DNA from: Hypoxylon rubiginosum
Taxonomy: Eukaryota > Ascomycota > Sordariomycetes > Xylariales > Hypoxylaceae
DNA: 64,000 bases
Direction of reading: 5' to 3'
NCBI GenBank assembly: GCA_902806565.1
Contig: CADCXA010000021.1
Coordinates: 1,488,001 to 1,552,000 of the forward strand
Position 1 is the first letter of the stretch. Each line of letters opens with the position of its first letter. The translations under genes were made by a program, and so were the position numbers. Under the pieces are notes generated by a model. It made no database searches and was not told the origin of the DNA. It worked only from the letters and a program-made list of their open reading frames with translations. This document shows, in pieces, positions 1 to 64,000 of this stretch.

Positions 1-1388
1 CACATTCAAGCCTTAACACTTCGGGTGCTAGGTATAATATTGTTTCTACTGAGGTGCGCTGCTGCCGTTGCCCCCTGAAATACGCTGAAAGGTGTACATG
101 ACTTGCAAATGGTGAGTGTCTGGTTGCTCGGCACACGGCACACGTTCAGACCAGCAGAGGTATCTAAGTTCTATGATAGCACAGAGGGTATCCCGAAGTA
201 CATACTGCCTCAGCAACGAATTCTAGGCTGTTCGGATACAATATAGGACAACATGTACCTGCCTTAAGGTTAAGACAAATACTTACGCACCTATTATGCG
301 GCTCTGACAGCTCCCTCAAATCACAGGCCACGTTGTACTTGTTGTGAACGTGGAAACGAACACCAACCCAGAAGGAAAGCGCGCCTCAGATGTCATCGCT
401 TCTATATCTTAGATACAGCTATTAATCGAGATTTGGGGATTAGTAGACTTAGCTAGCTCACGTCCAGACATTGTCAGGTAGTTTTCTATGTGGCTAGGTA
501 CAACGAGTAGCCAGTACCTAGCTTGCGCAAGGTATCAAGTCCATCATCTTCGGATGTAGCTTAGGTACCTACCTATCAACCACCTTGTACTTCGGGCCCA
601 AGTTCACCAGCTTCTAATGCTGTGTCGTCCATTGGCATTCAGTCATTGTTCTTTCTCTTTTAAGAATCCCGAGGCAGCGATTAACCTCGGGGAAATAAAC
701 ATATCAAAGCCACAATTTCTTGCCTAAAACCGGTACTCTGGTAGAAAACTCTGCCTCATTTGCCTGTGCTCTAAAACTCGTAAGTACTCGCCCGAGGGTA
801 TAGATTCAAAGGCAAGTTCTTTGAAACTTGGCAAATAGGTTTTTGTATAACAAGATACGCAAGAACTCTTACAGGCAGGTCTATTAGAAGAATAAAAGGG
901 GCCGTAGTTTAATCGTTAGTACCCGTATAGTTCTGTCCCATTAGTTGCTGGCTCAAATATTGGAATATACCTACCTACATGTAGGTATATACCTGCATAT
1001 ATTTGTAGAGGCCTGTAGGCAAACAGCATGGGCGGGCGCTAGGTAGGGTTCCGCACACGCAGGCTAAAGCCGGTCGGGTCAAAGTGGGTACATAAACAGG
1101 CGGAGGAGTAAATTATTTTGTGGGGTAACGAAGTCCCGCCCGGCTCGCGTCCGGCAGGCGCCCGGCCCTGCTCTTTACTAGGTACCTAGAGCCCGTCCCC
1201 CAAACACAAACAAACGCAAACACAAAAACTACATAAAACCCCTACCTTAGGTACATACCTAGGCAAGGTCGGTCATTCCACCACCAAATAAATAACCGGT
1301 TCTTCACCAGGTATGATATATTTCAACCTCGATAACCTTCTCTTCCACTTTTCTAATCCCCATTGCCTATTCACAGGTTGCAGCCAAC
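1..1388. other. Intergenic region without a supported gene
   Basis: No convincing coding frame is visible on either strand. The stretch is rich in short words built on CTAGGTAC/TACCTAGG, including exact TAGGTACCTA palindromes at 562 and 1179. The last 200 bases are C/A- and CT-rich and end in a typical fungal leader just before the F-box gene. A possible tRNA relic lies near 898-967 and is listed separately. Confidence 0.6.
898..967 (+). pseudogene. Possible degenerate tRNA relic
   Basis: The segment has a recognisable A-box-like word (GTAGTTTAATCG) followed about 40 bases later by a B-box-like word (GGCTCAAATA). No acceptor stem closes and the T-stem does not pair, so it cannot be a working tRNA. 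It may be a decayed tRNA or a tRNA-derived SINE head, or it may be chance. I would not defend it beyond a hint. Confidence 0.2.
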
Positions 1389-2666
1389 ATGGAGAAGGTA
1401 CCTCTAGAGCTCGGCTTCCAGATATCTGAGAACCTACCCAAAGCCGACCTTAAGTCTCTGCGGCTTGTCTGCAAGAACTTCAATTCTGTATCGACCAATC
1501 TCCTATTCAACCGAGCATACGCTTCCGCCCACCTCAGAGACCTCGATGTTCTTTCCGCGATATCTAGACATCCGACTTTACGCTTAGCTGTTGAGGAAAT
1601 AGTCTACTCCGGAGTTTTCTTTCACTCGGGCCGAAATTGCGAGGAATCAGAGCATAGATTCGAACGTGGCCGTCTGTACTATCATGCACATCTCAAGCAA
1701 GACAACACTATGATGTCGAATGAGGAAGACGTGGCTATCATATCCAGAGCTCTGGCTAGAATGCCAAACGTCCGAACGGTTATCCTTGCCAATCACTGGC
1801 GTTTGGCGAGAGACCTTTTAGGCGATTGGGACTATGGTATCAGGCGTCTTGAGGCCATTCCTTCTTCCAACGATCGCGAGGATAACAGGTTTGGCGGACC
1901 ATTCTCAAGAGATTATCCTACGTTTGCGAAGGAACCCTCCGGGGCCCCAATACATCTCGAAGTCGATGGCGTCAACGTCGACCATGGCTTCAACGTCATG
2001 TGTCGTGCAATATCGATTGCTAACCTACCGGTGCGGGAATTTTCGATCGACTACCGTGCGCAACGATTTCCCCGCTCCCCCGGTCCGACAACAGGTCTCT
2101 CCCCTTTCACGTTCTGCATATCTGGATCAACGTTACATTATTGTAATGCCTTTCGGCACCTCCGCACGATTTCATTCAGTCTCTTGGAGTCCGGCGTTCC
2201 TAAGTTTGAGATAGAACATATGGTTCTAGTAGGGCCGTCAGTTGCGAAGGTTCTGGCTTCAGCTACCGAACTGGAGGAATTGACGTTCAACTTTACTATG
2301 TCCCAATCAAGTACTGGGCTCACGAAAAACATACCGCTGGAAAGGTCTCTAGGAACGTATACTTGGTGTTGCCTACGCTCTATAAGGCTCCTTCAGAAGG
2401 AAATATCTCGAGACGAACTCGTGGATCTACTGCGCCGGCATCGCAAAACCCTTAAAGCTCTTTGCTTAGAGGCGATTAAGCTGCGTGACGGAACTTGGGT
2501 GGAGGTGGTAGCAGAAACACGTCGGTGGCTAGTCCTGGAGTCCGTTCGTTTCGATTTTTTATTGGAGCGCGAGGATAGATGGACTGCTAGGAGGATTCAT
2601 GATAAAGAACTAGAGAGGTATATGCTTCATGGCGAATCGGGACCGATTTATCCACAGCATACATGA
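1389..2666 (+). CDS. F-box domain protein (425 aa)
   Basis: A single uninterrupted frame starts at the first ATG after a CT-rich leader and encodes 425 residues. The first 45 residues fit an F-box: hydrophobic PLELGFQI, then ENLPKADLKSLRLVCKNF and a terminal NLLFNRAY. F-box proteins link substrates to SCF (Skp1-Cullin-Roc1) ubiquitin ligases. The rest has regularly spaced leucines and short hydrophobic strands but no clean LRR or WD40 repeats, as in the many fungus-specific F-box proteins. No introns or frame breaks are seen. The substrate cannot be inferred. Confidence is good for the F-box class and nil for a specific function. Confidence 0.82.
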   Translation: MEKVPLELGFQISENLPKADLKSLRLVCKNFNSVSTNLLFNRAYASAHLRDLDVLSAISRHPTLRLAVEEIVYSGVFFHSGRNCEESEHRFERGRLYYHAHLKQDNTMMSNEEDVAIISRALARMPNVRTVILANHWRLARDLLGDWDYGIRRLEAIPSSNDREDNRFGGPFSRDYPTFAKEPSGAPIHLEVDGVNVDHGFNVMCRAISIANLPVREFSIDYRAQRFPRSPGPTTGLSPFTFCISGSTLHYCNAFRHLRTISFSLLESGVPKFEIEHMVLVGPSVAKVLASATELEELTFNFTMSQSSTGLTKNIPLERSLGTYTWCCLRSIRLLQKEISRDELVDLLRRHRKTLKALCLEAIKLRDGTWVEVVAETRRWLVLESVRFDFLLEREDRWTARRIHDKELERYMLHGESGPIYPQHT

Positions 2667-3388
2667 GTACGTCCTCCATTATTAAATCGCAGCTGGAGTG
2701 GATCGTTTACGGCGATGAGGTCCTTGTCCAACTCTCCGTCGCCGCAATGGTACCACTTATCGTCTAGCAGGTAGACTACAAGCTCGTCGCGCAACAACAT
2801 CGTTGCTTTCCCATCTTAAGATTTACAATGTGACATCGAGGCTTGTGTAAAAAAAGACTTTGTGCTGAAGGATACAACGTCGACAGCTAAGAGAAATTTG
2901 CTTGTTCAAGTTTATGTGATGTGACGATTCGGCCTTGGCCCCCAATATCGGTAGGAGCTGTCGCTGCTTCATGCAACCCAATTCAGGCGCCATTGGGGGC
3001 AATTCATAATAGCTTGAGGTTATATGAAGATCTTCTGCGGCCAATCATACCCCCCCCTTAAGAGGAGCTCTCGTACTACCACATTCAACACATCGGAGGG
3101 TATCACAGCTCTCGATATAAGGCCGCCCCCAACATCATCCAAATCGTCATAGCAAATGTAACACACGTTACTCGTCTAGGGGCTGTGCAGCATTTAACCG
3201 AAACCATATAAGAATATAATTCTTGGCATTGTTGCGACGCCACAAAACAAATCAAGAGCATTTAAGGGGCTATTGGACCGAAGGGAGATTTGTGCTATAC
3301 CTTACATGTAGAATTCCGACGGATGCGATGATTATCTACTAGCTAACAACTCGTTCACTGTTTTTCATTCGGTTTTAATCCAGTCGCC
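2667..3388. other. Intergenic region, nothing specific
   Basis: The gap lies between the F-box gene and the membrane-protein gene. Short overlapping frames occur on the minus strand (about 2823-3044) but show no family pattern, no splice signals and no conserved-looking composition. The last 60 bases form a plausible leader for the next gene. Confidence 0.6.
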
Positions 3389-5416
3389 ATGGCGCCTCCC
3401 TATGATCAAATCCAAGGATGGCCTACTCAACCACTCTTGTTAAGGAGCGGGACTTCGCGTCCAGGTCAGATCTTTTACAACTGTTTTCTACTCATCTTAA
3501 CGATATGCTTCTTCATCTTCGCCGGTCTCGTCGGCCGCAGCGACGGGCTGCCAAAAAATTCCGACTTGGTTCAAAAGTTAGACCAGGCATCCCGCTATGT
3601 ACGACAGAATGAATCTTCCCTCCAATACTCTCACTACGACATACACTAACTAAATGTGCTAATAAAGGGACCTACAATATTTCCAGTCCTCTACGCACTT
3701 GTCGTGGGCGGTGCTGTGCGTTCATTGGCTCTGTCGAGACTGCAAACCGGAGAATCGGTTGGCTTCTTAGACCTGCTCCTAGGCAGTACCTCAGTCGGCA
3801 ACACAATTGCAACGCAGTTTGAGCGAAGTCTTAGGCGCGTCGATTTTGCCACAGCCTGCCTCTTGATTTTGTGGGCTCTATCGCCTCTTGGGGGCCAGGC
3901 ATCGTTTAGGATCATCAACTATCAAGATGTTCCCGTAGTCCAGAACCAAACGCTGAAGTTTCTAGATTTCTCTAATGCGACCTACCCTCCAGGACTTTCC
4001 TCGGGAGACCTCGGGTCCTTACTTGATGCCATCGACCCTGCTTTCTTAGCAACAATTGTTTCCCCCTTATCCATTCAGCAATCATTTTCGGATTCCTGGG
4101 GAAATATCAAGATACCAGCCATTGAAAGCTTGCCATGGTACATTTCCACACGAGAGAATGAATGGATCCCTTACCCAGGATACTCAGAAGCAACTCCCTA
4201 TGCGTCACTAATCGGGATACCAATCTCGAACATTCCAAGCACAGGTACGACCGAATTTAGCTTGGAAACAGCTTACTGGGATCTCCGCTGCCTCGACTTT
4301 GGCCAACCCGAGCAATACGACGATGATTATTGGTGGGAAAAGATATCAGCTGCTAAAGCTGAAAGTTGCGACTTTTCGCAAGCTCCATGTCTTATATCCG
4401 ACTTACTGCTACCCGACGGTTCGAGTGGAAACGGGGTGGTGACCAAATGGGGCTGGATTTTATCCCGTACGAGCGACGATGACGTGACAAGGCGCTGCCG
4501 TGCTGAAGCCACGGACGAGGTCCCCGAGAGACAATTGTTCTACCGAAGTTACAATTCCGGTTCAGCAGAACATGAAATAACAGCAGCAAATTGTACCATT
4601 AGGACGACCTATGTCGAGGCCCAGCTAAATTGCAATGGCTGGGATTGCAAAGTTGACCGACTGAGAAGGTCGCAAAAACGCCAGACTCGACCGTCGTCCG
4701 CTTATACCATCTTCGACTTCTGCACCGATTTAGACTGGACCGGAAGCGTCAACAGCTTTTTGAACTATTTTATAGACACAGCCGATCACCAGCTCAAACG
4801 AGTCTATACGCTGTTGCAAGGTTACATTGCCAGCCCAGACAGGCCATTTCCCACAGGGCTCGGCGAGAGCCAGCGAATCGATCTCACAAATATTGGAAAT
4901 GAGACGTTTGCATTGAGGTTCTCGCAGCTACTCAACACATATTGGTCGGCAGTTTACAACTTCAACCTTACCTACGCAAACCACCCGCAAGGTACTTCTT
5001 TTGCCAGCGGATATTACCAAAGTCCAGACCCATTTACAGATGTGGCCGGAACCAACACGCATCTCGAGTCTCGTTTTGTCTACAATCGGGGTTGGATGAC
5101 CGTACTCGTTCTCTCGACCTCCGCGATGTTCGTGAGCTGCGTCGTCAAATTATCCATCGATCTCAAAATTTGGATACCCGACTTGCTTATGAACGTCTCG
5201 ACGATGCTACGGGGCAGCATGTCACGCTATACTGGGATACCATATGGAGGCTCGGCCTTGGACGATAGTGATAGGTCGAGACTCCTGAAGGATCGGATGG
5301 TTAGGTTTGGCGATATCAAGGCTGGAGATGAATACGCCGGTGAGCTGGGGATTGGTGAGATAATAGAGGACGGAGGGGGTGTCGCCAAAGTTAGACGTGA
5401 CAAGCGATACTGGTAG
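3389..5416 (+). CDS. Fungal multi-pass membrane protein of unknown function (652 aa, spliced)
   Basis: Exon 1 is 3389-3598 and exon 2 is 3668-5416, joined by a 69-nt intron with donor GTACGA, branch site ACTAACT and acceptor AAAG. The join is in phase and gives 652 residues. Transmembrane segments are visible at about residues 30-50 (YNCFLLILTICFFIFAGLVG), at the start of exon 2 (FPVLYALVVGGAVRSLAL), at the LLILWALSPLGGQA motif, and near the C-terminus (MTVLVLSTSAMFVSCVV). Between the last two is a long extracytoplasmic-looking domain with several N-x-S/T sites and paired cysteines. The GPTxFPxLYA and LWALSPLGGQASxR motifs mark a large, uncharacterised family of filamentous ascomycetes. No enzyme motif is seen. 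The intron carries an in-frame stop, so unspliced RNA would give only a short peptide. Confidence 0.8.
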
Positions 5417-6019
5417 CGAAGGCCCTGAATTACTTATTAACCGCCATATCAAATAGACGAAGGGGGCAATCTAGTCATTTAGGGCAGTGCCGAAGTTGCT
5501 ACAACCATCATGACAGCTTCCATCCCTGTGCTTCGCGTATGTTTACGTGACATTAGGTAGTCAGTCGCATTCTGTCGCCATTCGAGGTCATTCAGAGATG
5601 CGCCGAGATCATTCAGACGCAAGCCAAGGAGAGGAAGCGACCAGATTGACGATCCCGACCATGAACCAAAGGCGTCTCGTTTTCGGATGATCGAGAGAGC
5701 GATAATATCACTTTGAGCTAGACGGGTTCGGAAGGAATCATTAGGACGCAAGAGGTGCATGTTAGCTTCGACCGTATTGACATATTGATGGCTTGGGCTT
5801 GATGCGGACTCGTAGATAACTCCTCGTAGATAGCTCCTGTCTAACCTTGCAAAGCATCAGATAGTCTATCAATTAATGAAAACAGCGTTGGTGCTATTGC
5901 TATTCCTTACCTAGGACGACCGAAGTAGACCGCAATGGGTACCTAGGTATATAGGTTAAAATATCAAGAGAAAAAGATATGAAAATGGGCTCGCTTCCAG
6001 AAGCACCCATGCGGTGAAA
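5417..6019. other. Intergenic region before tRNA-Leu
   Basis: No gene is supported. A minus-strand frame near 5479-5760 has no recognisable features. An exact TACCTAGGTA palindrome is present at 5940. Confidence 0.6.
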
Positions 6020-6118
6020 GGTGAGATGGCCGAGTTGGTTATGGCGTGAGGTTAAGGTCACCTTAGCATCTAATTCCTCATGGAGCAATCCGCGTGGGTT
6101 CAAATCCCACTCTCATCA
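6020..6118 (+). tRNA. tRNA-Leu (anticodon AAG) with 17-nt intron
   Basis: The acceptor stem pairs GGTGAGA (6020-6026) with TCTCATC (6111-6117), with A as discriminator. The anticodon stem TGAGG/CCTCA (6047-6051 / 6076-6080) encloses TTAAGG, a 17-nt intron (6058-6074) and T. That places anticodon AAG at 6054-6056 and the intron at the canonical site one base 3' of the anticodon. A long variable arm (class II, as in Leu tRNAs) and the T-arm GTGGG TTCAAAT CCCAC follow. T-rich Pol III terminator runs begin at 6119. All secondary structure closes without mismatches except one G.T in the acceptor. Confidence 0.96.
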
Positions 6119-6646
6119 TTTAATCTTTTCTCTTTTTCTCTTTTTATTTTCTTTTTCGTTGCGGGAATTGTTATGTGCGTGGATTTTGATTGATTCAATT
6201 ACGTTTTCACAGTCTTGTGAAAGGAATCTCCACTTTTTAATGGTGTATGCTTTACTTAAAACACTTAGGTAAGTTCGCAATGGTACGAAGTAGTTTAACT
6301 TATAAAATTGAATAATATGTGCTGACTTGGTATGATCAATACGTGTATCTGTTCCTTTTTATAGACTCGTTGTAAAGAACTTGGGAGCGAATGACTTTTT
6401 CGCTATGACGAAAGATGAAGTTGTTGGTGGCATTAGCTAAGCCGATACTTGGGTACAGTGACCTCGAACCAATTACATGGATACATAATCAGCCTGAATC
6501 TTATCGATTAGGCGCGTCACGACGCGTCCCATCATATTCGATCTCCAGTCAGCCAGTCAGCGGTATAGTTTTGTTGGCATTGGGTGTTGGTTCCTCAATC
6601 ATTATCTTGTAAAAGGCGTACGATCGAGATTGATTTAGACAATATC
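6119..6646. other. Intergenic region; upstream of AME1, contains an ACGCGT box
   Basis: T-rich Pol III termination sequence follows the tRNA. No gene is supported; a short frame at 6415-6612 has no family pattern. At 6522-6527, about 120 bp upstream of the AME1 start, is an ACGCGT word, the MluI cell-cycle box bound by MBF in yeasts. A related GGCGCGTC lies just 5' of it. This suits a G1/S-expressed kinetochore gene, but the functional link is inferred. Confidence 0.4.
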
Positions 6647-8790
6647 ATGGCTACTAGTAAGGAAAGGTCGTAAATACGGCGAAGTTAAGCTAACACCAAA
6701 TATCAGGTCGTGAGGAGCGCATGCAACAGCGCATGCGTGGAGCTGGGTATGTGCCTATTTATCTTTCTACCAATCCATTTCATGGTACCTATTCTAACAG
6801 TCTAGAATATAGACGCCACGAAGTTGCCGACGACTCTTTCGGGTTCGTTCTCCCAGGCGCCGAGACATCTCCGGATCCGCCCGCTCCTCAGTCTATTCCA
6901 CGCTCAGAGCCGAATACCTCCGCGAAACGACGCCGGTTGGACCCCGAGCCCGGTCCAGAAAACACACAGCCACCGTCAAGCGCACCTAGCTCATCAAGAA
7001 GGAGCTCTGCCCGGCTCAGCGGATCTAGAGCAGACCCATACAATGCGGTCCAAGATGATAGTCCCGAGAATATACAAGAATCTCCAGCCACTCCAAGTCC
7101 ACCACCGCAAGATCCACAGAATGAAGAGGAAACGTTAGAGTCTATACCAGCAGTTATACAACGCCCTTCGTCACGCGGATCCGTAGCTTCTCGGTTGTCT
7201 GCTGGGCCTACGGTTGAAGAAGTCACAGAAAGCCCGGCCAATGCTCCGGGAAGTGGGCATAGGCGTTCGATTCGGGTTCCCGAGAGCCTTACCCGAAGTG
7301 CGAAATTGTTGAGGGATGTGGCTGACGACGATGCTGGCGCTACGGGTGAAATCACCTTATCTTCGCCTCTAGCACGGAAGAGTAGGATAAGCGGCGCGAC
7401 TTCGGTACGATCAACCCGGTCTACGCGAGCAGACACGAGGGCATCACTGGACTTGGTAAGCAGGGATATCGATGAGTCGACGCCGACAGCTCGGCCACCG
7501 CGAAGGAGTAATGGTACTTCAACTACCGGGTCTGCGCGATCTACGCGGAGTCAAAACGGACCAGCTACTCCCAGTACGGTGGATGCGCTGTCCTCGCCCC
7601 CAGAGGCCGCGGGTACTAGTAGTGCTAGGAAACCCAAGCTAAGGGTGAAGGCCAAGCCCACGACTGAGCTACCCAAATCGAAGGGTCAGCTTGAGGAGGT
7701 CGAAGAGGAAGCTCAGGAGGTAGAGGCTGATAGAGAAGAAGCCGAGGAAGCCGAGGAGGTCGACGTGCAAACAGCTGCCCGACGAATTGGCCAAAAGCGC
7801 CCACGAGTTAGCTCACCACAAGAGGAATCTCCCGAGTTAGGTTCTAAAGTAGTCGACAGTGCCCGCCCAGCTAAGAAGAGCAAAAAGAAACAGGTGCAGA
7901 CAAGCCCGGCCAAGCAATCACAACCCAAAGCACCAAAGACCAAGAATAAGACGCCTAGTATAAGAAGACGGAGTGATGGCGAGGCGATTCCCATTACCGT
8001 ACAAAGATACACGAAACGCATGCACTTGAATGAGGATGACACGGAGGCAGATATCCTCAATGCCGAGATTCCATTTGCCAACCGCGGCGGCGTTAACGTG
8101 ATCGACGTGCTATCCCAGATATGCGACGAAGTAATCGACTCCAGTCTAGAGACGCTACATGAGGCCGGAGTCAACGCCAAGGACGCAGCTACGAAGAGGG
8201 AGTTTAGGACCAAGCTTCGAGCTCTGGAAGCATTTCAGGAGGAGCTACGAACACGACTCCTGGAGCATGTAAGTTATCATGATCATGTCGAAACGTGCGC
8301 CCTGTTTAATTCCATTTTAGACTATAGCCCTCGACACGATGCATGCGCTTAAGAAGCGGGTGCGGTCGGTCCAGAAAGAGAAGCTTACACTTCGTGCCGA
8401 GATAATGCGCATTCGTGCCGAGAAGGAGCAGGTAGCCCTCAAGATGGATGCAGTGAGGATGCGACATGAGACCGCAAATAGAGAAACACTGGTGCGTTCG
8501 CCCTCCGAAGCGATTCATAGCAGCCATATTGTTTTACTAACGAGTACTAGCACCAACTAGGACTATCTTCTACGATGGACGACATCGAGTTGGCTATGGA
8601 GAATGGGAGGTCGGCGCCGGACCTCAACCCCAAGGAGCAGAAGAAAGCCGAGCTAGCAAATCTAGAGCTGCTCATCTCTAGAGTGGCTAGCCAGGCCAGT
8701 ACAGACGGAGATGGCGGCGGAAGCCTCAAACAGATCAAGGATTTCAATGCCTTCCTCGAGCGCGCGGCCGCTGCTCTCGAGCGACGGTGA
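6647..8790 (+). CDS. ame1: Inner-kinetochore subunit Ame1 (CENP-U/Mis17 family), 638 aa, five exons
   Basis: Exons: 6647-6656, 6707-6746, 6813-8268, 8321-8491, 8551-8790. The first exon is only 10 nt (ATGGCTACTA); splicing gives the N-terminus MATSREERMQQRMRGAG, then RHEVADDSFGF. The 66-nt second intron (6747-6812) is a multiple of three without stops, so it is easily mistaken for coding. The middle (about residues 40-420) is disordered and rich in S, P, R and E. The C-terminal third carries the conserved Ame1 block (VQRYTKRMHLNEDD...ADILNAEIPFANRGGVN) followed by a long coiled coil. In yeast, Ame1-Okp1 (COMA complex) binds CENP-A chromatin, and the extreme N-terminus of Ame1 recruits the Mis12/MIND complex. 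The short basic N-terminal motif here matches that role. The family call is from recognised sequence pattern and length. Confidence 0.85.
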
Positions 8791-9986
8791 TACAGGAGCA
8801 AGAGAACGCGTACGGGAGTATCTTTCGTAGCTAACGCCTCGTGTTTCGCTTCTTGTTACACATTGTATTCGTCCTAGATGGCGATAGTAGTATAGCTTCT
8901 AGATGTCGTATATGAAAACATGCCTAGGCTCTGAAGCTATAGTGAAAATAGTTCGATGGATAAGTACAGAATTAGTCGCGTTGCATGATATACTGCGACT
9001 TTGATCAGATGGTTAGAAGACTTGCCCCTGTGTTATAGGCGGCGGAGCTTGGATGCCAAGTCTTCGCTTCGATACCGTTGGCGTCAATAGCCTTCTAAAG
9101 AAGTCTAACGAGAGTAAGATGTGACGAAATTTATTATTGGGAACCGGGAACGCATGTAACGTAAGGGGTCCTTTTTCAGCCCTGAGTCTTGGCGAACCAC
9201 TTAGACTATCGTGATCCATCTTTTAAGCCCCCTGGCGGCATCGCAAATTAGCCCCGACCTGCCTAACCTGGTTATCCTAATAAAAACACATGTAAATACT
9301 TGAAACTTAGCCGTGCAAGTATCATTCCAATACAAATGCATGCTCGAAATATGAGCCTAAAGAGGGCAACTGAGCGAAAGGAAAATCGCATTCAGAGTCC
9401 TATCAGTATTGACTCCGTAGTTTCACAACGCTGTCTGAAGCTATAGGGGGAAAAATCATGTTTCTATTATTCTACAAAGATGTCATGGAATGATTGAGGG
9501 GAGTCCTTTTGTTTCCCCGTCTTCTACTAAAATTAAATCCCAGGTCGTGTTTATTCCATGGCACATCCACACGTGGAGACATCCAAAGGTTCCAAAGTCC
9601 AATCGCGGCCATGCTGCCAGCTGAGCATCTTACCTTAAAAGCGCGCCGTCCCTCTTGGCGACTAGGCTCAGCCAACAAAGCACAGCCAACATCCAGACAT
9701 TGTATGTGGATTTTAAGGCGCGACTGCATAACATATTAAATTACAAGTCCTTTCAGCTTTTACTTTGTTCTTTTGTCTTGTATTAAATCAATTTCTGTCT
9801 GCTCTTTTACTTTTCTTTCCCCCCCTCCATCTTCTTTTTAACCCTTTCGCCCAATCCACCGGTAACTAAGTTACAGGGGCAACTTTACCTGCAGGTACAT
9901 AGGTAGCTATTATCAGCCCTATATTATCGATAACAACTAGAAATCAGTTCAATCTCCAAGAGGCAAAAAAGCAAAAAGCCGTCGCG
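8791..9986. other. Intergenic region without a supported gene
   Basis: Several 60-85-residue frames occur on both strands but overlap each other, lack family features and lack splice signals. The last 150 bases (CT-rich, then A-rich) form the leader of the MARVEL-like gene. Confidence 0.6.
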
Positions 9987-10864
9987 ATGGTTGCCAAGTT
10001 CGATTACCCGTATAAAAAGGGGGTTAACATCACCGCTTGGGTACTCCAGTTCCTCGTCTGCATTATCCTCCTAGGCGCGTCGGCATGGCTGTTGTGGCTC
10101 GTAGACCAGTCGGATTACGACAGCTCACTGAGCGACTATGAGGGTCTCTTCACGTATGTGTTTCCCCCCTATTTCGGTCAGGAGAGAGAGAGAGAGAAGC
10201 CGGGTAGAATGAGCTAACGCTGGACCAAATCTCTGCAGTGCTGCGGCCGGCCTCCAGATCGCCATCACGCTCCTGAACATCATCTTCAACATCGTCGAGA
10301 TCGTCCTCATCTCCCGCAAGTCGATGCCGCCGGCGCTGTACCTGTCGTTCGCCTGCATCAAGACCACGATCTGGGGTGTCATCTTCATCCTGAACCTGAT
10401 CTCGCTATCCGTCATCTCCATCATCCTGTCTCTGATCCTGCTGTACGTGAACCCCCTATTCCCCTTCCCATCGACCAACCTACCTAAAGCTAGCTGCAAG
10501 CGACTAGCCACACGATGTAGAGAGAAGGGAAAAAACTAACATGCGCAAAAACAGCGCCACGTCCCTAATGCAGCTCATCTACGGCGCCATCCTCGTCCAC
10601 CGCAAGCGGAAGGGCACCCTGCGCGGCGGCAACTACGCGCCTGCCGCCAACCCGCAGGGCTCGCTCGAGGCCGGCGGCTACGGAGGCGCGCCGCCGCAGC
10701 CCGGGTACTACTACCCGCCCCCGAACGCCAGCACCGAGTACAAGCCGACCACGGACATCACGTCGTCGCCGGCCCCGCCGTACGGGTTCTCCGCGCAGGA
10801 TACCTACGCGCCGCAGGCTCACGGGGGGTCGTATGAATTGGACAGCCGGGTCCACCATTCCTAG
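9987..10864 (+). CDS. Four-helix MARVEL-domain-like membrane protein (226 aa, three exons)
   Basis: Exons 9987-10153, 10239-10442 and 10555-10864 join in frame through introns of 85 and 112 nt (donors GTATGT and GTACGT, branches GCTAAC and ACTAAC). The spliced protein has four hydrophobic helices: residues about 17-38 (VLQFLVCIILLGASAWLLWL), 57-80 (AGLQIAITLLNIIFNIVEIVL), 86-108 and 109-137. A cytosolic tail follows that is rich in Gly, Pro, Tyr and Ala and ends LDSRVHHS. The topology and short loops fit fungal MARVEL-domain proteins of membrane apposition and eisosome-type sites. The specific role is unknown. The third exon is notably GC-rich compared with its flanks, as is usual for Gly/Pro tails. 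Confidence 0.83.
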
Positions 10865-12745
10865 TGGGACGGCGTCGGCTTTGTGTGATGGGTTGATTGG
10901 GCTGGGTTTTTTTTGGGAGGAGGGGACTGGCGGGTTAAGGATCGCATCGTGTCGAAGTACATGTTTGCTGTTTCGTGTAACGAGCACGTGCGACCGGACC
11001 GACCCTAAAAATGCATACGACCTGGCGCTTGCTTTTTGTACATTATGATACCCGCACATGAGAGCTCCTTTTTTTTTTTGCGCGGATGCGATGGTAATGA
11101 TGGAATTGTCAATATCAGTAGACACGAATACATGAAACATACAGTTACCTTGGCCTTACATGATGCCTTTTTCACGCTCACCCTACCCAATGTGTTTGCT
11201 TCGTGTTCGTCCAAAGGGCTACTCGGGGCGAAATACGCAATATAGAGATACGAGAAGATACTGCTCACGCGCATTTCTTGGCTGATGTACGTGGACGGCC
11301 ATATCGACGTCTCATCGGTCGGTTTATAATCGATATGTGTAGGCTGAGTAAGTGCCCTCGGGTGTGTTAGCATATGCATATTATATGCCATCTTAGAAGC
11401 CGCCGGTATTCGGGATGAAGTATGAAGTAGTCCGGCAGAGCTTTCCGAGCTCTTGGAGTTGTGTTTTCTGTTGTCTAAGATCATATCATTAAATCGATAA
11501 AACATCCGACGGGGAATTCGAAGCTTTATATACTTGGGGTGGTTAGCTAATGTCCGGCATTCCGCTGCGGAGCTCGGCTTGCGTACCAAGCTTGCGTATG
11601 TACGTCGGCGCGGGGGAGGGCTCCATTGGCCACTCGGTCATTTTACAGATTGTAGTCGCACGAAACATGGCGGCAGGAAACAACAGGGAATAAGCCTATA
11701 TATTTTTCTGTTTTACCAATTGGCTACCGATGGCCAATGATATTCCCTTGGAACATAGCCACAGCCACAATCCCGTCGTCCTCATAGTTGAGTGCCCATG
11801 TAAGATAGGCTGTGTGCTGAAAAGTTACACGAATTACACGTACAGGATGGTATTCTATGCCAATCTGACAAGTCTCCCATCTCCCGAAAGCATACATAAC
11901 GCATGAGCAACTTGCTACCTAGTCGGGCTGACCGCTTGATAAGTGATCACCTTTTTTCAGCTTGGATGGAAAGTCTCAGGTTAGCTTCTTGTACTATGTA
12001 AGCGGAGCTTCCCCGTATCAGGCCTCGCAGTCGGCATCTTGGAGGGATGATTGGCTGCGTCGCGTGTTACGTTGGAAGGGGGTCCAGTTGGGGTTCCATG
12101 CATAATAGCATGTACAGTACAAACGCATAGACGGCGCTATCACTTATGGCATGACACCCATTGGATTAAGAGGTGCGTAGGTGCTTACGACTGACTGACC
12201 ACTGCCATTGTCACTACTGACTGGCTTGTTTGTGCACGCATGCGTGTGTGGTAACTCGACATAAAAATCCAGAGTTAGGACTCAATAACTCTCGATCGTC
12301 CAATGGGTCTGGGCCAACATCGTCAAGCTTTGTGGCTTAGAGATGGCGCTGGCGCCCGTGCTGCTGCCAATCAAGGCAAGGGTCCCATACAAGCTCCCCT
12401 AATGAATCCCGGGGAGGGGGACCGTGGAGGGTCTAGTCCCGTTTTACGAATAGATGATTGTACGGAAGTACATACATCAGCAGGGGAAATCATGAATGTG
12501 CGCTGGGCTGGACGTGGGATTATTGGGCAGGATGATAATAGAATCCTTGCCGTTATATCCGCCGAATAGATAAAGGGGTTCTCTCCCCTCATCTTCGCTT
12601 AGGAAAAGGTTTCTAATCTCACCGCTCACGTCCTCCGCCATCGTTTTTCTCTCGTCATAGTAGTCGCCCATTCTAAGAAACTAGCTCAGTCAATCTTTAT
12701 CTTACCACGAAAACCAGTCCCTTTTTCAAGAGACACCCAGTCAAA
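10865..12745. other. Intergenic region, about 1.9 kb, no supported gene
   Basis: Frames on both strands (for example 11005-11589 minus and 12303-12569 plus) overlap, have ordinary low-complexity composition and show no motif, so I treat them as chance. The final 60 bases read like a 5' leader for the cysteine-rich gene. Confidence 0.55.
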
Positions 12746-13040
12746 ATGCCTGCTCCCCAAGAACCCCAGCAGCAAGCTCCGATGGAGATGACCTCCACGG
12801 ACGGCGTCGTCACACAGCAGCCCGTAGGTGTCCTCTATACTTCTTCCCCCCCTCTCCCCATTCCATAAAGAGTCGTATCCCCAGATCAAAGCCAGTAGTA
12901 GAAGCCCAATTGACATGATTCTTTCCCTTCGATGATAGACTTCCGAGCCCCAGCCCGACTTTGGCAACATGCGTGGTGGTGAGGAGGCCGGCTGCGAAAT
13001 CTGCTGCGGCCTCTGCGCCTGCGACGAAGGCTGCTGCTAG
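12746..13040 (+). CDS. Small cysteine-rich cytosolic protein (59 aa, two exons)
   Basis: Exon 1 (12746-12823, 26 codons) and exon 2 (12939-13040, 34 codons including stop) flank a 115-nt intron (donor GTAGGT, acceptor GATAG) and join in phase 0. The N-terminus is Gln/Pro-rich (MPAPQEPQQQAPMEM). The C-terminus ends in a dense cysteine cluster, CEICCGLCACDEGCC, with eight cysteines in the last 15 residues. There is no signal peptide or membrane helix, so it is not an obvious secreted effector. The layout (hydrophilic Gln/Pro head, Cys-only tail) recalls CYSTM-like stress proteins and metallothionein-type metal binders, but neither family is matched cleanly. Metal binding or palmitoylation of the tail is inference. 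Confidence 0.72.
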
Positions 13041-14108
13041 AGCAGTAGTCGATCCTATCACCTCGGGCTAGGTAGACCGAGTCCCTGCGTCGTCGGCAAT
13101 CGAGCGCCACGGTACACGAACACACCGCAGGCATAACATTGTACCAGTCGGATGTTACTGTGCTTGTGTCATGTCTGCTCATGCACGGGTGCATGAGCGC
13201 AGGGAGGACCGTTGGTGATACTGTAGCGATTCGGCACCAGCGTTCGATGGGATAGTTGGTAGTGGTAGTGGGGGACGTCATTTGTTAATAGAAAGTTTTG
13301 AGCAAAAAAATACCATATCTATCACCAACCGATGGTTAGGGGCCGAAGTGGGTTATGATCTCTTCGTGACCTTTCGATGCTGAATTGTGATATAACACTG
13401 CCGAGCTGATATCGAGCCCGAACACATGTGCCATGTTGTCTACCAGACTCCGCCGGCAGAGAATAGGCTTCTCGCAACCCTTTCCCTTCCCGAGGGAGGT
13501 CATGGATGGCAACCGGGGAACAGCCAAGATATAAGTGAGGTTGTTGAAGGTTCGTCCTGTTCTATTTCGGGCTCGAACTTGTTGAATTAAGCATTTGCCC
13601 CAATTCTTGGCGATCTCTTGGCGAGCGCATCCCTCCGACTTGCTTGTCAAACGGGCATGGGCTACCTGATTTCGCCATCGTCCCGTCATGTAAGGACATC
13701 GCTGATCCTCCAAGACGAGGAGGTTGCGGAAATTGAATTGGCGCGGTTCATTCGCCCAGCGCTGCGAACTACTGACTACACCGCCTCTCTCCAACTGTAA
13801 CTCCGCCATCATCTTAACCCCAACATCTTTTAACTATTGTCCTCCCTGTCGATGTCAGTCAAGGGAGTCTTACGAGGCTATCTCAATTCAAAGATACATG
13901 CATCTTATTGCCATTTATCGTATAGCAAGCAAGTATAAATAAAGTACCTACGTATGGTTATTGACATACGGTCCAATAATTCTATATCTTATTGACATGA
14001 AAACATGAAAACAGCAACGGAGTTATCAGCAAGCTCCGGCTTAGGCTCAAATGGCTAAGCTCATACTTATACTAATATTGCAGAGTTTTCAATACGCACC
14101 AATCAAAC
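13041..14108. other. Intergenic region, no supported gene
   Basis: A 158-codon minus-strand frame (13336-13812) is open but has no domain pattern, no neighbouring exon and unlikely composition. I treat it as doubtful. AT-rich sequence precedes the tRNA. Confidence 0.5.
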
Positions 14109-14180
14109 GGTTTCCTGGTGTAATGGCTAGCACTGCGGATTCTGATTCCGCCAATCTGGGTTCGATTCCCAGGGAGACCT
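14109..14180 (+). tRNA. tRNA-Gln (anticodon CTG)
   Basis: The acceptor stem pairs GGTTTCC (14109-14115) with GGAGACC (14173-14179) with one T.G pair, and T is the discriminator. The D-arm is GTG/CAC, and the anticodon arm is GCGGA TTCTGAT TCCGC with anticodon CTG at 14142-14144. The T-arm is CTGGG TTCGATT CCCAG. Length is 72 nt, with no intron. A T-rich Pol III terminator begins at 14180. Confidence 0.95.
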
Positions 14181-14689
14181 TTCTTTTTCTTCAATTCCCG
14201 TCTCTCGTTCCTTTTAACTGTTGCGCAATTACATTTTTCACTATAGACGTCATAACTTGTCTCCTACCATTGAAATCTATGTCATGATGCGGGAAGACTA
14301 GGAAATCATTTATAGTTTTTATTGGGTTCACGCCTAGGTAGCTGTCACGAGACCTGTGCATAGAACATGCAGATTGACAGGAGTTGTTGAGTCGCATTAT
14401 CTTATATGAATCGTGATATATGTACCTAGGTACACAAGAGTGATATGAGGTCTAAGTATAATACAATTGTGTCTAGCATAATCGGTAGTTGCAACTGAGT
14501 GCGTGAATGATACCCTCGAACCGGAACTACCTTATGTACCGTGTTTTGGAATCCTCATAGACTTCGTCTGCCTAGACCTGTGTCTCTTGCCTCGAACTTC
14601 AAAATCGCGTTCGGAGCTTCATTCTATAGCCGGTAGCATTCCCAAGCCAACTACCATAGGTACCTAGGATTGTAAAGTGATGGGATATA
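14181..14689. other. Intergenic region
   Basis: No gene is visible. It holds an exact TACCTAGGTA palindrome (14423) and an exact TAGGTACCTA palindrome (14657), members of the dispersed word family described in the findings. Confidence 0.6.
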
Positions 14690-15750
14690 TCACTTCTTCC
14701 CATTGCCGCCGGCGAAAGTTCCACTAACTTTATCCCATAACGTCTCCTCGCCCCTCTCTTTTCGTGTTTGCCTATCTCGTTCTTGCTGCTTCCACAGATC
14801 CTCCAGCCTCGACCCGACCTCGGCCTTTGCGCGCCACTCCGCCTTGATAGCTTCCTCCTCCGTGGCTCGTTCTTCCTCGGCTACCTTTTTTAACCTCTCC
14901 TTCAGCATTTCCCGCTGCTCCTGCGTCAGGTCCTCGTCTTGCTGCTGCTGTTGTTTATGTAGTGGAGTTGTGGTGGGAAGCCTGCCTATTAACGGCGGGA
15001 ATTTCGGGATCGGTCGGCCTTCCTGCTTCGCGGCGGCGACCTCAGCTTCTTGCGAGAGCATGCGGTGGTATAGCGCGTCGGCGTGCAGCTGGATGTCTTC
15101 TTCGACTTCGGGGGATCGGTCGAGGGTGGATAGGTAACCTAGGGCTTTTAATAGCCTCTGCAACGCAGCAGATATGCGCAATTAGCCTTCCCATCGCGTT
15201 CGCAAATGGAGGTGTAGAAGTGAATTTGACTGGCTAGGGAGCTTACAGTCTGCATCATGTAACATTTCTCGAACTTCTTAATATGGTCGCGACACAGCGT
15301 CATACGCTCTGTGAAGGACGGATCCGCCATGCACTGGCGCCAGTCGACCTGCTCGATGGCGCAGTTCTCCAGCGCCGCCTTTCCGATCTGATTCTTCCGG
15401 TCCTTGTAGCCCTCCAGCACGTCCATCAGCCTCTCGTGGTCACTCTTGGTCTCGGCCTCGATCTCGGCCAGCGGCCGGTACGTCTTCCACAGGTGCGCAT
15501 AGCGTCCGTCCTGGTACTGGCTCTGTCTCGGCACGAGCGGTTGCTGCTGTTGCTGTCTTCTTTCCTCGTCCTCTTTCGTCGCTAATGCTGCTTTCTTCTT
15601 CTCCTCCGCAGTAGGTTCCTTCGGTGCTTGCGCGGCGCTGTACTTTACGGGCGACTCCCGCTCGAGAAATTCTCGGAGCTTGGGGTCGAGCTTGCGCAGC
15701 GGGTCGTCGCCGCTGGAGCTCGAGGCCCAAAGACTGTCCCACCAGCCCAT
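14690..15750 (-). CDS. Emi1-like DUF3128 protein with twin CX9C motif (323 aa, two exons)
   Basis: Minus strand: exon 1 is 15750-15247 (168 codons), the intron is 15246-15158 (89 nt, donor GTAAGC, branch GCTAAT, acceptor TTGCAG) and exon 2 is 15157-14690. The protein starts MGWWDSLWAS and has a conserved central domain in which NCAIEQVDWRQC and LCRDHIKKFEKC form two CX9C motifs, the signature of proteins oxidised by Mia40 in the mitochondrial intermembrane space. This is the DUF3128/PANTS-like family that includes yeast Emi1, needed for early meiotic induction and proper respiration. The C-terminal half (exon 2) is charged and predicted coiled coil, longer than in yeast. The family assignment is good; the precise role in filamentous fungi is not known. 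Confidence 0.85.
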
Positions 15751-16312
15751 GGCAGAATCGCAAGGCCCGGAATAAAAGGGTCGTTAGGTCGATCTCATAA
15801 AGTTCTCGAGGATAATCTTTGTATTAGGGCAGAGTGCATAATGCCGAAAAGCTCGTTATCAAGGTCCGATATGCATCTATACAGTAATTGCAATCATTGA
15901 AGTCATAGGCCCACAAATTGTCTAACTATTAAACACTTAACTCAACATATCTAGGACATCCTCCATATCTAAGATGTGCAGCCTATATTATATTTTTTGC
16001 TCAATCTGGGGCTTTTCAATGGTATAGGTATTGACCGGATTCATGCCGTAGCTGTTGAGATATCCCAGTTTAATGGTTGTCATCTCCAAAGATCGCGGCC
16101 AAATGGTGTCACGTGATACCCCTTGATACAACCTCTGTTAGGACGGTCAGGGGCTAATTTTATGTTACACAACACCTCGAAGGCTCTCATAACACAAGCC
16201 TCAAAGCATTTGATGTGTCTCCCTTTCTTCGTTTCGGCAATTTCCCCTCTTCGATTTCTAGCCCATTTGAACGTTTGCTTGATCATTTTCCCCCTTTACA
16301 ATTATCGCAGCC
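15751..16312. other. Shared upstream region between the Emi1-like gene and the truncated NAD(P)-binding gene
   Basis: This divergent intergenic region of 562 bp holds no supported gene. The right end is T/C-rich and gives a normal leader for the gene at 16313. Confidence 0.6.
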
Positions 16313-16618
16313 ATGGCAGTTAAACATGTGCTTCTGCTTGGCGGCTACGGAAAAGCAGCCCAGCTATTGACACCGATTCTGCTGCAAAAGTCATGGAACG
16401 TCACAAGCATCATCCGCAATCCGGATCAGGTCGCACATCTGGAGCAGCTTGGAGCCAGCTCGGGCGGCGCCGGCAAGCTGAACGTTCTAGTCCGTAGCAT
16501 TGACGATGTCAAGAGCGAACCTCAGGCTCAAGCCGTGATCGACGAGGTCAACCCTGATTATATCGTCTGGAGTGCCGGCGCTGCTGGAAAAGGAGCCTCG
16601 GAAAGGGGAAGTACATGA
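16313..16618 (+). pseudogene. Truncated NAD(P)-binding (NmrA/YwnB-like) oxidoreductase, 101 codons left
   Basis: The frame starts well (MAVKHVLLLGGYGKAAQLL), with the Rossmann dinucleotide-binding motif GGYGKAAQ and the following strands (NVTSIIRNP, LNVLVRSIDDV, PDYIVWSAGAAGKGASER). Full-length members of this fungal family continue for about 160 further residues. Here the frame ends within a few codons of the GKGASER motif at TGA (16616-16618), and nothing downstream restores it. Sequence beyond 16620 is AT-rich and unrelated, so the 3' part has been removed or replaced, most simply by the rearrangement that also cut the 5' end of the next gene. A short protein could still be made from the intact promoter and start. 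Confidence 0.75.
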
Positions 16619-16821
16619 TGTTGAAGGTGAACGTTTTGTCACTAAGAACTAGGCCATGCAACATCTGTCTCTTATTATATCTCGATCAAGGAAGACCATT
16701 CGTGTTAGATACACCACTACATAGGCTAAAAGAGATAAGATTGAATAATGGGTAAAATAATGTTCTTACTTAGGTATCTGACAACATGTAACTCGTATAT
16801 ATGTACCTAGGTATTTCACAT

Positions 16822-17328
16822 GAGCTGTGTTGTTTAGAGTGTTCGCAGAGTGTTTTTTTTGGTCAGCTAGTAATCCAGCTACCCAGCTATCACTTTAGGA
16901 AGCCGTTTGCTTCATATAGCCTCAGTATTTCTACTTGTTTTGCTATAATCTAAATCCCTCATTATGAAGCTCCAGGTATATATAAGAGACCAGGATTAAA
17001 AGGCCTAGGAATTAAGGGGCTTATCTTTTATGCTATCTCTTTCCTTATACCAGTAAGCCTGTGACCTTTATCCAAGCGATAGGGTGGCTAATATGACCGT
17101 AACCTTACCTGGATGGCAAGGGCTAAGACTCTGACGGCTATATGGGTAGCATACCTATCTAGGTAGGTATGCGATAGAGGCGTTGCGAATAGGTTCAAAA
17201 TATTACGAATAGCTGTAAGTATTTCAGGTATACAGGCCAATATTGCCAGCTGGCCCAGTGGGTACAAAAAACACTCTGCGAACACTCTTCAAATAAGAGA
17301 ACTTTACACTCTTTAAACAGCACAGCTC
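16822..17328. mobile_element. MITE-like AT-rich element with imperfect terminal inverted repeats
   Basis: The left end carries GAGCTGTGTTGTTTAGAGTG (from 16822), overlapping GAGTGTTCGCAGAGTGTT (from 16837). The right end carries the reverse complement of the inner part exactly (17266-17287, 22 bp) and of the outer part with few differences (17306-17328). About 18 bp of extra sequence separates the two blocks on the right. The 400-bp interior is AT-rich, has no open frame and looks mutated (many TA and TATA runs, as after RIP). No clear target-site duplication is seen. I read it as a non-autonomous DNA transposon remnant about 0.5 kb long. The type is uncertain. Confidence 0.6.
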
Positions 17329-17339
17329 TTTAACATACA

Positions 17340-17983
17340 TATGAAGAATGCGTCGAAGCATTCAGAGCGCTGCCTGTATACAAAACGGTAGTGTCTGTAG
17401 GGGATGGCTGGGCGTCCCTCTTTAACACTTTCACCGAGCGTCATTCAGATCAAAACGACATCAAGTACGGGATCGTATGCCTTCTTCCCTTGGGTGACTA
17501 CCAAGGTGAGTGCTTGGCTTACATACTTCAGGGAGAACTTAGCTTCGCAGATGTTGCTGACAACTTGTCTCTATAGGTGGTGACATGTGCTTCCCGCAAC
17601 TAGGGCTCAAGATCGATTACAAGCCTGGCGGCTGTGCCATCTTCCGAGGGTCCGAGCTGGAGCATTTCGTGGAGGACTGGGTGGGATACCGGATCTTCGT
17701 CGCATGCACGAACCACCAGCCCGTGAGGAACTGGGCGCACCGAAAACTCGAAAAGCTCCCCGCCCTGCCGTCGGACCCTTGGTTCACGGGCACGGAGGAG
17801 AACGACGTAGCTTCCACGGCCCAAGGAACGGCAACAGGTGCTGACGAGAATTATTCCTACGAGCCGTGCGTCGAGACCGATATGGATATGGAAGAAGATC
17901 CAGAGGGTAGCGAATGGTTGAATTCATTAGTACATGGCCCCGGTACGTGGTCGAGCTCGAGCTCATACTCGACCGATAGATGA
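17340..17983 (+). pseudogene. 5'-truncated 2-oxoglutarate/Fe(II) dioxygenase-like gene (TET/JBP-type beta-helix pattern)
   Basis: Exon A runs from about 17340 to 17511 and exon B from 17577 to 17983, joined by an intron (donor GTGAGT, acceptor CTATAG) to give DYQ-GGDMCFPQLGLKIDYKPGG. The peptide has an HxD pair (RHSDQND) and a downstream H (ELEHFVEDW) followed by GYRIFVAC, the order expected for iron ligands and a 2OG-binding Arg in a double-stranded beta-helix oxygenase. GGDxxFPxLGxxxxYKPG is the strand pattern of the fungal 2OG oxygenase family related to TET/JBP base-modifying enzymes. No ATG is in frame and a TAA sits immediately upstream, 12 bp past the inverted-repeat element, so the N-terminal half is lost. 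The exact subfamily is tentative; the truncation is directly visible. Confidence 0.65.
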
Positions 17984-18692
17984 TCCTACGACAGCCTGTG
18001 GCTGAGCCTACTGGCCAGGGATAGTACATTCCTTTGTACGAGTCCACGATTTCACGTTGAATTCCAATGTTACTCTTAAGTTCCAGTCTATTTAAAGCTG
18101 ACAGTTAGATACGTGGCCCAGAATAACTGCTTTCTCGTCCTGGGTTAGATTTACCTGGTTCCCTAACCCCATGCCAAATGCAGAGCATCCTAATACATTG
18201 CGTTCCATTCATGTATGTCACATCAATGTGTACATGTCACCAATTTCATAAGTCTTAAGTTGCGTTCGTTATATTGTGTTGGACATTAACATCAAGGATT
18301 CAAGAGGTAATTGTCAAACTCCCCTTAGGACTAAAACTAGAAAGGTGTGCTTGGAAGATCACCTATTAGCAATAAGTGGCTGCTTTACACAATCGTCGTG
18401 CAAGGTGTTGCTCTAACCATTGAGAAGTTAGGTCAGATAGTTGCTAGGAATTTAGAGACCAGTAGACAGCTACCACAAGTTTCCCTTACTACAAGCTAAT
18501 GGGTATCAAGTCACAGCCAACCCAAAGTAGAAGAAGCTGCTGATCTGGTATGAAATCCTTTTTATTTCTCAGAACTGCCTATGGTGCATCTATGTGCCCT
18601 GGCAGAAAACCTATGAATCACCCGTTCCATATCTGAGATCGTGAAGAACCATGAAGTAACAACGCCATCGATGCCCAGTAAAGATCCCCAAC
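17984..18692. other. Intergenic region between convergent genes
   Basis: No gene is supported. The first 100 bases are likely 3' sequence of the dioxygenase fragment and the last bases are the 3' end of RPS11. Confidence 0.6.
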
Positions 18693-19531
18693 TTAGAATT
18701 TGCTGAACTTCTTCACGGACTTGCCGGTTCGGGGAAGTACACGGAGGACGTTGAATCGGACCTATGACATCGTAGTTAGTATTTGGCCTTGATTCAGTTG
18801 CAACCATCTCCAGCTCTAGCTGAAGCATGGCGCGCGAACAAAGTCGCGTGGTAAATTCGAGATAACGTACAGTCTTGCTGAGAGGTCTGCATTGGCCAAC
18901 GGTAACCTGGTCACCCTCCTCAACACGGAAAGCCGGCGAGACGTGTGCGGCAAGGTTCTTGTGTCGCTTCTCGTATCGGGCGTACTTGGGGACGAACTTA
19001 AGGTACTCGCGGCGGATGATGATGGTTCGGTGCATCTTCGTGGAGACGACGGTGCCGGTCAGGATACGGCCACGGATAGAGACGAGACCGGTGAAGGGGC
19101 ACTTCTTGTCTGTGTTGGTAGCAAAATTAGCATCGCGTCCTCGACCGCTTCTAGTATTTCATTGCCTCAATCCACAACCGTCGCGGGATTCCAAACACCT
19201 TCCATGGCTGTGCTGATAATCTACTCGCAAAACTCCGGTCGCCTCCAACTTCTTCTAATCTCCCACCCATAAAAACTTCGCGTATTTACGTACCGATGTA
19301 GCTGCCGTCAATGGCGGTCTTGGGGGTTCGGAAACCCAGACCAACGTCCTTGAACCATCTGCGGCCACCCTAAAGAGAAAGGTATCAGCAAATGAGGGTG
19401 AATGATACAATGGTGTCGTCCATCCTCACCTTGCCGGGTCTCGTCGACTTGGCCTTGATCTTAGCGTTCTGGAAGATATGGGGCTGCTTCTGGAAAGCAC
19501 GCTCCGACTGAACAGTTAATTCCGTAGCCAT
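18693..19531 (-). CDS. rps11: 40S ribosomal protein uS17 (RPS11), 161 aa, four exons
   Basis: Minus strand: exons 19531-19430, 19369-19294, 19109-18871 and 18761-18693, with introns of 60, 184 and 109 nt. The spliced product starts [20 protein letters not shown], passes through [20 protein letters not shown] and [20 protein letters not shown], and ends [10 protein letters not shown], with the conserved uS17 OB-fold throughout. The 161-residue length is that of fungal S11. It binds 18S rRNA in the small subunit body. Intron density in the 5' half is typical of fungal ribosomal protein genes. The 688-bp gap to the divergent SPC7 gene is a possible shared promoter. Confidence 0.97.
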
Positions 19532-20219
19532 GTTTGCGATGTGTTGTCGAGGTCGCAAATGTGGTTGGGATCGGGAATCGTGGGTTGTTGTTGGTGGTTG
19601 GTGGTTGCGATTTGCGAAAAAAGGTACAAGATTGAAAATGAGAAAATCTCAAATTCTTTTAGTTTGTGTGGGCTCGCTTGTGTGTGGGAGGGGTCCACTT
19701 CAAATACAGCCCCTTGTGGCGCTCAGAATTCAGGGTACGTCTTTGTGGCGGGCTAGCGTCGAGGATGTACCTAGGTACTATGTAAGCAAGGTGCCCGGAC
19801 CACATGAGATAATGCACGACGATGGCGATAACAAGAATAGCTTGGCGCTAAAGCATGCCTAGCAGCGTAGTAACGCCCCCACCAGAAATTCAATGTTTAC
19901 AAACAAGGATCTCACTGACGCGATCGTCAAATCAGACCTCGAGATACTTGGAGATTGGATTTCATTCGACGTTTCCTACCAGCTTCCACTTCTGCATAAA
20001 TCCAATCGTAGGCTTCTGTCTCTCGTTCCTGCTAAACGTAGCCTCATACATTGGAAAAATTGAATCGTTAAAGTCAGAACGTGAATCGAATCGTTATGCG
20101 ACAGCCTTGAAGTTGAAGTCGCACGCCGCACAGTAACCCAAGTAGGAACGCTCTGTGCTATGGAACGTCGCTGCGTTTCCAACTTCTAAGAAATACCAAG
20201 TCCTTCCTTTGTCGCCAAT
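19532..20219. other. Divergent promoter region RPS11/SPC7
   Basis: No gene is supported on either strand. It contains an exact TACCTAGGTA palindrome (19768) and a TGACGCGA word (about 19915) that resembles a cell-cycle (SBF/MBF) box upstream of SPC7. Whether it is used is not known. Confidence 0.4.
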
Positions 20220-23200
20220 ATGTCTACCCGTGGCGACACAACTCTCCCGTCTACGCGACGACCTAGAAAGTCGACAGGGCACTCACCCGTGCGAAAGCGG
20301 ATGGAGAAAGAAAACATCACAGTGGACGTGGCTAGCTCTTTGGCTGGTAATGGAGGCCGAAAGAAGTCACGAAGCAAGAGTATGGGCCCTGGTGGACTGG
20401 ACGCTCTGAAGCCTGGATCTGGAAATAGACGCGTGGTAGGCGACAGTGCTCCTGACGATACTGAAGCGCATTGCTCACTCTCAACCAAACAGTCCTTAGC
20501 AGCCCCTCCTCGACCGGCTCCAAGATCAATTCTCAAACCAACGATACCATTACTGCCCGAGATACCTTCATACCATAATTCCAAAATGCCCGCTCGCAAA
20601 TCGCCCCCCACCTTGACCGTTCAAGGAGCCGATAAACTGCCAAATCCTTTCCAGAATGACGATTCCAATTCGTCAGGGACGAGAATCGCAGTACGCACCG
20701 AAGAGGAGCAACAGGCTGCTGCTCGCGAACGAGAGGAGCGAGAACGGGCTCAATTAGAGAAGGAGATTAACGATCGACGAGAAGCTCGACGAAAATCTCT
20801 TGCGAACCGAAGAGTGTCCTTCGCCGCCGAGGCGACACTTCATACATTTCACGAGATTGAGTACATGCAAGACTCGACCACCTCAACTGACTATACGAGA
20901 CGCGCATCCTCGCATGCTGCCCAGTCCCCTGCTCCTACTCTTCCAAGTACCGAGCCCTCAGATCCGCCATCTACGCCTCCTGAGCAAGTGGAGGACGTTG
21001 TTCCTGATTCTCCGGATGATCAACGCGGTCTACATCAGAAGAGACGGCGCCGAAGCTCTGGTGCTCCGCTACCTAACTTCGCCAGCCCGAATGATGACAC
21101 CATGGCCTCGAGTGTCTATAGCTCTGACTCCGAGGCAACGGACGGAGTAATGGAGGCGCAGGAAGATATGGGGTCCGATTCTGGAAGCGATTCGGCTGAT
21201 GGTGTAACTATGGACCTTGATGTTGATGAAATGACTGGCGTATCCGCCATGTCTGCTATGTCCGGTGTATCTGCCGTCTCCGCTCGCTCGCCTTCCACGA
21301 CAGACTCGAACGACACGCTGGATTCTGCTCTTAGACTTGCCTCTCGTAGGGCTGAAACTCAGAAGTTTGACGAAGAAGAGGAGATAATCCCGTCTTTTGG
21401 ATGGGCTAAGAAGCCTGTACCAAAACCTACAAGCCCCGTCCAAGATCAGGAGAATGTACCAATCTCCTCGAGGTCATATTCCGCCCAAAACAATGATGAT
21501 CAGGAAGATACCGGCGCTATGGAAATGGAAATGGAAATGGATATGGACATGGATATGACAAATGCTGTCGGTGGTATCATTAGATCGTACAATGATTCGC
21601 CAGGTACTGCTCAGGAGGAAGATATGTCAATGGACGTAACTCGAGCACTCGGTGGTATTCTCCCCCAGCGCAACAGAACGCAGATTTTGCAACCAGCTAG
21701 TCCAGACAAAGCCGGAGAGGAGTCATTTATGGATGAAGCTACTATGGAGTTCACTACGGCGGTTGGTGGTATTCGAAAAGGCCCACAGTCTGAGAATGGT
21801 CCTCCCGATACCGAAGATAGCGACGAGAATGAGGATATGTCTATGGAACTTACTACTGTTATGGGTGGAGTTCTGGCTGGAAACAAAGCTAATGCTGCGA
21901 CAAGAAAAGCCCCACAAACTCGGCGCCGCACCATCGCAGCTCGCGATGACGAAGCGACAATGGATATGACAGTCGGGCTGGGTCGTATTCTTCCTACTAC
22001 ACAAGATAACGAAGACGGTGAGGAGGATGCTACAATGGGTATGGATATGACTATGGCAATGGGTGGAATCATCAAGGGGCCACCTTCCGTTAAGGACCGG
22101 GCTGAGGCAAGGCACATCATGGAGCAGGAAGTTGACGAAGATGATGGCCTGCCAGCACTGAATTCGTCTTCGAAACGACGCCTGTCCGCAGCTATTGCCG
22201 GTACAAATACATCTGAGACGGGAAGCCCTGGCTTCTCTGCATTCCGGGGCAAGGGGCTCCGTCGCACTGGCGATTGGCGAAGATCTGCTACGCCGAAGAG
22301 CAGCTCTCCTGTTCGAGCAGTATCGACACCGAAATCCGCCAAATCGGTCACGTCGGGTACTCCCAACTCGAAAGGACCTAGAACTCCATTGAGGGGTCCG
22401 CCTTCAAGAAAATCGAAGTCTCCCGTCCGGCATGATGCTGAGCAATCTGTTTCCACGCCTAGATCTGCTTCCAAGACTGGCCAGGCACTCTCAATTTTCC
22501 GACAAGACCCATCAACCGGCATGTCGACGCCGCGAGTCATCTTGACTCCTCAGACTAGGCGCCATTCTGGCGTTGGTGCCGATAAACCTGGTCTCGGATC
22601 TCCTAAGGTGGCCGCGATATTCGACCGACGTGGTTCTATCGGCGATACAGCAGAGGATTTCGTCCCGCGTGAAACCGTCCGAAGCGTCGCCTTTGCTGAT
22701 CCCCAGATTATGGAGCATGAAATTGATCAGGAACGTCAACGTGAAGCGGACAAGGAAAATAGCCGCAAGATACTCGAGAGAGAGGCCGACGGTGCGGACG
22801 AGAATACCAATGCAAGCCTGAAGGACATGATCTCTAGTATGACGCCTAAGAAGAACCTCTTTAAGGGCCGGAAGAGCTTGCATGTGGGCAGTGCCAAAGG
22901 TCTTCTTGGGAAGCGTCCTGCTGAGTTGGACTCGGACGATGAAGCCGAAGAAAGGGACGGAATTAAGCGACTCAAGAATCATCAGAGTAGCCCCGTCAAG
23001 AATGTGCATCTGCACGCACCACCTTCTAAAGCAGAAACAACGGGAAGGGTGACTCGTTCTACAACCCGAAACACAGAGGGTGCCAGCAATAGTGTATCCA
23101 CCCCGACGCTGAGACTTTCACCAAAGAAGACGCCTACAGTAGTGTCATCTCCTCGGGGCAAAGGGCGCTTCAAGGACGTCGAGTCTGACCAACCTACCAG

Positions 23201-24877
23201 CACAATCAACTTTGATGAATCGCATGTTGTGACCTACCCCGAAGCTCTAGAAAATGATGACGGAGAGCGTATCCATCTTCAAGACTTCTTGAACCTGACA
23301 AATATCCGCTTTATGGAATTGACTACAACAAAGCGACGGCACACCCAGGCTGCACCGACCATGAAGGATGACGCTACGCTTGGAAAGGAGGACATGTCCC
23401 TAGAACGATGCGTTGTCGCAGGTGCTTGTACCGTTCCTATGTTGGAATTATATCAACATGTAAGAATGTCTGCCGCCTTGAAGACTAGCATCTTTACTAA
23501 CTCTATCTACCTAGTCTTGCCGCGAATTGAAGAAGTATATCTCAGAGGGCAGGAGAATCGTCCGCGAAATTGAGACGGAGACTCTAGAAGAGAACCCGCC
23601 GCTCTTCAAAGAATACATCTCTGCAACACCCGAGTACAAGTTATTCATGGACAACCAGTTCAAGAACGTCAAGACGCACGCGCGATTGCTTAGCAAGGCT
23701 ATGTGGTACGAATGGCGCATGAAGCTTCAAGATGGACTCAAGGAGGGTCTGGTCAAAATTGCTGAGGGCATGACAGCAGATGAGCAGCTATTACGCAAAG
23801 AGCAGGAGTTGCTCGATTCAATTCTACCCAAGCTGCTGAAGCAATTTGAGTCGTTGAGTGTAGATCACGAGAACCTACAGTCTGCTGCTGAGGAGTTGGC
23901 AGATTGCGACCCTGAAGAGTTACAAGCTGCTCGGGCCGAGCTTACGGATGTTGACGAAGATATCCAAGCAAAGATGCAACAGATCGAGCAGCTGCGCCAG
24001 CAACTTGATGAGACTGAATCTGGCATCAGCGAATTATCGCAGAAGAAAAAGGATTACGTTTCCGATATACAGGAGGCAGAGAAAGTCCGGGAGGAATGTA
24101 AAGGGTGGACTGCTAGCGATGTCAATGCTCTGAAAGGTTAGTATTTCTCAACATCTCTACTTCGCTATTCTAGGGACTAACAAGAAAATAGCCAAGGTCG
24201 AGGATATTGAGAAACAAACTGGCTGGGCTCTCAGTAGCAGCACCAAAGACTGCTCACTTATATTGTCATACCAAAGAGACATTGAAGTTCTTTTTAACAC
24301 CCCTGCATTTGCGGGTCTGACGCCCGGCAATGGACCAATCGACGTGTGGTACATTGCAGCCAATCGGGATCGAAACCCGCAGCCTGCCACGCCCGAAAAG
24401 GAATATTTCGTCGACTGCATCAGGGATCATCTGAAGGGGTTGGTCCAAGCGCAGACAACACCCAAAGACCTTCTGGACATGGTCAGCAGCGCCTGGAAAA
24501 AGGCCAAGTACATTTCGGAGAACATGCGAATCCTCAACAGCACGTTCATAACCAAAGTCACCAGGACGTCGACTTCGTCGATGGCGGTCCGCGCAATTGT
24601 GCTACTTGCCCCGCTGAAGACCAAGGTAGAGCTCACGCTCGCCATACAAGGCCAGAACGCTCCGAATGGCATTGAATTCACCATCAAGCCGGAGGCTCGA
24701 GTTGTCTACGGAGAGCAGTTCAAGGTGGACAAGATTGTCGAGTTCCTTGTTACGAAGATTGGCACGCGTGTTGATTCGGAGCATGCATATGGGAATGGAG
24801 AGCGCAGCAACCTCATGACCTGGAGTGACACTGTTGTCGAACTCAAGGAGAGGTTACTTGCAAGGGGCAAGAAATAG
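20220..24877 (+). CDS. spc7: Outer-kinetochore scaffold Spc7/KNL1 (1515 aa, three exons)
   Basis: Exons 20220-23459, 23515-24136 and 24192-24877; both introns are 55 nt with ACTAAC branches. Two PP1-docking motifs are present: SILK at residues 103-106 and RVSF at 198-201. About residues 440-620 hold six MELT-type repeats (variants such as MDMTNAVGGI, MSMDVTRALGG, MEFTTAVGG, MSMELTTVMGG), the sites phosphorylated by Mps1 to bind Bub3-Bub1. A basic S/P-rich linker follows, then a coiled coil (exon 2) and a C-terminal RWD-type domain (exon 3) that binds the Mis12 complex. Order, motifs and length fit fungal Spc7. The repeats here share an extra conserved tail (GGI/GGV) after MELT. The gene ends directly before a run of 13 G. 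Confidence 0.95.
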
Positions 24878-26630
24878 GGGGGGGGGGGGGGAAGCGGATT
24901 GTCCCTATAATGCCGACTTTTTTACTCTTGGCCCGTCTTGCTATACTATCATGAGTTATGACCCCGGTTGAAGCATTTTGAGGAGGCCCCTAATGAGCAG
25001 AAGGCGTTTTGTAGTGTACTGTCAGTCTAGATACCAATGCCTATTCGTATGATTTTGTTTACCTAACTTGATCCTGTCTCTACATGTGCTACTGAGCCTC
25101 TGATTATCGTCCTGAAATAGTTTGTCTATTACCTAGGTACATAGTCATAGCTAGGTGCATATCTCTAATTAGGTACAAAGGACTGTCCAACAGTTTGGAG
25201 CTTTGATTATGTTGTTTTTGCCACTGGGGCAAATATAGATTGGGAGTGTTTAAAACATCTTGCTAGTCATAGCACCAAATTGGGCCAGATCATGACACAT
25301 AACGCGTACAGCACACTCAAGCAGCAGTAATTTTCCTTAAGTTTACAATATCTACCTGCCCCGTGCTTCAGGTACGTACGCTCAGTAACTACATAGGTAC
25401 AAATGGCAAGCTTGCCGGATGCGCGGCTCGTCACTGGGTTAGGGTAGTTGCCGGCTACGGTTTCGCAGCGAAATCACAAATGTGCCCTAAACGGGTAAAG
25501 TGAGGCTAGCCGTTTATTCAAGATCATTGATCCTAAAGGTACTTCCGCGTTGTCACGGAATTACGAAGATCAAAATCGAAGCAACACTGCATGTACCTCG
25601 AGATACGTATATCCTACCGACCTACCTACCTTAGGTACACAGCAACAGTCAATAATACACATACCTGATTTAAAGATCACAGGTACACGTACTAGCCCTT
25701 AGTATCTGGCAGTTTGCACCACTAGTTTGATTGATCATATTTGTACTTTAGGGGAATTTTCTCAACTTGGTGCATGCAGGTATATATATATCAGGAATGC
25801 CATAATGCATTTACTTATTTTACAATTACACTGAAAATATAATCTAAATCTCGTGAATTAATTCGTCTACATGCCCGTATTTTATTCTCATAGATGCGGC
25901 TGAGTTAAGAAAAAGGGGTACCTAGATTATTCACTCCAAAACTCTGGATAGGGGATGGGATAGGGGGTGAGAAATATCACAATGATGCTGTAGCTATTGA
26001 AAATCATTACCGCTGTGCAGGTACACTGAAATAAATATTAATTATTATATTTCTTATTACATAGGTATGGTTGGCTAATGGCCTGCAGAGGTGGTACGTA
26101 TTTGTGTACATGATGTTTATATATAAAAAACCACTACCACGAAGCGCGTCTGCGTTGCACAGGGCAATATTAGGGGGGCAACGAGCCTGCAGAATCGTAG
26201 AGCAGTTGTACTGTAACTGGTATCTCTGATTTTACTTTAGGTGTACTCTTGTATTTTGCTATTATTGGTCTGATTTGGAAAAAAAATTTGCGCGGTTGCC
26301 CTGCAAGACCAACTGATTATTCGACTGCCGTCGCCGTCGCCTAGCAAAACTGAGTGATTCTGCCACCGCCCGGTTACTGCCCACCAAGCATAAGAGACTT
26401 GTAAGTTTTCCCAATTTCTTCCTCTCTTCTCTTTTTTTTCTTTCCCACATCGTTCTGACAGTTTCCCAGCCCAGCTTTCAGCATTCAGCTTTGCACTCTG
26501 CACTTTGCACTCTGCACTCTCAGCGAACTCTCAGAACTCTCTCTCTCTCTGCGATTATTAGTACTCTCTGCATACTATCTCGCACGCGCACATACCCTCT
26601 ATCTCTCTCCATCACGACCTGACCGCAAAG
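24878..26630. other. AT-rich intergenic region, about 1.75 kb
   Basis: The region begins with a run of 13 G at the SPC7 stop, then turns AT-rich with many CTAGGTAC-type words (exact TACCTAGGTA at 25130). No open frame is convincing. The last 150 bases hold a repeated GCACTCT/GCACTTT and CTCTCTCT leader, typical of a strongly transcribed fungal gene, before the next ATG. Confidence 0.55.
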
Positions 26631-28827
26631 ATGTTCTCTCTTACGAGCCAGAACGTCTTCCTTACCTTCCTCCTCTCTCTCCTCCTCTTCGCAATCGGGT
26701 CATTCCTCGGCCCTGATTCCTCTCTCCTGGAAACGATCGCCGTCGTCCTGTCCGTCTCCGCGTACCTGTTCAAGGTGCGCCCGATCCTCGGCTTCGTCTT
26801 CCTCGGTCTCGTCTTTTTGGCCGGCGTCGCGGTCCAGGGCATTGCCAGTGAGGCAAACCTGTCGGTCTGGTATGTAATCCCATACCTCATCGCACAATCC
26901 TTCCTATGGGGGTTCACCTCATATGGTTGGTGCGTGTTTTGGGGGGCATGCTGCCTCGTGGGATACATCAACCATGGCCTGACCCATATCCTCTGGCATG
27001 TCCTGTACTACCCAGTTTTTGACTGGGTCAAGTGGTAAGTTATATCTTCGTTTATATCTGTCTTCAATATGTATTGGCTGTTGTCTTGTTGTATTGTTTT
27101 CGCAACATCATCGCTATGGTCTCTCCCCTTTTTACAACACCTTGCTACTCTTCACTTCACTCTCTACTTCACTCTCTACTTCACTCACTATTGCTTTTCT
27201 TACCTCTTGGCTACTTTCGCACTTCTCACTTGCTTGCTTTTTACTCTCCTCTCATTCAAACCTCACATCTCTTGTGAAGAGTGAATGCTAACTGCTATGA
27301 CTTACTAGGACGTTGACTGATCCCTACGAGTACTATGCTATTCGGACGCCTGGCTATCGCCAGAGCACCGATGGCTGGTCCTTCGTGGCCTCAGAGCTTC
27401 GGAAGCTTGACTGGGACCTCGACGTCGGCCCCCTTAACGACCTGTCCCTCCTTTGGTTCGATCGACTCGCGACCACCGCTCGTGTGGTCAAGAGTCAGCT
27501 CATAGACAAGCTCTCCGGGAAACCTGTCCCCCCCGCTCCTCTCACCGGTTATGCAGCCCTTCAGCTCCGGTGCCGCGGCGAACAGCGCGCCAAGAGAAGC
27601 CGCTTCGCTCAGCACTGGTTGCATACCGGAGAGGACTTGCCCGGGTTTCTCGGAGGCGACGGCTCGGTGTATTACAGCAAACTCCGAGCCGCCGAACGGG
27701 ATGCGCAAGCCGAAGAAGAAGCGGCGGACCAACGCCGTCAAGAAGCCAAGCGATGGCGCGAGTACTGGAAGCAGCACCCGGCGCAAAGGCTGGCGGTAGA
27801 CGAGTTGAATGCCTGGCGCAAGGCACCTCGGATGAAGCCGTTGAACTCGCCGAGCTACTCGGCGATGTCGACGTGGGTGTTACCGTCTCGTGGGGAGTTC
27901 CCACCGCCCCAGCCAGTCCCACGTCCAGCTTTTCGCCAGGGTCCGCTTCCACACCCGTCGCTTGTCTTCATTGGTCCGTCGCTTGGCACGCCCATTGAGC
28001 CTGTGGTCTCTGCTGTTGTGCCTTTTGCCCCGGCAGTCCCCGTCTACCCTTGGATCCCCGCGCCAGCTGCTCCCGGACAAGGACTTGGGCAAGATACTGC
28101 TCTCGTCTACGTTCCCGAGCAGGCTGTAGAACTCCCGTGTGAGCCCCAGCCCGCGACTGCTTACCTGCCCGTCGCTGCGCCTGTGTACCAGGGCGTTCAG
28201 CAGCAGTTCGCGGCGCTGTCGCTCAACGAGCCCGAGTTCGCAGTTGGCGTCGAGCAACCCCAGCCCGTCTACTGCGGCCCGCCTGCTTCCCTTGGCTGGG
28301 CCCCAGAGGTGGAGATGCTCGACGTCGATGACGCGGCCAAGTGGCAGACACTGCCGACGCAGGCAGCAGAGCCACGATCGAACCAAGTGCTTGAGGTGTC
28401 GACACAGGTCGGCAATTACAAGAAAGAGCAAGCACAAGAGCCACTACCAGCTCCTAAGAAGGCACCTGCTTCTTGGGAGTCTGCTCCAAAGCAAACTGGC
28501 AAGCCAGTCCAACCCCAGTCGTCTCAAGGTGAGCTGCTGCGCAACGCTGACGGCACTCCCTTGCTGGATCGGAACGGGAATCCAATCGTGGGACGGTCGA
28601 TGACCATCAACCTCAACGCGGGTGCTAGTCGGCCTCTGCCGTCCGCCGCTCGACCGTCCCCTGTGCAGGCGCCTCCCGCCCCTGTACAGGCACCTCCCGT
28701 CCCGCCCCAAAGCAATCCAGTCCTCGACGAGGAAGACGCCTTCGAAGAACTCGTCGCCCGCTTCATAGCAAAAGGCGAGACTGATGAGGGTGCCAGAGTC
28801 ATGGCATCTAAGCAGATGGGTTGGTGA
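26631..28827 (+). CDS. Unrecognised membrane protein with proline-rich cytosolic tail (640 aa, two exons)
   Basis: Exon 1 is 26631-27034 and exon 2 is 27309-28827. The 274-nt intron (donor GTAAGT, branch GCTAAC, acceptor ACTAG) is long for this genome and carries CTTCACTCTCTA repeats. The first 135 residues hold about four membrane helices (VFLTFLLSLLLFAIGSFLG, TIAVVLSVSAYLF, ILGFVFLGLVFLAGVAVQGI, VIPYLIAQSFLWGF). A conserved-looking segment (DPYEYYAIRTPGYRQSTDGW) and a charged helix (AERDAQAEEEAADQRRQEAK) follow, then about 300 residues rich in Pro, Ala, Gln and Val. The C-terminus contains GTPLLDRNGNPIVGR and a short acidic helical end. I do not recognise the family. It is the last clear protein gene before the structured-RNA region and is transcribed in the same direction, so that region could be its 3' extension. 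Confidence 0.72.
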
Positions 28828-29089
28828 TCGGCTGGTTGATCGTGATTTTTATCCGGTCTCCGCCTTTCGCCAGTCCCGATCTTCTTGCTCTCTGGCCCCG
28901 ATTCGTGTCTCCTGGGTTTGGACCAAACTGGCCTGTCAGTGCGCTCTCTAGTGGTTCCTTGGAAGAACACAGCTTGCTCTTAAGCTAGAACCTAACCTCC
29001 CTCCCTATCCCTCACCCCCCCTTCTCCCGCCTTATTAACATTCTAGCACTGGACCGGCCGATGCTCACATGATCGCTCAGTTACCAAAT

Positions 29090-29493
29090 CCTAGGAACCT
29101 CCTTTGTGGGGTGACGGAGGCGGAAAGCTTTTATACAGCTCAAACCAAACCCTAGGAATCCTTCGGGGTGACGGGTGCGGGTCGGCCGGTCGCCATTCGT
29201 TGTACCGATCCCTCATTCTGCGCGAGCGGATGACGGGTGAAGGCAACGCAACGTTTGGCCGCCCACCGCTGTCGAGTAGCTCATTAGTCGCTTCTTCGCC
29301 GCGTCCAGTTTCGACCCAGCGCCGGTGTGTGAACGGAACCGCTCTAGGGGAAGTTGACCGGATGTCTGGGAAGGATTGGCCGGCAAGTCGCCCGAGCGAA
29401 AGACCTTTTCCGCTCGAGGAATCCTGAGGAACCTTCGGGTGAAGGGAGGAGAGCCAACCCCTAGGAACCCCCTTGTGGGGAGACGGGAGGCGG
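29090..29493 (+). repeat. Four dispersed copies of a 30-nt CCTAGGAA...GGGGTGACGGG motif
   Basis: Copies lie at 29090-29123, 29151-29180, 29423-29449 and 29460-29493. Each starts CCTAGGAA (third copy CCTGAGGAA), has a T-rich middle, then a variable GGGGTGACGG core and a G-rich end (GGCGG, GTGCGG, GGAGG). In copies 1 and 3 the variable part closes a stem (CCTCC/GGAGG and CCTTC/GAAGG), and copy 4 pairs CCCC with GGGG. Copy 2 pairs poorly. They lie immediately upstream of the hairpin array and look like related RNA elements. Confidence 0.55.
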
Positions 29494-29667
29494 TGTCGGA
29501 TGAGATCTCTTGGGCATAGTACCCTCGAGACAATGATTCCGGTTCGGCGAATGGCTGGTTCTGAGTATTCTGAGTGATCCTAGATCAGGAGGTTGCGAGG
29601 ACTAGTCACAGTGCTAGTATGTTACGAATCTATGTACCGAACTACTCCGTGTAGTCTCGACAATGTC

Positions 29668-30211
29668 TCGTCCCGGTCCTGGTTCGCGCCGGCCTTCGAG
29701 CTTATACATATTTTCGACAAGGTCTCGACTGCGGTCTTGTCCACGCCGCACCGTCGAGCATCCATCTCGCCAATGTCTCGTCGCAGCCCCGTTCTCGGCT
29801 GCCCTTCGAGCATCCGGCAACTCTTGCCCGGTCTTGTCCTCGCCGGCCTGCAAGACTCATGTCGACAATATCTCGTAACAGTCTTGTTCGCGCTGTCCTA
29901 CGAGTATCCCATCGACAACCGCTCGGTTACGGCCTCGTGTTCTTGCCGTCCTTCGAGCACCCAACCTTCGACAATGCTCGTTGTGGTCTTGTTCGCGCCA
30001 CAACTCGAGCCCCTGGACAACGCTCAGCCGCGGTCTTGCTTTCGCGCCGCGCCTTCGAGCACCCTTCTCGACAACGCTCGGATGGACTTGTTCCTCGCCA
30101 TCCACCGAGCATCTCGACAATGCCTCGTTGCGGTCTTGTTCTCGCCGCCTCTCGAGTGCCACCCCACCCCCGACAATGCTCATCCGGTCTTGTTCGCGCC
30201 GGCCTTTGAGC
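29668..30211 (+). repeat. Array of 11 covarying RNA hairpins, about 51-nt period
   Basis: Most units read CGACAATG (or close), CTCG, a variable stem, a conserved loop (consensus TCTTGTTCGCG), the complementary stem, CCTT and CGAG. Unit starts are 29668, 29725, 29778, 29824, 29873, 29923, 29978, 30024, 30078, 30125 and 30180. Variable stems (5'/3') in order: CCGG/CCGG, TGCGG/CCGCA, GCAGCC/GGCTGC, CCGG/CCGG, ACAG/CTGT, ACGGC/GCCGT, TTGTGG/CCACAA, CGCGG/CCGCG, GATGG/CCATC, GCGG/CCGC, CCGG/CCGG. The outer clamp CTCG/CGAG changes together in unit 4 (CTTG/CAAG) and unit 11 (CTCA/TGAG). Paired changes in most copies show that the fold is kept while the sequence drifts. Conserved loop and flanks suggest a repeated protein- or RNA-binding site. 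Confidence 0.9.
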
Positions 30212-30237
30212 CACTGGCAACTGCCAGCGTCAGTGGG
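30212..30237 (+). ncRNA. Hairpin closing the array
   Basis: CCACTG (30212-30217) pairs with CAGTGG (30232-30237) directly after the eleventh array unit. Its loop differs from the array loop, so it may act as a 3' boundary. Confidence 0.5.
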
Positions 30238-30443
30238 AGTCTGTTGAGATTTCGGCCTACAATTCGGGTCGAGTTGTCTCCCGCCAGTGTACTTGAGGGA
30301 GTACATTGTGCGGGTGCACAATGAGGATCACCCTACGCTCTCTCGGACCCGGTACAGGGCGGAGCGGCTGCTACCACTCAGCCCCAGTCCATGACGGGGC
30401 GCGGCCTGCTCGCCTGTGTGCGGTACGGGAGAGCGCATGGGAG

Positions 30444-30478
30444 CCCTGTCTCGAGTCTTAGGGGGACTCGAGACAGGG
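30444..30478 (+). ncRNA. 14-bp perfect hairpin
   Basis: CCCTGTCTCGAGTC (30444-30457) pairs perfectly with GACTCGAGACAGGG (30465-30478) around a 7-nt loop TTAGGGG. It is part of the structured region. Confidence 0.75.
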
Positions 30479-30497
30479 AACCACACCTGTCGATACA

Positions 30498-30760
30498 CAT
30501 GTGAGAGAGACACCAAGTCATGATGGCACCAGCAAAGCCTCATGGCCACCGCGGGGCCCCTTCACCCACTCGCCCAGACAGGAGGCAGAACTTCAACCAT
30601 ACACACAAAAAAACACCAATACACCAACACACAAGAAGTTCGCCTCTGTCGGGCTAGGGCCTCGCGGTCACCTGTCGGGATCGTGGACTTTACACCTACA
30701 ACTACAACACACTACCATAAACAACTACGTCCACGATCTCGACCTTGTCTCTCTCACATG
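30498..30760 (+). ncRNA. Long-range 15-bp stem enclosing a 10-bp hairpin
   Basis: CATGTGAGAGAGACA (30498-30512) is the exact complement of 30746-30760. Inside it, GATCGTGGAC (30679-30688) pairs with GTCCACGATC (30729-30738) around a 40-nt loop rich in A, C and T and almost free of G. This nested domain structure is expected of a folded RNA. Confidence 0.65.
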
Positions 30761-30851
30761 CGACCATGCCCCCAAAACAACTACCCCAACAACTAACTGT
30801 CCCAGGAGTTCCGAGTCAACGAGTCCAGCCATGTGAAGAACGACCAACAAC

Positions 30852-31020
30852 GGATGAAGGTGCTCTCCCCTATACACCACCATAAAAACACCACCATCAC
30901 AGAAAAAAAAAATAAAATAAAATAAAAAAAAAATTAAAAAAAAAATTAAAAATAAAAAAGAAAAGAAACCACCAAAAAAAAAAAAAAAAAAAAAACACCA
31001 AGGTGGAGAGCCCTTCATCC
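30852..31020 (+). ncRNA. 16-bp stem with a 136-nt A/C-rich loop containing poly-A runs
   Basis: GGATGAAGG (30852-30860) and GCTCTCC (30862-30868) pair with GGAGAGC (31005-31011) and CCTTCATCC (31012-31020), leaving a single bulged T. The loop contains CACCACC words and long A runs with scattered T (30900-30995). The loop is nearly free of G, so it should be single-stranded. Confidence 0.7.
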
Positions 31021-31441
31021 CGTTCAAAGAACAACTACTACGTCCACCACGGTCATACTGACCATCAAGTCACGACCGTCACCAGTCTCAACGACAACGA
31101 TGGCCAAAATAATTAGTGAGAGGGGTCTCTTATACACCACACACCAAAGAGCAGAGCCCCTGGACGTATTCAACCAAAAGAAAAACCCACCAAGGCCATT
31201 ACAACAACCAAAACAACACCGCCGCCACTGTTTTCGCCGTCTACTACCAACCATCAACCATCAACCTCAACTACCAGAAAAAACCCAAACCCGACGGCAT
31301 TCTCCCTTAGCAAGGTCGAGAGCACACCACTACACCAATACCAACACCAATCGCTGCAACCACGATGGAGACACTCTCGCCTCACCCGGACACCACGTGC
31401 TACATAGGGTGTCGGTAGGTGCGGTACCAATCGAGGTGGAG

Positions 31442-31508
31442 ATTGTATGATTAGCACACATCCCGCCCTCCTCCTCCTTCTTCTATTGTTGTGTGCTAAT
31501 CATACAAT
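31442..31508 (+). ncRNA. 19-bp perfect hairpin
   Basis: ATTGTATGATTAGCACACA (31442-31460) is exactly complementary to 31490-31508, with a 29-nt pyrimidine-rich loop. It is the longest perfect stem in the region. Confidence 0.8.
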
Positions 31509-31888
31509 AATCCAACCCTCGTGAAAGTACTGTGCCTGTCGTCCTCTATCGTAGTATGTGGGCTGCAGAGCCTACCGCGGTACTGCAGCAGTCCGGTCAC
31601 CAGGCGGTAAACAACTCTCTTTCTCATCATCATCATCATTTTGAGAAAAAAAGAGACAGAGGTTGAGAGTGTCTACATCAACGCAGACAAGGAGCACGGT
31701 CGGGCTAGCGCATCATCGCTCGTAAGTATCTCCTATTCATTACCTCAACTTACACTACCGTTCATATGCTCACATATATATAGGCCCGAATGCTTGGTCG
31801 CATTCACATGGACTCGGACTCAAGAACTCAGGAACTCAGGGACTCAATCGGGGGTAGTTGTTTGTCGCGGCTGTCCCGGTCAACTCAG

Positions 31889-32046
31889 GGGCGCTCTTCC
31901 ATCAAAACCATGGTAGAGAGCGTCCAAACAGAACCGGGAGGGGGGCCAAGGCAGCTCTCGCTACCACCACAGCTGAGAGCGCCTCAAGGCACCCACGAAA
32001 GCCCGACATTGGGAGCATGTGTCGACGTATCGACAGAGATGGTGCC
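31889..32046 (+). ncRNA. Further stems, including a CGTA tetraloop hairpin
   Basis: GGGCGCTCT (31889-31897) pairs with AGAGCGTCC (31917-31925), including one G.T pair. GGCACC (31988-31993) pairs with GGTGCC (32041-32046) and encloses GTCGA-CGTA-TCGAC (32021-32034). Confidence 0.55.
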
Positions 32047-32417
32047 GGCCGTTCACTTGACACTCAAGACTAAGTCCAGGATATATCATCGTCACCTGGA
32101 GATCTTTCATCTTACTACCAAAACACACACAATTCCAAAGTCTTGATCAAAACAACCTCATCTTCACCAACAAACAACCAACATAACCTCAAGTGTCGAA
32201 CGGTCGGTCACCATCTGAAGTAAGGCGGCTATATGCCTATGCAGATAGTAAGTCTCATTTATTCAACTCGCTTCCTTTGCTCATACTAACTAAGCTCATA
32301 GATTTTTGAATGCTTCAAACACCTACAAAGCATAAAAAGCTTTGTTAAGAAACATCGTGTTGTTTTCAATTCCACAACAGCACTAGAACTCCAACATTCT
32401 CAAGGGCTAGGCTGAGA

Positions 32418-32736
32418 CTGTTGGATGAAGAGAGCATCCAACAGCTCTCTGACCAGCTCAAGAGATTTAATGCCGAAATTCGCAAGTCGGCCAATCACGC
32501 GTCCTTCAGATGCGCTGGCGCTTCCAAACCAAATGATGCACCACACTTACAGACTTAGAAAGGCCCGAAGCTAGAAGGTGAAGAGAGCACCTACTAGCTG
32601 AGCTATCATGGAAGCGCCGTTCAAAGAAAACTTTCACCTTTTCCCTCATCTACCAACTGAGGTACAGCACAAAATCTCGCTGTTGCAACTACGAAAGCAT
32701 CTACAAAAAGCCAGGCTCGAGGATGGGAGAGCATCC
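32418..32736 (+). ncRNA. Hairpin family with AAGAGAG apical loop
   Basis: Hairpin 1: CTGTTGGATG (32418-32427), loop AAGAGAG, CATCCAACAG (32435-32444). Hairpin 2: GCTAG-A-AGGTG (32570-32580), the same loop AAGAGAG, CACCT-A-CTAGC (32588-32598). Hairpin 3: GGATG, loop GGAGAG, CATCC (32721-32736), with weaker outer pairing. Hairpin 2 is itself enclosed by GGCGCTTCCA (32517-32526) pairing with TGGAAGCGCC (32609-32618). The same loop on different stems repeats the logic of the 29.7-30.2 kb array. Confidence 0.7.
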
Positions 32737-33096
32737 GACAGCACTTGGCCAAGGTACTGTCCAAGATCAATCCAACTTGGACGTACACCAACAATCACAC
32801 CCAATCCACATCAACCTAACATGAGCTTGAGGAGGCTCTAAAGAAACAAGAGGAAACCTTGACTTCGGTCAACATCAAAGCCAGAGGATCACAACTATAT
32901 CCAATGGTGGCGGTGGCAAGACTTCTGCATACCCCTCCCTCGGCACTTCCAGGCTATTGTCTGTCACTACATACCTAAACATCATCATACGATAGGAAAT
33001 CTAGTGGCACTGCCCTCCGAGTCATTCATGGATCGTCTCCGGTCATCATGTTGGCTCAGGGGGGTAGGGGGGCAGGGGTAGCAGAAGCCTTCCGCC

Positions 33097-33196
33097 TAGC
33101 CTCCCCGCGGCACCGAAAACTCCCATACCAAAACATTCGGTGCCTGTGGGAGGCTATAGGCACCCCTTCTTATGAAGAACAAAGAAGGGGGAGCCT
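33097..33196 (+). ncRNA. Two adjacent strong hairpins
   Basis: TAGCCTCCC (33097-33105) and GGCACCGAA (33109-33117) pair with TTCGGTGCC (33136-33144) and GGGAGGCTA (33148-33156). Next, AGGC (33158-33161) and CCCCTTCT (33163-33170) pair with AGAAGGGG (33183-33190) and GCCT (33193-33196). An outer pairing TGTTGGCT/AGCCAGCA with one T.G pair may close both. Confidence 0.7.
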
Positions 33197-33406
33197 CTGT
33201 CAGCCAGCACCATCGACTAGGACCCAATAACATTAACATCCCGCCGAGGTGCTGGTGGCATTGATCAAAAACCAAAACCAGAAAAAAAACAAGAAAAAAA
33301 ACCAAGAAAAAAAACCAATACACACACACACACTCATTCATTCATCCAACAAAAAAAGAAAACAGAAAAAAAAGAAAAAAGAAAAAGAAACCACCATCAG
33401 AAAAAG

Positions 33407-33475
33407 GTAGGGGAGGTTTCTCTACACTCAAGAACCTCCAATCCAGCCCCTAACTTAGGGGCTGAGAAATCCTAC
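33407..33475 (+). ncRNA. Candidate three-way junction
   Basis: GTAGG (33407-33411) pairs with CCTAC (33471-33475) and encloses two hairpins: GGAGGTT/AACCTCC (33412-33418 / 33433-33439) and CAGCCCC/GGGGCTG (33444-33450 / 33458-33464). It is preceded by about 120 nt of A-rich linker (33270-33395). Confidence 0.65.
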
Positions 33476-33572
33476 ACCATCATGAGCAAGAGCCTTGTCA
33501 TTCCGTCTCAAACCACCACTGAAAAAACAACCTTCTGAAGACAAAATTTCAGAAACACAAGAACAACCTCGA

Positions 33573-33652
33573 TAGAGGCGCGGCAATGCCTCTACTAGTT
33601 ACTCGAGTGGCTAGCCACCACAGCCAACTGGACCAAGAGCTCACATGGTCCA
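33573..33652 (+). ncRNA. Two 7-bp hairpins
   Basis: TAGAGGC (33573-33579) pairs with GCCTCTA (33588-33594). TGGACCA (33629-33635) pairs with TGGTCCA (33646-33652). Both follow an A/C-rich linker. Confidence 0.5.
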
Positions 33653-34448
33653 GGCCAAAGGCCATATGCAACAAGCGCCACGAGCTCCGGCCCAACCAAC
33701 TCCGCTAGGCGGGCCACCAGACTACTCCAAATGCAGATATCATGGCCAGCCAGAGGGCGGATGGGGCCGCCGCGGTGGTGGTCCCCGAAAAGGACATCGC
33801 CTTGGTTACGAGAGGGCCCTCGACGACTCTGCGAGGGACCAAACAAGGACCTAAGGTCACAAATAAGCCTGCTGCTAAGGATTCATTCCCTCTGGGTAGA
33901 AACGCCAATACTATGAAAACAAAGTGAGTTTTTCTTCGGGATGGGAAGACAGAACTTCAACTAATATATTCTGCAGAAGCCAATCCTCCCTTCTAGCCGT
34001 TGAAGGCAAGTCTCAGTACACATCCACTGCCAATGGTGAGTAATCATCTGCATCCCTTCACAGAACTATTGAACCAAACCGATCTAACGAAGTTGTAGGC
34101 TAAAGGGCGCCGCCCGGCACTCTTTGATGAGTTGTGGTCGAGACCGAAAGAAGGTGGTGGTTCTACTTCTACCTACGAGCCCATAGCCCCTCCAAGATGG
34201 GAGCCCGATTGCCCAAGAGCTAGGCTTCGGCCAGTACCAGAGACTCGCCACGCCCTTCATTAATTGGCTTCGACGCTCGACAAGCCGGCACAGAATATAC
34301 GGCGATGCGACACAAGGTCCCGGCATAATGCCTCAAAAGATCGAAATTAAGATCGAGGCAGGCCTAGTTTGGCTACTACAGCCAGCCAACAAGACCACGC
34401 TGTCCCAGTTCAGGGGGAAGTGCCTTACCCGTGGCTCACTGGTAATAC

Positions 34449-34669
34449 CGACCTTGCTCTAAGCTTACTTTGCTCTAAGCTTGGGGCAAGGTCGTAGAGC
34501 CACCTGCCTACCCTGAAGTGCAATGGATGACCGATAACTACGGCTCTTTTGCCTTCTCAAAGCAACAGAACAAACTCGGACGCTGCGACACCCACGTCCG
34601 CCCTGCGGGACCTGCAGACAACCAAGGCCGCGGGACCCCAGTACTTTTCAATCAACAAGTGCTGGGGTC
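34449..34669 (+). ncRNA. Two long hairpins near the 3' part of the structured region
   Basis: CGACCTTGC (34449-34457) pairs with GCAAGGTCG (34486-34494), and inside it AAGCTT pairs with AAGCTT (34461-34466 / 34477-34482). GACCCCAGTACTT (34634-34646) pairs with AAGTGCTGGGGTC (34657-34669) through 12 Watson-Crick pairs and one T.G. Confidence 0.65.
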
Positions 34670-35300
34670 GGGGGAACCCCCTAAAGACGGGCCGCGTGCC
34701 ACCACCTTTGGCACTTGCAGACTCTCATGTAGAGGGCTTCCAGACGCCCTGCATGAGCGGGCTGCGTGGGAAGTGCCACCCGAGAGTTACCGACTGGCGA
34801 AACTCGGACATCTATCTACGCACAGCTTCTTCCACACCCGCCGAGGGGGACTTCAAGAAAGCACCAGCTACTCAGAACCATGAACTGGGCCCCGCGAACC
34901 CAGGAGCTGTTCGGCTCTCTGATCTTGGCTATGGACGGAGAGAGCTCCAGGAGAGGTAAGACCATCTTGGCTTCGCTTCTTACCAAGACTCGCATATGCT
35001 AACCTTCAGTTTAGGTGCGGGCGACTCTTCCAAGACGGCCGATAACCACCCGCCAGCCGAGTCGGGCGTCGCGCCCCAAGAAATACAAGAACCTACACTG
35101 CCTCATGGCCAACCGTCGGACCAAACAAATATAAGAAACCCTACAAAAACCAATCGAATATCGAAGGCCCTCGAAGCCCCCGAAGCGGGCATGACTCAAA
35201 AAAAAAACCTCACGAAGAGGATGCTGCAGTGCCAGCAGGCAAGGCACCTCTATAAAAGACTGCCACATCCTTTCTTACACTACTACATACTCAAGGTAAC

Positions 35301-36805
35301 CAGGGCGCCCCTTTTCTAAGTCTACATCTCCCAGCTCGCAAGATATGAAACTGACCTAGCATAGAGATTAGGAACTGACGACCTTAGCTAAACTACCATT
35401 CCGTCCCCGAGCCCACTTCGAGCTCCCAGCAAAGGGGGTCCGCCCCGTAAGTAACAATACCACCCCCCATCCCCCTATCAACTTTTTCGCAGCGATGCTA
35501 ACTTCTTTACACGCACAAACCCCTCCGAGTATACCGAAAGACGACACCCCCCGACTGGGAAAGGAATACGGTTAGAGATAAGGGATAGAGTGGGAGGATA
35601 CGAAGACAGGACTCGTGGAAATACCAAGCTTGGTGGTAGATAGTTAGATAGGTACATAGTTAGATGGTTCAATAGTTACGTAGAAAGGAGCGAACTCGAC
35701 ATCATTGCTTGCCTTTAGACCCAATACACGATTCGTTGCTTGTTACTTACCGAGTATATCAGCCTCCAGGCTAGGTGTAATTCATAGTGAGCGAGCACAG
35801 TAGAATCTGGCTTGTCAAAATCGGCGTAGGTATCTCAGGTAATAGCAATTCTAACTACCTAACCCACATTGTTGTATCCCCACCACTTACTACTCTTGTT
35901 GTCAAAGAGTGTCTTATGTCGCATACAGTATTTGCTCTTTGTTATACTTTAAGAAGACGGAGTCTAAGTTAAGCAGACAGTTGAATAGAAAAGGAGGACT
36001 TATCGCAGTTGGCACTACATCACCTTCATTTACGTTACTTCAAGACTTGAACAGAACTGATCCTTTAAAGACCGGTGTCTCCGATATCATAGGCAAAACT
36101 CGTCAACTTCATCTGATTATGTAGCTACTCGCTAACGTCCCATGCTGGCCTAGCCCTATAGTAAGTCTTGCCGCGTATTCCGTTACAATAGTGTGTGGGG
36201 TGGAAAAGAGAAGAATAAAAAAAAGAATCGAAAAAAGCCCATGCCAATTATGCGATGCTTCCAGTACCTGATTCATCGCTTTGAATGAAAAAAGAGACCA
36301 GTAACGCCACCAGAAGATACCCAGCCCGCCCAGTCACGCTTAATTTGCATAATCCCCTCCCCCTCATACCCCCCCTTCTATACCCTGATCATCATTAAGT
36401 CCTAGCTAGATCTCGGAAACAACAATCGTCGCGTAGCGACAACGGTTGGAGTTTACTGGTTTACGGTGTCGTGGTTGGGGAAATTTTCTCGCATTCATCT
36501 CGCCTCTAGCACTTCGCTCCTAATCCGCCACGGCGCAGATTAAACCGTGTACGGCATTAAGAGGTAAGGCTTCGGAGTAGGCTACCTAGTAGACTACCTA
36601 AAATCGATCCTGATGGAAACGGGTAGGCCGAATTCACAAGACGAGGCACGCAAGACTGTATCATAGAACGCCGCGACCGGATATACTGGCGCCTATGATG
36701 AGGGAGACTGACGTCGTTGATGCAATAGAGTAAGGGAAGGCCCGGGTATCTCAAGATCGTAGAAGAATAGCTAGAAGTACGCGGTCCGTCGGCTGGACTG
36801 CACTA
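35301..36805. other. Intergenic region, about 1.5 kb
   Basis: No supported gene and few strong inverted repeats, in contrast with the preceding 6 kb. Composition returns to ordinary. Short frames near 35478-35672 and 35909-36124 have no features. Confidence 0.55.
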
Positions 36806-38465
36806 TCAAGACTCGGAGCTCACAGTCGCGCCGCCAAGGTACTCCGTGAGCGTTTCCGGGTCCCGAATTGGGGCAAAGTAAGGGTGAGCCATCGCCTCCT
36901 TGGCAGTGAGACGCTCCTAGAATAGTTATTAGTGGACGGAGTTGTTTAAAAAATAGGAATGCCACAAACCTGATGGTCGTATCGGAGTAACTTGTCGAGG
37001 AAATCGATAGCCTCATTGCTGACGAATCGTTGGTTCTCAGTGTTGACGAAACTATGCCAAGGCTTCTTCGCGAAACGGCCAAGGATATCGTCGTATTGAG
37101 GGTCTAGCTCGATCTCGTACTTGTCTAGATAGTCGAAAAGATCATCGGTACCTAAGACCTTGGCGATCTTGACAAGCTGGTCCGAGTTGCTGTTTCCGTG
37201 GAAGAATGGTTCCTTGCGAAAGATCATAGATGCGAACATAGCACCAAGACTCCACATATCTAAGCTGTAATCGTACTCCTGAAAATCAACCAGAAGCTCT
37301 GGTCCCTTAAAGTAACGAGATGCAACCTAAAGAAACACGTTAGTGTCATCTAAGTCCATAGCACCTAGAATCGTGGTTTGGTAATAAAATCATGGACGTG
37401 CACATATAGGCATAACGACAAATAGACTGCTAGTCTTTAGGAGAGGGAAACGCGCGCTAAGGGGTCTGATGAACATACCCGCACATTGTACTCGGTCCCA
37501 GGGTGATAGAACTCGGCTAAACCCCAGTCGATAAGACGTAACTGGTGGACACGTGAGCAGCATTCTCCTAGAATAGAGCCTCCTTGAATAGGTGTAGCAA
37601 GCATACCTTCCTGTTCTCATGATCGATCATAACGTTATGAGGCTTCACATCCCGGTGCATGATTCCCTTGCTGTGGCAGTAGTCAAGGGCCTTGAGGAGC
37701 TCGTAGATGTAGTATCGTACATCGATGTCGTTGAACTTGGGATAGAGGCTTCGGAAGTCGGTGTTGTTCACGTACTCGAATATGAGAGACGGAGTCTTAC
37801 TCTACCCGACACAGTTCTGGTTAGCATCAAATTTTCGTCCTCATAGTAGAAATAGATAGAATATCCCCGAGACTAGAAAATAGTACCCGACTCCAATACG
37901 ACTGGGAGAAGAGGAGAGGAAAAGGTTGCCACTGACTTGATTGTCTCTAACGACATCGAGAAGAGCGACAATGTTGGGACCACCAGAAAGATTCTGAAGA
38001 ATCTTGATCTCTCGCTTGATCTTCTTCTTCTTGACCGGCTTAAGGACTTTGATGACGCATTTCTGGTAATTGATGACATTGATTCCTTCGAAAACCTCCG
38101 AATATTTTCCCCGGCCTATTTGTACGGTACAGGATTAATGACTGGTTAGGCAGCGCTTGGGACAAGTGGTGACGTACCGATCTTGCGAACAACCTCGTAG
38201 TTTTCCAGAACACCCCAGCCTACGTAGCACAAAATGTGTCAGTATTGGCAGTTTACCAGTAAAGATGGCTATACAGGCGTAAGGGACGGGAGCATCCAGC
38301 CCAGCATGGGGATGACGGGAAGAACTGGAACAAGCGGGAATGAAGTGCAACTTCATTCAGCCTGATCGGAGCCAACTTAGATTTCAACCTACTGATATTC
38401 ACGGAGTCGTAATCCCAATAGCTCCGGGGCATGTTCTGGTTGACATCGGCATAAACGCGGGCCAT
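36806..38465 (-). CDS. cka1: Casein kinase II catalytic subunit alpha (339 aa, seven exons)
   Basis: Minus strand exons: 38465-38393, 38219-38178, 38115-37937, 37801-37607, 37541-37479, 37326-36970 and 36916-36806; introns run 53-173 nt. The product starts [21 protein letters not shown] and contains the glycine loop [11 protein letters not shown], the CK2-specific basic stretch [13 protein letters not shown], the catalytic loop HRDVKPHN, the CK2 DWG in place of DFG (LIDWGLAEF), and the C-terminal kinase lobe ending TVSSES. It is a constitutively active Ser/Thr kinase of nucleus and cytoplasm that forms a holoenzyme with CK2 beta. All frame joins are exact and the length matches fungal CK2 alpha. 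Confidence 0.97.
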
Positions 38466-39651
38466 GATGGGCGAATGTTGTCGAGCCGAGGCTCAGCGCA
38501 GGTATGGGATACTGTAACGACGGCGCGGATAATGCGGTCGCTGAACCTTGGTCGCGGCCTCGGTGGGAACGTGGCACGCAATGGGCGCGGGTTGACGATG
38601 TTGCCAAAATCGTTGTGATGGTGGGATTGTGAAAGTGGGATGTCGGGAACCCGGTCCAAAGCAGAGAGGCTTGCGGTGGAGTAACGGTGGAGAGTGGCGT
38701 CTGGTCTGCTGGTCTGGCAGTCTGGGCAGCCCTGTGCAGCCTGGTAGGTCTTCTGGATAACGGATAAGGTGTGGAGTTCCAAACGTTAATACGTACCTTC
38801 TATCCCGGTCAAACTACGGCAACTCACAGGATATGTGAATTACTTAATATCACATATAAATGCATGCATGTATGCAAACGCATAAGCTCATGACATGACG
38901 GCATTCAAAAGAACAAGAAGCTTTTTGAAGATACAAGTAGGTTTTAAGAATGTATTATTATTTTGGCCGATTCCTCTTCTATCACGTGCCGAGCAATCAA
39001 GCGAAGATTAATTGCTTCCTTTGTCATGAGAATTCTGCAACAGCCTAGAGTTTGCTTCGGATGCAGTGCTACTCCTACCAGTCTCCCTACTAGGTATCAT
39101 GAGGGACAAAGAGGACGGCGATGACACCGTAAGAGGTACATATATATAAGTAATAAGTCTAGCCCGCCCCATCTGCTGAACAATGTTTTCGTGACCGGGC
39201 TAGTTTGATGTCATCGCTTAATCCGAAACTGGATGCGTAGGCCTGGTCTCGAGAAGTGTTCTTTGTTCCATTTATCGGTTAGCATTATCTGGTTCGAAAA
39301 TCTAAAACCCGAAAAATTAGCGGTAAATTCCAACAGCTGCAGGACTAAATTATACACGAATGGAACTTGACGCATTCAGAGAGAAGATTAAAAGATTCGA
39401 CATACATCCGCGTAATAACCAACTATCCATCAGCTGTGGGCCAACTTCCAGCGGTTGCAGACTTCCGACTAAGGATGACGATACAAAGGTTCTCATCACG
39501 GAAACAATGTATACAAAGAATGGCAAGGATTGTAATACGAACCTACTCAGACACCACGAAAACCACGTGGATTTCAGGACGTGCGATCCATCAGTAGCAT
39601 GAATAATGCATTCATCGTAGAGCTGTCAACCACTCTTTAGAAAGAGAAACC
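38466..39651. other. Intergenic region upstream of CK2 alpha
   Basis: Likely CK2 alpha 5' leader near 38466-38800 (GC-rich), then AT-rich sequence. No gene is supported; short overlapping frames at 39360-39600 have no features. Confidence 0.55.
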
Positions 39652-40454
39652 TCAGTCGTCGTACGAAATCCGTCGTCTCTGTGCCGCAGGGGTGGCAGCC
39701 GCCTCTTGAGCCTTCTCGAGCTCGTCGTAATCCAAGCTGTCCATACCAGCTTCGACCACATCCCACGTTCTCTTGCGTAAGTCGGGCTTCTTCTCGGGGT
39801 TGAACTTGCGCTGCTCCTGCTTCTTTCGTCGAGCACGCTGTCTCTTGATGCGTTTTTCTTCGGCTTTTGTAAGTTGTGGCGCTTCTGCCTCGATTTCTCC
39901 ATCCTCGCTGCCGTCCTCCACCTCCCCATCATCTTTGTCGTTATTTATAACACCCTCATCGTGAATAGGGGGCGGCGACGTGGATTTTGGGTCTGTGCCG
40001 AGCTTAGCATCCTCCTCCTCCTCCTCCTTGGCGTCTTCTTCCTTGGCTTCCTGCAGTAACGCTGCGGATTTCTGTTTGATCTTAGAAGCTTTGGCCTGGG
40101 CACGACGTAGAGACTCGAGTTCAGAGTGTCGGAAGATGGCGATTTGCTCGTCGGTTAGGGTTCGTTTAACACCGTCTGGATAGTAGCCGAGGCCATCATC
40201 CTCTTCGAAATATTCTTCATATTCCTCGTAGTGTTGATTATCATCTTGAGCGTTTTCCGGACGGAAGAATTGAGCATGGAAAAATTGGACTGCTGTGTGA
40301 GAGAAATGCGCGTCGTGAAATGAGTCGATTTCTGCCTGCCTAGACAGTCAGCATTAGCCAACACGAAGGAGGATGGATTAGCAGAAAAATAGCATACCTG
40401 AGATACTTCTGGGACCTGGAATAGGCTACCAGGAGTTTGCAAAGCAGCCGACAT
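39652..40454 (-). CDS. DUF3807-type fungal protein (246 aa, two exons)
   Basis: Minus strand: exon 1 is 40454-40398 (19 codons, MSAALQTPGSLFQVPEVSQ), the 62-nt intron is 40397-40336, and exon 2 is 40335-39652. The N-terminal block after the join (AEIDSFHDAHFSHTAVQFFH) and the central block DDGLGYYPDGVKRTLTDEQI, then IFRHSELESLRR, are the conserved core of this fungus-specific family. The rest is highly charged, with Lys/Arg-rich helices (EEKRIKRQRARRKKQEQRKF) likely to act as a nuclear localisation signal, and a short conserved C-terminal block (LRKRTWDVVEAGMDSLDYDE). Function is unknown; a nuclear location is inferred from composition. Confidence 0.8.
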
Positions 40455-40858
40455 TGTTTCGTAGATTAGCCGTTTGCTAAGGCATCCAATTTGTAGGTAG
40501 AAGGTGAAAGATGAAAGTGTTGGACCTGGCGCTCTTAATAAATTCAAGAACCTTAAGCTTCGGCCCCACTACGTGAAGGCGCGTCACGTTCGACCTCGCT
40601 TATATGCATGCCTAGTGGGCAAATAATATATAATATTCACGTTAAGTGCAGTATGTAACTAAGAGATTCTACTTGATTCGATGTAAAGACTCGGGCTCAG
40701 GAGAAAAGGGGCGACATGACGGCTCAACATAAATCATGACTACCTACCACCCTCTTCAAGCTCGAGCACGACGAATCTGTAGAGAGGGAAAAGCGGCATA
40801 AAAACCCGAGATAGTTCCATTATAATATTTGATCTTAGGGTAAAATAATACTATTTCT

Positions 40859-41636
40859 ATGGTTAGCACACAACTCGAGAAGCTTCAGTCGATCGGATAT
40901 GGGGTTATCGCAGATAAAATGGGCGCTGACAACGATAACAGTTTGTCAATGTACGCCAGGTCTTTCGTTACAGAGGCAAGCAATTTTAACAACCCATTTT
41001 GTCTAGGTTCCGCCGTTTTAGGTCCCCTATGCAAGGAGCGCAATGACGAGGTGAAAGAACTGCCAATTGTTATACTTAACAAGACATGTCACACCATGGG
41101 AAAGGCTAAACGACGAGGAAGAGGGATATTCTCAAAGCTCATGTTCTCAAAGCTCACAAATCGGAGATCACGCGACTGGCGGATTCTTTAACGATATCCC
41201 CGGGGGTCCGCCGTGATTTATTATGATGACCAAATTCGCGGGTTTAACTTCGTCCCTTCTTCTTGGGCAGATTGGGAGGCTTTTGCTGACAATGATGACC
41301 ACGATTACCCGAGCTCTGCAGAGAAGCGCTTGTTGATAGGTAAATTAAACCCGTCATTAGGTCCACGGTCCGGAGTTAGATGAATAAATTCAAGGTTCAA
41401 GCCTCGTAAGTTTAAGCTATGAATTCCATTCTCTATATGGCACCTTTTTAAGGTTGAAGCTCAATGCCTTTAGGACAATATGATTTCAACGACTTCTTAA
41501 TGGCAGAAGTCCAAAGGCGAGATGAACAGGATAAGGATTACGAGGAGCCAAAAAAAAACAGAATAATAATGATAATGTGGTGATGCAGAAGATTGAGGAA
41601 GAATGTAAGATTGAATGGGACAAGTTGATAAAATAA
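40859..41636 (+). pseudogene. Probable decayed gene with several frame breaks
   Basis: An ATG-led frame at 40859-41191 is followed by in-register coding-like pieces. One reads DDQIRGFNFVPSSWADWEAF near 41225-41350. Another begins at ATG 41467 (MPLGQYDFNDFLMAEVQRRD) and continues only if the A-run near 41552-41560 is skipped, to VMQKIEEECKIEWDKLIK and a stop at about 41636. The pieces look like protein but do not join by splice signals. I read this as a pseudogene of an unrecognised protein. The first frame may be unrelated. Confidence 0.35.
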
Positions 41637-42039
41637 AACCTAAAGTCTATTATTCTCTGAGGGGAGAGGGTTTGTTAGGTAGAAATTCTATATTACGTAA
41701 TCATATAGCACGGTACCTCCACAAGTTCCGGCATTATGAAGTTATGAATCTAAGTGTTCACTTAGCTACCTAGATACAGAGCCGTCCTATTTATATCATA
41801 AATATCGTAAAGGTCGTTAAGTCGTAAAAGTTATCATGTCATAGTTATCCCGCTGAATGAATGCACCGACGCCACCACCCCTGTTTGGCCTGATCGAAAC
41901 CAGATCAGGTACAATGTCAGTTGACACAACCGACCTCCTATTCATGCAACAAGTAGAATAAAAACTGTGTCCCTTGGTGTTCTTTAATTGTGGCATTTAA
42001 CAGATAGAATGGCCACAGGAATCCGAAATAACTTGCTAC
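41637..42039. other. Intergenic region
   Basis: AT-rich spacer between the decayed gene and the 3' end of the coiled-coil gene. Nothing specific is seen. Confidence 0.5.
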
Positions 42040-42761
42040 TTAAGCCTGAGTTGTGCTCAAGAGCGCTAAAGCACTCTGGAAGGCTCTCACAACTTCGGAT
42101 ACTAGATTAAGTCAGTTGCCAAAAGTCAGAACAAGAAGGATGAGTCAACACTCACGGTGTTTCTTCTTCTGCGACAGCGTTTGCTCAGAAAGGCGTACGT
42201 GTCTCTCCCGAGTCTGTAACCGCTTGATCGCTCTCTCATTGTCGTGGGCGGATGAAGCCTGTGCCCAGACATTAAAGTACTAGTTCCATGTTAGCCACAA
42301 TTCAGGGGTCACTATGCCTGTAAGGTGGCCTTGCATACTTTGACCAGATTGTCAAACTCCTCTAACAATATTTTCTCTTGCTCATCGGCCTCCTGCAGGG
42401 CCTTCGTGTAACGGTTCTCGAAGTCATCCCAGTCGAATGCGGCGATGTGGCCTGGGCTTTGCATCTCAGATCTGTTGCTTCGCCGGTTTTGCGGCTCAGG
42501 AGTCCGGGTCTGACGTGGACGCTCTATGTTCCTAGCTGGAGGTAGGTCTTGACTCTGCTGCTCACCCTTGATGGCCTGCGTACGAAGGGGCGATTGCGGT
42601 TGAGAGAGTAGTTTGACCGTTACATCTTCGACGGGCTCAATAGGATCGGTGTCATCGCCTAATTGTGTTGGTAGTTCCACCATCATCGATTGATTCAACG
42701 CCATTCCATTTTTGGTAGGCGATGACTTCGCCGGTGACATTGATCTAGGTGTAGTAGACAT
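42040..42761 (-). CDS. Uncharacterised fungal protein with C-terminal coiled coil (202 aa, three exons)
   Basis: Minus strand exons: 42761-42339, 42279-42156 and 42101-42040. The introns (59 and 54 nt) join in phase, giving ...DNLVK-YFNVWAQASSAHDNERAIK...KKKH-LSEVVRAFQSALALLS. The first 100 residues are disordered with many SP/TP sites (MSTTPRSMSPAKSSPTK). From FDWDDFENRYTKALQEADEQ to the end the protein is helical and coiled coil. An acceptor 9 nt further on is also in frame, but the chosen one keeps EVVRAFQSALALL, which fits the family pattern I recall. The role is unknown. An ACGCGT box lies 112 bp upstream, the same word as before AME1, so cell-cycle expression is possible (inference). 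Confidence 0.75.
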
Positions 42762-43408
42762 GACGCTGGTTCTACTTTGGAGTATATGCTGTCCTTATAC
42801 TAGGTGATTTCCTTGTGTGATGGGTAGAGGACAACCTGATCTAGAATAGTCTGTTACTATAGAGAACAGACGACGCGTGACAAGACCAGATGAGGCTAAA
42901 CAATCGATCATCTGACAACTCTTACTTCCTTGATTATAAAATCAAAGCGAAACAATAATATTGTCTTCAGTAAAAAAGAAGTCTTTAAGCTTATACGTAT
43001 TTAAGTGTCGCACCTTGCATCAGACAACGCGTCGCTGCCCAAGAACAAGTGATCGATCATTGATCGGATACTCGAGGTCTTGGCGAACAAGGCCGATAAG
43101 ATCCGATAAGCCCGATAAGACACGATAAGGTAAGCCAAAGCCACCCCTCAACGTCACAGGGAATCTGTTACAGCAATTCAAACTCAAGTTCACATTCGCC
43201 AACCACTGCCTGTTATTTCACCAATGGCCCTGCTACCTTCGCCTCTCCTCCACCAATAATTATATAGCTTTCTAATAAACCGAAATGCAGCTTAGTTTCT
43301 TTACCACCCGTATAGCACGTCCTCGAGCGACCCATTGCCACCCGTGAAAGTGCGGCACTAGGCATCCTACCGAGCTAACGCACAGGCCTATCCTACAAGT
43401 TGCTCACG
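42762..43408. other. Divergent promoter region with ACGCGT and GATAAG sites
   Basis: The region lies between the coiled-coil gene and ATG14. It contains ACGCGT at 42873 and 43027, a GATCGATCATTGATC palindrome-like stretch near 43050-43066, and four GATAAG sites (listed separately). No gene is present. Confidence 0.55.
43095..43129 (+). promoter_or_regulatory. Cluster of four GATAAG sites, 9-10 bp apart
   Basis: GATAAG occurs at 43095, 43105, 43114 and 43124, each preceded by C. The spacing is one helical turn and the cluster lies about 285 bp upstream of the ATG14 start. GATAAG is the core bound by fungal GATA factors such as AreA/Nit2/Gat1, which activate nitrogen-starvation genes. Autophagy genes are known targets in yeasts. 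Regulation here is inferred from site density and phasing. Confidence 0.6.
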
Positions 43409-45130
43409 ATGAACTGCGACATATGCCAGCGGGCGCATCACCCGAAGAGGCTACCCTTCTTCTGCGCTGTAGATGCGAGAAACGAGATATACGATGGCCG
43501 CTTGGTTAATGCTAGGATTCTCATCGAGGCCGAAGAGCTCGAGTCTCGAGTCACCAAGCTATTGTCGGTCAGCGAGACGGATTCGGCCACTCCGAACAAA
43601 GATCGGTCGCCACAACTATACCTAGAAAACTGCGCCTCCGACGAACACAAGGCTATGGTGAGGACAGAGAGGATCATGGCCGCGGCAGACAAGCTACGCG
43701 ACGAAGTTGCCACCGCGAGGAAAGAGATCGAGGGGCGCAAGGCAGGCATTTCTCAGAAGAAGTCGGATCTCGCGGCCGCCTCGAGGGGGGTCGCTGTACG
43801 GCGAAGCCGGGAGACTGAGGAGACGAAGACAAGTATCAAGATGAAAAAATATACCTGGGATCGAGAATACGAAGCCATGACCCAGTATAGAGCTGCGCTA
43901 TGTATGGAGGTAGCCAAGCTCTACAGACTGCAGCGTGTGCGGCGTGGGAATCCCGTTCGATTCGAATACAAGATTGGCGGCATCGATATCATCGACTTAC
44001 ACAACATGAACAGTAAGCATTTACACCTGCAGTAGAATGCTATGTCCAGCTTGCTAACATTCTATTCAGATGCCCAACCCGAACTCATATCCGCATCTCT
44101 CGCCCACATCACCCACTTATTGTGGCTTACCTCACATTATCTCTCCATCCGCCTCCCGGCAGAGATCACTCTACCTCACAACGACTACCCTCGACCAACC
44201 ATCTTCTCCCTACAATCCTCCTACCACCACGGCGACGTCGCATTTCCCGGCACGTCCCTCTTACCTCCCGATCCGCGCGACCGCCAGTTCGCCCACGTCC
44301 CGCACCCCCGCCCGCTGTTCCTAGACAAGCCGCTATCGATCCTAGCCAAGGAGGACTCGGTGCTGTACAACAGCTTCCTAGAAGCTATATGTCTCCTCGC
44401 CTACGACATCGTCTGGCTCTGCCGGACCCAGGGCGTTCCCGTGGGCGACAACAGCAACAGCCTCGAGGACTTCGCCAGCATGGGCCGGAACCTGTATAAT
44501 CTACTCATCAACTCGTCGCTGCAGCGCAACCCGCAGCAGATCGCCGACGCCGCCGCCGCGCAACCCACCACAAGCGGCGGCAGCAACAACAACAGCACCA
44601 GCCCCCCGGCCGAGTTCGGCCGGACGGCCCCGCGCATGGGCCTATTCTCGCACGGCACCGCGCACACGTTCCTGGGCGCGGCCGCCGGCAACGACCTGAC
44701 GCGCAGCTTCAAGATGCCTAGCAACATCATGAAGCTCGTCGACCGGCTCAAGGCCAAGCTCGCGCGCGAGGACCCCGCCGCCGCTGCCGCCGCCCCCGAG
44801 TGGGAGCTGCTGGAAGACGATGCGTGGACCCCCGACGACGCGCTCGACGACGGCGTCCTGGTCGGCGGCGGCACGCCGGGGAGGGCCGGAGGCGGAAGCC
44901 GTGCTGGTGCTGGTGGTGGTTTTGGTGCTCGTGCTGGTGTGCCCCCGCATAGGTACGGCATCGAGAGCTACATGAGCGTTAACACCGTCCGGAGCACCGG
45001 TAGCGGCGATCATAACCCTAGGGTGCCTTATACTAGCAGCGGCAGTGCCGCGGTTTCTAGTAGAGACCGTGAGAAGGAGAGGGAGAGGGAGAGGGGTACG
45101 AGTGGTTGGATGAAGATAAAGCCTAGGTAG
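43409..45130 (+). CDS. atg14: Autophagy PI3-kinase complex I subunit Atg14 (554 aa, two exons)
   Basis: Exon 1 is 43409-44012 and exon 2 is 44070-45130; the 57-nt intron has branch GCTAAC and the join (AAC A|AT) is exact. The start is the ATG of MNCDIC, with paired cysteines (CDIC and a third Cys after RLPFF) as in the N-terminal CxxC of Atg14. Residues about 30-180 are coiled coil, the Atg6-binding part. The second half has the conserved helical segments LAHITHLLWLTSHYLSIRLP, LSILAKEDSVLYNSFLEAIC and MGRNLYNLLINSSL. The C-terminus is a Gly/Ala/Ser-rich low-complexity tail ending SGWMKIKPR. Atg14 directs Vps34-Vps15-Atg6 to the phagophore assembly site. ATG6 is 4.3 kb downstream on the same strand. 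Confidence 0.9.
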
Positions 45131-45800
45131 ATGGCCAACCAACCAGCCAGCCAGCTAGATGTGTTTGAAGACCTGTGCTGCATGTATTACACTAGACTAG
45201 ACGGCAGTGTCTTGAATATCATTATACCCCCCGTTTCGAACTGTTTACGCAGGAAGTTTTTGGATAATGGGGTTATTTATAGACATGTAGGTTAGAAATA
45301 TAAGACACAATCCACATGTCTAGACTCAGTCCTGCTTGAGGATACTGCTATTCTTCAGTGTCTGTGATAAGGTACTGTAGCCGTACAATCGTACAATATG
45401 GATGTAATTACTGCGATACTCACGCTATATTATGACAGGAAAGTACATATATCTAGACAGTATTACTTAATGCTTACACTCAGGAGCATTCAACGATCTC
45501 GAGGGACGCATACTGACGGCACACTTTTACCTCCGTGAATTCCTCCGTGAATTACCTACACATTATAGGGCATGTTGGCCTATGATTACAATTCGTACAC
45601 AATTCACAAACACGAATCAAAATATTATGCAGGTATCTATTCTATTATATACTCAGGGCCAATACGCCTTTAAGTGTCGCTCATATTGAGCTAATTATAT
45701 ACATCCAGCATTATCTATATATATATAGCGCGACTCCCATACCTATAACCCAGGTACAGTAGTCGATTTTCTAACCACTGCTTGAAGCAACTTCTTCTTT
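45131..45800. other. Intergenic region between convergent ATG14 and SCM3
   Basis: AT-rich 670-bp spacer with 3' ends on both sides. A duplicated word (CTCCGTGAATT, at 45532 and 45543) is visible; nothing else. Confidence 0.55.
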
Positions 45801-48800
45801 CTACCTGCAGCACGTAAAGCAGAAATCCCGATCGCACACGAACCCGTCGACGCCGCACCTTCGCACCGTGCCGCCCGGCGTCCGCACCCCGTCGTCATCG
45901 TCGTCGTCCCCGTCCCCGAGCGTCTTCTTCGCGACGCGCCGCCACGACGGCGTGCTCGCCAGGGGGGGCGGGTCGGGAATTTCTAGATACGTGTTCCTGT
46001 TCGCCACGGTGCGCGCCAGCGGCGAGCTCTGCGGTCCGCTGCCGCCGTCGAACCTGCGCTTTCCGTTCCCGCCCCGCGACAGCGCCCGCGAGTCCGTGGC
46101 CGGCGCTGTCGGATGCTTGGCGGCGCGGTGCTGCGGGGTGAGCGCAGTGGCGCCGGAGCCGGAGCTCATGAGGAAGCCGTGGCGGCGGCCGGTCTTGCGC
46201 GGCGTGTTCGCCGAGACGGGAGAGGAGTTGTTTCTACCCAACTTGCTGGGCCGGTGCTGGGGGGTCCCGCGGTAATCGGGCCGGGGCGGAAAGAGGGGGC
46301 TGGACGAGACGCCGGACGACAGCACGCTCAGCTCGTCCTCGTCTTCTAGGGTGTCTGGGACAAGATTGGCGAGGCGGTATTTCTTCTTGGCGGGTGTGCT
46401 GAGACGGTGGCGGCTTCCGGGTTCTCCGGTGCTTAGCTCCCGCTGCTTCCTCGGCGTCGAGGGCGCTGCGAGTCTGGTTGGGTTGGGTTGGGTAGGATAG
46501 AGGCGATTTGACGCGTATTCCGGCGGTGCAAAAGGATCAGCACCCCCGGCTTGCTCATATTCTAAACTTGGGTTATTGTGCGCTGGTAATGGCCGTAAGG
46601 CCACCTCGATTCTCTCAGCGAACGAGCTTTGAGACTGTACGCTTTCCGGTTCATGCGTTGGCAGGGACGGAGGCTTCCGACACCCGCCAGCACCACATTC
46701 TGGGTGGCCCTGTACTTGCATCTGGCCTTCCGTATTATCGGGAAGTACTTGAGTTTCTGTGGTGGAAATAGGGGGCGTCTCCTCCCTCTGTTGAATTCCG
46801 GACGACTGGATGTCAGTTTCGTCTGACTCGATTTGTAAAGGAGGGCTTTGAGCTGCCTCTTGTGAGCAGTTAGGTGTAATATTGGACTCGTATGGCTCTT
46901 CTGGAGTATCAACTACCTCTTTAACCCCGAGATCATGAGATATGACTTCTGCATCAGCTACCACATCCGTATCCTTGGCGGTATAGTTCTCCAAATTGGT
47001 TGCTCGGTCGTTCCCTTGATTAGAGCAAACGTCTTCCTCGTTATCTTGTGGTGTATGGAATACCTCCAGATCTTGAGTGTCCCCGGTCGATCCGGGATTA
47101 TTATGCGAGGGCACCTCTTTGTCTTGGGGTAGCTTTTCCGGCTCCTTTGTAGTGCTCTGATTAGAATACGAGGTTTCTGGCTCCCTCGAATTCTCCGCAG
47201 TGAAAAATAGGTCAGCTGCATCATCGTCGGCGTGCGATGAATTTTCAATCGAGACATTATCAAGTTCAGTGCTTTGTTCCTTGCTGTAATTAGATTGATC
47301 CATAGGCGGTTCGTCATGAACTCCTTGGTTCCGAATGGCATCCTCGGATTTCGCAACAGTTTCTTCATCAACGTGAGTATCTTCAGCTGAATCAGGTTGT
47401 ATGGCCTCGTTTCCTTCATGTGAACAGTCGTAGGATATTACATCCTCAGCAGCCAGGCCTATTCTTTCAGATAACGCTTTCGAAATATCGTTAGTCGTCA
47501 TTTCCGTAGCAGTTTGGGTGTCGTTAGTTTCCGAACTTGGTTCACGAGATATCTCGCTAAATATTTCTACCTGCTTGCGAGACTGTGAAGACTCCCTTGA
47601 CTGAGAATATAAAGACGCCGTATCATCTGGAATTGATGCCCTCATTCGGGCTAGTTTAGCCACAATCTGTTTCGCCAATGTAGACTCCTCTTCCGTAGGT
47701 GGTTGTGATATAGACGTGGCTGCGAAATATGCTATAGCTTCATCTGTGGGTTCCGGTGTTGGATCCCTTAGAATAACGTCCCTACTCTCAGTGCATATTT
47801 CAGCTGTTTCCTCTATCGGTCCTTGTGCTTTTGCCGGCGAAGAGCCCTTTCTTGGTCGTCCCGGGCCACGGCGTGGCTTTTGAGAAGTATGCTCAAATAC
47901 CATCGTCGGATTTTGTTTGGCATCCTTTTGGTTCACCTGCGCATCCTTTTTCTCGACGAGAGACGATGTTGCGGGTTTGCTATCCTTGCCTGCAACTTGA
48001 ACCTCTTTCGTAGTATTACCCGACAGGACATCGTCCTCTTCAGAATCATCTTCAATCGACACCACAGGAGCTTGAGACTGACGCTTGGAAGTCTTCACGT
48101 GGGGGAACTTTGTCGATACTCGATGACGAGCTGGACCATTAAGCAGAGCGGTCCCATAGCCTCCGCCTGGCGCTAACATTGGTGCGTACCCATATCCCGG
48201 TGGAGGCGGGTATCCCATGGCCTGGCCCATAAAGCCGTACATATCCTGGTGATGAGGTATCGGGATCTCTGGAGTTTGCCAGAGTGGATCGCCAGGCCCG
48301 TTGCCGAACCTGGGGGGTTCGAACATAACTGGGTGTGTGGACCCATAAGGATTTGAGGGCATTCCGGAAGATGATAGTGGACGATGAGTGCCGTTGACTA
48401 TGCCGATCCGGTCCGGGCGAGCAGGCTGATGTGTTGATGAGGTAGTCTTAGCTAACGACTTAGATTTCGATTTTGCGACCGGTCCTACGTCTTTCCCTTT
48501 CCCCTTCGCTATCTTTTCCTCGGCGTTACTCAAAATGGAGCCTTGCCGGGCACGTACTTTCTCATCCTCGAGAGATTGGAGGTGTCCATTGTCAACGACT
48601 ACTTCGCCGGTCTCAAGGTCGATCTCATCACCAACCCCGGTAAAGTCTCTCTCATATTTCTCGAAGATGCGTTCGAAGGCAGACTTGAGTCTCGTTGCAG
48701 CCTTTGCTCTCCCTTTATCGAGCTCATAAAGGGGATTTTGCCTGGCGTCAAACTGAGTGGGACTCATAGAAAGTTCATCTTGATTTGCCTCATCGTCGTC

Positions 48801-48854
48801 ATCGTCGTCGTAGGGGGCTTGCCCGAGTTTCAATCTCTTGGAGGGTGATTCCAT
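45801..48854 (-). CDS. scm3: Centromere histone chaperone Scm3 (HJURP family), 1017 aa, single exon
   Basis: The minus-strand frame is open from 49121, but the true start is the internal ATG at 48854 (MESPSKRLKLGQ). Upstream codons are AT-rich leader with no conservation pattern. Residues about 25-100 are the Scm3 domain: MSPTQFDARQNPLYELDKGR, a helix AAXRLKSAFERIFEKYERDF, then the invariant-looking GVGDEIDLETGEVVVDNGHL. This domain binds Cse4/CENP-A-H4 and loads it at centromeres. A middle AT-hook-like motif RRGPGRPRKG (about residue 328) could bind AT-rich centromere DNA. Long acidic disordered stretches follow. The C-terminus ends in a Cys-rich CGVDGFVCDRDFCFTCC. Filamentous Scm3 proteins are much longer than yeast Scm3, as here. 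Confidence 0.9.
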   Translation of the reverse strand: MESPSKRLKLGQAPYDDDDDDEANQDELSMSPTQFDARQNPLYELDKGRAKAATRLKSAFERIFEKYERDFTGVGDEIDLETGEVVVDNGHLQSLEDEKVRARQGSILSNAEEKIAKGKGKDVGPVAKSKSKSLAKTTSSTHQPARPDRIGIVNGTHRPLSSSGMPSNPYGSTHPVMFEPPRFGNGPGDPLWQTPEIPIPHHQDMYGFMGQAMGYPPPPGYGYAPMLAPGGGYGTALLNGPARHRVSTKFPHVKTSKRQSQAPVVSIEDDSEEDDVLSGNTTKEVQVAGKDSKPATSSLVEKKDAQVNQKDAKQNPTMVFEHTSQKPRRGPGRPRKGSSPAKAQGPIEETAEICTESRDVILRDPTPEPTDEAIAYFAATSISQPPTEEESTLAKQIVAKLARMRASIPDDTASLYSQSRESSQSRKQVEIFSEISREPSSETNDTQTATEMTTNDISKALSERIGLAAEDVISYDCSHEGNEAIQPDSAEDTHVDEETVAKSEDAIRNQGVHDEPPMDQSNYSKEQSTELDNVSIENSSHADDDAADLFFTAENSREPETSYSNQSTTKEPEKLPQDKEVPSHNNPGSTGDTQDLEVFHTPQDNEEDVCSNQGNDRATNLENYTAKDTDVVADAEVISHDLGVKEVVDTPEEPYESNITPNCSQEAAQSPPLQIESDETDIQSSGIQQREETPPISTTETQVLPDNTEGQMQVQGHPECGAGGCRKPPSLPTHEPESVQSQSSFAERIEVALRPLPAHNNPSLEYEQAGGADPFAPPEYASNRLYPTQPNPTRLAAPSTPRKQRELSTGEPGSRHRLSTPAKKKYRLANLVPDTLEDEDELSVLSSGVSSSPLFPPRPDYRGTPQHRPSKLGRNNSSPVSANTPRKTGRRHGFLMSSGSGATALTPQHRAAKHPTAPATDSRALSRGGNGKRRFDGGSGPQSSPLARTVANRNTYLEIPDPPPLASTPSWRRVAKKTLGDGDDDDDDGVRTPGGTVRRCGVDGFVCDRDFCFTCCR

Positions 48855-49417
48855 GGTTCCAGTCCCCTTGCCATAGTTTATATGAGTGGAATTTATGAGG
48901 CAGGGCTCAATAATGAAAAACAAACTAACTCCATATATAACACCTGAACGAAAGGTGGTGAAAAGACAAATTGATTTGTAGTTGGTTGGTTCAATTGCTT
49001 TGATGATGAACCGTAAACATGTAAATAAAGATGGATAAACATGCCGGTATCTTATCGAACAATGGGGTTTTATGCAGCTAAGCCAAGCCTTGAAAAAGCG
49101 CTGTACTTGATATGGCCACAATATAAGTACCTCCTATGCCATTTTTAGCCTATGCGGTACTCGCAGCTTAGTATCATGATCTTCAGCTGGGTTTAGCTGC
49201 GGGCTGCCGTCTTGTTGTCCTCCCCACCATCAAAATAGCCTGTACTTTAGCGATGCAGGTACCTGACTGATCAGCTGATGACGTACTGAGCATATGCGAC
49301 CCATGCATATCTTAACGTCGTTAGCCAGCACAAACGTTAACTTTAGCATTTCAACATTTTCATCTGCATATTTGACTACACCAGTATGGAAGAGACGGCA
49401 CATGTCTCAATCCCGCA
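48855..49417. other. Divergent promoter region SCM3/ATG6
   Basis: 563 bp between the SCM3 and ATG6 starts. The open minus-strand extension of SCM3 into this region (to 49121) is judged non-coding leader. No other gene. Confidence 0.55.
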
Positions 49418-51002
49418 ATGTATTGTCAGAAGTGCCGCACTCCCCTCAAGCTAGATGGGTCATTAGCAGACCTTAACCCGGCTGCGTTTGAGCTACTTGT
49501 CGGTTAGTTGCCCACCAAAAATACCAAATACCATTGCGCTCGCGGCTGACTCTTACCTACTATTCACAGCTTCGACCTCCCAACAACCACCGAAGAGACC
49601 ACCATCTTCCCGCCTAACCTTCCCAAATGATTCCGAAAGAAGAACTCTATACGATAAGGTATCCAAGGATACCGGACCTGCCACCTTCAAGAGAAATACT
49701 GGCGCCTTGCGGGGTGATGGCCAACATCGCGATAGCTCGGCCATGTCCTTCGTCCTTCTTACAGAGTCGCAAGTAGCCCCTCCGAGGCTCACCCCCCCTA
49801 TAGAGTCACCAAACTCAAGACAACCACCGCAACGGCGGAGGTCAGTATCCAGTGGCCAGCGCAATGATGGCAAACCTGCCCAGCCTCACGAAGCCGAGCG
49901 CATCAACAAACTGTTCGAGATACTATCTGCACGATCCGATATCGACCATCCCGTGTGTGTTGAGTGTACGGAAATGCTAGTAGATGGGTTACAGAAGAAA
50001 TTAGAATCAACAGCACGGGAACGAGATGCCTATGCTGCATTCCTTAAGCAGGTCCAAGCAGACATACCCAGCGAGGAGGATCTCGCCGAGTCCGAGAAAG
50101 CTCTAGCGAAGGCCCGGAAAGACGAGGAAGAAGCAATGAACGAGCTACTCGCGCTAGAAAAAGATAAGGCAGCTTTAGATGTGGAAATTGCAGCACTTGA
50201 GGAAGAATCGCAGGCACTAGATGCGGAAGAGGAGCAATTTTGGAGAGATCGCAACGCATTCGCGGCGAAGCTCGCTGAATTCCAATCTGAAAGGGACAGC
50301 ATCAACTCCATGTTCGATCACGACTCTCAGCTACTCACCAAGCTTCAGCGAGCTAACGTCTACAACGATACCTTCTCCATACATCACGACGGTCACTTTG
50401 CGACGATCAACGGGCTTAGGCTGGGTAAACTGTCCGCGAAGCCTGTGGACTGGCCCGAGATCAATGCCGCCTGGGGTCAGGCATTATTACTAGTCGTCAC
50501 TGTTGCTGATAAACTGGGGTACAAATTCGATGGATACGAGCCGCTACCGATGGGCTCAACATCCAAGATCATCCGCTATGAATATCCTTCTCCGTCTTCG
50601 AGCCGGCTAGGCGGTCATCGAACAGGACCTCCACCGGCTCCCAAGAAGAGCGTTCTGGAGCTCTTCTCCTCGGGCGACCTCCCTCTACAAATGCTGTGGA
50701 ACCGCAAGTTCGACCAGGGGATGGTAGCGTTCCTCGAGCTGGTGAGGCAGCTCGGGGTGTTCGTCCACCAGCAGACGAAGTCGGGCAGCGTGAATCCGCT
50801 GACGCTTCCCTACAAGATCGAGGGCGACAAGATCGGGGACGACAGGATAGGGCACTACAGCGTCAAGCTGGGCATGAACAACGACGAGAGCTGGACGAAG
50901 GCGTGTAAGTTTGCGCTTACGTGCTGCAAGTTTCTGATTGCGCATGCTAGTAACGTGAGCGTCGCAACGAACGGGGTCGCACCAAACGCGAACGGGCGCT
51001 GA
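49418..51002 (+). CDS. atg6: Autophagy and vacuolar sorting protein Atg6/Vps30 (Beclin 1), 505 aa, two exons
   Basis: Exon 1 is 49418-49502 (MYCQKCRTPLKLDGSLADLN...) and exon 2 is 49570-51002; the 67-nt intron (donor GTTAGT, acceptor TTCACAG) joins V-A-STSQQPPK in phase. The N-terminal CxxC (YCQKC) and a second pair (CVECTEM) are the zinc-binding cysteines of fungal Beclin. A long coiled coil (about residues 150-270) binds Atg14 or Vps38. The C-terminal BARA/ECD domain includes FNTM-like NVYNDTFSIHHDGHFATING, the GLRLG motif, WPEINAAWGQALLL and the final helix WTKACKFALTCCKFLIAH. It is a subunit of Vps34 complexes I and II. Exon 1 is easily missed because a longer out-of-frame ORF overlaps it. 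Confidence 0.95.
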
Positions 51003-51587
51003 GTTGTTTGGTACTGCTTTTGATTCCGTGGTTGGTTGGGTTAGGTACATAGCAACGGCGTTTGGTGTTGCTAGAGATCAGTAGGAGTAATAGGTATTAC
51101 TAACGTGATTGTGGTGGATGGGAATGTTGTCCATCAATGTCTAGTCACCCTAGCTTGCCTACATGTATGGAGTCCGTTTGTACTAAGCTGGTATCCATCT
51201 CTAATACTTGTCAAATCAACTCGAGGCCTCATAGAACCACGCACATTACGTGCACGTATTTTGGTGCACTACAACTATAAGGCAGTTAGTAAGGTGTTGA
51301 AGAAATAGCAAACGTTATCTCTAGACTGGTCTACCCCCATGAAATACAGGCATGTCCAAATTCTCTAGATACTTGTTTGTTCCTTGAACTATTTGCGGCA
51401 GAGTTGAATGCCTTCATCTACCTAGTTGAGGTCTATAGGCACACATTCAATTAATAGCGAGTTGAAATCAGAGACTCGTTATGAGCCAGTTAATATCCTA
51501 GGGAATTCAACGCTGTTTATTCGTTCGGTTCGCATCTATTCTATTGGGTATTCATTCTAAGTGCTTCTGACCCCTTACTCCTGATCC
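51003..51587. other. Intergenic region between convergent ATG6 and the STAND-like pseudogene
   Basis: No gene is supported. A 67-codon frame (51105-51308) has no features. Confidence 0.55.
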
Positions 51588-53665
51588 CTATCCCATAGTG
51601 CCATTCAAATTCCATAAATCGCCGATGCTTGCCGCGCCAGGCATAGACGAGCCGGCCCTGCCTTGGTTCATGCGAGTTGCCAACACGCGCTCTCCGATGT
51701 CCATTTTCTGGCCAAGAACATAGCTACCGCCGAGCGTGGTGAACAAGATCTTGAACCAACGCCCTTCACTTTGCCGTCGCAGCATGTTTACCAGCAGCGC
51801 AATGCCGACCGTGGTCTTGGAGCTTTCCAGGCGTTCCAGGCCGTTGATAACGCAGACTAGTGCGTGCGGGGCGAGGGTCAGCAGGCTATCCAGAATCTCC
51901 AACGCCGCGTCGATGCTGGCAAAACTCCCGTCGAGCCGCTCGAGCTTATCTCGAGCCAGCTGTGGGGTATCGGGAACATCTTCGGGGAGCAGGTTGATGA
52001 ACTGTGTGATCAGAGAGTAAAGGAGAGCTATGAGACCGGCCTGCTGGGCCGACATGGAAAGTCTTTTTTGGAAGTCGTAGCGGCTTCGCCGGAAGAAGAG
52101 AATAGCGGGTATGCCTATTGTTGATGAGCTGGTACCTACCTGCATGGCCATTCTAGAGAGGTCTTCGTTCTGAGAAACCTCCCCTGGCCCTTCAACCCAG
52201 AGAAATCGAGAGCCCTCTGTTTTGGTCCATACATGAAGGGATCGGACTACTTCTTCTGGTATGGCTGGACACCTAGAAGCATCGCCGGTATGTAGTGGTA
52301 AATACACGGCGAATTCCTTCAGACGTTCCGAATATCTTTCCATTTTGTCTCTTGTCAGGCGCATTTCTTCGACTTCGTCGATAGGATTATTCTCCGGTTT
52401 GTCAGAGTCTAAAAGGCTATTGATGGGGGGATCCAAGTTCCCAAGAGCTATTTTTGTAGAGCCGAGTATCAACGCTTTTCGCTCCTCTTTGTATCATTAG
52501 TTATACTCTGTTGCGCGCTATAGAGAGAGAGAGGGAAGAAAGGGAAAGGGGTAAAACCGACCCTCTTTTATCGCCTCGCCGTTGGCCTGAAGGAGATTCG
52601 CAGAGTTTACGCCCAAGTCCAAGAGCAAGTCGTATAGTCTTCCGAATCTTCTCTCCAAGGTCTCTTCCAATTGTATCCTGACCTCGTCGCCGTGCCTGCG
52701 TTGGTTTTCTGCGAAGTCTATAACCCTCAGTTGAGTCTTCAAATTCGCCTCTCGATTAACTTGCTGCACGAGCCTCTGTATTTTCGTAACTCTCTTATGG
52801 ACGCTATTATCGTAAAAATTGACATTAAATGATTTAAGTAGGCGTCGTCCTGGCGATCGATACCATTTCATGGAGTGGCATAGGAATTCGAAGACTTCAG
52901 TGTACAGCTTAAATACACATCGCTTCATTTCTGAGCTGTCAGAATCATGGTGCTCTTTCCCACGTAATGGAGGTCACTGTTCAGATCAGCGAGGGCTTCA
53001 GAAAAGCCCTGAGCAGTTTTTCCGTATGAGACGGAAGCCTATTTCCAAGTCAGCTCCTGACTATTACTTATTCACTAGGGAGTCAGGTAAAGTACCCACT
53101 TTGACGACAGAAGATATGACTCCTACTAATAGTGAGGTGTACATGTTACCCTCAGGGATGACGCTGAATAATGCTTTGTGTCCCTCTAAAGATTCTAAGA
53201 ACCGAGAGAGGTTGTTCTTCACTCGTCTCCAACCATGTTCACTTTGAGTTTCCAAGTCCTTTTGGGCTGAGAGCACCTGTTCCTGAAGGGCCATGATAGA
53301 GGGAGGCTTATCAATGCCATCTGTCCACTCTAAGCCTGGGAAGTGAGATTTGAAGTCTCGCCAGATCTCGGCAACTCTCCGACATTGCTGCTCTAGAAGC
53401 GCGGAATCCGGGTCACTGATAATCATGTAAGCGTACGGTGACATAAAAGCCTCCTTCGTGTCTTCGGAAGGAGTACAGACCTCGGTTTCTCAGTGAACTG
53501 TAGCCAATGTTGCCATAGGGCGCCTTCATTTTCTCGTGCCCTCTCCCCTTCCTGCCAAGTTCCGAGCGCTTGCGCGATCGGATCTTCAGGCATTTCTTCT
53601 GCGACCTTCTCGCTGAACCTTCGGACAATTGTGGTGACCTCAGGATCGAATTTGTGGTCGCTCAT
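51588..53665 (-). pseudogene. DUF7708/STAND-like NTPase-type gene with a frameshift
   Basis: Minus-strand exons: 53665-53481, 53415-53100, 53038-52562 and 52486-51588, with introns of 65, 61 and 75 nt. The pieces fit the fungal layout with an N-terminal helical domain (ALFSVIPEGNMYTSLLVGVI), then MKRCVFKLYTEVFEFLCHSM, then a degenerate P-loop NTPase-like part (SRFLWVEGPGEVSQNED, ALVCVINGLERLES). Exon 3 reads ASVSYGKTAQGFSEALADLN...TMILTAQ and then hits TGA near 52929. Continuation in MKRCVFKLYTEV requires skipping two bases (the AA before ATG at about 52931). The exon is exactly two bases too long for the next splice phase as well. So the gene is broken, or the assembly has a 2-bp error. Such genes are often part of fungal non-self recognition and incompatibility repertoires. 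Confidence 0.7.
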
Positions 53666-53993
53666 GTTTTGATCTTCTCCCCATCGTTTCTTTGGAACGC
53701 GCGATCTGAAATTGATGATCCTGTTGCGGCTAATGCGACTTTATCAATGTTCAGGATTATGATATGTTGCATTTACCGTCTTATATTTACCCTCTCCCTC
53801 TCAGCTTATAGGTATATAAACTAGTCCACGGTGTGTGTTGGGGGTCGTGACGGCCGTGAGACCAGGTTGCCTGCCTGATTTCAAGAGAGGTTGCACAGTA
53901 TTACAAATCTCGGTTTCATATCTATAGGCTACGTTCCACTATTCTAAGTTATCTTCCAAGTTTACGAAAGTTGAAACTCATGGTCCTTTAGAC
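53666..53993. other. Divergent upstream region
   Basis: Only promoter-like sequence between the STAND-like gene and the AAA ATPase gene. Confidence 0.5.
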
Positions 53994-56900
53994 ATGATGG
54001 CCGATATTCAACAGCCCGTAGCACAGCCTACGGGCGATCCCAAAAGCAACACTTCAAGCACGGATGTAAAGTCGGCAATGTCTCAATCGGCTCTCGTGGA
54101 CAACTCCAGTGGACCTACTCGAATGAATAGCGATTCCGAAAATGTCACACCCGTCGACGACACGGAATCCGAATTGCGTTTGGGGAAAGAAAAGAACCCG
54201 AAATTTGAGGTAGTATATGAGTCTGATGCATTGCTATACTGTCGCAAAACAGGGTATAGACATTCGATTTTGCTCGAATTCGGTATCAGGAAATGCCCTG
54301 GTTGCGGTGAAGACCTGAAATTTAAAGAGCGAGTGGTAAAGAAAGATGGCTCTGAAGAACCCCTTGGCGGCGGAGAAGTTGCATTTGAAATAGAATATAC
54401 AGACATGGGGGGCAACTGGTTTGGACGAGAGAATTGGTCTGTGCCCTTTGATCTGCAGGAGGCAAGAAAGGGGGTATCCATCCAAGATGAGAACTCGATC
54501 CTTAAGGTGGTGAACGTCCTGAGAACAAGTTTCCCGGCGGACGACAAGAGATATCCAACCGCACAGAAAATGTTAATGGACCAAGACATCTTGAGGGACC
54601 CGACCGTCAACGTCTCTATCCACAGCACCAAGCTCGTCGTGTATTCGCAGCGGTTCCTTAAAGTGTTGCGAAGATTCGTCGAGTATTACCCTGGTATTAG
54701 CCTCGAGGCTCAATTCGTCACCATCGAGGAGCCGTACTGCGTGATCGCACATCATCTCCAAGAACTCAACGAGTTCCAGGAAGCTCATCGTCCGCAAATC
54801 GAGGCGGCAATATCCGCGGCTATCAAAGACCAAAGTACCGAAGCCGAAGCCGAAACGGACGACGAAGCAACGTACCGCCACATCGACACCGTGATGAACT
54901 TCGTAAAAAGACCCGTATGGGTGGAGAGCGTTGAGATGGAGAAAGCACGATATTCCCAGGATCCTCCCATGTGCACCTACCGGATGTTGTGGCTTCTGTA
55001 TAAACCGGGGGATACAGTCTATACCGAGTCTGATGGAAAGCCAGCCGCAAATGTCATCCAGTCCGTAAGGGTAGATCCTGCGGTTTTGGCACTACAACCG
55101 GACAGGCTGAGTCCTTACAAGATAACCATCTGGTATCTAGACTTTGACGGACGGCACATTAGGCGATGGTCGCGCATAATCACCATCGCCCCTTTCGATG
55201 GCGAAAAGGAGATCAGCGCTCAGGGCGTAGTTCCTTGCAGGTTCTTTGACCAGATTGACTCTGGCCAAAGGCGACAGACGCTCGAGAGCGAAGGGGAGCG
55301 CTGGTACCAATTACTCAGCCCTAAACAAGTCCGCTATGCAGGAGAAACGATGGATGCAATAAGGCGAAAAGTGAGTAACCTCCTACCCCAAAATCGGAAT
55401 GGGGGCGGTACCTAGGTAGGAATCAAACTACGGGTACTAACGAGAGTAGATTCATGGGCGAACTGTGATCGATTGCGACGCGTTCCGGCAAGAAAACCCA
55501 CCAGATGCACCCAAAAAGCCAGACTATTATTCAAAAGAGCTGCAACGGAGGGCCATTGAAGAAGCGGAAAGGGAACCGAAGCTGGCCGAGGACGTAGGGG
55601 ACAGTTCAGCACTGTGTCCATGCGAGCAATGCCTAGGATTAAGACAACATCCACCATCAAAATTCATGTGGATCGATTACGACCTGATAGATCCGACCAA
55701 GGTAGAGAGCTTAGACCTTCCCGGTGGTCCTCGGGGAGTCAAGCATAGGTACCTGATTTGTTCAAGACGGCTTTTCGGTTTCGTTTTGAAAGCACGAAAA
55801 TGGGGTAAGCTAATCCCAGTACAATTTCCCCTTAACATTACGTTAGGAGGTAACCAACTGATCGATAACTCTTCGCTCGGACAGAAATCCTCGATGTCGC
55901 ATGTTGCCATGATGTAGACGTCAACACGAGAGCGATAGAAAGGCTTGTGATGCCCCAAGACAACAAAGATATGATCAAAGCCCTTGTCCACCGCTACACC
56001 ACCAGCTCCGACAAAGACAACTCTCCACCTCCTTGGGGAACAGATTTCATCGAGGATAAGGGACACGGAAGAATCTTCCTTCTTCATGGCAGTCCTGGAG
56101 TTGGGAAGACTTATGTAAGTCTACATACCCTTTCTTCGATTCTAAAGAGGTAGCGAGCTGACTTTGTGTTAGACAGCAGGTAATTATTCAGCAATCCGGT
56201 TACGGTTATATACAAAGCTCACAAAAGGCAACAGAATGTATCGCCGAGTACACTGGGAGACCTTTACTCTCCCTCACATGCGGTGACCTTGGAAGAGACG
56301 AAACCCGAGTTGAACAAGCCCTATCTAAATGGTTTGGACTCGCCGAAAGATGGGGTGCAGTGATGCTTTTGGACGAAGCTGATGTTTATACCGAGAAACG
56401 CATGATTTCTGATCTCAAAAGGAACAGTATGGTCTCTGGTATGTCGTTGATCCTTTCACACCTTTTCCGAGTTATGCTAACGTGATAGTCTTCCTCCGGT
56501 GTATGGAGTACTACAAGGGCATTCTGTTCTTAACTACAAACCGGGTGGGCACGTTTGACGACGCTTTCGTCTCAAGGATACACGTATGATTCTATAACCC
56601 GCGGTAAATGTAGCGTAGTCACACTGATCATTCACATCAAGGTCATCATTCACTACAAGAATCTCACCCAAGAATATCGCAATGTTATCTGGAATCAGTT
56701 CTTCGACAAGCTCGAGGACGAGCGAGACGACATCGAAATCCGCCGCAACTGCAGGAGCTATGTGATGGAAGATATGACGGAGAGCACGTGGAACGGCCGC
56801 GAGATCCGGAATGCTTTCCAGACCGCCGTCGCCCTCGCGTACTACGAGTTCTCCCAGAAGGAAAACAAGAAGCCGAACGAGGTCGCCGTCCTAACATCCA

Positions 56901-57043
56901 AGCATTTTGAAAAGGTTTGCAGAATCACGCTCGAGTTCAAGTATTACCTAGAGGACGTCAACGACGGGCTAGACGAAAACCAGCGAGCGGCACTGGCAAG
57001 ATCCAGGGCAAGAGACGGCCAGGATAAGCCAAAGATACCGTGA
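53994..57043 (+). CDS. DUF7025-AAA ATPase (889 aa, six exons)
   Basis: Exons: 53994-55370, 55450-55804, 55885-56114, 56228-56438, 56489-56583 and 56642-57043; introns are 50-113 nt and all phases close. The N-terminal 500 residues are the fungal DUF7025-type region (with CxxCG: KCPGCGEDLKF; MCTYRMLWLLYKPGDTVY; PCRFFDQIDSGQ). The AAA core follows: Walker A GSPGVGKT, Walker B AVMLLDEAD, sensor-1 ILFLTTNR and an arginine at VSRIHVVI, then the AAA lid with TWNGREIRNAFQTAVALA. Fungal genomes carry many copies of this architecture, often near incompatibility-type genes. Substrate unknown. Intron 3 (56115-56227) could alternatively end at about 56182 with an open extension, but that would insert residues after the Walker A helix and is unlikely. 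Confidence 0.87.
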
Positions 57044-57641
57044 ACTAGTCCGAAGCAGAAAGCGAAGCATTTCGATTAGTTCGCATACACCTCATTAACT
57101 AGAACATTCGTTTACGTAGCATTTTACCCTCTTAACACAAGTCGATGATCCTTCCTATTAATAGGTGATCGTATCGTGAGAGACTGGAACATCATGAATT
57201 CCGGTCAGAGCCTTTTAATTATTATGAAGTCTAAATTATATGGACCTCATGAGTAACAAGTATTGTAGGATACTAAAGACCGTGACTTTAGAAGATAGGG
57301 GGGCAAACCCCAAAGTCACCTTCTCGTAAATGGTATTTTATCTATTGCAGTCTAACATCTATTACGCGGTTGCATTGGAATATGATAGAAAAGATCGATA
57401 GAGACGATTCCAAGTCAGTTTTAGTCGAAGTAAGGGAGTCTGCTGCTTTACAAAATATGCCACTCACTTCCGATATACTCATGTAGCAAGAAGGAGAGGT
57501 TGTGAATCACTAACTTGGAATTTTGATAAACGGGAAGCATCGAGCTTTCAAGCATATAAATACATCAAGGCTTTTCTCTCTAAGCCCTGATCATTTCATC
57601 ATCGAACTAGACACAGCAACCCATTCTTAAAAACAAGCATC
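57044..57641. other. Intergenic region
   Basis: AT-rich 600-bp spacer. The last 100 bases form the leader of the next gene. Nothing else is seen. Confidence 0.55.
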
Positions 57642-58541
57642 ATGGAGCAAAACGCGGCCAAGGAGCAGAGCATCGCCATGGAGCAGGACACGACTATGGA
57701 GCAGACCGCGAAACCCAATCTACTCCAGAAATCCGACATACTCGCCGATCTCTCAGGGGTTATCAGGTGGAACGACACCAAGCTAACGAAACGCGCCTTC
57801 TCAAGCTCCGGCTCCCGGCCGGAAGACTTCTACCGCGCGGTCACCCAGTGGATGGACGACCCCGTGAACAACGTCCTATGCCTCCTCACGCCGTCGGCCC
57901 GGTACTTCCCCGCGTGCCTCGTCAACATCGTCTGCGGGATGGCCGACACGCTGCACTCAGCGCGGCAGGCGGCCGCCATAATCACGTTCGGCGGCGGGAA
58001 GAGGGACTACGCGGTCGTCAGCCGGTACCCGATGGGCGAGCCCAAGGACCCGTCGCCCCTGGACAAGACGCGCTCGTTCGTGTGCACCGTCATCGCGCAG
58101 CTCGTCGACGCCCTTCCCGACGCCTTCGAGGACCCCGACGGCGCGCTGGCGGAGGGGGAGGAGGATAAGGTGCTAGCGGCGATCCGGGCGAAGAAGGAGG
58201 AGAAATTCGAGTTTCCGATCACGGTCGACGAGGCCGTACGTTTGATCAAAGCTCTCGTCAACATTCTATCTCGGGAGATGAAGCTGTTCTTCGTCTTCGA
58301 AGGCTGCGACGCGCTGACGCGATTCGACGGTTATGATCAATTCGGCAGAGTGTATGACCAGACGCTCACTAGCCAACTCGCGGACTTGCTCTGTTTCCTG
58401 GCGGCGCCGCGCGAGTTTGGACGAGCTCGGAAGCTTCTGTGGGTCGGCCCTGCGAATAGCATGCCCATCAAGAAGGTGAAGCTTGAGGTGGGCCACGGGG
58501 CCTTCAGGATCGTCGATCACCCTAAAGACTGGAACTGGTAG
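57642..58541 (+). CDS. Hypothetical protein, possibly a STAND-like fragment (299 aa)
   Basis: A single frame starts MEQNAAKEQSIAMEQDTTME, a Glu/Gln/Met-rich head with a repeated A/T-MEQ pattern. The body resembles the accessory P-loop fold of fungal STAND proteins: NNVLCLLTPSARYFPACL, a short strand AIITFGGGKRD, and KLFFVFEGCDALTRFDGYDQ, which parallels the VINGLERLE Walker-B-like part of the neighbouring broken gene. No intact Walker A is present. A role linked to the adjacent DUF7708/STAND and DUF7025-AAA genes is only an inference from location. Codon use is GC-rich relative to its flanks. It is intronless and intact. Confidence 0.6.
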   Translation: MEQNAAKEQSIAMEQDTTMEQTAKPNLLQKSDILADLSGVIRWNDTKLTKRAFSSSGSRPEDFYRAVTQWMDDPVNNVLCLLTPSARYFPACLVNIVCGMADTLHSARQAAAIITFGGGKRDYAVVSRYPMGEPKDPSPLDKTRSFVCTVIAQLVDALPDAFEDPDGALAEGEEDKVLAAIRAKKEEKFEFPITVDEAVRLIKALVNILSREMKLFFVFEGCDALTRFDGYDQFGRVYDQTLTSQLADLLCFLAAPREFGRARKLLWVGPANSMPIKKVKLEVGHGAFRIVDHPKDWNW

Positions 58542-58748
58542 AATAAGGGGAGGAGCGAAAGAGACGGATGGATCTGGGAATGTCTGCGTTTTTTAATTAC
58601 TAGGTAGAGCTGCTGAGGCGACGACTATCTACCTAATGCATATGATATTGGAGACTCGCGCCTCGCGAACATCTATTGGAATATCCTCATGATGGCACGT
58701 AGTGATTCGTCCCCTCTGGAAAACTACGATAATTGCCTGGCTAGCCCA

Positions 58749-59754
58749 TTACATCTCGCCACATTGGGCGACTACCACGTCCATGTCCGGTACGTCGCGT
58801 CCACGTCTACCGGTCTTAGTTTTCTCTACCTTCTCGATAACATCGAGGCCATCGACGACCTTGCCGAAGACGACGTGCTTCCCATCGAGGTGAGGAGTAG
58901 GGACAGTGGTGATGAAGAACTGTGATCCATTGGTATTTGGGCCGGAATTCTGCTCTGCAGTTAGCATAGCTAGAAAGAAGAGAAGTCGGAACTTACGGCC
59001 ATGGAAAGAAGGCCCTTCTGGGTATGCTTCATGGAGAAGTTCTCATCCGCGAACGACTTGGTACCGTAAATACACTTGAATAGGGGTATGGTTAGTATCC
59101 GCTCAAACTTATCGCGCAGTACCAACTTACAGTACTTCCAGTGCCATCACCGTTGAGGAAATCTCCACCCTGAATCATGAAGTTGCTGATCTGTAACCGG
59201 TTAGAATGACTTCGTTTGGTCTGTAATGAGATTGGGGGGTCATACGATTCTGTGGAATTTGCTTCCCTTGTAACCCTGGCTCTGGCCGCGGTTGTTCTTG
59301 GACTCGCCCGTGCAGAACTGGCGGAAGTTCTCTGCCGTGCGAGGCACGGCATCCTTGAAGAGCTCGAAGGTTACTCGACCCAGAGGCTCACCTGTGGCAT
59401 ATTAGAACCATACTGAATCATCACCTACACCTAGGTGAAGCTCCTGAAGGCAAAGACGTTGCTGTAGTCTAGAAATCACGTGACGTCGACTAATACCAAG
59501 CTGATGGCCGGTCTAATGCACAAAATCCCCCATGTACGCAATGTACGCAATAGCAATGGGTTTCGCAAGCGCTTACCTCCAATGGTGATGTCGAAGAAGA
59601 CCCTAATAATTCCATTTCATCAGCCCCGGCAGCTTCGGATGCTGACAGATCCTGCATTGGATGGGAGGGGGGCGATGCAGGGCGACTCAGCCACTACGCG
59701 TAATAGAAAGACTTACAGAGGGTTTCCGGAAGCCGGGAGCTGCGTCGGCGCCAT
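58749..59754 (-). CDS. ppih: Cyclophilin H-type peptidyl-prolyl isomerase (182 aa, six exons)
   Basis: Minus-strand exons: 59754-59717, 59602-59577, 59391-59246, 59190-59131, 59074-58997 and 58949-58749. All phases join, giving [20 protein letters not shown]... The catalytic cyclophilin core is intact: FHRI with the active Arg, [17 protein letters not shown] and [12 protein letters not shown]. The C-terminus ends VVVAQCGEM, close to the SQCGEM end of cyclophilin H (USA-CyP), the U4/U6 snRNP-associated isomerase; length and the NPxVFFDxTIGG start agree. The last intron's acceptor is the second of two AGs 5 nt apart (AG|AATTCC), the only one in frame. Confidence 0.92.
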
Positions 59755-62700
59755 ACTTGCAAAGGCTGGCTAGATTGAATGAAACGACGTGATAGGCCGC
59801 TCGGGAAAGTTATATGAGAATGCCGAGACCGGAAAGGCTTACTTAGCTCTAGTACGCGCCTTTAGGAGAACGAACTTGTGAAAAGACTTACGTTCGTTCG
59901 GGTTCGGATACGCGGTTAGCCGGTGGTGAAGTTACGGAAAGAGTTGTATGCGAATTTTACGCTACCTACCGAATTGAGAAGGACACAGCCAGTCAGCTGG
60001 CGATGATGTAAATGAACGGTCCCAACCGGCCGCGGGGATAGTGGGGCATTTGGCGGGGGGTTTTTTTCGATGCCAAATCTCTCTCTGGCAAGTTCCGCAA
60101 CCTGGGGAACGGCTAGACTTTTTTCTTCTTTTACATTTTCCATTACCCGTCTATAAACTCATAAACTCGGGGTACTAGTGTAGAAATTAACTACCTGGTA
60201 CCTAAAGTTAGGGATTTACCTAAATTCAGTCTCTCCGAGGTCTAGTCTGTAGATCCCGAGGCTCAAGTGCTTCTATCTTACCTAGGATCTATATCGTATA
60301 GCTTCGTAAGAGAAATAGGTAGCGTTCCTATGGTTTCGCGAGAAGAATCGAAAGGTTTATTCCACGCTGTCTGGTTGTCCGCATCAAATGATCAGCGTCG
60401 ATAAATGACCTCATCGACAATCTTGCGACCTCAATAGAGTAGGCTCATGCGATGGAGGGGCTTCCTGTTGTCCCACCTTCGATGGTACCTATTCGCTATA
60501 ACTCTTACGATAGTCGTTCATCGGCCGTGTCGGTGAACACCGCGAACACCGTGAATAAAAACTTAACGGAATAATGATTACGGAATTATAGAGAATATCT
60601 ATCAACTGACTTACAGCACCAACATCCTAAGAGGTAGATAGATACATTAAGCCTCTACGTATGTCGCACCACAATGATTAAATTACCAGGCGGTGTGCCA
60701 TCAACATCCAATCCTGAAACTAAGGCAGAGGTTCGAGGTTCGGGATCTTGAATGTTTGTTTGCTTGCACCTATAAAGCCGCGTGCCGTGTCCCCGGCGCC
60801 CTTGGCACTTCTGCCAGCCTCGTTGTCGTCCGGTCACTATTCTGCGTGCCATTGGCCTGGACGTTGACAAATACCACATCTAGGCTCTGTCCCTTGGCAC
60901 GAATCGGCTGACCGTGGTCCATGATAGCTCTAGGCACTAGCAATAGCACTGCCCTACTGAGCCTATTCGTGTCGTCTCATGAATTACCTATATAGGAATG
61001 CGATTAAGGTCGCGTGCGTTGGCGGAGTGCTGGGGTCCTTCCAAATACCACGGCGCAACTCCGTCTGGGTTTATCTGGAATCCGATCTTGATACGACACT
61101 AGAGAAAGAGGGTACAAGTAGATCTTATAAGGCCTCCTAGATCTAAAGGCTTTCGAAACATCCGGAGCCGTTAGTCTAGTATTTAAATGGTTAGCCTACC
61201 TAGCATCTTTGTTATAGTAGACCGAATGTAGTTTAGAGATCCTATTAAAGCTATACTTACCGAGATTCCGTATCAATATATGATTCGCGGAATACTAAGC
61301 AAGCGTTTGGGGATATCAACTATCGGCGCATTAAAGATGGCCGAAAATTACTAGAACGACACACAACACAGCCTCATGCTTACCAGGTGTCCGGGAAACA
61401 TGGTATGGATTCCATGATCCCTATCCTGCAAGCAAATTTGATAACGTTATCTGAGTCGCTGTCTCGCATATCGAATCTGGAACTCTGGGTGAAGTCAGGG
61501 GTAACGCAAACACGTAATTCGGGAGACCCCACGAGCAGCGCGCTACATAACGTGATATACCTTACACCTTCCGAGTCGCAAGGCATTGGTAAATTGCGTA
61601 GCAAGATGTGGCTTTGCCTTCGTGCTAACGGGCTTTCATGAATTGGTAGCGGTCATCGTTGCTCGACGTGCTAGCGAACACGCTAGCGCTGAATACTGAC
61701 CAACAACACCGCCGTCTTACTGTACGACTTGAGTATCAGGGTCAAATAGTCAAATAGGGTGAGTTGGGGTTTGGGCGGGCTTACGTGGTACCGGCGAGCT
61801 TGTTATATCAGATCTGTATTCCCTTGGAGTTAGCTTCCGATTGCCACTGAGCACGCGGGAGTCTCGGGATCCCGAAAGTTCGATGCAGACGACGCAGACG
61901 ATGCGGACGATGCAGCCGCAGGTATCACGATCAACGGTTTAAGCCATCCCGAACTACTTGACAATCCGGGCTCGTGTCGGGAACTCGATTCTAGATTGCT
62001 CGCACGTGAGGTATACATGTGCTGCCACATGATGGCTATGGCCTGATGCGAAGCGTAAGGTGGGAATATTTTATAGTAGTGGCACGATGAGATACGATAC
62101 CTATACGGCTTAGTTTAGCGACCAATCTTTTCTCTTCCTATCCCATCTTCGTTCACGCTCCAGACCCGGCTTGTTTAAGACATAAATGCGGGATTAGGGG
62201 ACTAAGTTGATTGAACAGGAACAGAAACATTGCCGCATTCAGGGGGTGGTTGGAGCTTGGGGGTGCATGAGGCTTCTAAGCGCCCATCTAAATGCAGTTG
62301 ATCTACCTATAGTCTGCATAGTCTGCATACACGTAGTATGTAGATGGTTTACTGTAGTGTAGATCTAGGATAGTTGCACAACCAACAATCTGTTCAATCT
62401 GTTTTAGAATGCGAGATGCATCCAAAATGTCCGTATAAGGGGATTATCACCATCGCCGCCAATGGATACAGAGTTTGAAGTTTGGAGTTTCAAGGGGGGG
62501 TTGTGAGAGTTGAGAGTTGAGAGTTGAGAGTATGTACTTTGCTTACAATTCTATTGTATTGTAGACAACTTGGAACCTTCTTGAGCTTAAGATGAGATGA
62601 GATTAGACGGTTCATGTTGTTAACCGTTTTAATGCGGACGGGCCGTCTCGAACTCAAAATTCAGTTCAGTACCTTAGGTACCTAGAGGTAAATTGCACCA

Positions 62701-63943
62701 ATAGCCAATAACCAATAGCACCGGTGATCCACATGCCCACCCATCTGCGAGTCACATTGAAGATCTTTTGTTCTTCTCCCACTCCCACCTTTTTTTTTTT
62801 TTTTACTACCAAACTACTAGACTACTGACTACGTGGGAATGATTCATGATGCAATAAGACAATGCGCAACACCTGAGCTGTAAAGTTTGAATGTGGAATT
62901 CCTTTTCCTTGCCAGCTCACTAGTACCTTGCTGTTTCTGATTAACTAACTAACTACCTTAGGTAGGTAAGCTTATGTTTAGGACATTCAGGGCCATTAGT
63001 CCTCCATAGTTCATGGCCTAAAAACAGGACCCGAAACGGCTTTTAACAAGAGCGGCATCCCATTTCCATATGCGGCTAAGACAATCACACCTGCACGCTC
63101 TTGGGCGCTGACACCAACCTCTCATTGGATTATTTTGAGATCCACCTCTACCTATCGTTTTAGAGCCAAGATTTAAAGAAATCAAAACCAGCCCCAACCA
63201 GTCAGCCAGTCACCAGTTCGCCCGTCTATTATCACCATCCACCATCCACCATCCACTTGTCCACCGTCTACCGTCCGGCCCTGACCCGACCCGACCGTCT
63301 TTGCAACAACCTACTAGCCAGCTAGCCTGCCTCTACTCCTTGCGCTTGTAGCCTGTAGTTTAGTTACAATAGCTTATCGCGAGGTACAACATCACAGGAC
63401 CGTCAGACTCGCAACTCGCAACCCCCCCCCCAAAAGGCCCCAGGCCCCAAGACCTAAGCCCCCCCAAATCCTTTCCCTCCCCTGGGCAACCTTTCTTGGT
63501 TCCTTTGGCCGTCGCACGTTTCTTTCTCCACCCGCCCTTGGCCTTCCCGGCTGAACTAGACGTACAAGCCTTCATTCGTACTACTAATCTCTCTGATCCT
63601 TTCAACCAACTAAACCAACTTCCAACTTGTCCATACTCATCCCAACCTTGGCACTTTTCTCTATCACCACCGAATGGTCGGCATCATTTGCCATCCGTCG
63701 TTTTCCTCTTGAATCGCTGTCTAAGAAAAGAGGAAGTCTATATTATCGATCGATAAGTGTCTCAGACGGGTTTGGCGATCATCGCAGTAAATGGCATCGT
63801 TGCTTAGGACAAGGCCGTGTTGATAGGATTCTCTGTCCATTTTGGCCACAAGTCGAGGCCCTTTTGCCAATGACCTACGAACTCGACAATTGACCGGCCC
63901 TTTCTAAATACCTGGTTTTCACAATTCCTTCTCATTTGCGAAG
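59755..63943. other. Gene-poor region of 4.2 kb
   Basis: No protein gene is convincing. Frames of 60-100 codons overlap on both strands without motifs. Visible items: a small perfect hairpin GCTAGCG-AACA-CGCTAGC near 61670; a GACGATGC-type triplet run near 61885-61915; a GAGAGTT repeat near 62506-62531; an exact TAGGTACCTA palindrome at 62675; an 18-T run near 62792. From about 63150 the sequence is C/T-rich with CACCATCCACCATCC repeats and looks like a long fungal 5' leader for the gene that starts at 63944. Confidence 0.5.
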
Positions 63944-64000
63944 ATGGTTGACTTCAACGACGCTCTGGCGGGCGGTGCCCATTTCGTCGCAAGAGCCATT
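63944..64000 (+). CDS. Start of a gene cut by the window edge
   Basis: ATG at 63944 opens MVDFNDALAGGAHFVARAI and runs off the window without a stop. The long C/T-rich leader upstream and the good ATG context (GAAGATGG) support a real start. Nineteen residues are too few to name a family. Confidence 0.55.
   Translation, partial: MVDFNDALAGGAHFVARAI

Follow-up and report, generated by a model that had tools for sequence, protein, structure and literature searches.

Eleven covarying hairpins in a structured locus of Hypoxylon rubiginosum point to a candidate fungal non-coding RNA

Introduction

What kind of molecule keeps eleven successive hairpins paired while their stem sequences change, and what might it do with them? 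The question is raised by a locus of the ascomycete Hypoxylon rubiginosum, which we analyzed within a window of 64,000 nucleotides (assembly GCA_902806565.1, contig CADCXA010000021.1, positions 1,488,001 to 1,552,000), the whole stretch of DNA to which all window coordinates refer. A preliminary description made from the letters alone had recognised the array and had taken the DNA to be fungal. The latter is confirmed by the kinetochore and autophagy genes of the window (Spc7, Scm3, Atg6 and Atg14) and by the match of Atg6, 94% identical to a Hypoxylon texense protein, which supports an origin in the Hypoxylaceae. We know of no fungal structured non-coding RNA like the array.

Architecture of the array

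Unit search, folding and alignment delimit the array and its units (U1 to U11) as follows, x denoting a mismatch here and below:

29655..30214, plus strand: array of 11 hairpin units
29667..29700, plus strand: hairpin U1, CCGG/CCGG
29724..29758, plus strand: hairpin U2, TGCGG/CCGCA, clamp CTCGAC/GTCGAG
29777..29810, plus strand: hairpin U3, GCAGCC/GGCTGC
29823..29854, plus strand: hairpin U4, CCGG/CCGG, clamp CTTG/CAAG
29872..29904, plus strand: hairpin U5, ACAG/CTGT
29922..29957, plus strand: hairpin U6, ACGG/CCGT
29977..30009, plus strand: hairpin U7, TTGTGG/CCACAA
30023..30059, plus strand: hairpin U8, CGCGG/CCGCG, outer AxC mismatch (CTCA/CGAG)
30077..30109, plus strand: hairpin U9, GGATGG/CCATCC, AxG at the closing position
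30124..30156, plus strand: hairpin U10, GCGG/CCGC
30179..30210, plus strand: hairpin U11, CCGG/CCGG, clamp CTCA/TGAG

The units start at 29655, 29713, 29765, 29814, 29860, 29910, 29966, 30013, 30066, 30112 and 30168, with spacings of 58, 52, 49, 46, 50, 56, 47, 53, 46 and 56 nt. The mean of 51.3 nt and the number of units agree with the eleven copies about 51 nt apart described before, and the earlier coordinates, 29668-30211, are correct to about 15 nt. Each unit consists, in order, of a linker near YCGACAAYG, an outer clamp (CTCG/CGAG in most units), an inner stem, and a loop of mostly 9 nt that most often reads CUUGUUCGC or near it. The loop is closed by U.G in eight units, by C-G in two, and by AxG in U9, where four pairs lie beneath. 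Counting a U.G or C-G closing pair, the inner stem has five standard pairs in 10 of the 11 units; several units add one or two inner pairs beyond the five. If these extra pairs are counted, the nine different stem sequences reported before are found again; by the four pairs adjoining the closing pair there are seven, CCGG and GCGG each occurring in three units. Clamps had also been said to change together, as they do in U4 and U11, but not in U8, whose outer mismatch makes the statement that pairs are restored in every copy slightly too strong. A model built from the units recovers all 11 by construction, and its next match lies at 43067-43100 on the minus strand with an E-value of 0.03.

Pairing, covariation and conservation

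Aligned in one register of eight pairs (three outer, five inner), the eleven units provide 88 cells. Standard pairs occupy 87 of them (98.9%) compared with 87.6% ± 1.8 in shuffled units, the covariation score is 0.423 compared with 0.177 ± 0.030, and 11 cells are changed on both sides compared with 2.5; none of 500 shuffles reached any of these values. Four pairs contain a both-sided change (1.7 in shuffles, 5/500), and a measure of further pair types is not elevated, 458 of 500 shuffles being equally high. Sliding the register by one to three columns leaves 22-47% of the cells paired. The outermost inner pair illustrates the exchange, being G-C in five units, A-U in three and C-G in three. 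An alignment-free test, in which every 5′ arm was folded with every 3′ arm on a constant loop, gave matched inner arms a summed energy of -52.5 compared with -19.8 ± 5.5 for permuted arms, a value as low being found in none of 200,000 permutations: exchanging arms between units abolishes pairing. Since the covariation is one among paralogous units with a common history, the shuffle and permutation figures are not exact probabilities.

Column identity, calculated with U3 placed one position off the register of the pairing alignment, is 82-100% in the linker columns CGACAA and 73-100% in eight of the nine loop columns compared, the remaining one being 45% identical, and only 36-45% at the two outermost inner-stem positions. 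Loop and linker are what the units share most closely, as had been noted for the loop and its flank, and their conservation beside stems that vary but still pair argues against mere drift of a repeat. Given how far pairing, covariation and arm matching lie beyond their randomised controls, which bears out the earlier claim of selection on an RNA fold, we are highly confident that the fold of the array is under selection.

Kissing between loop and linker inside units was considered and rejected, its summed energy of -33.9 being no better than that of permuted partners (-36.8). The same holds for kissing of the loop with the linker of the next unit.

A structured locus of about five kilobases

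A larger structured locus on the plus strand, with the array on its 5′ side, extends to about 34.8 kb and had been missed in the preliminary description. Its main elements downstream of the array are known from the folding statistics of one genome:

29640..34800, plus strand: region, array included, in which local RNA folding is in excess (folding z-scores)
30444..30478, plus strand: 14-bp perfect hairpin (stem search)
30674..30743, plus strand: stem of 15 bp (93% complementary) around an A/C-rich loop of 40 nt (stem search)
31393..31562, plus strand: 170-nt hairpin (MFE -86.5) whose perfect 19-bp core lies at 31442-31508 (stem search and folding)
32411..32745, plus strand: hairpin trio spaced by about 150 nt, with differing stems and the loops AAGAGAG, AAGAGAG and GGAGAG (folding)
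34449..34494, plus strand: 19-nt arms, 89% complementary (stem search and folding)

In 120-nt windows over kb 30-35 the mean z per kilobase is -2.1, -1.9, -1.1, -1.3 and -1.6 on the plus strand and -1.15, -2.09, -0.05, -0.46 and -0.97 on the minus strand, kb 31 being stronger on the minus strand (-2.09 compared with -1.93). The lowest plus-strand 5-kb mean, -1.71, starts at 29761, and the best minus-strand mean, -1.20, at 27601. Elsewhere in the window the most extreme 5-kb mean is -0.51, and among 13 control stretches of 10 kb from the genome, both strands considered together, it is -0.67. The strongest single elements are the 170-nt hairpin (window at 31441: z -6.7 plus, -6.4 minus) and the window at 34441 (z -7.3 plus, -2.9 minus). 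Flat pieces separate the hairpins inside 29.64-34.8 kb, the longest at about 33.64-34.28 kb. Perfect stems of at least 9 bp number 10 in 28.8-35.3 kb compared with 2.9 ± 1.8 in 20 shuffles (maximum 8), while the flanks hold 22 on the left compared with 13.9 after shuffling and 17 on the right compared with 13.4. We infer that 29640..34800 is the body of a structured, largely non-coding transcript. The trio at 32411-32745 is a possible second, small hairpin family; the word GAGAGC occurs eight times in 30.2-34.8 kb, where 1.0 is the single-word expectation.

Strand and candidate introns

Over 29.64-35.2 kb the mean z is -1.34 on the plus and -0.89 on the minus strand (Wilcoxon test on every third window, p = 0.0015). 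When only Watson-Crick pairs were used for folding, juxtapositions of GU and AC inside helices stood at 6:0 in the locus, or 5:1 with windows offset by 100, compared with 6:14 summed over three shuffles, 26:19 to the left and 24:26 to the right; these are small numbers. A strict-helix version of the strand test offered too few cases to separate the strands. Taken alone, the array folds better than its shuffles on both strands (z -3.64 plus, -2.90 minus). Between 28.8 and 36.5 kb, strong matches to splice patterns number, as raw counts, six on the plus strand, with five distinct acceptors, and three on the minus strand. Those on the plus strand define the following candidate introns:

31722..31783, plus strand: GTAAGT..CTCAC..TAG
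32248..32301, plus strand: GTAAGT..CTAAC..TAG
33924..33976, plus strand: GTGAGT..CTAAT..CAG
34036..34098, plus strand: GTGAGT..CTAAC..TAG
34956..35009, plus strand: GTAAGA..CTAAC..CAG

Joining their flanks brought no systematic gain in folding: with intron bounds set by eye, 0-4 nt off those listed, the junction z-scores are 0.09, -1.15, 1.29, -1.14 and 0.63 for 60-nt flanks and 1.41, -1.46, 1.12, 0.19 and 0.83 for 90-nt flanks.

An independent RNA or a part of something else

Could the hairpins be the structured untranslated region of a protein-coding mRNA and regulate it, either as the 3′ UTR of the upstream gene or as an extended 5′ leader belonging to a downstream frame? An open frame on the same strand (27313-28827) stops at 28827, about 0.8 kb before the array, and windows at its end (28.6-28.8 kb) have z-scores of -1.4 to -2.9. 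Downstream, the frames in 34.5-35.3 kb are weakly coding, with best-of-six-frames scores of 0.09-0.14 in five windows, and a small protein may be encoded there. Against this reading, 28.84-29.6 kb shows no excess folding in the fine z profile, the candidate introns all lie downstream of the array, and the neighbouring frames tested have no Pfam domain. The suggestion made earlier that the array extends an upstream membrane-protein mRNA is not supported: the same interval is flat, and the upstream frame itself, proline-rich and free of Pfam matches, does not look like a membrane protein by eye. Across the locus the best-of-six coding score is mostly at or below 0.1, with values of 0.11-0.14 near 30.0 (in a minus frame), 31.2, 33.6-33.75, 34.2, 34.5 and 34.8-35.1 kb; two known genes, both of which were also in the training set, score 0.16 and 0.20. 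Pfam gave no match for the frame that crosses the array or for three frames in 34.2-35.3 kb. Beyond the locus, 35300-43400, up to the Atg14-like gene, comprises about 8 kb without an open frame of at least 150 aa, introns disregarded. On this evidence a UTR is improbable, though the strongest of the alternatives, and we consider an independent non-coding RNA likely.

A second alternative places the symmetry in the DNA, as an array of palindromes serving as binding sites or forming cruciforms, or as quasi-palindromes corrected by template switching, without selection on RNA. It would account for folding on both strands and for the seven of eight counted pairs that show no G.U in any unit. It is at odds, however, with the U.G that closes most loops and with the plus-strand folding bias over the locus; mutational bias alone does not predict a conserved loop and linker on varying stems, and no comparable 5-kb stretch occurs among the control stretches. 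We regard it as unlikely.

We judge no more favourably a cluster of small-RNA precursors, miRNA-like or giving rise to hairpin siRNAs, with the array as one part. Long near-perfect hairpins such as 31393-31562 and 34449-34494 lie downstream of the array, and the only Rfam matches in 28.8-36.5 kb are four to miRNA families, all below threshold at 19-25 bits compared with gathering scores of 65-88. The array stems, however, comprise some 9-11 bp, which is short for Dicer, and it is their arms that vary and their loops that are conserved.

The array in Hypoxylon sp. FL1150

Among foreign proteins, the 246-codon open frame across the array matches one, 'hypothetical protein GGR53DRAFT_469533' (P0122) of Hypoxylon sp. 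FL1150, with an E-value of 7.7e-27 and 42% identity over 67%. Further orthologs did not emerge: the array frame as query returned only itself and P0122 at E-values up to 1, and P0122 returned itself, the window frame and one match at E 3.4 that we take as chance. P0122 runs through units U3 to U11 in order, with extra copies, and has no Pfam match. It corresponds to the window chiefly in frame 3, but at U6-U7 the counterpart of its residues around PSFQAPDNARCGLVLATARA is in frame 2. The reading frame is not conserved between the two species, and the slip between relatives speaks against a conserved protein. A repetitive protein-coding gene, as the FL1150 annotation has it and as the long frame and its match would suggest, is very unlikely in view of this slippage, of unit spacings that are mostly not multiples of three, of the missing domain and of best-frame scores of 0.06, 0.02, 0.14 and 0.01 in the four array windows (three of them minus frames), and coding predicts no in-register pairing. 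Most likely, the record is a mis-annotated structured RNA array.

Read in this way, the peptide can be used to evaluate pairing in a second species. We recognised 12 FL1150 units by hand, via the peptide and in the annotated part of the array, and back-translated P0122 to ambiguous letters, most third codon positions being unspecified. Of the 60 inner-pair cells (five in each of 12 units), 59 can pair. Permuted arms have a mean of 9.6 impossible cells, none of 50,000 permutations being as low as one, and slid registers have 11-26. A softer score, which averages the chance of pairing across the possible codons, stands out less: 136 of 50,000 permutations matched it. Where the peptide fixes both letters, 20 of 21 cells pair, and the exception is an AxG closing position as in U9 of the window. 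The registers of units F6 and F11 were set by homology to the window; with their initial registers, 4 of 60 cells are impossible (232 of 100,000 permutations as low) and the softer score is reached by 3,165 of 100,000 permutations. The preliminary description had named non-pairing stems at orthologous loci as the finding that would speak against a selected fold, and as far as the peptide allows, the FL1150 stems are compatible with pairing.

As a set, the outer clamps of FL1150 are weak evidence of pairing: all 48 cells could pair, yet the same is true in 5,704 of 50,000 permutations. Single positions differ between the species. At the third outer pair of U4 the window has T-A and FL1150 has C-G if the Arg codon is CGN, the fourth outer pair of U11 is A-T in the window and G-C in FL1150 on the same assumption, and the outer AxC of U8 is A-T in FL1150; the third outer pair of F6 is CxC if its Ser codon is TCN. 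The FL1150 array and Atg6, which are 19 kb apart in our window, probably share a contig there too, given that the contigs of both records are 125,235 long.

Copy number and genomic surroundings

The genome searched comprises 48.27 Mb in 70 contigs, and BLAST with the array found one place only. A 17-nt loop pattern allowing up to three mismatches occurs at 246 places compared with 152 for a reversed control; at two mismatches or fewer there are 27, six of them in the array and the rest unclustered, clustering of the three-mismatch places having been judged only among the matches listed. For 30.2-34.8 kb no paralog was found among 53 other genome matches, which are 52 A-rich segments (50 covering query 684-790 and two covering query 3134-3176) and one relic. 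Long A-rich tracts lie inside the structured region at 30903-30995 and 33274-33390.

The relic, 87 nt at 34296-34382, is 84% identical to G000:C29:274426-274514 (L007), and both read close to IYGDATQGPGIMPQKIE; judged from this likeness it is a remnant of protein-coding sequence within the structured locus, and its window frame has no Pfam match. Directly upstream of the array, at 29084-29493, a G+C-rich motif that begins CCAAAYCCTAGGAA recurs in three to four diverged copies, which may be a further repeat family within the same RNA; BLAST of 29040-29640 found no other place in the genome.

Comparison with known RNAs

Rfam 15 detects two tRNAs at or above the gathering threshold in the whole 64 kb, both outside the locus. 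The earlier statement that no such fungal RNA was known is consistent with this result, and the parts of the literature on fungal, tandem-hairpin or Hypoxylon non-coding RNAs that we retrieved describe no such RNA. Telomerase RNA of filamentous fungi carries a template, CTAACCCTAA, complementary to TTAGGG repeats. Assuming this repeat for the host, we rejected it as a candidate, as the locus has no template-like site and no Rfam match; with one mismatch the template occurs once in the window, at 40155 and outside the locus (3.5 expected by chance).

Closer parallels lie in RNAs that work by repetition. In bacteria, the decoy RNAs CsrB and RsmZ present one loop motif on many stem-loops and titrate CsrA. 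The array likewise consists of many stem-loops with one loop motif, whereas CsrB and RsmZ are bacterial and have GGA loops. The giant bacterial RNAs ROOL, GOLLD and OLE are long, densely structured and non-coding; the array differs in having no Rfam match and in lying at a fungal nuclear locus with candidate spliceosomal introns.

The A-repeat of mammalian Xist, itself a long spliced RNA, has been proposed to form short stem-loops in tandem with spacers between them; the repeats are needed for protein recruitment, and Xist also holds degenerated pieces of a protein gene (PMC2796953). Our array is similarly a tandem of stem-loops with spacers, and its locus also holds a protein relic. The same paper finds Xist repeats pairing with each other (PMC2796953), whereas each array unit closes its own hairpin; moreover, the array is fungal and the likeness is one of description. 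In Schizosaccharomyces pombe, meiRNA (sme2) carries numerous motif copies proposed to lure the RNA-binding protein Mmi1 (PMC4077057). The array, too, comprises many motif copies in a fungal candidate long non-coding RNA, but the meiRNA motif is given there as a hexanucleotide (PMC4077057) and that of the array is a covarying hairpin, again compared by description. The resemblance drawn here to Xist and meiRNA is one of a possible way of working.

Proposed function and implications

On balance, we favour a structured non-coding RNA of fungi, not described before, in which the array would offer repeated loop and linker sites to a putative RNA-binding protein. In the array a single conserved unpaired motif is repeated many times within a structured context, as it would be in a decoy or scaffold, and a multi-copy binding site had already been named as the simplest reading; a conserved loop and linker on varying stems supports such a predicted site. 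The array would be part of a long, plus-strand and probably spliced non-coding RNA, in which every unit may offer one recognition surface, the CGACAAYG linker together with a CUUGUUCGC-like loop, carried by a short stem that would be free in sequence as long as it pairs. A protein that reads loop and linker would leave this pattern, in which the stems vary yet pair while loop and linker stay constant. Repetition, with eleven copies in the window and the 12 units recognised in FL1150, would make the RNA multivalent, so that it could collect many molecules of one putative RNA-binding protein and act as a decoy (sponge) or as the scaffold of an RNA-protein body.

In eukaryotes, few large non-coding RNAs have a structure that covariation strongly supports. 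More tentatively, and with doubts of our own, we consider that the locus may be the first representative seen of giant fungal RNAs (about 5-6 kb) that are spliced, densely structured and conserved in Hypoxylaceae, a class in which several hairpin families (the 11-unit array, the trio with AGAGAG loops and the long hairpins with A/C loops) would scaffold an RNA-protein body.

With the array, eleven natural variants of one site are available in one molecule, and a second species adds to them, so that a single unit could be used at once as bait for its protein. The FL1150 case further illustrates that a structured RNA can stand in databases as a 'hypothetical protein'. Open frames of unknown proteins with frame-slipping, self-pairing repeats may therefore offer a route to more such RNAs.
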